A stretch of DNA of 39,553 nucleotides, from NCBI GenBank assembly GCA_022828105.1, contig JAJEJC010000001.1, positions 69,918 through 109,470 of the forward strand, given 5' to 3'. This document shows, piece by piece, positions 1-39,553 of the stretch. Below the pieces are notes generated by a model that did no database searches, had not been told where the DNA came from, and saw only the letters and a list, made by a program, of their open reading frames with translations. The translations under genes and the position numbers were made by a program. The first letter of the stretch is position 1. Every line of letters starts with the position of its first letter. Origin of the DNA: Dehalococcoidia bacterium. GTDB taxonomy: Bacteria; Chloroflexota; Dehalococcoidia; Bin125.

Positions 1-171
1 GGCGATCTCGAGCACCGAGCTCGGCAAGGGCTGGAGCAGCTCCAGCGTGTGGGGAAACACCAGTGTCCGCTGCCAGTAGTTGCCCTCGTCGCCCTGGGCC
101 TGGTCCCAGAACTCGGCGTTGGCGTCCCAGGCGGCGAGCGACTCGGCGTTGTGATCCGGGTAGTCGACCAT
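1..171 (-). CDS. Class I SAM-dependent methyltransferase, N-terminal part (cut by window edge)
   Basis: Only the first 57 codons are inside the window; the frame starts at an ATG (169-171) and stays open to base 1. The translation contains AEFWDQAQGDEGNYWQR at about residues 20-36 and ends in SVLEIA. This is the typical approach to the glycine-rich SAM-binding motif I (VLEIACGxG) of class I methyltransferases. Motif I itself and the substrate-specific half lie outside the window, so the substrate cannot be named. The gene diverges from the dehydrogenase that starts at 275, leaving about 100 bp for two promoters. Family assignment rests on N-terminal pattern recognition alone. Confidence 0.7.
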   Translation of the reverse strand, partial: MVDYPDHNAESLAAWDANAEFWDQAQGDEGNYWQRTLVFPHTLELLQPLPSSVLEIA

Positions 172-274
172 GCCGGTCTCGGTTTCGTTGCTACGGTATG
201 CGCAGACTGCCAGACGCCCTGCGCGCATGCGCCTGGACGTTCACCGTATCCCGAATCAGCGCTGGGAGATTAAC

Positions 275-1234
275 GTGAGCGCACCGCTGCCCGTCATTGT
301 GCAAGGACTGGGGCCGATTGGCCTGCGCATCGTTGAGGCCGCGCTCAACGACGCGTTCCTCGAAGTCGTCGGAGCTGTCGAGATCAACCCGGAGATGGTC
401 GGAAAGCCGCTCTCCGACTTCGTCGAGGGCGCTCCGCAGATTGTGATTCGTCAGTCGGTCGCTGCGGCACGGGTCGACTCCCGCTCGGACGGCGGCATCC
501 TCGTGCACTGCACCGGCTCCTACCTGCAACAGGTCTCAACGCAGATCGAAGAAGCGCTGAGGCAGGACCTGCACGTGGTCTCGACCTGCGAGGAGCTGGC
601 CTTCGCGCAGGCCAGTCACCCGGAGATCGCAGCGGGACTCGACGTACTGGCCCGCCGCGCTGAGCGCACGGTCGTCGGCACGGGAGTCAATCCCGGCTTC
701 CTCATGGACGCGCTGCCGGCCTCGTTGTCCTCGATCTCGCACAGCATCAAATCGGTCTCGGTCAAGCGAGTGCAGGACCCGTCGCGTCGGCGCGTGCCGT
801 TCCAGGAGAAAGTCGGCATGGGTATCTCGGCGGCAGCCTGGGAGGCGAAGCGCGACGCGGGAGGATTCGGCCACGTCGGACTGCTGGAGTCGGCAAGACT
901 GCTTGCCTATCCGCTGGGCTGGAAGATCGTCGACTGGCGGCACGAGATGGTCCCCTGCCAGGACCCGGGACAGGAACTGGTTGCCGGCACACTGGAGACG
1001 CTGGAAGGCTCGACGTTCGACGGCCGCACGGTGCGCCTGCACTTCGAGGCGAATGCGTCGGTCGAGGAGGAGTACGACGAGATCGTCGTGGATGGCACGC
1101 CCCCGCTCAAGCTGCACTTCGAGGGCGGCGTCTTCGGCGACGACGCCACCGCGGCATCGGTGCTGAGGGCTGCTCGCGTGATCCCGCACACACGGCGCGG
1201 TCTGATGACGGTGCTCGATCTGCCGCTGCGTTAA
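275..1234 (+). CDS. DapB-like / 2,4-diaminopentanoate dehydrogenase-like NAD(P)-dependent oxidoreductase
   Basis: This is a 319-residue protein. The Rossmann dinucleotide-binding motif GLGPIG is at residues 11-16, and a conserved central stretch ending VGTGVNPGFLMDALP follows. That pattern is typical of the dihydrodipicolinate-reductase-like family that includes 2,4-diaminopentanoate dehydrogenase. True DapB is usually shorter (about 250-270 residues), so a role in lysine synthesis is not implied. I chose the GTG at 275 because GGGAGA (264-269) sits 5 nt upstream and the protein then begins directly with the Rossmann fold. An ATG at 170 would add 35 residues that overlap the divergent methyltransferase promoter and look non-coding. 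The substrate is unknown. The flavin reductase gene follows after about 40 bp and may be co-transcribed. Confidence 0.8.
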   Translation: MSAPLPVIVQGLGPIGLRIVEAALNDAFLEVVGAVEINPEMVGKPLSDFVEGAPQIVIRQSVAAARVDSRSDGGILVHCTGSYLQQVSTQIEEALRQDLHVVSTCEELAFAQASHPEIAAGLDVLARRAERTVVGTGVNPGFLMDALPASLSSISHSIKSVSVKRVQDPSRRRVPFQEKVGMGISAAAWEAKRDAGGFGHVGLLESARLLAYPLGWKIVDWRHEMVPCQDPGQELVAGTLETLEGSTFDGRTVRLHFEANASVEEEYDEIVVDGTPPLKLHFEGGVFGDDATAASVLRAARVIPHTRRGLMTVLDLPLR

Positions 1235-1273
1235 ACTGACGGTCCGCAGGCGTGAGGCTGAGAGGGAATCGCC

Positions 1274-1783
1274 ATGAGCTTCGACGACCGAGAGTTCCGC
1301 AACGCGTTGGGCATGTTCCCCAGCGGCGTCACGGTGATCACGACCGGAACCGAGCCGAACTTCGTCGGCATGACGGCGCAGTCGTTCTCGTCGCTCTCGC
1401 TCGACCCGCCGCTGGTGTTGGTCTGCGTCGACAAGGGCGCAAGCGTGCTGCCGCTGCTCAAGGAAACCGGCGCCTACACGGTCAACATCCTGCCCGACAC
1501 GGCGATGGACACCTCTAACTACTTCGCCAGCAGCAAGCGTCCGCCGCCGCCGCACCAGTTCGACGAGCACGACCACGTCATCGGAGAGACCGGCCAGCCG
1601 CGGTTAGCGCAGGCGACGATGGTCTTCGACTGCAGCATCCACTCCGTGCTCGACGGCGGCGACCACGAGATCGTCGTGGGCGAGGTCAAGGCGTTCGAGA
1701 AGCTCTCGGACGAAGAACCGATCCTCTTCTACGGCGGCAACTATCGCAAGATGGGCCCGCCCGATCCGTCGATGAGCTGGTAA
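1274..1783 (+). CDS. Flavin reductase family protein (FMN-binding split barrel)
   Basis: This 169-residue protein has the usual length of flavin reductase-like (HpaC/NtaB type) proteins. The N-terminal pattern FPSGVTVITT followed by GMTAQSFSSLSLDPPLVLVCVD (about residues 15-56) is the family's FMN-binding core. A GGNY near the C-terminus fits the closing strand. Such proteins reduce FMN or FAD with NAD(P)H, often to feed a partner monooxygenase, or bind flavin themselves. No monooxygenase is adjacent here. A GAGAGGG stretch (about 1259-1265) precedes the ATG. The gene follows the DapB-like dehydrogenase in the same direction and precedes the DinB-like gene by 18 bp, so the three may form a transcription unit. 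The partner and substrate are not identifiable. Confidence 0.85.
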   Translation: MSFDDREFRNALGMFPSGVTVITTGTEPNFVGMTAQSFSSLSLDPPLVLVCVDKGASVLPLLKETGAYTVNILPDTAMDTSNYFASSKRPPPPHQFDEHDHVIGETGQPRLAQATMVFDCSIHSVLDGGDHEIVVGEVKAFEKLSDEEPILFYGGNYRKMGPPDPSMSW

Positions 1784-1801
1784 GTCTCGGGAACGCGGCC
1801 C

Positions 1802-2359
1802 ATGTGCGTGCAGAGCATGGACGACCGGCCGCTGCTGGCGACCGATCCGCCCTTGCCCGCCGACGACTTTGTGCCCGCGCTGTGGGTCCCGCTGACCCGA
1901 GCCCTGCGCGCGCGGCGGCGGTTGATCCAGATGGTCGAGACCCTGCCCGCGACGCAGTGGCTGCGCGAGTCGGCGGCGCCCGACTGGTCGCGCCGCGATG
2001 TGCTGGCCCACCTGGCCGCCTCGGATCGCCGCTATCACGACGTGCTGATCGCCGCGCTCAACGGATCGCCGCTTGAGGAATGGGCCCCCGATCCGGCCCA
2101 GCCCGGTCCCGATCTGGATCGGGCCAACGCCATCGGCACCGAGCGCTTTGTCGGCCGGCCCGTGACCGAGTTGGCGGCCGAGTTGCAGGCCGGCTCTGAG
2201 AAGTCGACCACACTCTTCGCCGCGCTGAGCGAGGACCACGTGCTGATGCGGATGGGTTTCGCAGGCAACGCCCTCTCGCTCCTGGAAGCCTGGGCCTCGC
2301 ACGACAACGGCCACGCCGACGACATCATCAACGGCCCCAAGATGATGCGCACGCTGTAA
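1802..2359 (+). CDS. DinB / maleylpyruvate-isomerase-N-like four-helix protein
   Basis: This 185-residue protein contains DWSRRDVLAHLAASDRRY (around residues 61-78) and a later HDNGHADDI. These match the metal-binding four-helix bundle of the DinB/MDMPI-N superfamily; the likely metal ligands are His70 and the two histidines of HDNGH. Family members are thiol-dependent transferases or isomerases, or damage-inducible proteins of unknown role. An alternative start five codons downstream (ATG 1817, MDDRP) is equally plausible because neither has a strong ribosome-binding site. The gene lies 18 bp after the flavin reductase gene and ends before a GC-rich hairpin (2388-2407). The function beyond the fold is not known. 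Confidence 0.75.
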   Translation: MCVQSMDDRPLLATDPPLPADDFVPALWVPLTRALRARRRLIQMVETLPATQWLRESAAPDWSRRDVLAHLAASDRRYHDVLIAALNGSPLEEWAPDPAQPGPDLDRANAIGTERFVGRPVTELAAELQAGSEKSTTLFAALSEDHVLMRMGFAGNALSLLEAWASHDNGHADDIINGPKMMRTL

Positions 2360-2387
2360 GAGGCCGTTGCGTAATCCATCCAAAGTC

Positions 2388-2407
2388 GGCCCCGCGAAGG
2401 CGGGGCC
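2388..2407. repeat. Perfect GC-rich hairpin between DinB-like and radical SAM genes
   Basis: An 8-bp perfect stem GGCCCCGC/GCGGGGCC closes a GAAG loop. No T-tract follows, so a classical intrinsic terminator is not supported on either strand. It may be a pause or mRNA-end structure, or an unrelated small palindromic repeat. It differs in sequence and architecture from the double-hairpin element found elsewhere in the window. Confidence 0.6.
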
Positions 2408-2431
2408 AGCGAGATCAAGACGTCAACGGTC

Positions 2432-3226
2432 ATGCCGCCCGCAATTGAGTCCTACGACGCCCATCAGATCCTCACGCCGGGCTCTGGCTATCTGCGCGAC
2501 TACGACTACTCGCTCAATCCCTACGTCGGCTGTGCGTTCGGCTGCTCTTACTGCTACGCAGCCTTCTTCGCTCCGCCCGAGCGTCAGGCGTCCTGGGGCG
2601 ACTGGGTCCAAGTCAAACGCAACGCCGCGCTCAAGCTGTCGCGGCTGCGGCGACCGCTCGACGGCAAGACCGTGTACATGAGCAGCGCGACCGACCCGTA
2701 TCAGCCGATTGAGCGCCGGCTGGAGCTGACCCGATCGCTACTGCCCGTCCTGTCCGACAGGGGCGCCCGGCTCGTTGTGCAGACGCGCAGTCCGCTGGTG
2801 GCCAGGGACATCGACCTGCTGCAGCGATTCAAGCAGGTCTGCGTCAACTTCAGCATCACCACCGACTCCGAGACCGTCCGCCGAGCCTTCGAGCCGCGCA
2901 ACCCGCCAATCGCGGCCCGGCTTGACGCGGCGCGTGAGATCGCAGATGCCGGCCTACCGGTCGCGATCACGATGACGCCGCTGCTGCCCGTCGAGAATCC
3001 CACGTCGTTCGCCCACCGTGTTGCCGAGACCGGAGCGTCGCGATTCATCGTCGAGTCGTTCAGTCCCACCGCCGGCCGATTCCGTGGCGGCACCGGACAG
3101 ACCGCTCTCGAACTGGCCGAGCGATTGAACTGGGACGGCGCAGCCTATGAACAAGCGAGACAGGCGCTGATTTTCGAACTCGCGCCGAACATCCGCGAGG
3201 GCGAGGCCGGGTTCAGTCCTGGGTAA
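2432..3226 (+). CDS. SPL-like radical SAM protein (COG1533 / Rv2578c type)
   Basis: This is a 264-residue protein. Cys34, Cys38 and Cys41 form the CxxxCxxC motif (GCAFGCSYCYA) that binds a 4Fe-4S cluster and S-adenosylmethionine. The preceding DYDYSLNPYVGC and the later YMSSATDPYQPIE are typical of the spore-photoproduct-lyase-like COG1533 group. True spore photoproduct lyase is longer and needs an additional distal cysteine. Nothing here suggests sporulation, so DNA repair is only one possibility and most members of this group are uncharacterised. The gene converges with the alpha/beta hydrolase gene: the two stop regions overlap by 14 bp (3213-3226). Confidence 0.85.
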   Translation: MPPAIESYDAHQILTPGSGYLRDYDYSLNPYVGCAFGCSYCYAAFFAPPERQASWGDWVQVKRNAALKLSRLRRPLDGKTVYMSSATDPYQPIERRLELTRSLLPVLSDRGARLVVQTRSPLVARDIDLLQRFKQVCVNFSITTDSETVRRAFEPRNPPIAARLDAAREIADAGLPVAITMTPLLPVENPTSFAHRVAETGASRFIVESFSPTAGRFRGGTGQTALELAERLNWDGAAYEQARQALIFELAPNIREGEAGFSPG

Positions 3227-4094
3227 CTGTTGAGCAGTCCTGCGCGACCGTGATCATCGTCTCGGCCACGGCGTCGGGACGGCGCATGGGGATGAAGTGG
3301 TCCGAATCCTCGACCACTTCCTCGAAGGCGTTGGGGAAGACGTCGACCGCGCTCTGTCCCGTCGGCGAACCGTGGCCCGAGGCGTCGCCGGCTCGGAGGA
3401 TGAGCGTGGGCTGGGAGGCACGAGCCATCTCCGGCCAGGGATCGACCGTGGGTGCGTACTCGAAGCACCAGGCCTCGACCTCCGGATCGCAGGCCAGCTC
3501 CCACTCACCCAGCCTGGCGGTCGGATTGAGTCCATAGCGGACGTAGCGCTCGACCGCCTCGCGCGGCCAGTGCGTGAACGCGCCGCGACCGGTGAGCGAT
3601 TCCGACATCTCCTCGGGACTGGACCAGATGCGACGCCGCTTGCGTGCCGCGATGGAGAGGCTGTCCGGAGGCATCGGAGGCATTGGACCGCGAGGATTGA
3701 CCAGCACGGGATCGATCAGCGCCAGCGACTCGATCCGCGTCCCGGTCGCCGCGGCAATCGTGCAGACGCAGCCGCCCATCGAGTGTCCGGCGGCGACCAC
3801 ATCGGTCAGATCGCGCTGCGCCAGCCATTCGTTGAGGTCGGCGGCCATTTCGCGCCAGTCGGCCCCGGACTTGTCGGCAGGCGCTTGCGACGCGCCGTGC
3901 CCGCGCATATCCAGCGCAAACACGCGCCAGTCCTCAGGCAGCATCCGCACGACATCATCCCAGGTGCGCGAATGGAATCCGGTCGCATGAATCAGCACCG
4001 CCGTCCGCACCGGATCGCCGGATGAGGCCCACTCCCACACCCGCAGCCCATATCCGCGGACAAGATCAGTTGATGCAGTGGGTTGAGGACGCAT
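3213..4094 (-). CDS. Alpha/beta hydrolase
   Basis: This 293-residue protein has the nucleophile elbow GHSMGG (Ser105) and an oxyanion-side motif HATGFHSRTW (about 36-45). DMRGHGAS lies near residues 62-69, and a C-terminal DSDHFIP supplies the likely catalytic His266. Asp237 is a candidate acid. This is the classic single-domain alpha/beta hydrolase of the epoxide hydrolase, haloalkane dehalogenase and esterase group; the substrate cannot be read from sequence. It starts 6 bp after the crotonase-family gene on the same strand, so the two are almost certainly co-transcribed and may act in one acyl-CoA or ester degradation step. No strong Shine-Dalgarno is visible, which fits coupling to the upstream gene. 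Confidence 0.85.
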   Translation of the reverse strand: MRPQPTASTDLVRGYGLRVWEWASSGDPVRTAVLIHATGFHSRTWDDVVRMLPEDWRVFALDMRGHGASQAPADKSGADWREMAADLNEWLAQRDLTDVVAAGHSMGGCVCTIAAATGTRIESLALIDPVLVNPRGPMPPMPPDSLSIAARKRRRIWSSPEEMSESLTGRGAFTHWPREAVERYVRYGLNPTARLGEWELACDPEVEAWCFEYAPTVDPWPEMARASQPTLILRAGDASGHGSPTGQSAVDVFPNAFEEVVEDSDHFIPMRRPDAVAETMITVAQDCSTVTQD

Positions 4095-4100
4095 CGCCGG

Positions 4101-4985
4101 TTACGTCCGGCGCCGGATGGCGCCTCGGCCGTCTCCGAAGGGATCGTCTCGCCACTCGAGCGCGACCTTGAGACCCTTCTCGCGGCCGATCGTGGTGAAC
4201 TCGTCGATGCTCGGCGCTTCGTGCCAGATGGCGTCGAAGTCCGCGCCCTCCGAGGCGGCCGTGCGCAGACCCATCAGCTCGAACCAGCGGTTGGTCGAGT
4301 GCTTGTGCACGGTCAGGCCGTCCAGCGGCACGTTGGCGATCCGCTGGCACCAGGCCATCGTTTCCTCGTCCAACTGCTCCTCGGGATAGGCGCGGTTGAT
4401 CATCCCGATCCGCTCGGCCTCGATCCCGTCCACCGTGTCGCCGCTGAACAGCAGCTCCTTGGTCTTGAGCATGCCGATCTTGGCCGGCCACAGACCCAGC
4501 GTCGGCGGGATGCCGATCGCCCGGCCGGCCGGATGTCCGAAGCGCGCGCTCTCGGCGGCGAAGACGATGTCGCACGCGCCGATCATCTCGCCGCCGCCGG
4601 CCAGGCACCAACCGTGCACCTGCGCGACAATCGGCTTGCGGTAGCCCCACATCCACATCCAGCGGTCGACCGAGACGCGCAGATTCTCGCGGTCCAGCGC
4701 AATCCGCGATTCGCCCAGCTCCCATGCCTGGTCGCCGCGACGCTGATTCGGACGCCAGTTCATCGCGCCGCCGCCCGGCGTCAGGTCGTAGCCCGCGCAG
4801 AACGCGCGGCCCGCGCCCTTGAGCCGGATTACGCGCACCTCGTCGCCCGGATTCAGCTCGCGCAGCGCGCCCTCCAGGTCGTCGCGCAGCCCGCCCGAGA
4901 TCGCGTTCAGCTTCTCCGGCCGGTTCAGCTTGATCGTCGCCACCGGCCCGTCAATCTCGACCAGCACATTTTCATAGTCGGTCAT
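4101..4985 (-). CDS. Enoyl-CoA hydratase/isomerase (crotonase) family protein
   Basis: This 294-residue protein begins with the crotonase signature ATIKLNRPEKLNAIS. It has the oxyanion-hole motif FCAGYDL (usually AGADL) and the second oxyanion helix AQVHGWCLAGGGEMIGACDI. The first catalytic glutamate of hydratases is kept (GGGE). The position of the second glutamate, in canonical FGxPE, reads FGHPA, so simple 2-enoyl-CoA hydration is doubtful; an isomerase, hydrolase or other crotonase reaction is possible. A good ribosome-binding site (GGAGGAG) precedes the ATG at 4985. The alpha/beta hydrolase gene follows after 6 bp. Confidence 0.85.
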   Translation of the reverse strand: MTDYENVLVEIDGPVATIKLNRPEKLNAISGGLRDDLEGALRELNPGDEVRVIRLKGAGRAFCAGYDLTPGGGAMNWRPNQRRGDQAWELGESRIALDRENLRVSVDRWMWMWGYRKPIVAQVHGWCLAGGGEMIGACDIVFAAESARFGHPAGRAIGIPPTLGLWPAKIGMLKTKELLFSGDTVDGIEAERIGMINRAYPEEQLDEETMAWCQRIANVPLDGLTVHKHSTNRWFELMGLRTAASEGADFDAIWHEAPSIDEFTTIGREKGLKVALEWRDDPFGDGRGAIRRRT

Positions 4986-5044
4986 CGGCCTCTCCTCCAG
5001 CAGATGACCGCATGGTAGTAGAGGTCCGCTGCCCGCACTCTTGT

Positions 5045-5833
5045 CTAACGCAGCGATGTCTGACGCTGCTTGCTGCGGCGGAAATCGGCGTACTCGTCGT
5101 AGTGCGCTCGGCAGAATCGACGCAGACCCAGCGCGGTCTCGACAGGCTCAGCGAGATCGTCCGTGCGCTTGCAGCCCTTCCAGGCGCACTCCAGCGGCGC
5201 GTCGTCGACGGATCGCGTTTGCTGACCGCGCCCGTTCGACTCACGACTGGCTCGCTCGCGCGACTTGCGCTCTCGCTTCACGCGATCGAGCGCCTCCTGC
5301 TCAAGCCTGCGCAACTCTTCGACTCGACGCCGCTCAGCCTCGTCCAACGCGCGCTGCCGATCCTGCTCCGCTCGCTGATGCTCCTGTTGTTCTCGCTGCG
5401 ACTCTTCCCGCTGCCGCGACTCGAACGCCGCACGACGGCGCGCCATCTCTTCCTGGAACGCGTCGACCTGCCGCTCCGCCCGTCTCGCCTGACCCTTGAC
5501 CGCCGAACGCCGCCGCGACCTGCGTCGTTGCTCGGCCTGACGACGTCTGCGAAACGCGTTGATGATCGACTCGCGATCTTCCTCGCTCACTGCCTTCGAC
5601 GGCCTATACAGGTCTTCCCCGGCCTGCGGCGGCGCGGCGAGCGGATTCCTGAGCCGCTCGATCAACAGATCGTGCGCATCCTTCAGCCGCTTGAACTCCT
5701 CCGCCGCGTCGGGCGCATCCGAAACGTCCGGGTGCACCGACTTCGCCTTGCGCCGAAACGCGCGACGAATCTCCTCCTCGCTCGCAGCCAGAGTCAGTCC
5801 CAGCAACTCGTGCGGATCGTAGGAATCTGCCAT
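5045..5833 (-). CDS. J-domain (DnaJ-like) protein with C-terminal Cys/His motif
   Basis: This is a 262-residue protein. The N-terminal J domain contains YDPHELLGL, the HPD tripeptide at 34-36 and a following helix (EEFKRLKDAHDLL), so it should stimulate a DnaK-type Hsp70. The middle (about 75-200) is a long, strongly charged Arg/Glu/Gln-rich stretch likely to form a coiled coil. The tail has Cys216, Cys221, Cys241 and His244 (CAWKGC...CRAH), a plausible zinc site. The canonical DnaJ G/F linker, CxxCxGxG repeats and substrate-binding domains are absent, so this is a specialised co-chaperone rather than DnaJ. I chose ATG 5833 because it shares one base with the flavodoxin stop (TGATG); a TTG one codon upstream is also possible. 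Confidence 0.8.
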   Translation of the reverse strand: MADSYDPHELLGLTLAASEEEIRRAFRRKAKSVHPDVSDAPDAAEEFKRLKDAHDLLIERLRNPLAAPPQAGEDLYRPSKAVSEEDRESIINAFRRRRQAEQRRRSRRRSAVKGQARRAERQVDAFQEEMARRRAAFESRQREESQREQQEHQRAEQDRQRALDEAERRRVEELRRLEQEALDRVKRERKSRERASRESNGRGQQTRSVDDAPLECAWKGCKRTDDLAEPVETALGLRRFCRAHYDEYADFRRSKQRQTSLR

Positions 5834-6360
5834 CAAGTCGTTACTTTACCGAGCCTCAGCGCATGTTCCGACACCCGTCGGCCCAGCGTGCGGGCCTGCT
5901 CGCGATCGAGATCGGTCACCTTCCTGACCGCCGTCGCGCCGTAGTAGCTGCCCGAGTGATTCATCGTCGTCGTCCAGGGCAGACCGACGATCAACATCCC
6001 GTGACCGATCAGCAGATGCACGAGCTGGAGCAGCGTCGCCTCCAGCCCGCCCGATGGGCTCCAGCCGGCGCTGAACGCGGCAGCCGGCTTGCCGGCCAGC
6101 TCTCCCGACTCCCACAGATCGCCCGTGTAGTCCCACCAGTGCTTGAGCCGTCCGGTGATCCCGGTCCAGTTGGGACTGCCCAGGATCAGCGCGTCGCAGC
6201 GGACCAACTCGTCCTTGTCGGCGATATCCAGCGGCCGATCCCAGACCTCGATCCCGTCGACCGACGCCGCGCCCTCGACGATCGACTTCGCCAATTCCGC
6301 GACCAGGCCCTGCGAGTCGTACAACACCAGCACCACGGAATCGCCCGCATCGGTCGGCAT
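5833..6360 (-). CDS. Flavodoxin-like / NAD(P)H-dependent FMN oxidoreductase (WrbA-like fold)
   Basis: This 175-residue protein starts with the flavodoxin-type phosphate loop region VVLVLYDSQGLVAELAKSI. It has ALILGSPNWTG (about 57-67) and the FSAGWSPSGGLEATL segment (around 96-110) that wraps the flavin in WrbA/FMN-reductase proteins. The likely role is FMN-dependent reduction of a quinone or another acceptor. It is the middle gene of a three-gene unit: its ATG shares a base with the stop of the pterin enzyme gene (TGATG at 6358-6362) and its stop shares a base with the J-domain gene start. This implies tight translational coupling. The electron partner is unknown. Confidence 0.8.
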   Translation of the reverse strand: MPTDAGDSVVLVLYDSQGLVAELAKSIVEGAASVDGIEVWDRPLDIADKDELVRCDALILGSPNWTGITGRLKHWWDYTGDLWESGELAGKPAAAFSAGWSPSGGLEATLLQLVHLLIGHGMLIVGLPWTTTMNHSGSYYGATAVRKVTDLDREQARTLGRRVSEHALRLGKVTT

Positions 6361-6857
6361 CAGAGGTCCGTTTCAAACCACGCCGCCTGGCCCGGCATCT
6401 CCTCCACGCCGACCCGCAGCCGCGCCAGTCCGGGCGGGCCCGAGACCTCAAGCGACTCCGTCAGGCGGCCCGCGATGTACTGCGACAGACGCTCCGCCGT
6501 GCTGTTGTCGATCGGCAGCGCGGCGACATCGTGCTTCGGCAGCCGGTAGGGATGATCGTCCCGGTACTGAATCACGTAGTGCGTGTCGTCGTCGCTGATC
6601 GTCAGCGCGCGCGACTCCATCTGCAGCAGGAACTTGTGGTCCAGCGACTCGCAGACCTCGCGCGTCAGGCGTTTGAGCAGGGAGAAGTCGATCACCCACG
6701 ATTCATCGGTCAAGGGACCCACGACCTCGACAAACACGTCGTAGTTATGTCCGTGGATCGGCTCCAGTTCGTCGGCGAAGGTGGCGAAGTGGCCGGCGGC
6801 AAACCGCAGCCGCTGGCGCTCGACGGTGACGGCGTGGGATCCTGACTGTCCTGCCAT
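6360..6857 (-). CDS. 6-pyruvoyl-tetrahydropterin synthase family protein, PTPS-III type (QueD superfamily)
   Basis: This 165-residue protein has three zinc-ligand histidines: His23 (AAGHF), His35 and His37 (IHGHNY). In QueD the catalytic cysteine stands four residues before HGH (CxxxHGH). Here that position is Leu31, while Glu32 lies three before (ExxHGH). That glutamate pattern is the hallmark of PTPS-III proteins, which convert dihydroneopterin triphosphate to 6-hydroxymethyl-dihydropterin and can replace FolB in folate synthesis. A role in queuosine synthesis is therefore less likely than one in folate synthesis; this is inference from the motif. TAGGCT lies exactly 6 nt upstream of the ATG, so the mRNA is probably leaderless. 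It is the first gene of a coupled operon with the flavodoxin-like and J-domain genes. Confidence 0.82.
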   Translation of the reverse strand: MAGQSGSHAVTVERQRLRFAAGHFATFADELEPIHGHNYDVFVEVVGPLTDESWVIDFSLLKRLTREVCESLDHKFLLQMESRALTISDDDTHYVIQYRDDHPYRLPKHDVAALPIDNSTAERLSQYIAGRLTESLEVSGPPGLARLRVGVEEMPGQAAWFETDL

Positions 6858-6863
6858 GACCGC

Positions 6864-6869
6864 AGCCTA
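6864..6869 (-). promoter_or_regulatory. Candidate -10 box of a leaderless promoter (PTPS-III operon)
   Basis: TAGGCT on the minus strand is followed by exactly 6 nt (GCGGTC) and the ATG at 6857. The expected transcript start therefore coincides with the start codon. No convincing -35 box is visible. It faces the MFS promoter in a 48-bp divergent gap. Confidence 0.5.
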
Positions 6870-6893
6870 CCGTGAGTCCGCGCAGACACCGCC

Positions 6894-6899
6894 TAGCCT
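6894..6899 (+). promoter_or_regulatory. Candidate -10 box of a leaderless promoter (MFS gene)
   Basis: TAGCCT is followed by 6 nt (GCGCCC) and ATG at 6906. No Shine-Dalgarno sequence is present in the gap, which fits a leaderless transcript. No clear -35 box is visible. Confidence 0.5.
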
Positions 6900-6905
6900 G
6901 CGCCC

Positions 6906-8147
6906 ATGAAGCTGCCGTCGTTGAGCACCGTCGCCTCCTGGCTCAAGACCTGGCAGCCCGCAATCCTGCTCGGCATTCTCACCTGCGGCGCCTACGGACT
7001 CGTCCTCTACGGATTCGGCATCATTGCCGGCCCGATCCAGGAGGACGAGGGCTGGTCCTCGGCGCTGGTCAACGCCGCCTTCATGGGCTCCTACCTGCTC
7101 GGCGCAGCGGCGTCGCTCGTCTCGGGACGCGTCCTCGATGTTCTGGGACCGCGCCTGGTGCTCTGGTCGGGACTGATCGTCGGCACCATCTTCTTGATGG
7201 CCGCCTCCTACGTCGGCAGCGTCTGGCTGTTCATCGTCTTCTGGACGCTCGGCGGCGCGGTCACAATCGCCGGACTCTTCTACAACGTGACAATGCCAAT
7301 CACGGCGCGGCTCTATCCCCAGCGTCAGACCGCCGCGATGACCGTCCTGGTCACCACCGGCGGGTTTTCTTCCGTAATCTTCATGCCGCTCACGGGACTC
7401 TTCACCGAGGAATTCGGATGGCGCTGGGCGGTGCGCATCCTGCTCGTCCTGGCCGCCGCGCTCTCGCTGCCGGCAGTGCTCACCGTCCGGCGGCTGCCGG
7501 TCATTCCTCCGCCGGAGCAGAGCTCGGAGCAGGCGACCTCGGTCGACCGCTACGGCTACGCCAGCGTCGGCGAGGCGCTGCGCTCTCGCGAGGTACAGGT
7601 CACGATCGCCATGGTGATCGCCAGTTCCTTTGCCCTCGGCGCGTTGCTCAATCACTTCGTGCCGGCGGCCGTCGCCGCCGGACTGTCGCTGACCGCCAGC
7701 GCGTCGCTGACCGGTCTGCGGGGCTTCCTCTCGCTCCCCGGCCGCGCGCTGATCGGGCCGATGGCGACGCTGCTGGGGCTGCGTCCCGCCCTGGGCGCGG
7801 GCTACTTCGTGATGCTGTTGGGGACGCTCTGCCTGCTCGCCGCCGGTCCGCTCTGGTGGATCTATCTCTCGGCGATCATCGCCGGCCTGGTCTGGGGTCA
7901 GACGATGCCGCTGCAGGGACTGATCGCGTCCGAGGTCTACGGTCTGCGCCGGCTCGGGACCCTGATGGCAATCCAGACATCCGCCGGCAATGTCGCGCTC
8001 GCGATCGGTCCCTTCGCCGCCGGCGTGCTGCTCGACTCGGTCGCCGGCGACTACCAGCCGGTGCTGATCGCGATCGCGGCCATGAACGCGCTCACGTTCT
8101 TATTGCTCGTCCTCCTGACCCGTGTACGCGGTCGGACGGTAGGCTGA
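6906..8147 (+). CDS. Major facilitator superfamily transporter
   Basis: This 413-residue, very hydrophobic protein has about 12 predicted membrane helices in two halves. A loop between transmembrane segments 2 and 3 has the MFS pattern GRVLDVLGPRLVL (around residues 77-89), and a charged central loop lies near 195-230. The overall style, with EDEGWSSALVNAAF near the first periplasmic loop, resembles the oxalate/formate antiporter-like and monocarboxylate-type MFS families, but the substrate cannot be assigned. It is divergent from the PTPS-III operon. It precedes an SDR and a crotonase gene in the same direction, which would fit uptake of an organic acid that those enzymes process; that link is speculative. 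Confidence 0.85.
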   Translation: MKLPSLSTVASWLKTWQPAILLGILTCGAYGLVLYGFGIIAGPIQEDEGWSSALVNAAFMGSYLLGAAASLVSGRVLDVLGPRLVLWSGLIVGTIFLMAASYVGSVWLFIVFWTLGGAVTIAGLFYNVTMPITARLYPQRQTAAMTVLVTTGGFSSVIFMPLTGLFTEEFGWRWAVRILLVLAAALSLPAVLTVRRLPVIPPPEQSSEQATSVDRYGYASVGEALRSREVQVTIAMVIASSFALGALLNHFVPAAVAAGLSLTASASLTGLRGFLSLPGRALIGPMATLLGLRPALGAGYFVMLLGTLCLLAAGPLWWIYLSAIIAGLVWGQTMPLQGLIASEVYGLRRLGTLMAIQTSAGNVALAIGPFAAGVLLDSVAGDYQPVLIAIAAMNALTFLLLVLLTRVRGRTVG

Positions 8148-8173
8148 TCGCTAGCTAGAACTGGAGCTGCATC

Positions 8174-8965
8174 ATGGGTCGTTTGGATGGAAAGGTGGCC
8201 CTGGTCACCGGCGCCGCCCGAGGCATCGGCAAGGGCATCGCGACGGAACTCGCCAAAGAGGGCGCGGACATCGTGATCTGCGACTTGCTGATTGACGAAG
8301 CCTTCCGCACGGCGGGCGAGTTGCAGAACGGACACGGCGTCACTGCCATCGCACTTGAGATGGACGTCACCAGCGACGACTCCGTCGCCTCCCGGGTCGC
8401 CGAAGCGATCAGCCAGATGGGCAAGATCGACATCCTCGTCAACAACGCCGGCGTCCCGCCCGACAACTTCGGCGCCGATGAGACCGAGGAAGACTGGGAC
8501 CGCTGCTACGAGGTGAACCTGAAGGGCATCTGGAAGGTCACCACTGCGGTCGTGCCGCACTTCAAGGAGCGCAACGAGGGCAAGATCGTCAACATCGCCT
8601 CGATCGCCGGTCGTCTCGGCGGCGGGATGTCGTCCTACTCCGCGTCCAAGGCGGGCGCGATCAGCATCACCCAGTCGCAGGCTGCCGAGTACGGCCGCTT
8701 CAACGTCAACGTCAACGCGATCTGTCCCGGCTTGCTCTGGACCGATCTCTGGCGGCAGATCGAGGGCATGTTCGCCGGCGATCACACCGAAGAGGTCGTC
8801 GACCGCCGAGAACGCTTCGAAGCCGTCGTCGCCAACAGCATGCCGCTGGCACGAGAGCAAACCCCGGAGGACATCGGCAAAGCCGCCGTCTTCTTCGCTT
8901 CCGACGACGCCAAGAACATCACCGGACAGTCGCTCAACGTCGACGGCGGCATGAGGATGAACTGA
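8174..8965 (+). CDS. SDR family oxidoreductase (FabG-like)
   Basis: This 263-residue classical short-chain dehydrogenase has the cofactor motif TGAARGIG (12-19), NNAG at 90-93, and catalytic Ser143, Tyr155 and Lys159 (YSASK). CDL at the end of strand beta-2 (residues 36-38) carries an acidic residue, which suggests NAD rather than NADP. CPG near the active-site loop and the C-terminal SLNVDGGM are also typical. CTGGAG about 8 nt upstream of ATG 8174 is the likely ribosome-binding site. It lies between the MFS and crotonase genes, with about 50 bp before the latter. A hydroxyacyl or alcohol substrate is plausible, but the sequence does not fix it. Confidence 0.9.
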   Translation: MGRLDGKVALVTGAARGIGKGIATELAKEGADIVICDLLIDEAFRTAGELQNGHGVTAIALEMDVTSDDSVASRVAEAISQMGKIDILVNNAGVPPDNFGADETEEDWDRCYEVNLKGIWKVTTAVVPHFKERNEGKIVNIASIAGRLGGGMSSYSASKAGAISITQSQAAEYGRFNVNVNAICPGLLWTDLWRQIEGMFAGDHTEEVVDRRERFEAVVANSMPLAREQTPEDIGKAAVFFASDDAKNITGQSLNVDGGMRMN

Positions 8966-9015
8966 ATCGAGCCCATCGTCCGCCTGCGTCACACAAGCCC
9001 CACAGGAGTCGCGCA

Positions 9016-9822
9016 ATGACCGAAGAACTGCTCTACGACGTCCAGGATCACATCGCCGTGATCACCCTCAACCGGCCCGAGAAGCTCAACGCGTTCTCGA
9101 ACGAGATGCTCGACGCCTGGCAGGAGTCGATCACCCGCGCTTCGGTCGACCAGGACGTGCGCGTAATCGTCGTCACCGGCGAGGGCCGCGGCTTCTGCTC
9201 AGGCGCAGACGTGGGCCGCGAGCGAGCCGGGGCTGACGTGCTCGGCGGCGACCCCAACGCGCCCGCCGCCAACCGCAACTCGTTGCGCAACTCGGTCCAG
9301 CGCGTCCCGCGAGCCCTGTTCAACTGCGAAAAACCCTACATCGCCGCCGTCAACGGCGCGGCCGTGGGCGCAGGCATGGACATGGCCTCGATGGCCGACC
9401 TTCGCATCGCCTCCGACCGGGCCAAGTTCGGCATGGCCTACGTCCGCATGGCGCTAATCCCCGGCGACGGCGGGGCATACTACCTGCCCCGCATCGTCGG
9501 CATGTCCAAGGCCCTCGAACTGATGTGGACCGGCAAGATCTTCACTGCCGAAGAGGCGCTCGAGATGGGCTACGTCAGCCAGGTCGTCGAGCACGACGAG
9601 CTGATGCCGGCAACCTTCGACCTGGCCGGTCAGATCGCCAGGATGCCCGCGGTCTCGGTGCAAATGATCAAGCGCCTCGCCTACCGTTCCGCCGAAACCG
9701 GCCTGCACGAGTCGCTCGAAATGGCCGACCACGCCATGGTCATCGCCCGCTCGACCCAGGACGCGATCGAAGGCCCCCGCGCCTTCGCCGAGAAGCGCGA
9801 GCCCAACTTCCAGGGGTTCTAA
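9016..9822 (+). CDS. Enoyl-CoA hydratase/isomerase family protein (PaaG-like branch)
   Basis: This 268-residue crotonase-fold protein has VITLNRPEKLNAFS at the start, the oxyanion motif FCSGADV and the second motif AAVNGAAVGAGMDMASMADL. Both glutamates used by 2-enoyl-CoA hydratases are replaced: GAGMD stands where GGCE is expected, and FGMAY where FGxPE is expected. The segment ALIPGDGGAYYLPRIVG resembles the isomerase PaaG group, so isomerisation or another crotonase reaction is more likely than hydration. AGGAG lies 8 nt before the ATG. It follows the SDR gene and is probably co-transcribed. A double-hairpin repeat lies just downstream. Confidence 0.85.
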   Translation: MTEELLYDVQDHIAVITLNRPEKLNAFSNEMLDAWQESITRASVDQDVRVIVVTGEGRGFCSGADVGRERAGADVLGGDPNAPAANRNSLRNSVQRVPRALFNCEKPYIAAVNGAAVGAGMDMASMADLRIASDRAKFGMAYVRMALIPGDGGAYYLPRIVGMSKALELMWTGKIFTAEEALEMGYVSQVVEHDELMPATFDLAGQIARMPAVSVQMIKRLAYRSAETGLHESLEMADHAMVIARSTQDAIEGPRAFAEKREPNFQGF

Positions 9823-9855
9823 CAGGCTGCTGAACAACCCACTCTGCACGGAATT

Positions 9856-9907
9856 CCCTCTCCCCCCGCAGAGCGGGGGGAGATGTCGCGTAGCGACAGA
9901 GGAGGGG
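9856..9907 (+). repeat. Double-hairpin palindromic element, copy 1
   Basis: The order is outer arm CCCTCT, hairpin 1 (CCCCCCGC-AGA-GCGGGGGG), hairpin 2 (TGTCGC-GTA-GCGACA) and closing arm AGAGGAGGGG. It sits between convergent genes (crotonase and Rieske), where it could also act as an mRNA end. The second stem differs from other copies by paired changes. Confidence 0.85.
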
Positions 9908-9927
9908 CAGTAACGACCGAACTGCCG

Positions 9928-10305
9928 CTATTCGTCCGAGACGTAGACGGTTCCGTCGGACACGCGGGTCTTGAAGGTCTGGATGTAATCAGGCTCGATC
10001 TTGTTCTTGATGAACGGCGGCGGGGTCGGCAGCATCTTGTGAATCATGTTCCAGACGCCGTTGGGCAGCCACGACTTGGTCTGTCCGGTGCGCATGTCGA
10101 ACTCGGAATCGTGCCAGGGACAGACGATGTGCGCGTTTTTCAGATCGCCGACCGAGAGCGGCGCGAAGAGGTGCGGGCACTTGTCCTGGACGGCGAAGAT
10201 CTCACCGTGCACGTTGGCCACGCAGACGCGGGTGCCGTCGAGATCGGCGGCAGTGACTTCGCCGGGCGGCAGTTCCGACAGCGGACAGACGGCGGTCTCG
10301 GTCAC
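9928..10305 (-). CDS. Rieske [2Fe-2S] domain protein
   Basis: This 125-residue single-domain protein has Cys43 and His45 (CPHL) and Cys62 and His65 (CPWHDSEFD). These are the two C-x-H and C-x2-H boxes that bind a Rieske cluster. The sequence resembles small soluble Rieske ferredoxins rather than the membrane-anchored bc1 subunit; no signal or membrane segment is present. The C-terminal part carries an extra segment (WNMIHKMLPTPPPFIKNKI) inserted before the last strands. The GTG start at 10305 is supported by a strong AGGGAGG 6 nt upstream. It probably transfers electrons to an oxygenase, but none is adjacent. It is divergent from the S49 protease gene. Confidence 0.88.
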   Translation of the reverse strand: MTETAVCPLSELPPGEVTAADLDGTRVCVANVHGEIFAVQDKCPHLFAPLSVGDLKNAHIVCPWHDSEFDMRTGQTKSWLPNGVWNMIHKMLPTPPPFIKNKIEPDYIQTFKTRVSDGTVYVSDE

Positions 10306-10413
10306 GGTGGCCTCCCTGCGCTTGCGGCGCTCAACGCCTGTGATCTGATCATCGCGCCAGCGACATCATCGGTCAATGCAAACTGCGGATGCTTGCGATC
10401 GCAGTTCGACTCA

Positions 10414-10419
10414 TACACT
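10414..10419 (+). promoter_or_regulatory. Candidate -10 box upstream of the S49 protease gene
   Basis: TACACT is followed by GAAC and lies 33 nt before the start codon, so this would be a leadered transcript. The same 10-base string TACACTGAAC occurs upstream of the ferritin-like gene (32174-32183). No clear -35 box is visible. Confidence 0.35.
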
Positions 10420-10452
10420 GAACTGGCGTTGCTGAAGAACGGACGGTAAGCC

Positions 10453-11280
10453 ATGGATTTCGAGCAGTATCTGAACCCTCCGCGCGTGGCCGTAATCGAG
10501 GTGACCGGACAGATCGGCGCGAGACTCAATCCGCGTGAACTGAGCCGCACCCTGAACAGCGTGCGCTCGAATCCGCGCTATCCGGCGGTTGTGCTCGATA
10601 TCGACTCGCCCGGCGGCGGCGCGGCCGCCTCGGAGGCGCTCTACCTGGCCACCAAGCGGCTGTCCGACAAGAAGCCGGTCGCCGCCGCAATCCGCGGCGT
10701 CGGCGCGTCCGGGGGCTACATGATCGCCTGCGCCGCCAACCCGATCTTCGCGCTGCCGACCTCGGTCGTCGGTTCGATCGGTGTGATCTGGACCGCGCCG
10801 ATGATCTCCGAGGCGCTCGATCGCGTCGGCGTCAAGATGCGCACCCGCGCCGCCGGCGAGTACAAGGACATGGGCTCGCTGTTCCGTGAGACCACCCCTG
10901 AGGAAGACGCCAAGCTCGACGCATTGATCCACTCCGTCTACGAGCGCTTCGTCGACATCGTGGCCGAGGGCCGGCCCGAACTCACACGCGATCAGGTCGC
11001 GAGCCTGGCCTCGGGCGAGATACACACCGGCGCCGAGGCGCACGAGATCGGCCTGGTCGACCGGCTCGGCGACCTCAACGACGCCGTCGAGTGGGCCGCC
11101 GACGCCGCCGGCATCGAAAAGCGCACCACGCTGGTCCGTCCCAAGCGAGGCCTGCTGCAAATGCTCATGACCCAGGGCGCAGACTCGGTCGCCCACGCCC
11201 TGGTCGATGCCTTCATCGATCGGCTCGACGCCGCAAGGTCCGAGCGCCTGCTCGAAGCCCGCTGGCGAATGGGTAGATAG
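10453..11280 (+). CDS. S49 family peptidase (short SppA-like)
   Basis: This 275-residue protein has the serine nucleophile Ser86 in GVGASGGYM and the general-base Lys138 in AGEYKDMGS. The 52-residue spacing is the same as in single-domain SppA proteins such as that of Bacillus subtilis. The substrate-groove motifs DIDSPGG (49-55) and SVVGSIGVI (104-112) are present. Unlike typical SppA there is no N-terminal membrane anchor, so the enzyme looks soluble or peripheral. It would degrade signal-peptide remnants or other short peptides. It stands alone between the Rieske gene (divergent) and the CoA-transferase pair (convergent). A TACACT box about 33 nt upstream may be its promoter. Confidence 0.88.
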   Translation: MDFEQYLNPPRVAVIEVTGQIGARLNPRELSRTLNSVRSNPRYPAVVLDIDSPGGGAAASEALYLATKRLSDKKPVAAAIRGVGASGGYMIACAANPIFALPTSVVGSIGVIWTAPMISEALDRVGVKMRTRAAGEYKDMGSLFRETTPEEDAKLDALIHSVYERFVDIVAEGRPELTRDQVASLASGEIHTGAEAHEIGLVDRLGDLNDAVEWAADAAGIEKRTTLVRPKRGLLQMLMTQGADSVAHALVDAFIDRLDAARSERLLEARWRMGR

Positions 11281-11325
11281 ATATCCAGTTCCTGCTTCAC
11301 GCAGGAGCCCGCTCGGAGTCACGAG

Positions 11326-12531
11326 TTAGTCAAACGCGCCCGAGACCAGGTGCTCGACGTACTCCTCGTCAGACATGCCGACGATGTCCTTGTAAACGTA
11401 CTCGTTGTCCTCGCCCAGCAGCGGCGCGGCCTTGGTCAACTCCGCCGGAGTCTCCGAGAGCCGGAACGAGGGACCGTCGTAGGCCCGATGACCCATGGTC
11501 GGATGATCGAGCATCCAGAAGTGTCCGCGATGCGCGAGCTGCGGGTCGTTGCGCAGGTCCTCGGGCGTCTGCACGACGCCTGCCGGCACGCCGGCGTTCT
11601 GCAGCCGCTCCATCAACTCCTCGGCCTGCTGCGACCGCGTCCAGGCGGCGATCGCCGAGTCGAGCGCGTCGGACTCCATCGATGTCCAGGAATGCTCACC
11701 CGCGACATCCGCCAGCGCTGCCAACTCCGCGTCGTTGGTCACGGTGATCGCAATCCAGCGGTCATCGTCGTCGCCGCGAGCCGCGCACTGGTACGTGGCG
11801 TACGGCCGATGCTCGGGATGTCCGGCGCCCAGCGCCTGCTGCTCGCGGCCGTTGACCGTGTAGTCGAGCACCATCGTCTCGGTCGCGTGGATCGCCGCCT
11901 CCATCTGGCCGAAGTCGATGTTCTGCCCTTCTCCCGTGCGCTGCCGATGATCCAGCGCGGCAAGCAGCGCCGAGGCAGCGAAGTGCGGCACGAGAAAGTC
12001 CGTGTAGGCGACGCCGGTGCCGATCGGCTCCTCGCCGGGATAGGCGGTCAGGTGCGAGATGCCGGCCGCCGCCTGGAGCACGTGTCCGTAGCCCTGCCAC
12101 ATCGACCAGGGACCGGTCAGGCCGTACATGGGCATCGAGATCATGATCAGGTCGGGACGAATCTCGCAGAGGTCCTCGTAGGTCATGCCCCAGGCGCGCA
12201 TCGCCTTGGGCGTGAACGACTCAGTCACGATGTCGCAGTGCTCGACGATCCGCTTGGCAATCGCGACGCCGTCGGGATGCTGCAGATTCAGCGAGGCGCA
12301 CTTTTTCGACGAGTTGAAGTCGGCGTAGTAGCCGCTGTTATCGAGTCCCGGCTCGTCGTTGACGAACGGCGGCGCCCGGCGCAGCGGCTCCGGACGCACC
12401 GAGGACTCGATCCGGATCACCTCCGCCCCATGATCGGCGAGATACTTCGAGACCAGCGGTCCGACGCCGACCCAGGCGAAGTCGGCGATGCGAATGCCTT
12501 CGAAGACGCGGTCGGTCTGTTCGGCGGTCAT
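11326..12531 (-). CDS. Family III CoA-transferase (CaiB/BaiF), catalytic-Asp subunit
   Basis: This 401-residue protein belongs to the formyl-CoA transferase fold family. The N-terminal pattern is IRIADFAWVGVGPLVSKYLADHGAEVI, with VTESFTPKAM and PMYGLTGP further on. The catalytic aspartate that forms the acyl-aspartyl anhydride is present as Asp178 (VAYTDFLVPHF), correctly spaced from the following LLAALDHR. It would move CoA between carboxylic acids; the donor and acceptor are not identifiable. It starts 9 bp after the paralogous CoA-transferase gene, with TAGGAA as ribosome-binding site in that gap. The two may form one heteromeric enzyme, since only this copy has the catalytic residue. Confidence 0.88.
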   Translation of the reverse strand: MTAEQTDRVFEGIRIADFAWVGVGPLVSKYLADHGAEVIRIESSVRPEPLRRAPPFVNDEPGLDNSGYYADFNSSKKCASLNLQHPDGVAIAKRIVEHCDIVTESFTPKAMRAWGMTYEDLCEIRPDLIMISMPMYGLTGPWSMWQGYGHVLQAAAGISHLTAYPGEEPIGTGVAYTDFLVPHFAASALLAALDHRQRTGEGQNIDFGQMEAAIHATETMVLDYTVNGREQQALGAGHPEHRPYATYQCAARGDDDDRWIAITVTNDAELAALADVAGEHSWTSMESDALDSAIAAWTRSQQAEELMERLQNAGVPAGVVQTPEDLRNDPQLAHRGHFWMLDHPTMGHRAYDGPSFRLSETPAELTKAAPLLGEDNEYVYKDIVGMSDEEYVEHLVSGAFD

Positions 12532-12540
12532 GTGCGGTTC

Positions 12541-13803
12541 CTAGATCACGCCCTGCGCAGCAAGTTCGGCAATCTCGTCGTCGGTGCAACCGAGCAGATT
12601 GCCGTAGACGTAGTCGTTGTGCTCGCCGATGCGCGGCGCGCGGTGACGCACGCGGATCGGCGTCTTGCTCAGCTTCGCCCACGGACCCGGATAGGTGACG
12701 TGCGCATCCTCGTGCTCAAGCTCGACCCAGTAATCGCGCGCGGCGAGATGCTCGTTCTCGAGCAGATCCCTGGGCGTATGCACGATCCCCCAGCCGTTGC
12801 GGATCTGCTGTGCTTCCGAGACAAGCTGGGCGCGGGTGAACTGCTTGCAGAAGTCGACCAGCACCTCGTTGAGATGGTCGGCGTCCTCGCCGGCGGGCGG
12901 GATCAGGATGCCCTGCGTGGCGTCGAGCTTGGCCATCCACTCGTCCGAGGTCAGGTCGCCGGCCATGCCGTGATGGTCGAGCCAGTCAATCGTCTGGCGC
13001 GCCGTCAGTCCGAACAGACCGCCGTAGGACAGCGCCGCGACGTATCCGTCGGCCGCCTCGTAGACGTATTGCCCCGACTTGTAGCCGCCGATCTCGCGAC
13101 CGTTGCCGGGACGGCCGTTGTTGATCCCGCGGATGTCCCAGGTCGGCGAGGCGTTGTCGTGCGTGAACGTGACCGCCTCCTGCATCGACTGGTCCACGTG
13201 CTGTCCCGTTCCGGTCCTGGTCCGTTGGTAGTGCGCGACCAGCGATCCAACCACCGCCTGCGCCGAGACCTGCGTGTACCCCTGCGAAGCGGTCGGCCGG
13301 ATCGGCGGACGACCCGGCGCGCCGCAGAGCGAGGACAGCCCGCCCATCGCCGTGCCGACCAGGTCGGTCGCTTTCCAGTTGGCGTAAGGTCCGTCGCGAC
13401 CAAAGGGCGTGATCGAGGTATGCACCAGTGCCGGATGAGACGCACGCAGCGCCTCGACGCCGAGCCCGAGCGCGGCGGCGGCATCGGGCGGGCATGTCTC
13501 GACCAGGAAGTCGGCGCCGTCAAGCAGGCGCGTAAACAGCTCCTGACCGCGAGCCGTGGTCAAGTCGAGCGTCGCGCTGAGCTTGTTGTTGTTGAACGTC
13601 CACCAGTGCAGCGATTGCTCGGGGTCAACGACATCGCCGCGGAACGGCCCGATGAAGCGCGACTCATCCCCGCCCGGCGGCTCAACCTTGATCACCTCCG
13701 CACCGAGGTCGCCGAGCATCCGCCCCGCAAGCTGCCCCAGTTCGTTGGTCAGGTCAATCACCCGAAACGGCGCAAGCGGTCCGGCAGCGGTTTGAGTCGT
13801 CAT
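12541..13803 (-). CDS. Family III CoA-transferase (CaiB/BaiF) paralogue lacking the catalytic Asp
   Basis: This 420-residue protein has the same fold signatures as its neighbour: FRVIDLTNELGQLAGRMLGDLGAEVIKVEPP, VETCPPD and TPFGRDGPY. By alignment to the segment before VVGSLVAHYQR, the catalytic aspartate position is Tyr176 (SQGYTQVSAQ). It may therefore be a non-catalytic partner of the downstream gene product, as BbsE is to BbsF in benzylsuccinate CoA-transferase; this is an inference. I chose ATG 13803 because the fold begins there. An upstream start at 13908 would only add translation of a palindromic repeat. No good Shine-Dalgarno is visible. Confidence 0.85.
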   Translation of the reverse strand: MTTQTAAGPLAPFRVIDLTNELGQLAGRMLGDLGAEVIKVEPPGGDESRFIGPFRGDVVDPEQSLHWWTFNNNKLSATLDLTTARGQELFTRLLDGADFLVETCPPDAAAALGLGVEALRASHPALVHTSITPFGRDGPYANWKATDLVGTAMGGLSSLCGAPGRPPIRPTASQGYTQVSAQAVVGSLVAHYQRTRTGTGQHVDQSMQEAVTFTHDNASPTWDIRGINNGRPGNGREIGGYKSGQYVYEAADGYVAALSYGGLFGLTARQTIDWLDHHGMAGDLTSDEWMAKLDATQGILIPPAGEDADHLNEVLVDFCKQFTRAQLVSEAQQIRNGWGIVHTPRDLLENEHLAARDYWVELEHEDAHVTYPGPWAKLSKTPIRVRHRAPRIGEHNDYVYGNLLGCTDDEIAELAAQGVI

Positions 13804-13844
13804 GAGACGAATGATAGATGGGAGGACGAATACCGGATTTACGT

Positions 13845-13897
13845 CCCCTCTCCCCCCCGCCCCCAGGCGGGGGGAGATGCCGAAGGCAGAAGGGGGC
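13845..13897 (+). repeat. Double-hairpin palindromic element, copy 2
   Basis: The first hairpin is CCCCCCGCC/GGCGGGGGG and the second is the short form TGCC-GAA-GGCA, closed by CCCCTCT/AGAAGGGGG. It lies just upstream of the CoA-transferase start. Together with copy 3 in the opposite orientation it forms an inverted pair. Confidence 0.8.
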
Positions 13898-13919
13898 CGC
13901 CCCAGCACGACGCGGAGTG

Positions 13920-13973
13920 CCCCCCTCTGTCCCTACGGGACATCTCCCCCCGCTGGCGCGGGGGGAGAGGGGA
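13920..13973 (-). repeat. Double-hairpin palindromic element, copy 3 (inverted)
   Basis: Read on the minus strand it has the outer arm CCCCTCT, hairpin 1 CCCCCCGC/GCGGGGGG, hairpin 2 TGTCCC-GTA-GGGACA and arm AGAGGGGGG. It is separated from copy 2 by about 22 bp and lies downstream of the hflX stop. Confidence 0.85.
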
Positions 13974-14006
13974 ACGGTGGAACGCAACGCGACTTGGACG
14001 ACGCGA

Positions 14007-15041
14007 TCAGCTCGCCGCCGCCGCGTGATCGGACCGCCGATGAATGATGTGCACGCCCTCAAGCGAGGGAATCAGCCGCTCGATGGCCGCCCGCAGCTCG
14101 TCGAGATTGCGCTTCTCCTGCGCCGACACGGCAATCGGGCGGAACTCCAACTCGGCGCTGAGTTCGTCCAGCACCTCGTCGAGCGGGTCTTCGAGCGCGT
14201 CGATCTTGTTCATCACCGTCAGCGTCGGACGCTGATCGACGCCGAGATCGCGCAGCGTGCCCTCGACGCTCTCGATCTGCTCCAGCACGTCGGGCGAGGT
14301 GCCGTCGACGACGTGGATCAGCACGTCGGCCTCCTCCAGCTCCTCCAGCGTCGCCCGGAAGGCGGCCACGAGCTGCGTCGGCAGCTTCTGGATGAAGCCG
14401 ACCGTGTCGGAGAGCAGCACGGTCTGGTGCTCGGAGAGCCGCCAGCGCCGCGTGGTCGGATCGAGCGTCTCGAACAGCCGGTCGCGGGCGCGCACGTTGG
14501 CGTTGGTCAGCGCGTTCATCAGCGTCGACTTGCCCGCGTTGGTGTAGCCGACCAGCGCGACCAGCGGAATGCCGGCGCGGTCGCGCTTGTTGCGGTGCTG
14601 CTGCCGGTGCGTGCGGACCCGATCGAGGTCCTTCTTCAGCCGCTTGATCTGGTTGCGAATCAATCGGCGGTCGGTCTCAAGCTGCGTCTCTCCCGGACCA
14701 CGCGAGCCGATCGCGCCTTCCATCCGTTCCAGGTGCTCCCACTGTCCGGTCAGGCGCGGCAGCAGGTACTCGTGCTGGGCCAGCGCGACCTGGACGACGC
14801 CCTCACGCGTGCGGGCGCGCTGGGCGAAGATGTCGAGGATCAGCGCCGTGCGGTCGATCACCTTGATTCCCAGCCGCTGCTCGAGCGTGCGTTGCTGGGC
14901 CGGCGTCAGTTCGTCGTCGAAGATCGCCACCGTCGCGCGCAGTTCGTCGCGCAGCTCCGCGATCTCCTCCAGCTTGCCTTTGCCCACGTACGAGTTTGGG
15001 TCCGGATGCTTCAGCCGTTGCTTGACCCGTTGGAGCGGCAT
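14007..15041 (-). CDS. hflX: GTPase HflX (start codon uncertain)
   Basis: From the only in-frame ATG the protein has 344 residues. It contains the HflX domain motif SYVGKGKLEEI, the linker MEGAIGSRGPGETQLETDRR, the G1 P-loop GYTNAGKST, the G3 DTVGFI and the G4 NKID. HflX binds ribosomes and splits stalled or heat-damaged 70S particles. The ATG at 15041 falls inside the conserved N-terminal domain. Upstream codons 15042-15146 continue the family sequence without a stop (RERAILVGVDARRS and SLEELSQLAITAGA), so the true start is almost certainly further upstream (see the next entry). The gene's 3' end abuts an inverted pair of palindromic elements. It is not next to hfq, as it often is in proteobacteria. 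Confidence 0.9.
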   Translation of the reverse strand: MPLQRVKQRLKHPDPNSYVGKGKLEEIAELRDELRATVAIFDDELTPAQQRTLEQRLGIKVIDRTALILDIFAQRARTREGVVQVALAQHEYLLPRLTGQWEHLERMEGAIGSRGPGETQLETDRRLIRNQIKRLKKDLDRVRTHRQQHRNKRDRAGIPLVALVGYTNAGKSTLMNALTNANVRARDRLFETLDPTTRRWRLSEHQTVLLSDTVGFIQKLPTQLVAAFRATLEELEEADVLIHVVDGTSPDVLEQIESVEGTLRDLGVDQRPTLTVMNKIDALEDPLDEVLDELSAELEFRPIAVSAQEKRNLDELRAAIERLIPSLEGVHIIHRRSDHAAAAS

Positions 15042-15212
15042 CGCGCCGGCGGTGATGGCGAGTTGGGAGAGTTCCTCAAGCGACGCCTCGATGCTCCAGT
15101 GCGCCGAGCGCCGGGCGTCGACGCCGACCAGGATGGCGCGTTCGCGAGGTGGATGGGTGGGGTGTCTCCGGGAGCGTCCGCTCTTCGGTCTTCGGTTGCG
15201 TATGCGTGAGAT
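15042..15212 (-). other. hflX: Unannotated N-terminal extension of HflX with no ATG, GTG or TTG start
   Basis: The frame of hflX stays open upstream to a TGA at 15270-15272. Its codons near 15042-15146 encode the conserved HflX N-domain (ERAILVGVD and SLEELSQLA). No ATG, GTG or TTG occurs in frame in this stretch. The best candidate initiator is ATC at 15210-15212: GGAG stands 6 nt before it on the minus strand. This would give a protein starting (M)SRIRNRRPKSG. A sequencing error in a true ATG, or initiation at another near-cognate codon, is also possible. Confidence 0.5.
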
Positions 15213-15339
15213 AGGAGTCTCCGTCGCTACGCCCGCGCGGCAGATGCCGTCGGGCGCGGTGCAGTCTAGTCAGGCAAAGTGACGGAGCCTAGCTGAACAT
15301 GTCGGAGCGGACCTCCCGGTTCGGTGCGTTGCATCCAGC

Positions 15340-16506
15340 TTAGCCGGAAGTAAACGCCGCGATCCGCTCGACGCCTTCGTCGACCTCTTCGTCGGGCAGC
15401 GTCAGCGAGAGCCGGATGTAGCCCTCGCCGGCGGGACCGTAGCCGTTGCCGGGCGTAACCACGACGCCCTGCTCCTCGATCAGCCGCGCGGCGAAGTCGG
15501 CTGAGGTATCGCCCTCGGGGATTCTGGCCCAGATGTAGAGCGAGGCCTTGGGGTTCGTGACCTCAAGTCCGATCGAGCGCAGCGCGGCGACGACCTTGTC
15601 GCGGCGCTTCTGGATGATCGCGTTGTTGGCCTCGATCACCGACTGGTCGCCGTCCAGCGCGGCGATCGCCATCTGCTGGATCGCCTGGGGAATGCCCGAG
15701 TCGATGTTCGACTTGACCCGCAGGAGCGGGTCGACCAGCTCGGCATTGCCACAGGCCCAGCCCAGCCGCCAGCCGGTCATGTTGAACGTCTTCGAGAGCG
15801 AGAAGTACTCCATCCCCGCCGCCTTGCCTGACGGCGCCTGCAAGTACGCGGGCGCTTCGTAGCCGTCGAAGGTCACGTCGCAGTAGGCGTTGTCGTGCAG
15901 GACCGCAATCTCGTGATCCAGGCCGAACCGCGCCGCGCGCTCGAAGAAGTCGATGTCGGCCAGCGCCCCGGTCGGATTGTTGGGATAGTTGATCCACAGC
16001 ACGCGCGCCTGCTCGCGCACGTCCGCCGGGATCGCGCCCAGGTCAGGCAGGAAGTCGTTCGCCTCGGTCAGCGGCAGATAGTGCGACGTCCCGCCGGCGA
16101 ACATCGTGCCGATCGCGTAGACCGGATAGGCCGGGTCGGGGACCAGCGCCACATCACCGGGATCGATGAAACAGAGCGCCGAGTTGGCGATGCCTTCCTT
16201 GGCCCCGATCAGCGGCACGATCTCGGTGGCCGGATCGAGCGACACTTCGAAGCGCTGCCCCATCCAGCGCGCGATGCACTCGCGCAGCTCGGGCAGACCC
16301 TCGGTCTCGGGATAGCGGTGATTGGCGGACACGTCGGCGTGCTCGTGCAGCGCCTCAAGAATGTGCGCGTGCGTCGGCAGATCGGGATCGCCGATGCCGA
16401 ACGAGATCACGCGCACGCCTTTCTCGCGCTGCTCCGCAATCTTGCGCGAAATCTCGACGAATAGATATGGAGGGAGGTCGCGGACTCGTTGTGCGGTTCG
16501 TACCAT
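15340..16506 (-). CDS. dapL: LL-diaminopimelate aminotransferase (DapL-type class I/II aminotransferase)
   Basis: This 388-residue PLP enzyme of fold type I has NYPNNPTGA at 173-181, and the Schiff-base lysine is Lys239 in SLSKTFNMTGWRLGW. The N-terminal pattern RVRDLPPYLFVEISRKI and GIGDPDLPTH are typical of the DapL group that makes LL-diaminopimelate directly from tetrahydrodipicolinate. The neighbourhood supports this: dapF lies two genes upstream, separated only by a GNAT gene. The ATG at 16506 directly follows the GNAT stop (TAA-ATG), so all three are translationally linked. A generic aspartate-family aminotransferase remains an alternative. Confidence 0.85.
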   Translation of the reverse strand: MVRTAQRVRDLPPYLFVEISRKIAEQREKGVRVISFGIGDPDLPTHAHILEALHEHADVSANHRYPETEGLPELRECIARWMGQRFEVSLDPATEIVPLIGAKEGIANSALCFIDPGDVALVPDPAYPVYAIGTMFAGGTSHYLPLTEANDFLPDLGAIPADVREQARVLWINYPNNPTGALADIDFFERAARFGLDHEIAVLHDNAYCDVTFDGYEAPAYLQAPSGKAAGMEYFSLSKTFNMTGWRLGWACGNAELVDPLLRVKSNIDSGIPQAIQQMAIAALDGDQSVIEANNAIIQKRRDKVVAALRSIGLEVTNPKASLYIWARIPEGDTSADFAARLIEEQGVVVTPGNGYGPAGEGYIRLSLTLPDEEVDEGVERIAAFTSG

Positions 16507-17436
16507 TTAGAACTTGCCCCAGATCTTGCCGACCTTGACGTAGGTCACGACCTTCTCGTCGTAGCGGCGCTGGACTTCGGCCGGATCGGCGGGGCGCTGA
16601 TAGGTCAGTTCGTTGGTCACGTGGCGGAAGTTGAACTCGCGCAGCAGCGGATCGCCCACGCTCTCGCCCGCGACTCGCAGCGTCATCGCCCGCCGGTTCT
16701 CCTCCGCGCCGCGCTGCATCGCCGCCGCGAGCAGCGCCCGCGAGACCTCGGTGTGGTCGTGCTCCGGATGCACAATCAGTTCTTCCGCCGTGACGCCGCG
16801 CTTCTCGGCCGGCAGCGTGCGGATGTAGCCCGCCGCCGAGCCGCCGCGCTCGGCGATCCCGACCCACTCAGCGTCGCCGAAGAACTGATTCGCGAGCGGC
16901 GGCGCGTGCGCGCCCTCGCCCGACGCCTCCCGTTCGATCTCGACAATCGCCTCGTCGTCGCCGGCCGAGGCGTCGCGCACCGTGATGTCGCCGACCTCGG
17001 GCAGCGCCTGATCGCGCACGTCGCGGCAGCGCATCACCGAGACCTCGGACGGCGACGTAAACCCCGCGCCGATCATCATCGGCTCGACGTAGTGCCGATG
17101 GGGAAAGTCCGTGTAGTCGATCACCATCAGTTCGCAGTCCGAGTGCTCCGTGGCCAACTCGCCCATTTCGTTGAGCAGATTGGTCAGGTGCAGGCGGATG
17201 TGATTGATCGTGTCGAACTCGTAGAAGATGCGCAGGTGTCGGCCGTAGGGCACGCCGATCACGTAGCCGTCGTCGCACTGGGTCGAGAGCATCCGCGGCA
17301 GACGGACGAGCTCGTCAAAGTCGAGGTCGGGCTGGTTACGGTACGCAAGCTGCTTCGAGGCCAGCGTCTCATGCAGGTCGCGGACCATGCCGGGCGCAAC
17401 GTCCTGCGCATGCCGCGTGTAGTCGGGGATGACCAT
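16507..17436 (-). CDS. GNAT-fold N-acetyltransferase-like protein
   Basis: This is a 309-residue protein. The C-terminal half (about 150-290) reads as a GNAT domain: ITVRDASAGDDEAIVEIER, a VGIAERGGSAAGYIRTL strand and ELIVHPEHDHTEVSRALLAAAMQRG for the acetyl-CoA-binding motif. The canonical RxxGxG/A is not well conserved. The N-terminal half (about 1-145) may be a degenerate second GNAT-like domain that keeps VIGVPYGRHLRIFYEF. It lies between dapF and dapL with shared or abutting stop and start codons (TGATG at 17434-17438; TAAATG at 16504-16509). Co-expression with lysine and peptidoglycan precursor synthesis is therefore likely, but no acceptor is evident. Confidence 0.7.
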   Translation of the reverse strand: MVIPDYTRHAQDVAPGMVRDLHETLASKQLAYRNQPDLDFDELVRLPRMLSTQCDDGYVIGVPYGRHLRIFYEFDTINHIRLHLTNLLNEMGELATEHSDCELMVIDYTDFPHRHYVEPMMIGAGFTSPSEVSVMRCRDVRDQALPEVGDITVRDASAGDDEAIVEIEREASGEGAHAPPLANQFFGDAEWVGIAERGGSAAGYIRTLPAEKRGVTAEELIVHPEHDHTEVSRALLAAAMQRGAEENRRAMTLRVAGESVGDPLLREFNFRHVTNELTYQRPADPAEVQRRYDEKVVTYVKVGKIWGKF

Positions 17437-18371
17437 CAGTTGTCCATTCGTTTGTCGGGAAGAGTCAGCAAATTGTGATCGAGGACGCCCTCGAAGGAAA
17501 ATCGCGCCTCACCGGTCATGAAGACCGACTCGGACGGGTCTTCGCGGCCCTGCCAGAGGATGTCAACATCGCCGCCCGGCATGGACACGGTGGCCTGTTC
17601 GTCAACCAGCCCGCGCAGCCGCGCCGCGACCATGACCGCGCACGCGCCGGTCCCGCAGGCCTGGGTCAGACCGACGCCCCGTTCCCAAACGCGCATTTTG
17701 ATCTGAGACCGCGACAGCACATTCACGATCTCGACGTTGGTCTTGTTCGGAAAGTCGCGGTTCGTCTCAACGATCGGTCCGTACGCGTCGAGCGCAAAGT
17801 CGTCCACATCCTGATACTCGCCGTCCATGAACCAGACCGCATGCGGATTGCCCATGCTGACGCAGGTGAAGTCGACCGGACCAAGCGGGAACTCAATCAG
17901 GTGCTCCAGCACCGGACCGGGACCATCGTGGCGCACCGGAATCTGGTCAGGCTCAAGCAGCGCGGGTCCCATGTCGACTGTGACGATGTCCACGTCGCCG
18001 TCTTCCCAATCGAAGATGTACGCCTCGAGCACGCCTGCGCCGGTCTCAATCGAGAGCGAATCCCCTTCCGGTCTGATGCCGGCGCGCTCAATCAGGTACT
18101 TGACAAAGCAGCGCAGGCCGTTGCCGCACATCTCCCCGTCCGAGCCGTCGGCGTTGACAATCACCATCCGCGCAGCGGCGGCATCGGTGTCCTGTGCGAT
18201 CAGGATGCCGTCCGCGCCGACGCCGAGGTGCCGGTCGCAGATGCGTGGCGCGAGCGACGACCAATCGATGTCGCTGAGGTGGGCGTTCTCGCCCAGCGCG
18301 TCGATCAGGACGAAATCATTGCCCGCGCCCTGCACCTTGAGAAACGGCACATTGAGCGATGAAGTAGACAT
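17436..18371 (-). CDS. dapF: Diaminopimelate epimerase
   Basis: This 311-residue protein has KVQGAGNDFVLID at the N-terminus, the first catalytic cysteine Cys82 in MCGNGLRC and the second, Cys239, in ACGTGACA. These two cysteines interconvert LL- and meso-diaminopimelate. GNPHAV (174-179) and the SMPGGDV motif near the C-terminus are also typical. GGAG lies 8 nt before the ATG. A TAAGAT hexamer about 25 nt upstream, within the end of miaA, could be a promoter element. It heads the dapF-GNAT-dapL unit. Confidence 0.93.
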   Translation of the reverse strand: MSTSSLNVPFLKVQGAGNDFVLIDALGENAHLSDIDWSSLAPRICDRHLGVGADGILIAQDTDAAAARMVIVNADGSDGEMCGNGLRCFVKYLIERAGIRPEGDSLSIETGAGVLEAYIFDWEDGDVDIVTVDMGPALLEPDQIPVRHDGPGPVLEHLIEFPLGPVDFTCVSMGNPHAVWFMDGEYQDVDDFALDAYGPIVETNRDFPNKTNVEIVNVLSRSQIKMRVWERGVGLTQACGTGACAVMVAARLRGLVDEQATVSMPGGDVDILWQGREDPSESVFMTGEARFSFEGVLDHNLLTLPDKRMDN

Positions 18372-18398
18372 GCGTGTTCTCCGGCAACTGATTGCATC

Positions 18399-19307
18399 TT
18401 ACTCAAGCGTCGCCAGCGGAACATCAGCGGACCAACAGAACGACGGATCGTCGCGCCGGAACCAGGCGCGTTGCCGCCGGGCGAAGCGCCGCGTCGCTTG
18501 CGCAACCGCCTCTTCCGCCTGCTCCAACGACGTCTCGCCGCGCAGATGAGCCAGCACCTCGCGATAGCCGATCGCATCGAATCCCGGCGAGTCCTCCGGC
18601 ACGCCCTCAGCGAGCAGGCCTCGCACCTCGCCCGCAAACCCGTCCGCGAACATCGCCCGGGTCCTCGCCGCAATCCGCTCGTCGAGCTCCTCCAGGTCCA
18701 CGTCCGGAGCGCAGGCGCGATAGCTCACCGGCTCGCGCAACTGCTGCCACGCCGAGATCGGCCTGCCGGTCAGGTGAAACACCTCCAGCGCCCGGATCAG
18801 CCGTCGGACATTGGTCGACCCAATCTGCGCCGCCGCCTCGGGATCGACCTCGCTCAGCCGCTCGTGCAGCGTGCCGCCGGACTCCCCCGCCAGCGACTCG
18901 CGAAACTCCGCATCCTCCGCCGCCGGCGGCACCTGCCAGCCTTCCAGCAGCGCCCGCATGTGCTGGCCGCTGCCGCCCACCGCGATCGGACGCTTGCCCC
19001 GCCCGCGAATCTCCTCGATCGCCGCCCGCGCGGCCTTCAGGTACGCGCCCAGCGAGTAGCGCTCGGTCGGCTCGACGATGTCGATGCACCAGTGCGGAAT
19101 CTCCGCGCGCATCGCGGCGCTCGGCTTGGCCGTGCCGATGTCCAGCCGCCGGTAGATCTGCCGGGAATCAATCGAGACAATCTCGCCGCCCAGCTCACGC
19201 GCAATCCGCAGCGCCCACTCGGACTTGCCGCTGGCGGTCAGCCCGACGACCGCGATCAGGGCAGGCTCACGCGGCTGAGATGGCTCGGGTGATGGCGAGG
19301 AAGTCAT
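18399..19307 (-). CDS. miaA: tRNA dimethylallyltransferase
   Basis: This 302-residue protein has the P-loop GLTASGKS, then EIVSIDSRQIYRRLDIGTAKPS, and AVGGSGQHMRALL, as expected for MiaA. MiaA adds a dimethylallyl group to N6 of A37 in tRNAs that read UNN codons. The C-terminal RFARRQRAWFRRD is also conserved. I chose ATG 19307, which gives normal family length; it means the gene begins 41 bp inside the end of tpiA in another frame. A longer start at 19373 would add 22 residues unlike MiaA. The enzyme acts in the cytoplasm on tRNA. Confidence 0.92.
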   Translation of the reverse strand: MTSSPSPEPSQPREPALIAVVGLTASGKSEWALRIARELGGEIVSIDSRQIYRRLDIGTAKPSAAMRAEIPHWCIDIVEPTERYSLGAYLKAARAAIEEIRGRGKRPIAVGGSGQHMRALLEGWQVPPAAEDAEFRESLAGESGGTLHERLSEVDPEAAAQIGSTNVRRLIRALEVFHLTGRPISAWQQLREPVSYRACAPDVDLEELDERIAARTRAMFADGFAGEVRGLLAEGVPEDSPGFDAIGYREVLAHLRGETSLEQAEEAVAQATRRFARRQRAWFRRDDPSFCWSADVPLATLE

Positions 19308-20019
19308 CGGGTTTGAGCGAGGCGCCGCCGACCAGCGCGCCGTCGATGTCGGGCTGTGACATGAACTCGGCAACGTTCGACGGATTCACCGAGCCGCCGT
19401 AGAGAATGCGCACGCCGTCGGCATCCTCCGTTCCAAGCTTGTCCGCCGCGACCGAGCGAATGTGAGCACAGGCGGATTCCGCTTCGTCGGGCGTTGCCGC
19501 CCGGCCCGTGCCGATCGCCCAGACCGGCTCGTAGGCGATCACCAGTCCGGCCGGCGCGGGATCGTCGCCCAGCGCGATGCCGACCTGTCGTGAGAGCACG
19601 GTGTTGGTACGTCGATTCTCGCGCTCCGCCTCCGACTCGCCGACGCAGAGGATCGGCGTCAGACCGTGCGCCTCCGCCGCCCGCAACTTGAGCGCCAGCG
19701 CCTGGTCGTCTTCGCAGAAGAACTGGCGGCGCTCCGAGTGACCGAGAATCACCCAGTCGGCGACCTCGGCGAGCTGCGCCGGCGATACCTCGCCGGTGTA
19801 GGCGCCCGACGGCTGCGTGTGCATGTTCTGTCCGGCGATGTGCACCTCCGTGCCGCACCAGAAGTCCCAGACCAGCGGCAACTGGGTGAAGCTCGGCGAG
19901 AGCACTACATCGACGCCTTCAATCTCCTCGATTCCGGCCAGCCCGCGGCACAATGCTCGCGCCTCGGCGTTGGTTCCGTTCATCTTCCAGTTGCCCGCCG
20001 CGATCGGGATTCTGGCCAT
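19267..20019 (-). CDS. tpiA: Triosephosphate isomerase
   Basis: This 250-residue protein of normal TIM length has AGNWKMNG with the active-site Asn and Lys, the catalytic His in ILGHSERR, and the catalytic Glu in IAYEPVWAIGTGRAAT. The phosphate-binding GGSVNPSN is at the C-terminal side. It interconverts dihydroxyacetone phosphate and glyceraldehyde-3-phosphate. Its ATG shares a base with the pgk stop (TGATG at 20017-20021), a common glycolytic pairing. Its 3' end overlaps the miaA start by 41 bp. Confidence 0.95.
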   Translation of the reverse strand: MARIPIAAGNWKMNGTNAEARALCRGLAGIEEIEGVDVVLSPSFTQLPLVWDFWCGTEVHIAGQNMHTQPSGAYTGEVSPAQLAEVADWVILGHSERRQFFCEDDQALALKLRAAEAHGLTPILCVGESEAERENRRTNTVLSRQVGIALGDDPAPAGLVIAYEPVWAIGTGRAATPDEAESACAHIRSVAADKLGTEDADGVRILYGGSVNPSNVAEFMSQPDIDGALVGGASLKPDDFLAITRAISAA

Positions 20020-21245
20020 CAGTCGTCCTCCTCGTCGTCGTTCGGATCCTCAGGCTCGGCGTCGGGCAGCACCGCGATGCCGGGCAGATCGAGTCCCTGC
20101 AGGTATTCCAGCGCCGCCCCGCCGCCGGTCGAAACGTGCGACATCTTGCTGCTCAAACGGTACTGCGCGACCGCCGCTGCCGTCTCGCCGCCGCAGATCA
20201 CCGTGTTCGTTTCCTCCAGTTTGGCCAGCGCCTCCGCCATGGCCCGCGTGCCGCCCGAGAACGCCTCGCGCTCGAACAGCCCCAGCGGACCGTTCCAGAC
20301 GACTGTGTCGCATTCCTGGACCGCCTCCGAAAACAGTTCCACCGTTGCCGGCCCCACATCGAGAATCTGCCAGTCGTCCGGCATCGCTTCCTCGCCAAAG
20401 ACGAGCGGTTTGGCGCGCGGCGGCTCATCGGCGCCATGGGCGATCACGCAGTCGGTAGGAATCAGCAGGCGGCAACGCTCCGCTTCGGCAATCGCCGATA
20501 TCTCGTTCGCCGCCTCGACCATGTCCTGCTCCAGCAGCGAGTCGCCGGTCGGCAGGCCGCGTGCCAGCAAGAACGTGTTCGCCATCGCGCCGCCGATCGC
20601 GATGACCTCTGAAATCTCCGCCAGCCGCTCGAGCAGACCCAGCTTGTCCGACACCTTGGCCCCGCCGGAGATGAAGGCCAGCTTGCCGGCCTCTCCGTTG
20701 CGGATCGGATCGAGCGCCGCCAGTTCGCTCTCGATCAACAGTCCACCGGCCGAAGGCAGCATCTGCGCGATGGCATGGGTCGAGGCATGCGCCCGGTGCG
20801 CCGCGCCAAACGCGTCGTTCACATAGACATCGGCCAGGTCGGCAAGCTGCGAGGCGAAGTCGTAGTCGTTCTCCGTTTCCTCCTCGTGGAAGCGAAGATT
20901 CTGTAGCACCATCACCTGTCCCGCCTGCAGGTCGCGCGCCATCTGCGTGGTCACGTCGCCGATGCAGTCGGGCGCCATGCTCACATTCATCCGCAAGGCC
21001 CGCGCCAGACGCACCGCGACCGGCGTGAGATCGAATGCGGGGTCGCGCTCGCCTCCGGGACGGCCCAGGTGCGAGCAGACGATCACGGAAGCGCCCCGTT
21101 CGAGCGCAAACTTGACTGTCGGCGCGGCCGCTCGCACGCGCGTGTCGTCGAGTACGCGGCCGTCGTCCAGCGGCGTGTTCAGATCGAGACGAATCAGCAC
21201 CCGCTTGCCTGCAAGGTCCAGGTGGCGAATCGAGACTTTGCTCAT
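20019..21245 (-). CDS. pgk: Phosphoglycerate kinase
   Basis: This 408-residue protein has the N-terminal substrate motif KRVLIRLDLNTPLDDGRVLDD (the usual RxDxNVP region), VIVCSHLGRPGG, and DAFGAAHRAHAST. SGGAKVSDKLG lies mid-protein and the nucleotide-binding CGGETAAAVAQ near the C-terminus, followed by STGGGAALEYL. It catalyses the ATP-forming step from 1,3-bisphosphoglycerate. A short acidic tail (EPEDPNDDEEDD) ends the protein. It is translationally coupled to tpiA downstream. About 64 bp separate it from rpiB upstream. Confidence 0.95.
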   Translation of the reverse strand: MSKVSIRHLDLAGKRVLIRLDLNTPLDDGRVLDDTRVRAAAPTVKFALERGASVIVCSHLGRPGGERDPAFDLTPVAVRLARALRMNVSMAPDCIGDVTTQMARDLQAGQVMVLQNLRFHEEETENDYDFASQLADLADVYVNDAFGAAHRAHASTHAIAQMLPSAGGLLIESELAALDPIRNGEAGKLAFISGGAKVSDKLGLLERLAEISEVIAIGGAMANTFLLARGLPTGDSLLEQDMVEAANEISAIAEAERCRLLIPTDCVIAHGADEPPRAKPLVFGEEAMPDDWQILDVGPATVELFSEAVQECDTVVWNGPLGLFEREAFSGGTRAMAEALAKLEETNTVICGGETAAAVAQYRLSSKMSHVSTGGGAALEYLQGLDLPGIAVLPDAEPEDPNDDEEDD

Positions 21246-21309
21246 CGTGATTCAATCCAGGGAGGCGCAGGCGGCTCTCGACTCGGGCACGTCCGCCGCG
21301 CCGAGGCGC

Positions 21310-21834
21310 TCATGCCATGGGCGACAATTCAGTCGAACGTTCGGCCGAAGCGGATTGCGCCTCATTCTCAACGGGTCGTTCTGTCGGCTCCGAGTGTTGC
21401 GCTTCGACGGCCGCCAGCTTGGCCAGACGCCGCACGTGGCGGCCGCCTTCAAACTCGGCCGCCAGGAACGCATCCACGATCTCTGCGGCCAGCGCATGTC
21501 CGGTCACGTATGCGCCCAGCGCAAGGATGTTGCAATCGGTGTGCTCTCGCGACCGACGCGCCGACCAGGGGTCCGCGCAGAGCGCCGCACGCGCGCCGCG
21601 CACCTTGTTGGCGGCGATGCTGACCCCAACGCCGTTGGAACAGATCACAATGCCAAGCTGGTGCTGACCGTCGACGACCGCTTCGGCGAGCGGAGCAGCC
21701 GTGTCGGCGTAATCGGTTGGCTCGTTGGATACGGGACCGAAGTCTCGGAGCTCGTGACCCTGCGCGGCCAGTCGCTCACGCAGGCGTTCCTTCAGTTCAA
21801 ATCCGGCGTGGTCGCTGCCAATCGCGATTCGCAC
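21310..21834 (-). CDS. rpiB: Ribose-5-phosphate isomerase B
   Basis: This 174-residue protein has IAIGSDHAGFELKERL and the catalytic cysteine in CSNGVGVSIAANKVRGARAAL. The usual family text is CGTGIGMSIAANK, so the phosphate or anion-hole residues are slightly altered. NILALGA follows later, as expected. The last 20-25 residues are a polar, probably disordered tail beyond the usual family length of about 150. It interconverts ribose-5- and ribulose-5-phosphate. The start is a GTG at 21834, preceded by GGGGGCAG. It lies between the Sua5/YrdC gene and pgk on the same strand. Confidence 0.9.
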   Translation of the reverse strand: MRIAIGSDHAGFELKERLRERLAAQGHELRDFGPVSNEPTDYADTAAPLAEAVVDGQHQLGIVICSNGVGVSIAANKVRGARAALCADPWSARRSREHTDCNILALGAYVTGHALAAEIVDAFLAAEFEGGRHVRRLAKLAAVEAQHSEPTERPVENEAQSASAERSTELSPMA

Positions 21835-21871
21835 CGATGTCTGCCCCCATCCAGACCGTCAGGCCATGACT

Positions 21872-22540
21872 TCAGGAAACCGAATCCAAATCGGAGAGCC
21901 CCCAGTGGCGCATGAGCAGTTCTCCGACCTGCGCGCTGAGCATCGGGCCGCGGCGCAGCACTCGGGGTATCTGGCCTGTGCAGTCCAAGATAGTCGAGGC
22001 CGTACCCGCAGGCATTATGCCCGCTTCGCCAAGAATGTGAAGTGATTCACTTAGCCGCGCCGACGCCGGGCCGGGCAGGAACTGCCGGCGCACATCGTCG
22101 GCCGACAGCGACGCCGCTTCTCCGTGAATGTTGGCCGATGTTCCCGTCAGCGGCGCGTCGATCAGGTCGAGCACCTCGGCGGCCACAGGATGGTCGGGTA
22201 TCCGCAGCGCAATCGTCGCGCCGTCAACTGCCCGCGTCGGCCAGTCGTCCCGCTTGCGCACGATCAACGTGACCGCGCCCGGCCAGGCCGACTCGGCAAG
22301 CGAACTCAGCCGTTCGTCGAGCGGCTCGGCCATCGCTTCCAGGTGCGCGCGCCAGGTCGCGGGCGGCAGGAAGACCGGCAGATTCTCGCCGCCCGGACGC
22401 CGCTTGAGACGGAACACCTCGGCCACGCTCAGATCGTCGCTCGCGACGGCGCTCAGCGCGTACTGCGTATCCGTCGGCAGCGCGACCACGCCGCCCATAC
22501 GCAAATGTTTAACTGCTTGATCAAGTTCACCGAACGACAC
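21872..22540 (-). CDS. Sua5/YciO/YrdC family L-threonylcarbamoyladenylate synthase
   Basis: This 222-residue protein starts at the GTG at 22540. It has LRMGGVVALPTDTQYALSAVA, the KRRPGGENLPVFLP motif that binds the adenylate, SAWPGAVTLIV and TGTSANIHGE. These define the enzyme that makes threonylcarbamoyl-AMP for the t6A37 tRNA modification. The GTG puts the family domain at the N-terminus and lies 6 nt after TATGCT, fitting a leaderless message. An ATG at 22597 would add 19 residues that overlap the start of guaA. miaA, another A37-modifying gene, lies nearby on the same strand. Confidence 0.88.
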   Translation of the reverse strand: MSFGELDQAVKHLRMGGVVALPTDTQYALSAVASDDLSVAEVFRLKRRPGGENLPVFLPPATWRAHLEAMAEPLDERLSSLAESAWPGAVTLIVRKRDDWPTRAVDGATIALRIPDHPVAAEVLDLIDAPLTGTSANIHGEAASLSADDVRRQFLPGPASARLSESLHILGEAGIMPAGTASTILDCTGQIPRVLRRGPMLSAQVGELLMRHWGLSDLDSVS

Positions 22541-22546
22541 ATCTGC

Positions 22547-22552
22547 AGCATA
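22547..22552 (-). promoter_or_regulatory. Candidate -10 box of a leaderless promoter (Sua5/YrdC gene)
   Basis: TATGCT on the minus strand is followed by GCAGAT (6 nt) and the GTG at 22540. It lies 9 bp from the opposing guaA -10 box, so the two promoters are nearly back to back in a 33-bp gap. Confidence 0.45.
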
Positions 22553-22561
22553 ACTGGCGCG

Positions 22562-22567
22562 TATCCT
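22562..22567 (+). promoter_or_regulatory. Candidate -10 box of a leaderless promoter (guaA)
   Basis: TATCCT, preceded by GCG, is followed by TATGAC (6 nt) and the GTG at 22574. No Shine-Dalgarno is seen before this start. The arrangement matches six other sites in the window. Confidence 0.45.
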
Positions 22568-22573
22568 TATGAC

Positions 22574-24142
22574 GTGCAGACAGAGACATCGGGACACGAA
22601 TCAATCGTCATCGTCGACCTCGGCTCGCAGACGGCGATGCTGATCGCCCGGCGCGTGCGCGAACTCAACGTCTATTGCGAACTCGTGCCGCCCAGCGCCG
22701 AGTGGAACCGCGTCCGAGAACTCAACCCGAGGGGCGTGATCCTCAGCGGTGGACCGGCCAGCGTGCACGACGACGGCGCGCCGTGCGCGCCCGATTGGGC
22801 GCTCGACGGCCGCATGCCGGTTCTCGGTATCTGTTACGGCATGCAGACGATGGCCAACCAGCTTGGCGGCCTCGTCGCCGCCGGTCGCGAGCGGGAATTC
22901 GGCGCAGCCCACATCTATCCGCAAGAAGGCTCCGGCCTGCTCGACGACCTGCCCCGACCGATGCCGGTCTGGATGTCCCACGGCGACCGCGTCGACGAGC
23001 TGCCCGCCGGCTTCCGCGCCCTGGCCGGCACCGACAGCATCCCGATCGCGGCGATGGGCGACGATCAGGGCCGCTTCGGCATCCAGTTCCACCCTGAAGT
23101 CGTGCATACGCCGCACGGACTGCACCTGCTCAGCAACTTCGTCCACGGCATTTGCGGCTGCTCCGGCGACTGGGACGCCGCCCACTTCATCACCGAGACC
23201 GTCGCCGAAATCCGCGAACAGGTCGGCGCCAACCATGTCGTCTGCGGACTCTCCGGCGGCGTCGACTCCTCCGTCGCCGCCGCGCTCGTCCACCGCGCCG
23301 TCGGCGATCAGCTCACCTGCATCTACGTCGACAACGGCCTCATGCGCCTCGGCGAGACCGAGCAGGTCGTCGACACCTTCCAGCGCAACATGCACATGGA
23401 CCTCCGCGTTGCCCGATCCGGCGACCGCTTTCTCGAGGAACTCGCCGGCGTCGACGATCCCGAGACCAAGCGCAAACGCATCGGCGAGACGTTCATCTCC
23501 GTCTTCGAGGAAACCGCGCTGGAGATCACGAAGGACGACCACGGCGTCGATTTCCTCGTCCAGGGCACGACCTATCCCGACGTCGTCGAGAGCGCCGGCT
23601 CGGGCCACGGTTCGGCCACCGCGATGATCAAATCGCACCACAACGTCGGCGGCCTGCCCGACGACCTGCGCTTCGAGCTGATCGAGCCGCTCCGCCACCT
23701 GTTCAAGGACGAAGTCCGCGAAGTCGGCCGCGAACTCGGCCTGCCCGATGAAATCGTCGGCCGCCAGCCCTACCCCGGACCCGGCCTCGCGATCCGAATC
23801 ATCGGACCCGTCACGCACGAAAAGGTCCGCGTGCTCCAGCTCGCCGACGCCGTCGTCATGGACGAAGTCCACAACGCCGACCTCTACGCCGACCTCTGGC
23901 AGTCCTTCGCCATCCTCACCGACACGCGCACCGTCGGCGTCCAGGGCGACGCCCGCACCTACGGCTGGGTCTGCGCCATCCGCGCCGTCACCGCCGACGA
24001 CGCGATGACCGCCGACTGGGCCCGCCTCCCTCACGACCTCCTCGCCACCATCGCCAACCGCATCGTCAACGAGATTCCCGAAATCAACCGGGTCGTCTAC
24101 GACATCACCTCCAAGCCCCCAGGCACCATCGAGTGGGAGTAA
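22574..24142 (+). CDS. guaA: GMP synthase (glutamine-hydrolysing)
   Basis: This 522-residue protein has the two canonical parts. The class I glutamine amidotransferase domain (1-190) has nucleophile Cys87 in GICYGMQ and QFHPEV supplying His and Glu. The ATP-pyrophosphatase domain has the PP-loop CGLSGGVDSSV, and the C-terminal dimerisation domain has RQPYPGPGLAIRI and YDITSKPPGTIEWE. It converts XMP to GMP. The GTG at 22574 places IVIVDLGSQT near the N-terminus, as in the family; far-upstream starts would run through the divergent Sua5/YrdC gene. It opens the purine-rich plus-strand run. Confidence 0.95.
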   Translation: MQTETSGHESIVIVDLGSQTAMLIARRVRELNVYCELVPPSAEWNRVRELNPRGVILSGGPASVHDDGAPCAPDWALDGRMPVLGICYGMQTMANQLGGLVAAGREREFGAAHIYPQEGSGLLDDLPRPMPVWMSHGDRVDELPAGFRALAGTDSIPIAAMGDDQGRFGIQFHPEVVHTPHGLHLLSNFVHGICGCSGDWDAAHFITETVAEIREQVGANHVVCGLSGGVDSSVAAALVHRAVGDQLTCIYVDNGLMRLGETEQVVDTFQRNMHMDLRVARSGDRFLEELAGVDDPETKRKRIGETFISVFEETALEITKDDHGVDFLVQGTTYPDVVESAGSGHGSATAMIKSHHNVGGLPDDLRFELIEPLRHLFKDEVREVGRELGLPDEIVGRQPYPGPGLAIRIIGPVTHEKVRVLQLADAVVMDEVHNADLYADLWQSFAILTDTRTVGVQGDARTYGWVCAIRAVTADDAMTADWARLPHDLLATIANRIVNEIPEINRVVYDITSKPPGTIEWE

Positions 24143-24148
24143 CCCGCG

Positions 24149-24577
24149 TTGATCATCACCATCTGCATGAGCATGTCCCTCCGACACCGGTTGGCGGACA
24201 TCTGCCGCACCCTCGAACAAGCCGGACACGAAGTGCTCACCCCGGTCGACACCCGCGAGTTCGACTACGAGGGCGCCGACGATCACGAGCGAGCCGAACT
24301 CAAGCGTGACAAGGACCTGATCCGCACCCACTACGAGAAGATCAAGCGCTCCGACGCCATCCTCGTGCTCAACGAAGACCTGCCCGGCAAGCCCCGCTAC
24401 ATCGGCGGCAACAGCTTCCTCGAAATGGGCTTCGCCCACATCCTCGACATCCCCATCTACCTCATGCAGGACGTCCCAGAGTCCCCCTACCGCTCCGAAA
24501 TGCTCGCCATGGACCCAATCGTCCTCAACGGCGACCTCGGCCGCATCCCCGCCGACACCGCCGCCGTTCTGGGATAG
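24149..24577 (+). CDS. Nucleoside 2-deoxyribosyltransferase-like small protein
   Basis: This 142-residue protein has a Rossmann-like start MIITICMSMSLRHRLADICRTLEQAGHEVLTP, then SDAILVLN and NSFLEMGFAHILDIPIYLM. This resembles nucleoside 2-deoxyribosyltransferase and related nucleotide-hydrolase folds, where the Glu in this last motif is catalytic. The placement between guaA and purD would fit a nucleotide salvage or house-cleaning role, but this is inference. The start is a TTG at 24149 with GGGAG 9 nt upstream; ATG 24167 is an alternative. Its TAG stop lies inside the proposed purD -10 box. Confidence 0.65.
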   Translation: MIITICMSMSLRHRLADICRTLEQAGHEVLTPVDTREFDYEGADDHERAELKRDKDLIRTHYEKIKRSDAILVLNEDLPGKPRYIGGNSFLEMGFAHILDIPIYLMQDVPESPYRSEMLAMDPIVLNGDLGRIPADTAAVLG

Positions 24578-24580
24578 CCT
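24575..24580 (+). promoter_or_regulatory. Candidate -10 box of a leaderless promoter (purD)
   Basis: TAGCCT, whose first three bases are the stop codon of the preceding gene, is followed by CGCACT (6 nt) and the purD ATG. No ribosome-binding site is visible in the 9-bp gap. Confidence 0.45.
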
Positions 24581-24586
24581 CGCACT

Positions 24587-25867
24587 ATGCGCATCCTGAT
24601 CGTCGGTGGCGGCGGGCGTGAACACGCCCTGGCCTGGAAGCTGGCTCAATCCCGTTCCTGCGAGGCCATCATCGCCGCGCCTGGCAACGCCGGCACCGCC
24701 GAGCTCGGCCGCAACATCCCCATCCACGACTCCGACCTCGACGCCATCTGCGACGCCGCCGAGTCAAACCGCATCGACCTCGTCGTCGTTGGACCCGAAG
24801 CCCCGCTCGCCGCCGGACTCGTCGACGCCCTCGACGCGCGCGGCATCCTCGCCTTCGGACCCTCGCAAGCCGCGGCGCAGATCGAGTCCTCGAAGTGGTT
24901 CGCCAAGTCGGTCATGCAGTCCGCCGCCGTGCCCCACGCCCGCGGCGAGCTCTTCGACTCCGCCCAGGCCGCCCACAAGTGGCTGGAAATCCTCGGCCCC
25001 GACGACCTGCCCGTGCTCAAGGCCGACGGTCTCGCCGCCGGCAAGGGCGTGATCGTCCCCGACCACATCGACGATGCCCACGCCGCCGTCGACCAGATGT
25101 TTGCCGGCGCATTCGGATCGGCCGGCGAGCGCGTCGTGATCGAAGATCGACTCTCTGGCATGGAGGCTTCGGCCATGGCCGTCGTTTCCGGTACCGACAT
25201 CCTGCCCCTCCCGCTGAGCTGCGACTACAAGCGGATCATGGACCGCGACCAGGGACCCAACACCGGCGGCATGGGCGTCTACGCCCCACCAGGCTTCGTC
25301 GGCGACTCCGACGACCTCTTCGCAACCATCCACCAACCCGTCGCCGATCAGATGTCCGCCGAGGGCTGCGAGTTCCGCGGCCTGCTCTACGCCGGACTCA
25401 TGATCGACGACACGACCGGCGACAACGCCCTCAACGTGCTCGAGTTCAACGCCCGCTTCGGCGATCCCGAGACCCAGGCCGTCATCCCCCTCATCGACGG
25501 CGATCTGCTGCCTGTGCTCGAAGCCTCCGCCCGAGGCCACGCGCTGCCCCGCGACGCCATATCCCACTCCGGCCGAGCCTCGGTCAGTGTGGCCGTCGTC
25601 AGCGGCGGCTATCCCGGACCCTACGAGACCGGCAGACCAATCCACGGACTCGACGCCGTCGACGACTCGGTCGACATCTTCCACGCCGGCGCCGCCATCG
25701 ACGACGACGGCCGCACCGTCACCGCCGGCGGACGCGTGCTCGCCGTCACCGCCGTCGCCGATACGCTGGCCGAAGCGCGCGGCATCGCCTACGACAATGT
25801 TCGCCGCATCACGTTCGACGGCGCATTCTACCGCACCGACATCGCCCTCAGAGAGGTACCACGATGA
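24587..25867 (+). CDS. purD: Phosphoribosylamine-glycine ligase (GARS)
   Basis: This 426-residue ATP-grasp enzyme has MRILIVGGGGREHALAWKL with APGNAGTAELG in the N domain. VLKADGLAAGKGVIV forms the ATP-grasp lid region, RDQGPNTGGMGVYAPPG follows, and NVLEFNARFGDPETQAV is the metal-binding signature. It forms glycinamide ribonucleotide in purine synthesis. Length is typical. Its stop overlaps the cupin start (ATGA at 25864-25867), so purD, the cupin gene and purB form a coupled unit. The probable promoter overlaps the stop of the previous gene. Confidence 0.95.
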   Translation: MRILIVGGGGREHALAWKLAQSRSCEAIIAAPGNAGTAELGRNIPIHDSDLDAICDAAESNRIDLVVVGPEAPLAAGLVDALDARGILAFGPSQAAAQIESSKWFAKSVMQSAAVPHARGELFDSAQAAHKWLEILGPDDLPVLKADGLAAGKGVIVPDHIDDAHAAVDQMFAGAFGSAGERVVIEDRLSGMEASAMAVVSGTDILPLPLSCDYKRIMDRDQGPNTGGMGVYAPPGFVGDSDDLFATIHQPVADQMSAEGCEFRGLLYAGLMIDDTTGDNALNVLEFNARFGDPETQAVIPLIDGDLLPVLEASARGHALPRDAISHSGRASVSVAVVSGGYPGPYETGRPIHGLDAVDDSVDIFHAGAAIDDDGRTVTAGGRVLAVTAVADTLAEARGIAYDNVRRITFDGAFYRTDIALREVPR

Positions 25868-26211
25868 CCACCCGCACGATCAAACCCAACCTGCAGATCC
25901 ACGACGACGTCCCGCCGATCGAGATGTTTCCCGGCGTCTCGCGGCGCACCCTCAACGCCGGCGAGCGCACCTCGATCCACGAGATCAACATCGCCGCAGG
26001 CTGCGTCGTGCCGATGCACACGCATCCGCACGAGCAGATCGGCTACCTGGTCTCCGGACGCGTCAAGTTTGAACTCGGCGACGAGACGAAGGAACTCGCC
26101 GCCGGCGACTCCTGGATCATCCCCTCCGAGGTCCCCCACGAGGTCACCGCGCTCGAAGACGCCGTCGCGCTAGACATCTTCTCCCCCGCCCGCGAGGAGT
26201 ACATCCCCTAA
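25864..26211 (+). CDS. Small cupin-domain protein
   Basis: This 115-residue single-domain cupin has motif 1 as HTHPHEQIGYLVSGRVKFELG (two His, Glu and a following Gly) and motif 2 as PSEVPHEVTALED (His). These match a mononuclear metal site of three His and one Glu. It starts inside the purD stop (ATGA) and its TAA shares a base with the purB ATG (TAATG), so it is produced together with two purine enzymes. No purine role is known for such cupins. It could be a metal-binding regulator or a small isomerase or oxygenase, and its substrate cannot be read from sequence. Confidence 0.85.
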   Translation: MTTRTIKPNLQIHDDVPPIEMFPGVSRRTLNAGERTSIHEINIAAGCVVPMHTHPHEQIGYLVSGRVKFELGDETKELAAGDSWIIPSEVPHEVTALEDAVALDIFSPAREEYIP

Positions 26212-27503
26212 TGATCCCCCGCTATCAACGCGCGGAAATGGCCGCGCTCTGGACCGATGACGCCAAGTGGCGGCGCTGGCTCGATGTCGAAATCGCTGTC
26301 GTCAACGCCTGGGCCGACGAGGGCGTCGTGCCTCGCGAAGACGCCCAACTCATCGCTGCCAACGCCGGCTACAACGTCGAAGACATCAACACCTACCAGG
26401 TCAAGATTCACCACGACACCTTGGCCTTTTTGCAGTCCGTGGCCGACACCTTGGGACCAGAATCTCGCTGGGTCCATCACGGACTCACCACCTCCGACGT
26501 CTGGGACACCGCCTCCGCACTCCAGATCCGCGACGCCGCGCGGATCATCGAGGACGACCTTGAACGCCTCGAAGTCGCCATCACGAAGCGCGCCGTCGAG
26601 CACAAGCACACCCTCTGCATCGGACGCACCCACGGCATCCACGGCGAGCCGACCACCTTCGGCCTCAAGCTGGCCGGCTGGGTCGACGAAACCCGACGCA
26701 ACCGACGCCGACTCGCCGACGCGATCGAGTCGGTCGCAGTCGGCAAGATCTCCGGTGCGGTCGGCACCCACGCGACCGTCCCGCCGCACATCGAGGAGCG
26801 CGTCTGCCGCGAGCTCGGACTCGGCGTCGAGGCGATCTCGACCCAGGTCGTCCAGCGCGACCGCCACGCCCACTTCCTCTCCACGCTCGCCGTGATCGCC
26901 GCCTCGCTTGAGCGCTTCGCCACCGAGATCCGCCACCTCCAGCGGACCGAGGTGCGCGAAGTCCGCGAACCCTTCGCCGAGGGCCAGGCCGGCTCCTCCG
27001 CCATGCCCCACAAGCGCAACCCGGAAAAGGCCGAGCGCGTCTGCGGACTCGCCAGAACCATCCGCGCCAACGCCTTGACCGCGCTCGAAAACGTCGCCCT
27101 CTGGCACGAGCGCGACATCTCCCACACCTCCGCCGAGCGCATCGCCATCCCCGACGCCTGCTTCGCCCTCGACTACATCACCGACATGCTCGCCTGGATC
27201 GTCGACGGCCTCGTCGTCGACGCCGACCGGATGCAGGCCAACCTCGAATCCTCCTACGGCCTGATCTACAGCCAGCGGGTCATGCTCGCCCTGACCGAGG
27301 CCGGCGTCGGCCGCGACGACGCCTACAAGCGAGTCCAGGCCTACGCCATGCAAGCCTGGGACAACGGCATCCAGTTCCGAGACCTGATCGAGCAGGACGA
27401 CGTGATCACCTCAGCCCTCAACCCGGCAGCCATGGACGCCGTCTTCGACCCCGCCTACTTCACCCAACACATCGACGCCTCCTTCGCCCGCCTGGGTCTG
27501 TAA
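26211..27503 (+). CDS. purB: Adenylosuccinate lyase
   Basis: This 430-residue fumarase/aspartase-superfamily protein has MIPRYQRAEMAALWTDD at the start and HHGLTTSDVWDTA. GRTHGIHGEPTTFG carries a catalytic His, and the signature loop is SSAMPHKRNPEKAE. It acts twice in purine synthesis, releasing fumarate from SAICAR and from adenylosuccinate. The ATG shares one base with the cupin stop. It is the last gene of the purD unit, and a GC hairpin at 27510-27531 follows its stop. Confidence 0.95.
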   Translation: MIPRYQRAEMAALWTDDAKWRRWLDVEIAVVNAWADEGVVPREDAQLIAANAGYNVEDINTYQVKIHHDTLAFLQSVADTLGPESRWVHHGLTTSDVWDTASALQIRDAARIIEDDLERLEVAITKRAVEHKHTLCIGRTHGIHGEPTTFGLKLAGWVDETRRNRRRLADAIESVAVGKISGAVGTHATVPPHIEERVCRELGLGVEAISTQVVQRDRHAHFLSTLAVIAASLERFATEIRHLQRTEVREVREPFAEGQAGSSAMPHKRNPEKAERVCGLARTIRANALTALENVALWHERDISHTSAERIAIPDACFALDYITDMLAWIVDGLVVDADRMQANLESSYGLIYSQRVMLALTEAGVGRDDAYKRVQAYAMQAWDNGIQFRDLIEQDDVITSALNPAAMDAVFDPAYFTQHIDASFARLGL

Positions 27504-27509
27504 TCCCCA

Positions 27510-27531
27510 GTCCCGGCCCCCGAGCCGGGAC
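27510..27531 (+). terminator. GC-rich hairpin after purB
   Basis: An 8-bp stem GTCCCGGC/GCCGGGAC with a 6-nt loop begins 6 bp after the purB stop. No T-tract follows. Position suggests an mRNA end or pausing structure, but it could be a plain palindrome. Confidence 0.4.
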
Positions 27532-27541
27532 CCGCTCGATT

Positions 27542-27579
27542 CCCCTCTCCCCCCGCTCCAAAGGGGCAGATGCCAATCG
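27542..27579 (+). repeat. Degenerate copy of the double-hairpin element
   Basis: CCCCTCTCCCCCCGC and a trailing AGATGCC are recognisable, but the right arm of hairpin 1 is shortened (AAAGGGGC) and hairpin 2 is broken. A full copy follows within 10 bp, which suggests insertion next to or duplication of an older copy. Confidence 0.5.
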
Positions 27580-27586
27580 CCCACTT

Positions 27587-27636
27587 CCCCTCTCCCCCCG
27601 CCTCCGGCGGGGGGAGATGCCGAAGGCAGAGGGGGG
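27587..27636 (+). repeat. Double-hairpin palindromic element, copy 4
   Basis: Outer arm CCCCTCT, hairpin 1 CCCCCCGCC-TCC-GGCGGGGGG, hairpin 2 in the short TGCC-GAA-GGCA form, and arm AGAGGGGGG. It lies between purB and the convergent gene ending at 27699. The remaining bases of this roughly 195-bp gap show no gene. Confidence 0.85.
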
Positions 27637-27698
27637 CTCCCCTCCCCCGCAACGCCGAAGCTCGGCAGAGGCCCTACGAAGCCGGCGAAGACGGACTC

Positions 27699-28082
27699 CT
27701 AGCGCGACTCCACAACGACTCTCCCGCCGGGTTCGACGTCAATGTGCAGCTCGTAACCCCGAAGCAGCGACATGCCCACCAAAGGCGTCGTGGCCGCAGC
27801 GTCCGCCAGGCCGTAGCGCATTTGCCCGTCCCAGAGCACGCCCATGTGATGCAGCGTCCGATGCCCAACCCGCAGCAGCCAAACGTCGACAGCCTCCGGC
27901 TGCTGCGCGCGCAAACTCTTGGACGCAGCCCGTAGGTCCTCGGCCAGCGCCCAGCAGCCGCTCTCCACGTCAATCGCGACGTACTCCCCCTCATGATCCC
28001 GCTCAACCTGCGCCCGCACCACACGCTCGTAAATGTCGTCGCCCAGACGGGCAATCTCTCCGGCAGGCCGGGACTTCGACAT
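27699..28082 (-). CDS. Hypothetical protein fused to the C-terminal end of a clan AA aspartic protease (probable relic fusion)
   Basis: This is a 127-residue protein. Residues 1-79 (IARLGDDIYERV, EGEYVAIDVESG, VWLLRVGHRTLHH) resemble the small hypothetical proteins often encoded next to single-domain clan AA (retropepsin-like) proteases. Residues 81-127 (VLWDGQMRYGLAD, TPLVGMSLLRGYELHIDVEPGG) look like the last third of such a protease. The catalytic D-T/S-G half is absent, so the protein should have no protease activity. An in-frame deletion that fused a two-gene module is the simplest reading. A strong GGAGGAG precedes the ATG at 28082. The whole interpretation is pattern-based. Confidence 0.6.
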   Translation of the reverse strand: MSKSRPAGEIARLGDDIYERVVRAQVERDHEGEYVAIDVESGCWALAEDLRAASKSLRAQQPEAVDVWLLRVGHRTLHHMGVLWDGQMRYGLADAAATTPLVGMSLLRGYELHIDVEPGGRVVVESR

Positions 28083-28133
28083 CGCGTGCTCCTCCGCTCC
28101 AGTATGCCAGACAGACTCAGGTGCACTCCGACT

Positions 28134-28182
28134 CCCCTCTCCCCCCGCCTCCGGCGGGGGGAGATGCCGAAGGCAGGGGGGG
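28134..28182 (+). repeat. Double-hairpin palindromic element, copy 5
   Basis: Hairpin 1 is CCCCCCGCC-TCC-GGCGGGGGG and hairpin 2 is TGCC-GAA-GGCA. The closing arm has lost one A relative to copy 4. It lies in the 204-bp gap between two divergent genes (28082 minus, 28287 plus); the remainder of that gap is C/A-rich with no gene seen. Confidence 0.85.
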
Positions 28183-28286
28183 CTCCCCAACACCCAAGTC
28201 AACCCCACAACACACCACAACCCCACATCGAACACCCGTTCACATACCATCGATCCCCTGACACCACCAAGAGCAGGAGTTCTCCG

Positions 28287-28682
28287 TTGTCCCACGCCGC
28301 TAACCCACCTCTCCCCTTCACCAACGAAGCCATCATCAACCGCCTCCGACACCAGGCCACCAACGGCCCCGCCTACGTCCAACACAGCGCCACCAAGGCC
28401 CTCGCACACATCAAGGGCCTCTACGCCCAGGCCCACTACGAGGCCAGACTGGCCTACGACACTGCCCGCGTCGCTCTACGCGACTCTGTCGCGGATGCCG
28501 CCACCGACACGCAGCGGGCCGACGACGGCAAGATGTGCCTCGCCAAGCGCATGGAAGGCCTCAACAACGGCACCCTCCAGCCCACCCCCGAAGAACTCGC
28601 CCACTTCGAGCCGGACAACCCGGCTCAGGCCGACGATGGCGACGAAGACCACCCAGAGGAGCAGGAAGATGAACCTCCCTAA
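28287..28682 (+). CDS. Small helical protein with acidic tail upstream of the terminase (unknown function)
   Basis: This 131-residue protein starts at a TTG (28287) with GCAGGAG 7 nt upstream. Residues 12-95 look helical (INRLRHQATNGPAYVQHSATKALAHIKG and AHYEARLAYDTARVALRDSV). The last 25 or so residues are dominated by Asp, Glu and Pro. It ends 14 bp inside the terminase start, so the two are probably co-translated. Its size, helical content and position before a large terminase gene would suit a small terminase subunit, but I see no recognised small-terminase signature. I do not recognise the family. Confidence 0.55.
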   Translation: MSHAANPPLPFTNEAIINRLRHQATNGPAYVQHSATKALAHIKGLYAQAHYEARLAYDTARVALRDSVADAATDTQRADDGKMCLAKRMEGLNNGTLQPTPEELAHFEPDNPAQADDGDEDHPEEQEDEPP

Positions 28683-30231
28683 TGTCCGCACGCGCCTGTC
28701 GCCCGCGGCGCTCGCCGCCGCACACAGCGAACGGCGTTTTTTCCCGACCAAACGCCAGCGCGAGCTCTTTCAGCAGCTCCTCAGCGCCCCCTACTCCAAA
28801 ACTGACGCCGATCAGGACGGAGAACAGTCCCGCGTGTCCGATTCGCTCACCCTGTTGGGCTACGGCGGCGCCATGGGCGGCGGCAAGACCCGCGCCATTG
28901 CCGAACTTGCCATCGACGCCGCGCTCGCCTTCCCCGGCAACAACGTCCTCGTCGCACGTCACCATCTCTCCGACCTCTCCTCCACCACCATGAAGGAGTT
29001 CTTCCAGGTCTGCCCGCCTCATCTCATCCAGCGCCGCCGGCAGGCCCCCACCAGCCTCGTCCAGCTTCGCCTGCCCGGCTGGCCCTCGGGACGGTACTCG
29101 ACCGTCAACTTCCGCCACCTCTCCGACTGGCACGGCCTCGGCTCGCAGCAATACGGCGCCGTCCTCATCGACGAAGCCGGTCAGGTCGACGAAGACGCCG
29201 CCCTCATGCTGCTCACCCGCCTCCGACATCCCGCCCAGCCCCAGCGCTGGTTCGTCGCCGCCTCCAACCCCTGGCCCGGCTGGTTCCAGCGCTGGTTCGT
29301 CCGACGCGAACTGCCCGAAGACGCGCTCAACGCAGCCCGCGGACAGCTCGCCTTCGTCCCCGCCAGGATCGCCGACAACCCCTATCTGCCCGTCAACTAC
29401 GCCGAGATCAATCACGCCCTGATGCCCCCCTCCTGGCGTGAACGCTTCCTCGAAGGACGCTTTGACGCGCTCATGAACCGCGTCTACCCCGACTTCGACC
29501 CCGAGCGCCACTGCTGGCACGCGCCACTGCCCCGCTTTTCCCACCTGATCGGCGGCCTTGACTTCGGCGGCCAGGCCGACACCGCCCACCACACCGCCGC
29601 CATCCTCGCCGGCCTCACCCCCTCCGCTCCCCTCTCCCCCCGCCTCCGGCGGGGGGAGATGTCCCGTAGGGACAGAGGGGGGCACGCCCACGCAGACAGA
29701 GGGCGGCATTCCCTCGCCGACAGCGCGGACCACTCCCACGCCCCATCCCACCCCTACACCCTCATCCGCATCGCCGAGTTCGAAGACCGCGGTCCCGGCG
29801 TCATTCAACGCCTCGAACAGTGGCAGCGCCGCTGCCAGCAGCGATTCGGTAGCATCCGCTGGGCCGCCGACCGCTCCCAATCCGCCTGGATCGACCACCA
29901 GCGCCGACAGCAGATCGACGTCGTCCCCGCCTCCGGCGCGCCCGGCTCCGTCCTCTACGGCGTCAACCTCGTCTACCAGTACCTCGCCGCCGACCCGCCC
30001 CTATCCTTCTACACCCCTGAGCTCACCCAGTTCCCCCGGCGCATGAGCGAGTACGTCTGGCAAACCGGCGACGACGCCGATCCCCGGCCGCGAAAGCGCA
30101 ACGACGACCTGCTCGACGCCGACCGCTACATGCACGAACTCCTCCAACACGTGCCCCGCCCCGTCCGTCCCCGCTGGATCAACCTCGACTTCCCGCCGCT
30201 CGGCCGCCCCGCCCTCATCACCGACCGCTGA
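28669..30231 (+). CDS. Phage-type terminase large subunit (Terminase_6-like ATPase plus nuclease)
   Basis: This 520-residue protein has Walker A GGAMGGGKT (66-74), Walker B VLIDEA (165-170) and the coupling motif AASNPWPGW near 197-205, which together form a DNA-packaging ATPase. The nuclease half has an RNase H-like layout with Asp298 (GGLDFGG), Asp401 (AADRSQSAW) and a terminal acidic cluster NDDLLDADRYM (478-488). All catalytic positions look intact. Residues 321-338 are encoded exactly by a palindromic element inserted between the first two nuclease strands, and the following 20 or so residues are low complexity. AGGAGCAGGAAG precedes ATG 28669. No portal, capsid or tail gene is nearby; purB and purC flank the locus. 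A domesticated or orphan terminase is likely. Confidence 0.82.
   Translation: MNLPNVRTRLSPAALAAAHSERRFFPTKRQRELFQQLLSAPYSKTDADQDGEQSRVSDSLTLLGYGGAMGGGKTRAIAELAIDAALAFPGNNVLVARHHLSDLSSTTMKEFFQVCPPHLIQRRRQAPTSLVQLRLPGWPSGRYSTVNFRHLSDWHGLGSQQYGAVLIDEAGQVDEDAALMLLTRLRHPAQPQRWFVAASNPWPGWFQRWFVRRELPEDALNAARGQLAFVPARIADNPYLPVNYAEINHALMPPSWRERFLEGRFDALMNRVYPDFDPERHCWHAPLPRFSHLIGGLDFGGQADTAHHTAAILAGLTPSAPLSPRLRRGEMSRRDRGGHAHADRGRHSLADSADHSHAPSHPYTLIRIAEFEDRGPGVIQRLEQWQRRCQQRFGSIRWAADRSQSAWIDHQRRQQIDVVPASGAPGSVLYGVNLVYQYLAADPPLSFYTPELTQFPRRMSEYVWQTGDDADPRPRKRNDDLLDADRYMHELLQHVPRPVRPRWINLDFPPLGRPALITDR
29629..29682 (+). repeat. Double-hairpin palindromic element inside the terminase gene, copy 6
   Basis: This is a full copy: CCCCTCT, hairpin 1 CCCCCCGCC-TCC-GGCGGGGGG, hairpin 2 TGTCCC-GTA-GGGACA, then AGAGGGGGG. 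It is 54 nt long and in frame, encoding the 18 residues PLSPRLRRGEMSRRDRGG. The bases after it (to about 29735) look like a further degraded, GC-rich insertion. Confidence 0.9.
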
Positions 30232-30273
30232 GTTTCTCACTCCACGGAGGCCGATTATTCTGTCAACTTGACC

Positions 30274-30279
30274 TAAGAT
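30274..30279 (+). promoter_or_regulatory. Candidate -10 box of purC
   Basis: TAAGAT lies 19 nt upstream of the purC ATG and is followed by an AAGAGGAG ribosome-binding site (30285-30292). It suggests a short-leader transcript separate from the terminase gene. No convincing -35 box is seen at normal spacing. Confidence 0.35.
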
Positions 30280-30298
30280 CGCGCAAGAGGAGTTTGCG

Positions 30299-31210
30299 AT
30301 GAGCGTGATGATGGAATCCAACCTCGACCTGCCCAGGCACTCGGGCAAGGTGCGGGATATCTACGACCTCGGCGACCGGCTGCTGCTGGTCACCACCGAC
30401 CGCATGTCCGCCTTCGACGTGGTCCTGCCCACCGGCGTCCCCGACAAGGGCTGCGTGCTGACCCAGATGTCGGCCTTCTGGTTCGAGGCGACCGAGTCGG
30501 TCGTGCCCAACCACATGATCCGCGTGATCGACTCGACCGACAATCCCGACATCCCGGTCCCGCTCGGTCCCGAATACATCGGCCGCTCGATGCTGGTCAA
30601 GAAGTGCGAGCCGGTCAAGCTCGAAGCGATCGTGCGCGGTTACCTGGCCGGTTCGGGCTGGGCCGAGTACCAGCGCGACGGAACCGTCTGCGGCATCCCG
30701 CTGCCGCCCGGACTGACCGAGTCGGAGCCCCTGCCCAATCCGATCTTCACGCCCTCGACCAAGGGCGAAGTCGGCGAGCACGACGAAAACATCACTTACG
30801 AGCAGGCCGTCGGCATCGTCGGCCAGGATGTCGCCAACACGGTCAAGGTCCGCTCGATGGCGCTCTACACCTACGGTCTCTCGCGGGCCCAGGAAGCCGG
30901 ATTCTTCCTCGCCGACACCAAGTTCGAGTTCGGCGTCACCCAGAACCAGCAGGGCGAGGACGAGGTCATCCTGATCGACGAAGCCCTGACGCCCGACTCC
31001 TCACGCTTCTGGGATGCGGAAATCTACAAGCCGGGACAGTCCCAACCGTCCTACGACAAGCAGCCGCTGCGCGACTGGCTCTCGGGCACCGGCTGGGACA
31101 AGGAACCGCCCGGTCCGCCGCTGCCCGACGAGGTGGTCGAGGACATTCGCAGCCGCTACCGAACCGCCTACGAGCGCGTCACCGGCCGCGAACTGATCAC
31201 GGCCGGCTGA
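30299..31210 (+). CDS. purC: Phosphoribosylaminoimidazole-succinocarboxamide synthase (SAICAR synthetase)
   Basis: This 303-residue protein has HSGKVRDIYDLGDRLLLVTTDRMSAFDVVLPTGVPDKG at the N-terminus, the family's ATP-binding opening. VKLEAIVRGYLAGSGW and DTKFEFGVTQ...EVILIDEALTPDSSRFWD follow. Length fits the bacterial form of about 300 residues. It ligates aspartate to CAIR. A strong AAGAGGAG precedes the ATG. It follows the terminase gene by 67 bp and is followed by purS after 14 bp. purB and purC, normally close together, are separated here by the terminase locus. Confidence 0.95.
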   Translation: MSVMMESNLDLPRHSGKVRDIYDLGDRLLLVTTDRMSAFDVVLPTGVPDKGCVLTQMSAFWFEATESVVPNHMIRVIDSTDNPDIPVPLGPEYIGRSMLVKKCEPVKLEAIVRGYLAGSGWAEYQRDGTVCGIPLPPGLTESEPLPNPIFTPSTKGEVGEHDENITYEQAVGIVGQDVANTVKVRSMALYTYGLSRAQEAGFFLADTKFEFGVTQNQQGEDEVILIDEALTPDSSRFWDAEIYKPGQSQPSYDKQPLRDWLSGTGWDKEPPGPPLPDEVVEDIRSRYRTAYERVTGRELITAG

Positions 31211-31224
31211 GCAAACTTCCGACG

Positions 31225-31521
31225 ATGCAGTACAAGGCCGAGATTCACGTCACCCTCAAGCGCACGGTCAACGATCCGCAGGGCCTGGCCATCCGCGGCG
31301 GGCTGCACTCGCTCGGATTCGAGACCGTCGAGTCCGTCCGAGCCGGCAAGTTCATCGAAGTCTGGCTGGAGGCAGACTCGGCGCAAGAAGCCCAGCGCCT
31401 TGCCGATGACATGTCGGACCGATTGTTGGCGAACCCGGTGATCGAGGACTATCGGGTGGAACTAGTTGCAGCGGACCAGGCTCGCACCTCCCCCCGCTCT
31501 GCGGGGGGAGGTGTCACGTAG
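31225..31521 (+). CDS. purS: Phosphoribosylformylglycinamidine synthase subunit PurS
   Basis: This 98-residue protein has YKAEIHVTLKRTVNDPQG, the typical PurS start, and LGFETVESVRAGKFIEVWLEA. PurS forms a complex with PurQ and small PurL that makes FGAM. The family is usually about 80-85 residues long. Here residues after about 86 (TSPRSAGGGVT) and the TAG stop are supplied by a palindromic element beginning at 31486, so the original C-terminus has been replaced or extended. purQ and purL do not follow; hisB lies next on the opposite strand. The gene is 14 bp after purC. Confidence 0.9.
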   Translation: MQYKAEIHVTLKRTVNDPQGLAIRGGLHSLGFETVESVRAGKFIEVWLEADSAQEAQRLADDMSDRLLANPVIEDYRVELVAADQARTSPRSAGGGVT

Positions 31522-31535
31522 TGACGGAGGGGGGG
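31486..31535 (+). repeat. Double-hairpin palindromic element overlapping the purS end, copy 7
   Basis: Hairpin 1 is ACCTCCCCCCGC-TCT-GCGGGGGGAGGT, longer than in other copies. Hairpin 2 is GTCAC-GTA-GTGAC, again with a paired change. The purS stop TAG falls at the hairpin 2 loop and stem. It also sits at the convergent purS/hisB junction. Confidence 0.85.
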
Positions 31536-31544
31536 CAGATGAAC

Positions 31545-32129
31545 TCAACCCAAGGTCCCCTTGGTGCTCGGCGCGCCCGACTCCTCCACGACCCGCACCG
31601 CGTCGCGCAGGCAACGGGCCAGCGCCTTGAACGTCGCCTCGATGATGTGGTGCTCGTTCTCGCCGGCGAGCTGCCGCACGTGCAACGCGAAGCGGCCCTC
31701 ATGGGCAATCGTCTCGAGGATGTGCTTCGCCATCGAGGACGGCAGTTCGCCGATCATCGGTGCGGGAAACTCAAGATCAATCGCCGCGTAGGGCCGACCG
31801 CTCAGGTCGAGCGCGACCTGGATCAAGGCCTCGTCCAGCGGCACAGTGCGATCGGCGAAGCGGGCAATCCCCGCGCGATCGCCCAGCGCCTCGTCGAGCG
31901 CTCGCCCAACGGCGATCGCCACATCCTCGGACGTGTGGTGCGCGTCGACATGCAGGTCGCCGCTCGCCTGCACGGACAGGTCAAGTCCGCCGTGCCGGGC
32001 AAGCTGGTGCAGCATGTGATCGAGCATCCCGACGCCGGTCTTGACGTCGGCGTCGCCCGAACCGTCGAGGCTCAGCTCGACGCGAATGGAGGTCTCGCCC
32101 GTCTCGCGTGTCACGGTTGATGTGCGCAT
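31545..32129 (-). CDS. hisB: Imidazoleglycerol-phosphate dehydratase
   Basis: This 194-residue protein of normal length for the monofunctional enzyme has GVGMLDHMLHQLARHGG, DAHHTSEDVAIAVG, and GENEHHIIEATFKALARCL. These contribute the histidine-rich dimanganese site. It dehydrates imidazole glycerol phosphate in histidine synthesis. I chose ATG 32129; a start at 32270 would run through the divergent ferritin-like gene promoter. It is separated from hisD and hisC (about 35.5-38 kb) by four unrelated genes, so the histidine genes are split in this window. Confidence 0.95.
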   Translation of the reverse strand: MRTSTVTRETGETSIRVELSLDGSGDADVKTGVGMLDHMLHQLARHGGLDLSVQASGDLHVDAHHTSEDVAIAVGRALDEALGDRAGIARFADRTVPLDEALIQVALDLSGRPYAAIDLEFPAPMIGELPSSMAKHILETIAHEGRFALHVRQLAGENEHHIIEATFKALARCLRDAVRVVEESGAPSTKGTLG

Positions 32130-32173
32130 GCGCTCACTGTGTCGCAGATGGCGGGCATTGTCCAGTACGGACG

Positions 32174-32179
32174 TACACT
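32174..32179 (+). promoter_or_regulatory. Candidate -10 box of the ferritin-like gene
   Basis: TACACT followed by GAAC, 56 nt before the start codon. The same TACACTGAAC string precedes the S49 protease gene at 10414. The predicted leader contains CAGGGAGCAGACG before the ATG, giving a ribosome-binding site. Confidence 0.35.
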
Positions 32180-32235
32180 GAACGCCGGGCTCGGCTCCGC
32201 CAGGGCGGAGAAGGAACGCGCAGGGAGCAGACGAC

Positions 32236-32661
32236 ATGGAACGTGCCGAGCTGATCGACAAGCTCAACATCGACCTGGCGGCGGAGCTGGCCGCGATTGT
32301 CGCCTACATCACCTACGCCGCCCGCGTCGATGGCCCGCACCGGCCGCAACTGTCGCAGTTCTTCACGGCCGAGGTCAGCGGCGAGCAGATTCACGCGAGC
32401 TACCTGGCCAACAAGATCGTCTCGCTCGGCGGCGAGCCGACCACCGTCCCCGCCGACGTGCCGCTGCCCAATGGCAACCGCGCCATGCTCGAGTGTGTAT
32501 TGACCATGGAACGCGAGGCCGTCAGCCGCTACTCGCAACGACTGCAAGACGCCGAAGCCTTCGGCGACATCGCCCTCAAGGTCACGCTCGAGGACTTCAT
32601 CCGAGACGAAACCAGCCACGTCGAGGAAACCGAAGCCATCCTGCGTCATTGGGATCTGTGA
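32236..32661 (+). CDS. Ferritin-like diiron-domain protein
   Basis: This 141-residue four-helix protein has Glu17 in helix A and Glu50-x-x-His53 in helix B. A glutamate in helix C (Glu92 or Glu94, TMEREAVSRY) and Glu125-x-x-His128 in helix D complete a diiron carboxylate pattern. It resembles small bacterioferritin- or rubrerythrin-like proteins and lacks rubredoxin cysteines. It could store iron, detoxify peroxide or act as an oxidase. It stands alone, divergent from hisB, and is followed by a cluster of tandem repeats. Confidence 0.82.
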   Translation: MERAELIDKLNIDLAAELAAIVAYITYAARVDGPHRPQLSQFFTAEVSGEQIHASYLANKIVSLGGEPTTVPADVPLPNGNRAMLECVLTMEREAVSRYSQRLQDAEAFGDIALKVTLEDFIRDETSHVEETEAILRHWDL

Positions 32662-32664
32662 TCA

Positions 32665-32821
32665 TCTCTCCCCCCGCTCCGCTGGGAGTGTCGCTGTCTC
32701 CTCCCCGCTCCGCGGAGAGTGTCGCAGTCCCTTCCCTTCTCCCCCCGCTCCGCGGAGAGTGTCGCAGTCCCTTCCCTTCTCCCCCCGCTCCGCGGGGGGA
32801 GATGCCGAAGGCAGAGGGGGG
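32665..32821 (+). repeat. Cluster of tandem 40-bp repeats ending in a full double-hairpin element, copy 8
   Basis: The string CGCTCCGCGGAGAGTGTCG recurs with a 40-bp period (copies beginning near 32706 and 32746). A third copy at about 32786 turns into a full element with hairpin 1 CCCCCGC-TCC-GCGGGGG and hairpin 2 TGCC-GAA-GGCA. A diverged unit precedes them (from 32665). The spacer TGTCGCAGTCCCTTCCCTT has lost hairpin 2. It fills the 160-bp convergent gap between the ferritin-like and PEP-mutase-like genes. Confidence 0.85.
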
Positions 32822-33679
32822 CTACCCCGGCCGCTCCGTCGTCCGCTCCTCAATCGCGTACAGCTCGTCCATCCCCGCCATCTGCTGCACTTCGCGATAC
32901 AGTGACATCAGCTCGTCGACCTCGCGGCCCGATCCACCGCTCGCGGCGATGCTGCGATACGCATCCCGCATTGCGCCATAGGCCGCCACCTGGCCGGTGA
33001 ACGGATCGATCAGGACGTTGAAGCCGTGTCCGGCCAACGCCTCGCGATCCAGCCGGTCGGCCGGCGCCATCATCGAGAGCGGACCGCCGAGCACGCGCCC
33101 CGCTTCCGCGATCTGCTCGGGGTCGTTGGTGAAGAGCATGAGCACGTCGGCACCGGCGTCGCGGTAGGCGGCGCAGCGTTCGAGGGCACGCTCGAAGGAC
33201 TCGTTGCGGACAGCTCCGGTGCGGGCGATGATGATGAAGTCGTCGTCGCGCCGAGCGTCGAACGCCTCGCGCACCTTGTCGACCATCATCGGCATGGGCA
33301 CCAGGTGCTCGACACCCTTGTGATGATGCGCCCGCTTGGGCGCGACCTGGTCCTCGATCTCAATCGCCGCCGCACCGGACGCCTCAATCTCCCGAACCGC
33401 GCGCGTCGTGTGCAGCGCGTCGCCAAAGCCGACCCCGCCGTCGACAATAAGCGGTACATTTGAGCGAGCAGTGATCTGCCGCGTCAGCCCCGCAACCTCG
33501 GTGATCGTCAGCAGCGCCTCGGACACGGATAGCTGGAATCCGAATCCACCCCCGGAAAGGTACGCAGCCTCAAACCCAAGCGACTCAACCAGCCGAGCAG
33601 AGAGCGGGTCCAGGGCCACCGGCGCCAGGATCGGTTGTCCCGAGCGGACGAGGTTGGCGAAGTGTTGTCGATTGGTCAT
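32822..33679 (-). CDS. Isocitrate lyase / PEP mutase superfamily protein with altered active site
   Basis: This 285-residue protein has APVALDPLSARLVESLGFEAAYLSGGG, VPLIVDGGVGFGDA and IEIEDQVAPKRAHHHKG, matching the PrpB/PEP-mutase barrel. Two catalytic positions differ from PrpB-type lyases: the cysteine of KKCGH is Ala117 (PKRAHHH), and DxDxG reads DGGVG, so one metal-binding Asp is Gly82. A classic methylisocitrate lyase reaction is therefore unlikely; a hydrolase or decarboxylase-like reaction is possible. I chose ATG 33679 because it shares a base with the stop of the CoA-transferase (TAATG). The gene stop directly adjoins a palindromic element. Confidence 0.82.
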   Translation of the reverse strand: MTNRQHFANLVRSGQPILAPVALDPLSARLVESLGFEAAYLSGGGFGFQLSVSEALLTITEVAGLTRQITARSNVPLIVDGGVGFGDALHTTRAVREIEASGAAAIEIEDQVAPKRAHHHKGVEHLVPMPMMVDKVREAFDARRDDDFIIIARTGAVRNESFERALERCAAYRDAGADVLMLFTNDPEQIAEAGRVLGGPLSMMAPADRLDREALAGHGFNVLIDPFTGQVAAYGAMRDAYRSIAASGGSGREVDELMSLYREVQQMAGMDELYAIEERTTERPG

Positions 33680-34890
33680 TACAGCCCGTTCTTGTCCAGC
33701 GATACGACGCCTGTCTCGGCCAAGTGATCGATCTCCACAGCCGAGCGGCCGATCAGTTCCAGCGCCTCGCGGGTGTGTTGGCCGATGGCGGATGCGCCTC
33801 GCTTGAGGTGAATGGGGGTTCGGGAGAGGTGGACGGGCGAGCCGGAGACCTTGATCGTCTTCTGCGACTTGGCGACGGGGAGTTCGGCAATCATGCCTCG
33901 GGCGGCGATGTGGGGGTCGTTGATGATCTCGGGCAGCGTGTTCATCGGGGCGGCGATGCAGACGCCTTCGAGTTCGGCCTCCCACTCGGCGGTGGTTCGC
34001 TGCTTGAAGGCGTCGTTGAGAATCGGCTCGAGATCGGCGTGATGCTCGGTGCGGTCGGGGTTGGTCTGGAATCGCTCGTCGTGGAGCAGGTCGTCGCGCT
34101 CGATCTTGGCGCAGAAGAGCTGCCAGTCCTTGACCCCGGCGATGACCATCCAGCCGTCGGCGGTGGGGAAGGCCTGGAACGGCGTGACCAGCGGGTGGCG
34201 GGTGCCGATTGGGCCGGGGACTTCGTCGGTGTTGGCGGCGCGCACGACGGCGTTTTCAAGCAGCGCGACCTGCGCGTCGAGCATTGCGACGTCGACGTGC
34301 TGGCCGAGACCGGACGACTCTCGCTCGTGCATCGCGGCGAGCACGCCGATCGCGGTGTACATCCCGCCGGCCATGTCCCCGATGCTGTAGCCCGGCCGCG
34401 CAGGCGGACCGCCGGGATGTCCAGTGATGCTCATCACGCCGCCCATGCCCTGGACGATGACATCGACGGCGGGGCGGTGCTGGTAGGGACCGGTGTGACC
34501 GAAACCCGAGGTGGAGGCGTAGATCAGGCGTGGATTGACCGCCGCCAGATCGTCGTAGCCGAGTCCCAGCCGCGCCATCGCGCCGGGACGGAAGTTCTCG
34601 GTCAGGACATCAATGCCGCCGGCGGCAGGATCGATCAGGTCCTTGACAATCTGCACGGCGTCGGGATGCTTGAGATCGAGCGTGACCGACTTCTTGCCTC
34701 GATTGACGCTGAAGAAATAGGTCGAGACGCCGTGCACATACGGACCCGCGCCGCGGTGCCGTTCGTTCGTCTCGACATGCTCGACCTTGTAGACGTCCGC
34801 GCCGAGATCGGTCAGGATCATCGACCCATAGGGTCCGGCAAGCGCCCAGGTGAAGTCGAGGACTCGGAGGCCATTGAGCGGTCCCGGCAT
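33679..34890 (-). CDS. Family III CoA-transferase (CaiB/BaiF)
   Basis: This 403-residue protein has LNGLRVLDFTWALAGPYGSMILTDLGADVYKVE, TENFRPGAMARLGLGYDDL and TSGFGHTGPY. The catalytic Asp is in YSIGDMAGGMYTAIGVLAAM at normal spacing. It should transfer CoA between carboxylates through an aspartyl anhydride. It lies 9 bp after the AhpD-like gene and shares a base with the PEP-mutase-like gene start, so the three are one operon. Together they suggest activation of a carboxylic acid followed by C-C bond cleavage; the substrate is unknown. Confidence 0.88.
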   Translation of the reverse strand: MPGPLNGLRVLDFTWALAGPYGSMILTDLGADVYKVEHVETNERHRGAGPYVHGVSTYFFSVNRGKKSVTLDLKHPDAVQIVKDLIDPAAGGIDVLTENFRPGAMARLGLGYDDLAAVNPRLIYASTSGFGHTGPYQHRPAVDVIVQGMGGVMSITGHPGGPPARPGYSIGDMAGGMYTAIGVLAAMHERESSGLGQHVDVAMLDAQVALLENAVVRAANTDEVPGPIGTRHPLVTPFQAFPTADGWMVIAGVKDWQLFCAKIERDDLLHDERFQTNPDRTEHHADLEPILNDAFKQRTTAEWEAELEGVCIAAPMNTLPEIINDPHIAARGMIAELPVAKSQKTIKVSGSPVHLSRTPIHLKRGASAIGQHTREALELIGRSAVEIDHLAETGVVSLDKNGL

Positions 34891-34899
34891 GGCGTCTGC

Positions 34900-35460
34900 C
34901 TACTCGAGATCGAGACCGGGTGTGCCCGGCTCGAGTTGCACGCCAAGCGTGTTGAGCGCCATCGAGACGAGGTTGTACTGACCGGCGGCGAAGACGACGT
35001 CCATCATTTGCTTGGTGTCGTAGCGCTCGGCCAGCGCGTTCCAGGTCTCGTCCGAGATGAAGGCGTCGGCGTGGAGTTCGTCGGCGGCGCGCAGCAATGC
35101 GGCTTCGTGGGCGGACCAGGCTTGATGCTCGGGACCTTGCTTGACCCGTTCCACCTCTTCGAGGCTGAGGCCGGCCTGCTGACCGATGCGTCGGTGCTGG
35201 CCGAACTCGTAACCGGACCGGCAATTCCAGCCCATGCGCAGGATGACCAGTTCGCGCTCGCGCTCCGGCAGCGACGACTCGCCCAGCACGTGGCGGGCGA
35301 ATCGACCCCAGGCGGACGAGAGCTCGGGGTAATGAGCGAGGGTGCGGGTGATGTTCAGCACGGGCCCGCCGCGAGCCTCGGCGCGTTCAAGTTGCGCTTT
35401 GGACTCGCCCTCGGCAGTCTCAATCGTCAACGGCGGCAATCGCGGTTCGGTCAGGCGCAT
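34900..35460 (-). CDS. Carboxymuconolactone decarboxylase / AhpD-fold protein
   Basis: This 186-residue all-helical protein has LPERERELVILRMGWNCRSGYEFGQHRRIG, the CMD family core with Cys80 and His89. The second cysteine of the AhpD CxxC pair is Gly83, so disulfide-based peroxidase chemistry is unlikely; decarboxylase-like or unknown function is more plausible. LRAADELHADAFISDETW is also typical. GGAGGAT lies before the ATG at 35460. It is the first gene of the operon with a CoA-transferase and a PEP-mutase-like protein. Confidence 0.85.
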   Translation of the reverse strand: MRLTEPRLPPLTIETAEGESKAQLERAEARGGPVLNITRTLAHYPELSSAWGRFARHVLGESSLPERERELVILRMGWNCRSGYEFGQHRRIGQQAGLSLEEVERVKQGPEHQAWSAHEAALLRAADELHADAFISDETWNALAERYDTKQMMDVVFAAGQYNLVSMALNTLGVQLEPGTPGLDLE

Positions 35461-35502
35461 CGCATCCTCCTCGCCTCAAGGCAGCGAGCGCAGGATAGTG
35501 CG

Positions 35503-36618
35503 TCAGAGCACGGCGCCGATGCGCTGGATCAGGGTGTCGAGCTGGTCGGCTCGGGGAACCGAGATGCGCAGGTAGCTGGTCAGCAGCGGGTCGCTGTAGG
35601 TGCGAGTGAAGACGCCGACCGCGGCGAGGCGGTCGTGCAGCTCGCGGCCGGTTCCGACGTTCGGGTCAACGCGGATCAGGATGAAGTTGGCCCGCGACGG
35701 CAGCGGCGTGAGGCCCTCCACGTTGCGCAGCGCCTCGAAGAGCTGGTCGCGGGTGTCGCGGATGGTGTCGATCTGCGCGCCGATCTCGGCGGCGTTGTCG
35801 ATGGCGGCGATTCCGGCGATCTCGGCGGCCTGGTTGACGTTGTAGGGCTGCTTGACCTTGATCAGGTCGGTGACGAGGTTGGGGTTGGCCAGGGCGTACC
35901 CGAGCCTGAGTCCGGCGATGCCCGCCCACTTGCTGAACGTGCGCATGACGATCAGCCGCGGGAACTCGGTCAACAGGTCCTTCGCCGAAGCGTCCATGCC
36001 GGCAAACTCGATGTACGCCTCGTCCAGCATCACGGTGGCTCCCCGGTTCAGCAGCGCGAGGAGCAACTCGCGGGGGATCATGTCGCCACTCGGATTGTTC
36101 GGCGAGGTCAGGACCACCACGGCATCGCGGCCGGATGTCTCGGCGGCGCGCAGGAGCATGTCGTCGCGCAACATGAACCGCTCGTCGCGTGGCACGTCGA
36201 TCAGCCTGAGTTCGTTGATGTCGGCCAGGAACGGATACATCCCGAACCCGGGCGAACAGGTGACAACCGCGCCGCCGGGAGGCAGGAGCGCGCGCAGCGC
36301 CAGGTCGAGCAGTTCGTCGGCGCCGGCGCCGGCGAGGATCATCGACGGGTCGAGTCCGGTGTAGCGGGACAGGGCCTGCCGCAGGCTGGCCTGGTTGGGG
36401 TCGGGATAGATGGAGCCAAAACCCGGGTCGGACAGCGCCTGCGCCAGGGCTTCGCGGACACGGGGGTGCATGCCATAGGGATTCTCGTTGGCGTCGAGCT
36501 TGAGGCAGTCCTCGGGCTCCAGACCGGCAATCCGGGCGCGCTCGGCCAGGGGCACGACCGGGGCGTAGCCGGACAAGCGGGCCAGATGCCGGCGGACTCG
36601 GGGCGGGTCGGAGGTCAT
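35503..36618 (-). CDS. hisC: Histidinol-phosphate aminotransferase
   Basis: This 371-residue PLP enzyme has LDANENPYGMHP, TSPNNPSGDMIP and Lys230 in RTFSKWAGIAGLRLGYA, the HisC signature. It transaminates imidazole acetol phosphate with glutamate. It starts within the hisD stop (ATGA overlap, 36615-36618), so the two are translationally coupled. Length and context leave little doubt, although some HisC homologues also act on aromatic amino acid precursors. Confidence 0.93.
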   Translation of the reverse strand: MTSDPPRVRRHLARLSGYAPVVPLAERARIAGLEPEDCLKLDANENPYGMHPRVREALAQALSDPGFGSIYPDPNQASLRQALSRYTGLDPSMILAGAGADELLDLALRALLPPGGAVVTCSPGFGMYPFLADINELRLIDVPRDERFMLRDDMLLRAAETSGRDAVVVLTSPNNPSGDMIPRELLLALLNRGATVMLDEAYIEFAGMDASAKDLLTEFPRLIVMRTFSKWAGIAGLRLGYALANPNLVTDLIKVKQPYNVNQAAEIAGIAAIDNAAEIGAQIDTIRDTRDQLFEALRNVEGLTPLPSRANFILIRVDPNVGTGRELHDRLAAVGVFTRTYSDPLLTSYLRISVPRADQLDTLIQRIGAVL

Positions 36619-37976
36619 TGGTCGCGCCGTCGTCGTTCGAGCGAGCGGGCGTGGGCGTCGAGGCGTTCGGCATGCGCGATCATTTCGGCGTCGGCGGAGA
36701 CCTCGTCCAGCAGCTCATCGCTGACCTGGACCACGGTGGTGATCTTCATGAACTCGCCCACGTTGAGCGCCGAGGAGAATCGAGCCGAGCCACCGGTCGG
36801 CATCACGTGCGACGGGCCGGCGACGTAGTCGCCGAGTGCCTCGGGCGAGGCTTCGCCGACGAACAGGCCGCCCGCATTGCGCACGTCTCCGGCCCGCTGG
36901 TGTGCGTTCTCGACGACCAATGCCAGGTGCTCGGGCGCGTATTCGTTGGCGATCGCCAGCGCGTCGTCTAGACCCGGAACGAATGCAAGTCCGCCTCGAT
37001 TGCCCAGGGCGTTGAGCGCGATCTGTCGGCGCGGCAGGTCGTCGGACTGTTCGACGAGCTGCCGCGCGACCTCGTCCGCGAGCGTTTCGCTGGTTGCAAT
37101 CAGGATCGGCGCTGCAAGGTCATCGTGTTCGGCTTGGGCGAGCAAGTCGGCGGCGACCAGCTCGGGGTTGGCGGTGTGATCGGCGATAATCATCGTCTCG
37201 GTGGGTCCGTAGATCGCGTCGATGCCGACCGCGCCGTAGAGCCGCCGCTTCGCGGCGGTGACGAACCGATTGCCCGGGCCGAAGATCTTGTCGACTGCGC
37301 CGATCGACTCCGTGCCGTAAGCCAACGCGGCGATCGCCTGCGCCCCGCCGACCTTGTAGACCGTATCGACCCCGGCAATTTGGGCGGCGACGAGCTTGAG
37401 TGAGTTAACGGTTGCAGCGCCGTCATCCCCGGGAACGGCCGGCGATGCAATGACCACTTTCGCCACTCCGGCGACCAGCGCGGGGATCGCGGTGTGCAAC
37501 ACCGTCGACGGATACACGGCGGCGGTGCCGGGCACATACAGGCCGACGCGGGCGAGCGGGCGGACGAGCTGCCCAAGCCCGTCGCTCGAGAACGACTTGG
37601 CCGCATGCTCGAGTTGCACCTCGTGGTAGCGGCGCACTCGGTCGGCAGCGTGCTGGAGGGCCGAGACCAACTCAGCCGGCACTTCGTCTCGCGCGCGTTC
37701 GAACTCTTCATCGGTCACGACGAGGGACTCGGGCGCAGCGCCGTCAATCGCCCCGGCGATCTCGCGAACGGCGGCGTCGCCGCCCACGCGCACGCGCTCG
37801 ATGATCCGGCGCACGGCTTCTTCGAACTCAGGCCCGTCGTCGAACAACCGACGCAGGATCTGCTGTTCGACCTCGCTCAGCTCGTCGTCATCGGGACGGC
37901 GGCGGGAGAGGAGTTGCCGGCGCGCCTCATCGGCACCGCGCCAGATCGGGATTTGCGTGTCGGCGGTGCTGTCCAT
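36615..37976 (-). CDS. hisD: Histidinol dehydrogenase
   Basis: This 453-residue protein has VPGTAAVYPSTVLHTAIPALVAGV, GPTETMIIADHTANPELVAADLLAQAEHD and YAPEHLALVVENAH, the zinc and NAD regions of HisD. It performs the last two oxidations of histidine synthesis. I chose ATG 37976, which shares a base with the stop of the upstream gene (TGATG at 37974-37978); a start six codons earlier is possible. It overlaps hisC downstream. It is the second gene of a three-gene unit led by the phospholipase-like gene. Confidence 0.95.
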   Translation of the reverse strand: MDSTADTQIPIWRGADEARRQLLSRRRPDDDELSEVEQQILRRLFDDGPEFEEAVRRIIERVRVGGDAAVREIAGAIDGAAPESLVVTDEEFERARDEVPAELVSALQHAADRVRRYHEVQLEHAAKSFSSDGLGQLVRPLARVGLYVPGTAAVYPSTVLHTAIPALVAGVAKVVIASPAVPGDDGAATVNSLKLVAAQIAGVDTVYKVGGAQAIAALAYGTESIGAVDKIFGPGNRFVTAAKRRLYGAVGIDAIYGPTETMIIADHTANPELVAADLLAQAEHDDLAAPILIATSETLADEVARQLVEQSDDLPRRQIALNALGNRGGLAFVPGLDDALAIANEYAPEHLALVVENAHQRAGDVRNAGGLFVGEASPEALGDYVAGPSHVMPTGGSARFSSALNVGEFMKITTVVQVSDELLDEVSADAEMIAHAERLDAHARSLERRRRDQ

Positions 37977-38740
37977 CAGGCGGCGCCCAGCCACTCGCGC
38001 AGGACATCTGCCGTGCGTTCGGCCGTGGACTCGAAGAAGCCGTCAAGCGCTCCCTGGTCGACACGTGAGAGGGTGTCGTCCAGCAGCTCCGGGATCGTCT
38101 CCATGAACTCGCGCAACCCGGCCTCGCTCTCGATCCCGGCGCTCTTCAGGTGGCGAGACGCGATGAACGAGAAGCGGTCCCAGTTGGGCGGATGCTCAGT
38201 CATCGCGGCGGTCGTGTCGCGCCACTGCTCTAGCAAGCCACGATCGACGAATCCGGCGTCAATCTCGACGGCGGAACCGAACAGTGCGCCGCGCAGTTGT
38301 CGCATCTCGTCCGAGGCTTCGCGTTCGCGGCGATCCAGTTCGTACTGCAGCACCCGATCCAGCAGGTTGGCATGCGACCCTCCGCCCAGGACGGATCGGT
38401 TGCCGAAGAAGGGTCGATATATCTGCAGGACGTACTCCTGGTCCATGATCACGTGGCTGAGATAGCCCGCGACCCATGCCCGAGTCTCAGGGGTCAGGTT
38501 CGACGGATCGCGAAACGGGCGGTGGGTTGCGAAGAAGTTCTCGACGCAGTCCTGGTGTCCGTCGTTGTAGATGTCGAAGAAGTGCGTCCGCTCGCGATCC
38601 CAACGGGTCAACACGCGAATGTCGGGCGTGGTCGCGCCGAGCAGGTAGTCGCCATTTGAGCGATCGAGATTGAGTCCGTTGGCGTGGACCTGCCCGCCGC
38701 TGCGAACGGCGGCGATCATGTGCGTCACGAGGGGAGGCAT
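37976..38740 (-). CDS. Zinc-dependent phospholipase C-like protein
   Basis: This 254-residue protein has MPPLVTHMIAAV, DYLLGATTPDIRV, ERTHFFDI and WVAGYLSHVIMDQEYV. The order His, Asp, Thr-His-Phe, then His-x3-Asp matches the zinc-dependent phospholipase C-like family. No signal peptide is visible, so it seems cytoplasmic and its substrate is unknown; secreted toxin-like PLC is not implied. It leads the unit with hisD and hisC. TAAACT lies exactly 6 nt before its ATG, so the transcript is probably leaderless. Confidence 0.78.
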   Translation of the reverse strand: MPPLVTHMIAAVRSGGQVHANGLNLDRSNGDYLLGATTPDIRVLTRWDRERTHFFDIYNDGHQDCVENFFATHRPFRDPSNLTPETRAWVAGYLSHVIMDQEYVLQIYRPFFGNRSVLGGGSHANLLDRVLQYELDRREREASDEMRQLRGALFGSAVEIDAGFVDRGLLEQWRDTTAAMTEHPPNWDRFSFIASRHLKSAGIESEAGLREFMETIPELLDDTLSRVDQGALDGFFESTAERTADVLREWLGAA

Positions 38741-38746
38741 GACCGG

Positions 38747-38752
38747 AGTTTA
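38747..38752 (-). promoter_or_regulatory. Candidate -10 box of a leaderless promoter (phospholipase-like/hisDC operon)
   Basis: TAAACT on the minus strand is followed by CCGGTC (6 nt) and the ATG at 38740. It shares a 35-bp divergent gap with the promoter of the NfeD-like gene. Confidence 0.5.
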
Positions 38753-38763
38753 TCGCGCCTGCG

Positions 38764-38769
38764 TATTCT
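38764..38769 (+). promoter_or_regulatory. Candidate -10 box of a leaderless promoter (NfeD-like gene)
   Basis: TATTCT, preceded by GCG as at guaA, is followed by TAGGAT (6 nt) and the GTG at 38776. The AGGA in the spacer is too close to the start to work as a normal ribosome-binding site. Confidence 0.5.
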
Positions 38770-38775
38770 TAGGAT

Positions 38776-39553
38776 GTGAACTGGCTGCAGCATCGACCGA
38801 TTCGAGCGTTAGCCCTGGTCCTGGTCTGCCTGGGATTGGGCTCGGCGATGCTGAGCGGATGCGGCTCGGACAATCCGCCGGGGGCGATCCATGTGTCGGA
38901 GCTGGCCCAGGACATTGGTCCGGTTTCGGCGAACTTCATTGAGCGGGCGCTGGACCGGGCCGAGGAGCAGGACGCGGCGCTCTGGGTGCTCGTGCTAGAC
39001 ACGCCGGGCGGGCTGATTTCTTCGACCGACGACATCGTGCAACGAATCCTCGCCGCGCGGATTCCCGTCGTGGTCTTTGTCGCACCGGCGGGAGCGCGCG
39101 CGGCGTCGGCCGGGACGTTCATCACGATGGCCGGCCACATCGCGGCGATGGCGCCCAACACGCAAATCGGCGCGGCGCATCCAATCGCCGGAGGCGGCGA
39201 GGACATCGACGGGGACCTCAGAGAGAAGGTGACGAACGACGCCGCCGCCGACATCCGGGGAATTGCGCGGCACCGCAACCGCAATGCCGAGTGGGCCGAG
39301 GACGCGGTGCGCAAGTCGGTATCGATCACCGGCGATGAGGCGGTCAGCCTGAATGTCGTCGATCTCGTTGCCGCCAACCTTGGCAACCTGCTCGATCAAA
39401 TCGACGGGCGCGTTGTGCAACTCAATCCGGAGGGCGACAACGTCATCCTAAAGCTCGAAGATGCGCCGATCGTCGAAACGAACTACAACTTCGCCGAGTC
39501 GGTCCTCGATGTGATTGCCGACCCCAACGTCGCATTCATCTTCACGTCGCTTG
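38776..39553 (+). CDS. NfeD/ClpP-class membrane serine protease with lipoprotein signal (partial, 3' end beyond window)
   Basis: The first 259 codons are present, starting at GTG 38776. Residues 8-28 form a signal peptide ending in a lipobox LSG with Cys29, so the protein should be lipid-anchored outside the cytoplasm. Then come VLDTPGG (74-80), the nucleophile Ser111 in GARAASAGTF, and Lys151 in REKVTNDAAADIR. The Ser/Lys spacing (40) is close to that of the archaeal 1510-N protease. The C-terminal membrane and OB-fold parts of NfeD would lie past the window edge. Family members cleave hydrophobic membrane-protein tails such as stomatin. No stomatin gene is visible here. Confidence 0.85.
   Translation, partial: MNWLQHRPIRALALVLVCLGLGSAMLSGCGSDNPPGAIHVSELAQDIGPVSANFIERALDRAEEQDAALWVLVLDTPGGLISSTDDIVQRILAARIPVVVFVAPAGARAASAGTFITMAGHIAAMAPNTQIGAAHPIAGGGEDIDGDLREKVTNDAAADIRGIARHRNRNAEWAEDAVRKSVSITGDEAVSLNVVDLVAANLGNLLDQIDGRVVQLNPEGDNVILKLEDAPIVETNYNFAESVLDVIADPNVAFIFTSL

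Follow-up and report, generated by a model that had tools for sequence, protein, structure and literature searches.

Terminases are familiar components of phages, satellites and transfer agents, which either have heads of their own or borrow them. What, then, is a terminase doing between two purine genes of a bacterial chromosome? The locus lies in a stretch of 39,553 nucleotides of a Dehalococcoidia bacterium (contig JAJEJC010000001.1), which we call the window. The genome of the window (G000) comprises 2.74 Mb in 10 contigs. We compare it with the other genomes of its genus (15 in all), which we take, going by sample names, to be sponge-associated bins.

The terminase between purB and purC

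The interval from the end of purB (27503) to the start of purC (30299) contains a small gene and a terminase large subunit (TerL) gene, one minus-strand open reading frame (ORF) and palindromic repeats. A small gene with its TerL, where there is one, is called a cassette below. An earlier note on this DNA had described a lone TerL with a small acidic partner, a 131-residue gene (28287-28682) that overlaps the start of TerL (28669-30231) by 14 bp, and no portal, capsid, tail or integrase gene nearby. Direct reading of the interval confirms each of these points for the stretch between purB and purC, where no replication genes were seen either. The note had the two genes right but placed the start of the locus too late, since an SOS-type box precedes them at 28230-28241. 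The locus has the following parts.

28230..28241, no strand: predicted LexA/SOS-type operator GAAC-ACCC-GTTC, an exact match 57 bp upstream of the small gene
28245..28250, plus strand: probable -10 element TACCAT adjoining the operator, from sequence; ATACCAT is kept across family promoter alignments
28273..28279, plus strand: ribosome-binding site GCAGGAG, from sequence
28287..28682, plus strand: acidic helical protein of 131 aa that starts at TTG; only its position is small-terminase-like
28669..30231, plus strand: TerL, 520 aa, by Pfam, PHROG, alignment and fold
28737..28742, plus strand: poly-T tract within the TerL 5' end; its place matches the poly-T after TerL-less small genes
28780..28797, plus strand: GC-rich stretch CTCAGCGCCCCCTACTCC, which corresponds to the GC-rich element conserved 3' of TerL-less genes; seen in stub copies
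28840..28854, plus strand: counterpart of the end point of most TerL stubs (GACCGCCTCACCCTG), by stub comparison
28861..28890, plus strand: Walker A (YGGAMGGGKT); M69-T74 do not vary among 30 copies, and Y65-A68 are conserved in at least 90%
29158..29178, plus strand: Walker B (AVLIDEA region); D168 and E169 invariant
29560..29562, plus strand: nuclease acid I, D298, invariant
29617..29754, plus strand: in-frame insert in the nuclease domain with a genome-wide palindromic repeat (97 repeat matches in the genome)
29869..29871, plus strand: nuclease acid II, D401, invariant
30103..30117, plus strand: nuclease motif III, DDLLD (D479, D480, D483), acids invariant
30139..30228, plus strand: TerL C-terminal tail, 30 aa, a genome-specific region in relatives by tail comparison; the two tails of G000 do not match

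A generic sigma-70 promoter scan of the window found no promoter at the TACCAT position. The minus-strand ORF (27699-28079, 126 aa) lies between purB and the cassette and matches DUF5678 weakly (E 0.1); its C-terminal half presumably resembles the end of a clan AA aspartic protease. The palindromic repeat that lies in frame in the TerL nuclease domain, CCTCTCCCCCCGCCTCCGGCGGGGGGAGATG, is the one with 97 matches across G000. Other TerL copies carry different inserts at this site, with a long one in L036.

The window TerL matches Terminase_3 in Pfam (E=1.1e-7) and phrog_2 in PHROG (E=3.8e-24), and its PDB profile match is the solved D6E terminase (5oe8, E 3.9e-11). Its structural model, which is of middling quality (mean pLDDT 62), resembles the solved TerLs of P74-26, D6E, HK97, Sf6 and T4 (Z 12-17). 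Walker A and B, the RNase-H-like nuclease acids and the TerL fold are all present. Judged by its sequence, the phage origin of TerL is clear. The best TerL relatives among 50,697 phage records are less than 30% identical.

Is this terminase still in use? The earlier note held that Walker A, Walker B and all nuclease acidic sites are kept. They are, and they are invariant across 30 aligned TerL copies. The ratio dN/dS (Nei-Gojobori) ranges from 0.03 to 0.48 over 14 TerL pairs, which gives no sign of relaxed selection. For the small gene it ranges from 0.12 to 1.16 over 14 of 16 pairs, the other two having no defined ratio. TerL is thus under constraint, whereas the small gene evolves quickly. 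One internal stop occurs among the full-length TerL rows of a single-sequence search, and one more in a profile search. The layout in relatives and the dN/dS values support a conserved two-gene module under purifying selection, apparently in use.

Ordinary prophage remnants that chanced to keep their terminase genes would account for the clear phage origin and for the truncated TerL stubs found in several genomes. However, the catalytic motifs are intact in 30 of 30 aligned copies, dN/dS is low, there are SOS-type boxes and conserved 3' elements, and the loci read have no neighbouring phage genes. Chance survival is therefore extremely improbable. The prophage decay that the note had considered is likewise rejected: invariant motifs in 30 copies and a TerL dN/dS of 0.03-0.48 speak against it, and relatives have no prophage at purB-purC.

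Intact TerL genes occur in 14 of the 15 genus genomes, with one to four copies each. A 30-row profile matched 15 of 393 class genomes at 1e-10, namely 14 of the 15 genus genomes plus G017, which belongs to the same family. A single-sequence search matched 16 of 100 relatives, G036 among them weakly (E 2.2e-5). The copies occupy several orthologous sites: purB-purC, an enoyl-CoA hydratase site, a CoA-transferase site ('site C') where most genomes have a TerL, and others. At the three loci whose ORFs were read (L023, L027, L051) the neighbours are ordinary host genes, and no phage gene lies beside TerL.

A family of cassettes with SOS-type boxes

What is the small partner? The 131-aa protein has no Pfam or PHROG family at E<=0.01. 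Its model is helical (mean pLDDT 86); in the search for the kinship with small terminases that had been considered, no small-terminase family and no PDB fold matched. Its position is that of a small terminase, directly upstream of TerL and overlapping it, and two viral relatives (L146, L147) have an overlapping small gene before TerL as in the window. A review states that small terminase genes are hard to annotate from sequence (PMC9611059). The sole small-terminase hint is a 13-column VRLTP motif that the partner at site C has in common with one viral small gene (hhalign E 0.0094, probability 4%). The small proteins have no match in phage records or viral contigs. One comparison (A2-A5) was circular and is not used.

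The majority of small-gene cassettes have no TerL. A profile of 31 partners finds about 122 places in 14 of the 15 genomes: 28 in G014, 18 in G006, 13 in G013, 12 in G005, 11 in G002, 10 in G000, 7 each in G010 and G011, 6 in G001, 4 in G009, 3 in G004 and 1 each in G003, G007 and G008. A single genome thus has up to 28 cassettes. The proteins that were fetched and read are acidic and 85-141 aa long. Profile comparison joins 6 of 7 small-protein groups, which were set by our own regular expressions and leave 16 of 118 as 'other'; the exception is the VRLTP-bearing group of site C. Four TerL copies lack a small gene between box and TerL. Contigs begin or end inside or beside many cassettes (e.g. 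L230, L231, L246, L251, L260, L274), hence the true copy numbers are probably above those counted. The two-gene module of the earlier note is conserved, but its multi-copy nature, the TerL-less partner family, the SOS-type operator and the shared tails had been missed.

How might the cassettes be controlled? A LexA box is reportedly known from Dehalococcoides. In the genus, GAAC-N4-GTTC (at most one mismatch, within 100 bp upstream) precedes 92 of 116 cassettes, a count inflated by the relatedness of the genomes, as all cassette counts are, compared to 3.7% of 15,102 control windows. Cassettes with TerL have the box in 17 of 21 cases and those without in 75 of 95. Operator and 3' counts use 118 cassettes of the about 122 places (L257 was dropped for its broken frame), and contig-end cuts leave 116 upstream regions, 110 downstream regions and 112 complete proteins; the TerL-only copies and stubs L054, L062, L092 and L094 are outside the 118. 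The cassettes have this promoter box in common with lexA itself, where the same box type occurs within 350 bp upstream in 13 of 14 genomes inspected, the fifteenth lexA being at a contig end. From these sequences we infer that LexA controls the cassettes. GAAC-N4-GTTC is the box type given for B. subtilis in PMC4234289.

The cassettes are also conserved beyond their stop codons. A run of at least six T within 130 bp after the stop is found in 81 of 110 cassettes vs 0.18% of controls (9 of 21 with TerL, 72 of 89 without). One cassette group, sampled at 20 different sites, has a conserved non-coding 3' block with its edge at GCCGTGCCC; beyond this edge conservation falls to background. In TerL cassettes the counterpart of the block sits within the TerL 5' end. 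The majority of TerL stubs stop at one point shortly before the Walker A codons, and stub copies retain the 3' element. Because they keep it although the TerL frame is broken, the element may well have a function in cis. Our first reading of the poly-T as a terminator is not supported: for the copy in the window, folding is no stronger than in shuffled sequence (z 0.32), and a terminator scan found none.

SOS-type boxes and the many TerL-less small genes would also fit a cellular SOS function without capsids. TerL would then be an induced translocase or nuclease, and the small proteins adaptors that recruit repair enzymes. Of the 112 complete small proteins, 94 have an acidic-Pro-x C-terminal tip, and the ends DDDPL and DEDEPP resemble the SSB tip, given as DDDIPF in PMC5872125. 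However, the tips lack the I-P-F spacing of SSB, and the genome-specific TerL tails described below stay unexplained. We thus consider a cellular function rather unlikely. The full ends EEDDDPL and DEDEPP could each be a recruitment tail; the fetched loci contain no SSB gene for a tip comparison.

From genome to genome, one cassette type replaces another at shared sites, purB-purC among them. The earlier note saw the locus as an interruption of a continuous purine gene run. Comparison of 14 genomes with purC shows instead that the interval is an insertion hotspot: it spans 24 bp in G007, 96 bp in G004, and other relatives have different genes there. A full TerL lies upstream of purC in G000 and G013, and a small gene with a TerL stub in G001, G002, G006 and G011, likewise at contig ends in G005 and G014. 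In G003 and G012 contig ends cut the interval. A full prophage is found in none. The small genes at purB-purC fall into different groups between genomes.

Two other gene types were seen at these loci by reading translations. G009 (L093) and G010 (L091) have an unrelated large secreted-protein ORF in the purB-purC interval that looks peptidase-like. A nucleotidyltransferase-like and HEPN-like ORF pair adjoins the small gene in L089 (G001) and L090 (G006).

Exchange extends to other sites. Two or more cassettes share a site in 27 cases, and 12 of these sites carry more than one small-gene group; another 41 sites are single. Full and stub cassettes at different sites of one genome are 97% identical over 798 bp in G005 and 619 bp in G002. 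Judging by the swapped types and near-identical duplicates, cassettes therefore move or are exchanged. A DNA transposon was rejected, as the filled allele of G005 and the empty allele of G001 show no clean ends or target duplication, which is weak evidence from one site.

Such mobility would suit a minimal selfish satellite, in which small gene and TerL load themselves and their flanks into the heads of a helper phage. Entry would be by homologous recombination of the flanks, hence no integrase, and TerL-less cassettes would parasitise the parasite. Fixed sites with swapped types (12 of 27), the near-identical duplicates within genomes and the contig breaks at cassettes agree with this. However, TerL lineages persist at orthologous sites genus-wide, more like resident genes. 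Moreover, a filled allele, compared at a single site, has about 886 bp where the empty one has 84 bp, and neither clean ends nor a target duplication are visible. A selfish satellite is therefore unlikely.

TerL tails and the search for heads

The last 20-35 residues of TerL are alike between copies in one genome, even where the bodies differ. For pairs with less than 70% body identity, tail similarity is 0.373 within genomes (n=17) vs 0.141 between others (n=287), and 0 of 5,000 label shuffles reach this difference. Between two body classes, which we set from the alignment, it is 0.473 (n=13) vs 0.161 (n=163), with 0 of 20,000 permutations; L033/L034 and L051 are outside this two-class test and inside the <70% test. 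Tree structure is not modelled by these permutations, which only reassign labels, and the body-identity control for the two-class test is weak (544 of 20,000).

The pattern has exceptions. The best other-class tail comes from the same genome for 7 of 11 copies, and not for the window copy, L031, L036 and L037. Tails without a within-genome match are found in G000, G009, one G002 copy and the G013/G014 copies with long tails. Several shared tails differ at many synonymous sites (e.g. L029/L045, L030/L039), which argues for selection on the protein, besides recent conversion (L027/L042).

The C-terminus of lambda TerL serves as a tether that binds the portal, and the N-terminal domain contains the TerS-binding part, according to PMC9026076. 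Since tails are alike within genomes and the lambda C-terminus binds the portal, the simplest reading would be one common docking partner per genome, a reading that fails for some genomes.

Alternatively, such tails could target local phages. SOS-induced small proteins and TerL would then be decoys that poison phage terminases or occupy portals and so block phage DNA packaging. The small proteins evolve fast (dN/dS up to about 1), come in many types per genome and have SOS-type boxes, as such a device might. However, ATPase and nuclease sites that are intact in all copies are more than a decoy would require, and the loci read lie amid housekeeping genes. Four proteins tested had no match in PADLOC, although absence from that library says little. 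We regard an anti-phage device as quite unlikely.

If the tails dock on portals, where are the portals? The families PF04860 (portal) and PF05065 (capsid) occur in 1 of 15 genomes, G003, and portal family PF05133 in 0 of 15. The G003 matches lie on a 4-kb contig (C209; L100, L073, L074) with HK97-type portal and capsid genes. By its genes C209 is a true phage or prophage piece, and by the families searched the only one in the genus.

The nearest viral contigs have TerLs at 37-39% identity. In these relatives TerL is followed by a large portal-like gene, in our reading probably the portal, and 2 of 3 have an overlapping small gene upstream. The portal-like proteins match neither Pfam nor PHROG, and a profile of two of them found 0 matches in 20 family genomes. 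For a gene transfer agent, the search covered three Pfam families (two for portals, one for capsids) and one viral portal, with matches in G003 only. As the portals of the viral relatives match no Pfam or PHROG family, such searches could miss an unrecognised head cluster.

A packaging module and known systems

To explain the persistence of these terminases, we tentatively favour an SOS-induced, capsid-less packaging module that docks on portals supplied in trans, a reading we think possible and hold at less than even confidence. A phage terminase operon, having lost its phage, would now serve the host lineage as a packaging module that DNA damage induces. LexA would repress the cassette in the normal state. 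After SOS induction the small protein would be made, plus TerL where present. The small protein would act as an adaptor in the manner of a small terminase and guide TerL to DNA at the cassette or close to it, and TerL, with its intact ATPase and nuclease motifs, would cut DNA. Its C-terminal tail would dock on portals encoded elsewhere, whether by a phage, infecting or resident, or by a transfer particle that has escaped recognition, and TerL would pump host DNA into them. Cassettes that lack TerL would either rely on it in trans or compete for it.

The packaging module is supported by 30 copies with motifs, by dN/dS, the fold, the viral gene order, the SOS-type boxes and the tails. It is weakened by the failure to find a cognate portal or capsid and by a small protein without small-terminase match. 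Unmatched tails, four TerL copies without small gene and mostly TerL-less small genes weaken it as well.

A further possibility concerns where packaging would start. Each cassette could consist of an SOS promoter, an adaptor gene and a 3' cis packaging start (poly-T and GC-rich block). After damage a shared TerL pool would start packaging at many chromosomal cassettes simultaneously, and neighbouring host genes would be moved into foreign or unrecognised heads via the genome-specific docking tail. Dispersed starts are distinctly improbable in our view. If true, the starts of gene transfer would be scattered over the chromosome and not placed in one phage genome.

Terminase motors persist genus-wide in several divergent copies, with no recognised head genes and a DNA-damage-type switch. 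If host DNA is indeed loaded into borrowed heads, then sponge symbionts exchange genes by a process whose trigger and starting points are built in. If cassettes instead block phages, they represent a new defence logic. Operator, 3' block and tail are specific sequences that can be checked in existing sponge particle metagenomes.

How does the module compare to known systems? With tailed-phage TerLs (Terminase_3; phrog_2; D6E, P74-26, Sf6, T4 gp17) it shares ATPase and RNase-H-like nuclease motifs, domain order, the overlapping upstream small gene and the fold. In contrast, no portal, capsid or tail gene follows here, and several resident copies per genome lie behind SOS-type boxes.

Phage-inducible chromosomal islands (PICIs) are similarly capsid-less, have a packaging-related small protein and are potentially linked to SOS or phage. 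The module here lacks integrase and replication genes at purB-purC, has its own TerL, is multi-copy and has no defined ends. Such an island was rejected: purB-purC holds only two genes and a minus-strand ORF, and host genes surround L023, L027 and L051.

Gene transfer agents are likewise phage-derived packaging genes kept by the host under selection. Here, however, no structural cluster was recognised, and genomes have several divergent terminases, not one. The small genes of the Gram-positive type LexA regulon (GAAC-N4-GTTC) share operator type and promoter position, whereas the members here comprise genes of packaging type along with small-gene cassettes, dispersed and up to 28 in number.

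The literature searched (open-library papers only) held nothing on lone or multi-copy terminase modules in bacteria. By the tests above, the arrangement fits neither a prophage nor an island nor, at the one site compared, a transposon.

Follow-up and report, generated by a model that had tools for sequence, protein, structure and literature searches.

In this study, we describe a palindromic repeat that lies in frame in the terminase large subunit (TerL) gene of a Dehalococcoidia bacterium, at a turn of the protein that has received different palindromic repeats in several of its relatives. The element is a REP/RPE-like intragenic palindrome, in the broad sense of these terms, in Chloroflexota, and its most interesting feature is that unrelated proteins have been invaded repeatedly at the same few turns. 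The gene was found in a stretch of 39,553 nucleotides (GenBank assembly GCA_022828105.1, contig JAJEJC010000001.1, positions 69,918 to 109,470), hereafter called the window, the features of which are listed in Table 1. Very probably, a REP-like repeat was copied into the TerL turn, is read through and is tolerated, and survivorship explains why such insertions cluster.

Table 1. Features of the window discussed in this study. Positions are those of the window.
Feature	Position	Strand	Remarks
Element, T subtype	9858..9906	+	
Inverted element pair (C subtype on +, T subtype on -)	13846..13965	.	BIME-like
Element, C subtype	27586..27648	+	Intergenic
Element, C subtype	28133..28195	+	Just upstream of the TerL cassette
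Small upstream gene	28287..28682	+	Overlaps the TerL start; terminase small-subunit position
Terminase large subunit (TerL), 520 aa	28669..30231	+	Pfam, phrog and structure match
Nuclease strand 1 (LIGGLDF region)	29542..29562	+	With catalytic Asp298 (codon 29560-29562)
In-frame palindromic element, T subtype	29629..29682	+	Residues 321-338, PLSPRLRRGEMSRRDRGG
Hairpin I	29634..29658	+	CTCCCCCCGCC-TCC-GGCGGGGGGAG
Hairpin II	29660..29674	+	TGTCCC-GTA-GGGACA; RNA fold and covariation
3' outer-stem arm GAGGGGGG	29675..29682	+	Pairs with the 5' end CCCCTC (about 29629-29634); RNA fold
Additional loop sequence, residues 339-359	29683..29745	+	Missing from short-loop relatives
Element, T subtype	31486..31534	+	
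Element, C subtype	32772..32833	+	Adjoins a partial copy at 32732

The element and its repeat family

Counted from the ATG at 28669, the 54 nt of the element (CCCCTCTCCCCCCGCCTCCGGCGGGGGGAGATGTCCCGTAGGGACAGAGGGGGG) and the 18-residue peptide that they specify in the TerL frame are placed exactly as in a preliminary description of this DNA. The element is also open in two of the three forward frames, as had been stated there, and the three reverse frames are open too. RNA folding of positions 29620-29690 gave an outer stem around two hairpins (-48.6 kcal/mol, z -3.49).

The element belongs to a repeat family with two subtypes, T (TGTCNCGNNGNGACA) and C (TGCCGAAGGCA). Copy numbers are based on pattern searches and on sampled stretches of the genome. 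In the source genome (2.74 Mb, 10 contigs) the two-subtype pattern detected 148 copies and the 14-mer CGGGGGGAGATGTC, with one mismatch allowed, 169 matches, versus none for the reversed control of either search. Simulation of the window under an order-5 Markov model produced no copy in any of 30 runs, versus six observed. The sampled DNA (117 kb) harbors 66 distinct repeats, few of which fall within genes. Copies of the T and C subtypes often form inverted pairs 61-71 nt apart, so that a BIME/REPIN arrangement is present, and arrays occur as well. Hairpin II is supported by covariation: its variable pair is complementary in 66/66 T-subtype copies, and all four pair types are represented (C-G 33, A-T 23, T-A 5, G-C 5). 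Within the genus, 14 of 15 genomes contain between 3 and 197 copies, with the highest number in G004 and none in G008, and a search of 46 other genomes with the two-subtype pattern returned one copy in total. Rfam gave no match in the window. In two instances, the TerL loop of L010 (G003) and locus L042 of the source genome (G000), a second palindrome of the CCCCTGCGTACGCAGGGG type is nested in hairpin II of the repeat.

The preliminary description had taken the 20 or so codons that follow the element for insertion debris. These codons (residues 339-359) are missing in the short-loop relatives and modelled as disordered, which agrees with this view, and their first 13 nt (CACGCCCACGCAG) are identical to the stretch after an array copy at C4:378,932 of the source genome. 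The exact match between the TerL insert and this copy extends over 25 nt, 13 of them beyond the element; therefore, the array is a possible source of the insert, judged from this sequence identity. An origin of the 21 codons as the remnant of a second repeat was considered as well and not retained, the match being weak (19 nt at 89% identity, E 0.28). The surrounding region (C4:375,000-385,000; L052-L058) is densely filled by an array in which T and C repeats alternate, and letters at its junctions are found again in the TerL insert.

The insert is modelled as a loop of the terminase nuclease domain

The protein matches Pfam Terminase_3 (1.1e-7) and the phrog_2 terminase large subunit family (3.8e-24), and it possesses the Walker ATPase and the RNase H-like nuclease with three acidic residues that characterize phage terminase large subunits. 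The reading frame continues through the insert, and Asp298, Asp401, Asp485 and the ATPase motifs are intact, in line with the earlier reading that the downstream catalytic motifs are kept. An AlphaFold2 model of the nuclease domain, built from 12 sequences with distant viral rows included, reached a pTM of 0.70, with a pLDDT of 85-97 in the core and below 50 at residues 321-359. Strands were modelled at 292-298, 309-318 and 363-373. Thus, the insert is not located between the first two nuclease strands, as had been proposed, strand 1 being the LIGGLDF region; instead, the model places residues 321-359 as a disordered surface loop between strands 2 and 3. The solved structure closest to this model is TerL of phage D6E (Z 21.6, 178 residues, 2.2 A), which has a tight turn at the position of the insert in the profile alignment. 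With TerL alone, phmmer found no match in the PDB, and the profile search did. A full-length prediction of TerL (11 sequences) was discarded as unusable at a pLDDT of 44.6, and the domain model alone was used.

The same turns are invaded repeatedly

Among 27 related TerLs of the genus and family, 11 have a short turn (L012-L015, L019-L021, L023-L025 and L030; for example AGLTSRQAPCGPNILVR) and 16 a longer loop at exactly that place. The short-turn proteins, as relatives free of the insert, mark the limits of the insertion. Palindromic repeats were found in 10 of the 16 long loops, and the other six hold different inserts that are low in complexity or unrecognised. The repeats are of the T type in the gene under study (L001), L004 and L005, of the C type in L009, L010 and L018, and of related types in L007 and L022. 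The loop of L003 contains a different palindrome (CTCTCCCCGAGGGAGAGGGCTAGGGTGAGGG), and that of L011 has grown to 177 residues with several repeat copies, in frame and stop-free. All inserts examined lack stop codons and keep the frame. When the loop columns are left out of the TerL alignment, the resulting tree requires at least six changes of insert state. Distant orthologues that conserve the peptide without the DNA element, which would speak against an insertion, were sought and not found; the distant viral TerLs L126 and L127 (39-41% identity) have the short turn, and two scans of viral contigs for further TerL relatives returned the query contigs only. A palindromic insertion inside the terminase is thereby supported, with the amendment that insertions have occurred at this loop repeatedly, and not in a single event. 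Few of the sampled repeats fall within genes and yet both TerL copies of the source genome (L001 and L018) are filled; therefore, the TerL loop is unusually receptive to repeats.

Besides the comparison with insert-free orthologues and the structure prediction, both of which favored its interpretation, the preliminary description had suggested a search for other proteins that carry the peptide, and peptides of the same repeats were indeed found. In the sampled DNA, in-frame repeats occur in MurE, in a MaoC-like protein and in the linkers of two CoA-transferase III proteins. The MurE site is filled in nine genomes and empty in five (one was not scored), with at least three changes on a five-gene species tree. 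MurE copies have hairpin I in common and differ in hairpin II. Hairpin I is conserved at 96.6%, versus 68% at flanking third codon positions; however, 6% of the 26-nt flank windows reach similar values, and extra conservation is not claimed. The MaoC-like protein is filled in six genomes, with several types of repeat sequence, and empty in nine (TPTDSG or similar), and its insert state changes at least five times on the same tree. Since the original turn TPTDSG was replaced instead of simply split, the event in the MaoC-like protein is not a clean insertion. A candidate ORF in L074 was set aside because it is probably spurious.

In our model, a non-autonomous REP-like repeat of about 50 nt, consisting of an outer stem and two hairpins, was copied into TerL at the turn between strands 2 and 3 by a factor that would act in trans. 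As the insert keeps the frame and has no stop, the ribosome presumably reads through it, and TerL would gain a flexible surface peptide of 18 residues (about 39 with the flank) while keeping its catalytic core. Insertions elsewhere in genes would mostly be purged by selection, and those in loops and linkers would survive. Survival limited to loops and linkers may thus account for the fact that, in TerL, the MaoC-like protein, MurE and the CoA-transferases, one and the same turn holds different repeats in different genomes. Regarding the copying factor, transposases of the Y1 family including RAYT (PF01797) were not found in 14 of the 15 genus genomes, and a marginal match was obtained in G009 (E 9.4e-4). 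No target-site duplication was evident at the MaoC-like or TerL junctions; the outer stem is present.

Alternatively, the repeats or their copier might prefer certain sequences or existing repeats, and the recurrence would then reflect targeting or the replacement of one repeat by another. Repeated hits at the same turn in TerL, the MaoC-like protein and the CoA-transferase linkers would fit this explanation, as would the nested or multiple repeats in L010, L011 and L022 and the MurE copies that are alike in hairpin I and unlike in hairpin II. Furthermore, nearly all in-gene copies in TerL, MurE, the MaoC-like protein and the CoA-transferases are in sense orientation, with one antisense copy in L078, although the window element, read in antisense, is free of stops in each frame. 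However, this orientation bias comes from a convenience sample, the empty sites of TerL and of the MaoC-like protein have no evident common target sequence, and every site is a turn or a linker, which tolerance alone would predict. We consider such a preference possible but unlikely. It is more doubtful still that the repeats of this genus enter genes in one orientation, mainly at few defined turns, again and again in frame and with turnover of repeat types, as a directed or self-templated re-tagging of loops and not as the remains of random insertion.

The terminase cassette and the fate of its insert

TerL and the small gene upstream of it (28287-30231; L061-L070) form a solitary two-gene cassette that is present at several housekeeping loci across the genus, and no other phage gene was found near it in the surroundings examined. 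The small gene had no match in family scans, and from its position it is probably the terminase small subunit. Each genus genome has between one and six TerL matches. G013 contains two near-identical TerL copies at two of the cassette loci, which suggests recent movement or copying of the cassette. In the window, the cassette is housed in the purB-purC interval (27504-30298; loci compared L199, L201-L206 and L208). In G004 and G007, purB and purC are adjacent (about 100 and 30 bp) without a cassette, and G011 has kept the small gene and an N-terminal stub of TerL upstream of purC; stub-like sequence occurs in other species too. Thus, the TerL copy at purB-purC could be on its way out, as it has been lost or truncated in other species.

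With the cassette missing or truncated at this site in relatives, and standing without other phage genes, TerL might be a decaying pseudogene remnant and the insert neutral rubbish. However, the frame of 520 aa and the catalytic residues are intact, and dN/dS (NG86) ranges from 0.08 to 0.30 upstream and from 0.10 to 0.30 downstream of the loop; these ranges include pairs of insert-bearing genes such as L010/L018. These values reflect purifying selection on both sides of the loop and suggest that TerL is functional despite its insert. Decay is therefore an improbable explanation.

The insert could also be present in DNA and mRNA and absent from the protein, by ribosome bypassing or by removal of RNA at the hairpin. 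The hairpins of the mRNA are strong, and inserts that are bypassed or excised are known elsewhere; to our knowledge, no bypass system is known in this bacterial group. Moreover, the inserts examined in four protein families are all in frame and stop-free, which would be needless if they were skipped. This argues for translation, and we regard bypassing or removal as very improbable. Equally improbable is a recruitment of the peptide for a function, for instance a contact with DNA or with a partner by an arginine-rich loop: several Arg make the peptide basic, and the domain that bears it cuts DNA, but relatives carry an unrelated insert, an acidic one or none at this place, and the peptide is no more than what a common repeat specifies in one of its frames. 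The chance of an assembly or binning artefact is close to negligible, since in-frame repeats of a comparable kind, yet different, occur in this loop in independently assembled genomes and the flanks are unique on both sides of the insert, even though the repeat is abundant and contigs of G013 end at the near-identical TerL copies.

Relation to known repeat systems

Intragenic REPs are GTAG- and CGTC-tagged palindromes, some of which lie in genes in frame; clusters that add 43-82 residues were reported, and recB of two Xanthomonas species carries different REPs at approximately the same site (PMC3733652). The repeats described here are likewise high-copy short palindromes, often arranged as inverted pairs and in some cases located in genes in frame. 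They also resemble the CGTC REPs, which have no dedicated transposase (PMC3733652), in that no Y1/RAYT was found in 14 of the 15 genus genomes. Unlike the GTAG and CGTC REPs, they carry no terminal tag: the element ends are CCCCTCT... and ...GAGGGGGGC, and GTAG-like letters occur only in the loop of hairpin II, where they are variable. Two hairpins within an outer stem, and the recurrence at the same site in several protein families across one genus, further distinguish them from intragenic REPs. The Rickettsia RPEs comprise ten families of about 150 bp (PMC10969869) and are palindromic repeats found in frame in proteins (PMC10969869, PMC3733652). As in the RPEs, an in-frame palindrome adds a peptide to a functional-looking protein here; compared by description, the present element is shorter (about 50 nt) and GC-rich. 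The inverted T/C pairs and the arrays are reminiscent of the REP/BIME-RAYT (REPIN) systems, from which the family differs in the lack of a Y1/RAYT match beyond the marginal one.

Intragenic REPs and RPEs are already established; as far as the literature was searched, the host group and the scale of the same-site recurrence are new. A literal search of the literature for the repeat sequence gave unrelated primer-type matches only. With this study, the decoration of proteins by in-frame palindromes is extended to Chloroflexota that appear to be of the sponge type, where a repeat family keeps adding peptides to functional-looking genes and where empty and filled versions of the same genes are available in many sister species. 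No known transposase accounts for these repeated events. With several proteins, known insertion points and repeated events, how palindromes enter genes and whether they shape proteins becomes directly testable.

Outside this group, the same two-hairpin right half was observed in the IMG/VR loci L114, L116, L119 and L125 and in Rhizobium plasmids. The GGGGGAGATGTC...GACAGAGGGGG repeats of Rhizobium and its relatives, on plasmids and IMG/VR contigs, share this right half, T and C subtypes and inverted pairs, and differ in the loop of hairpin I (CTTGA). Their occurrence hints at transfer or a convergent origin of such repeats in distant bacteria.
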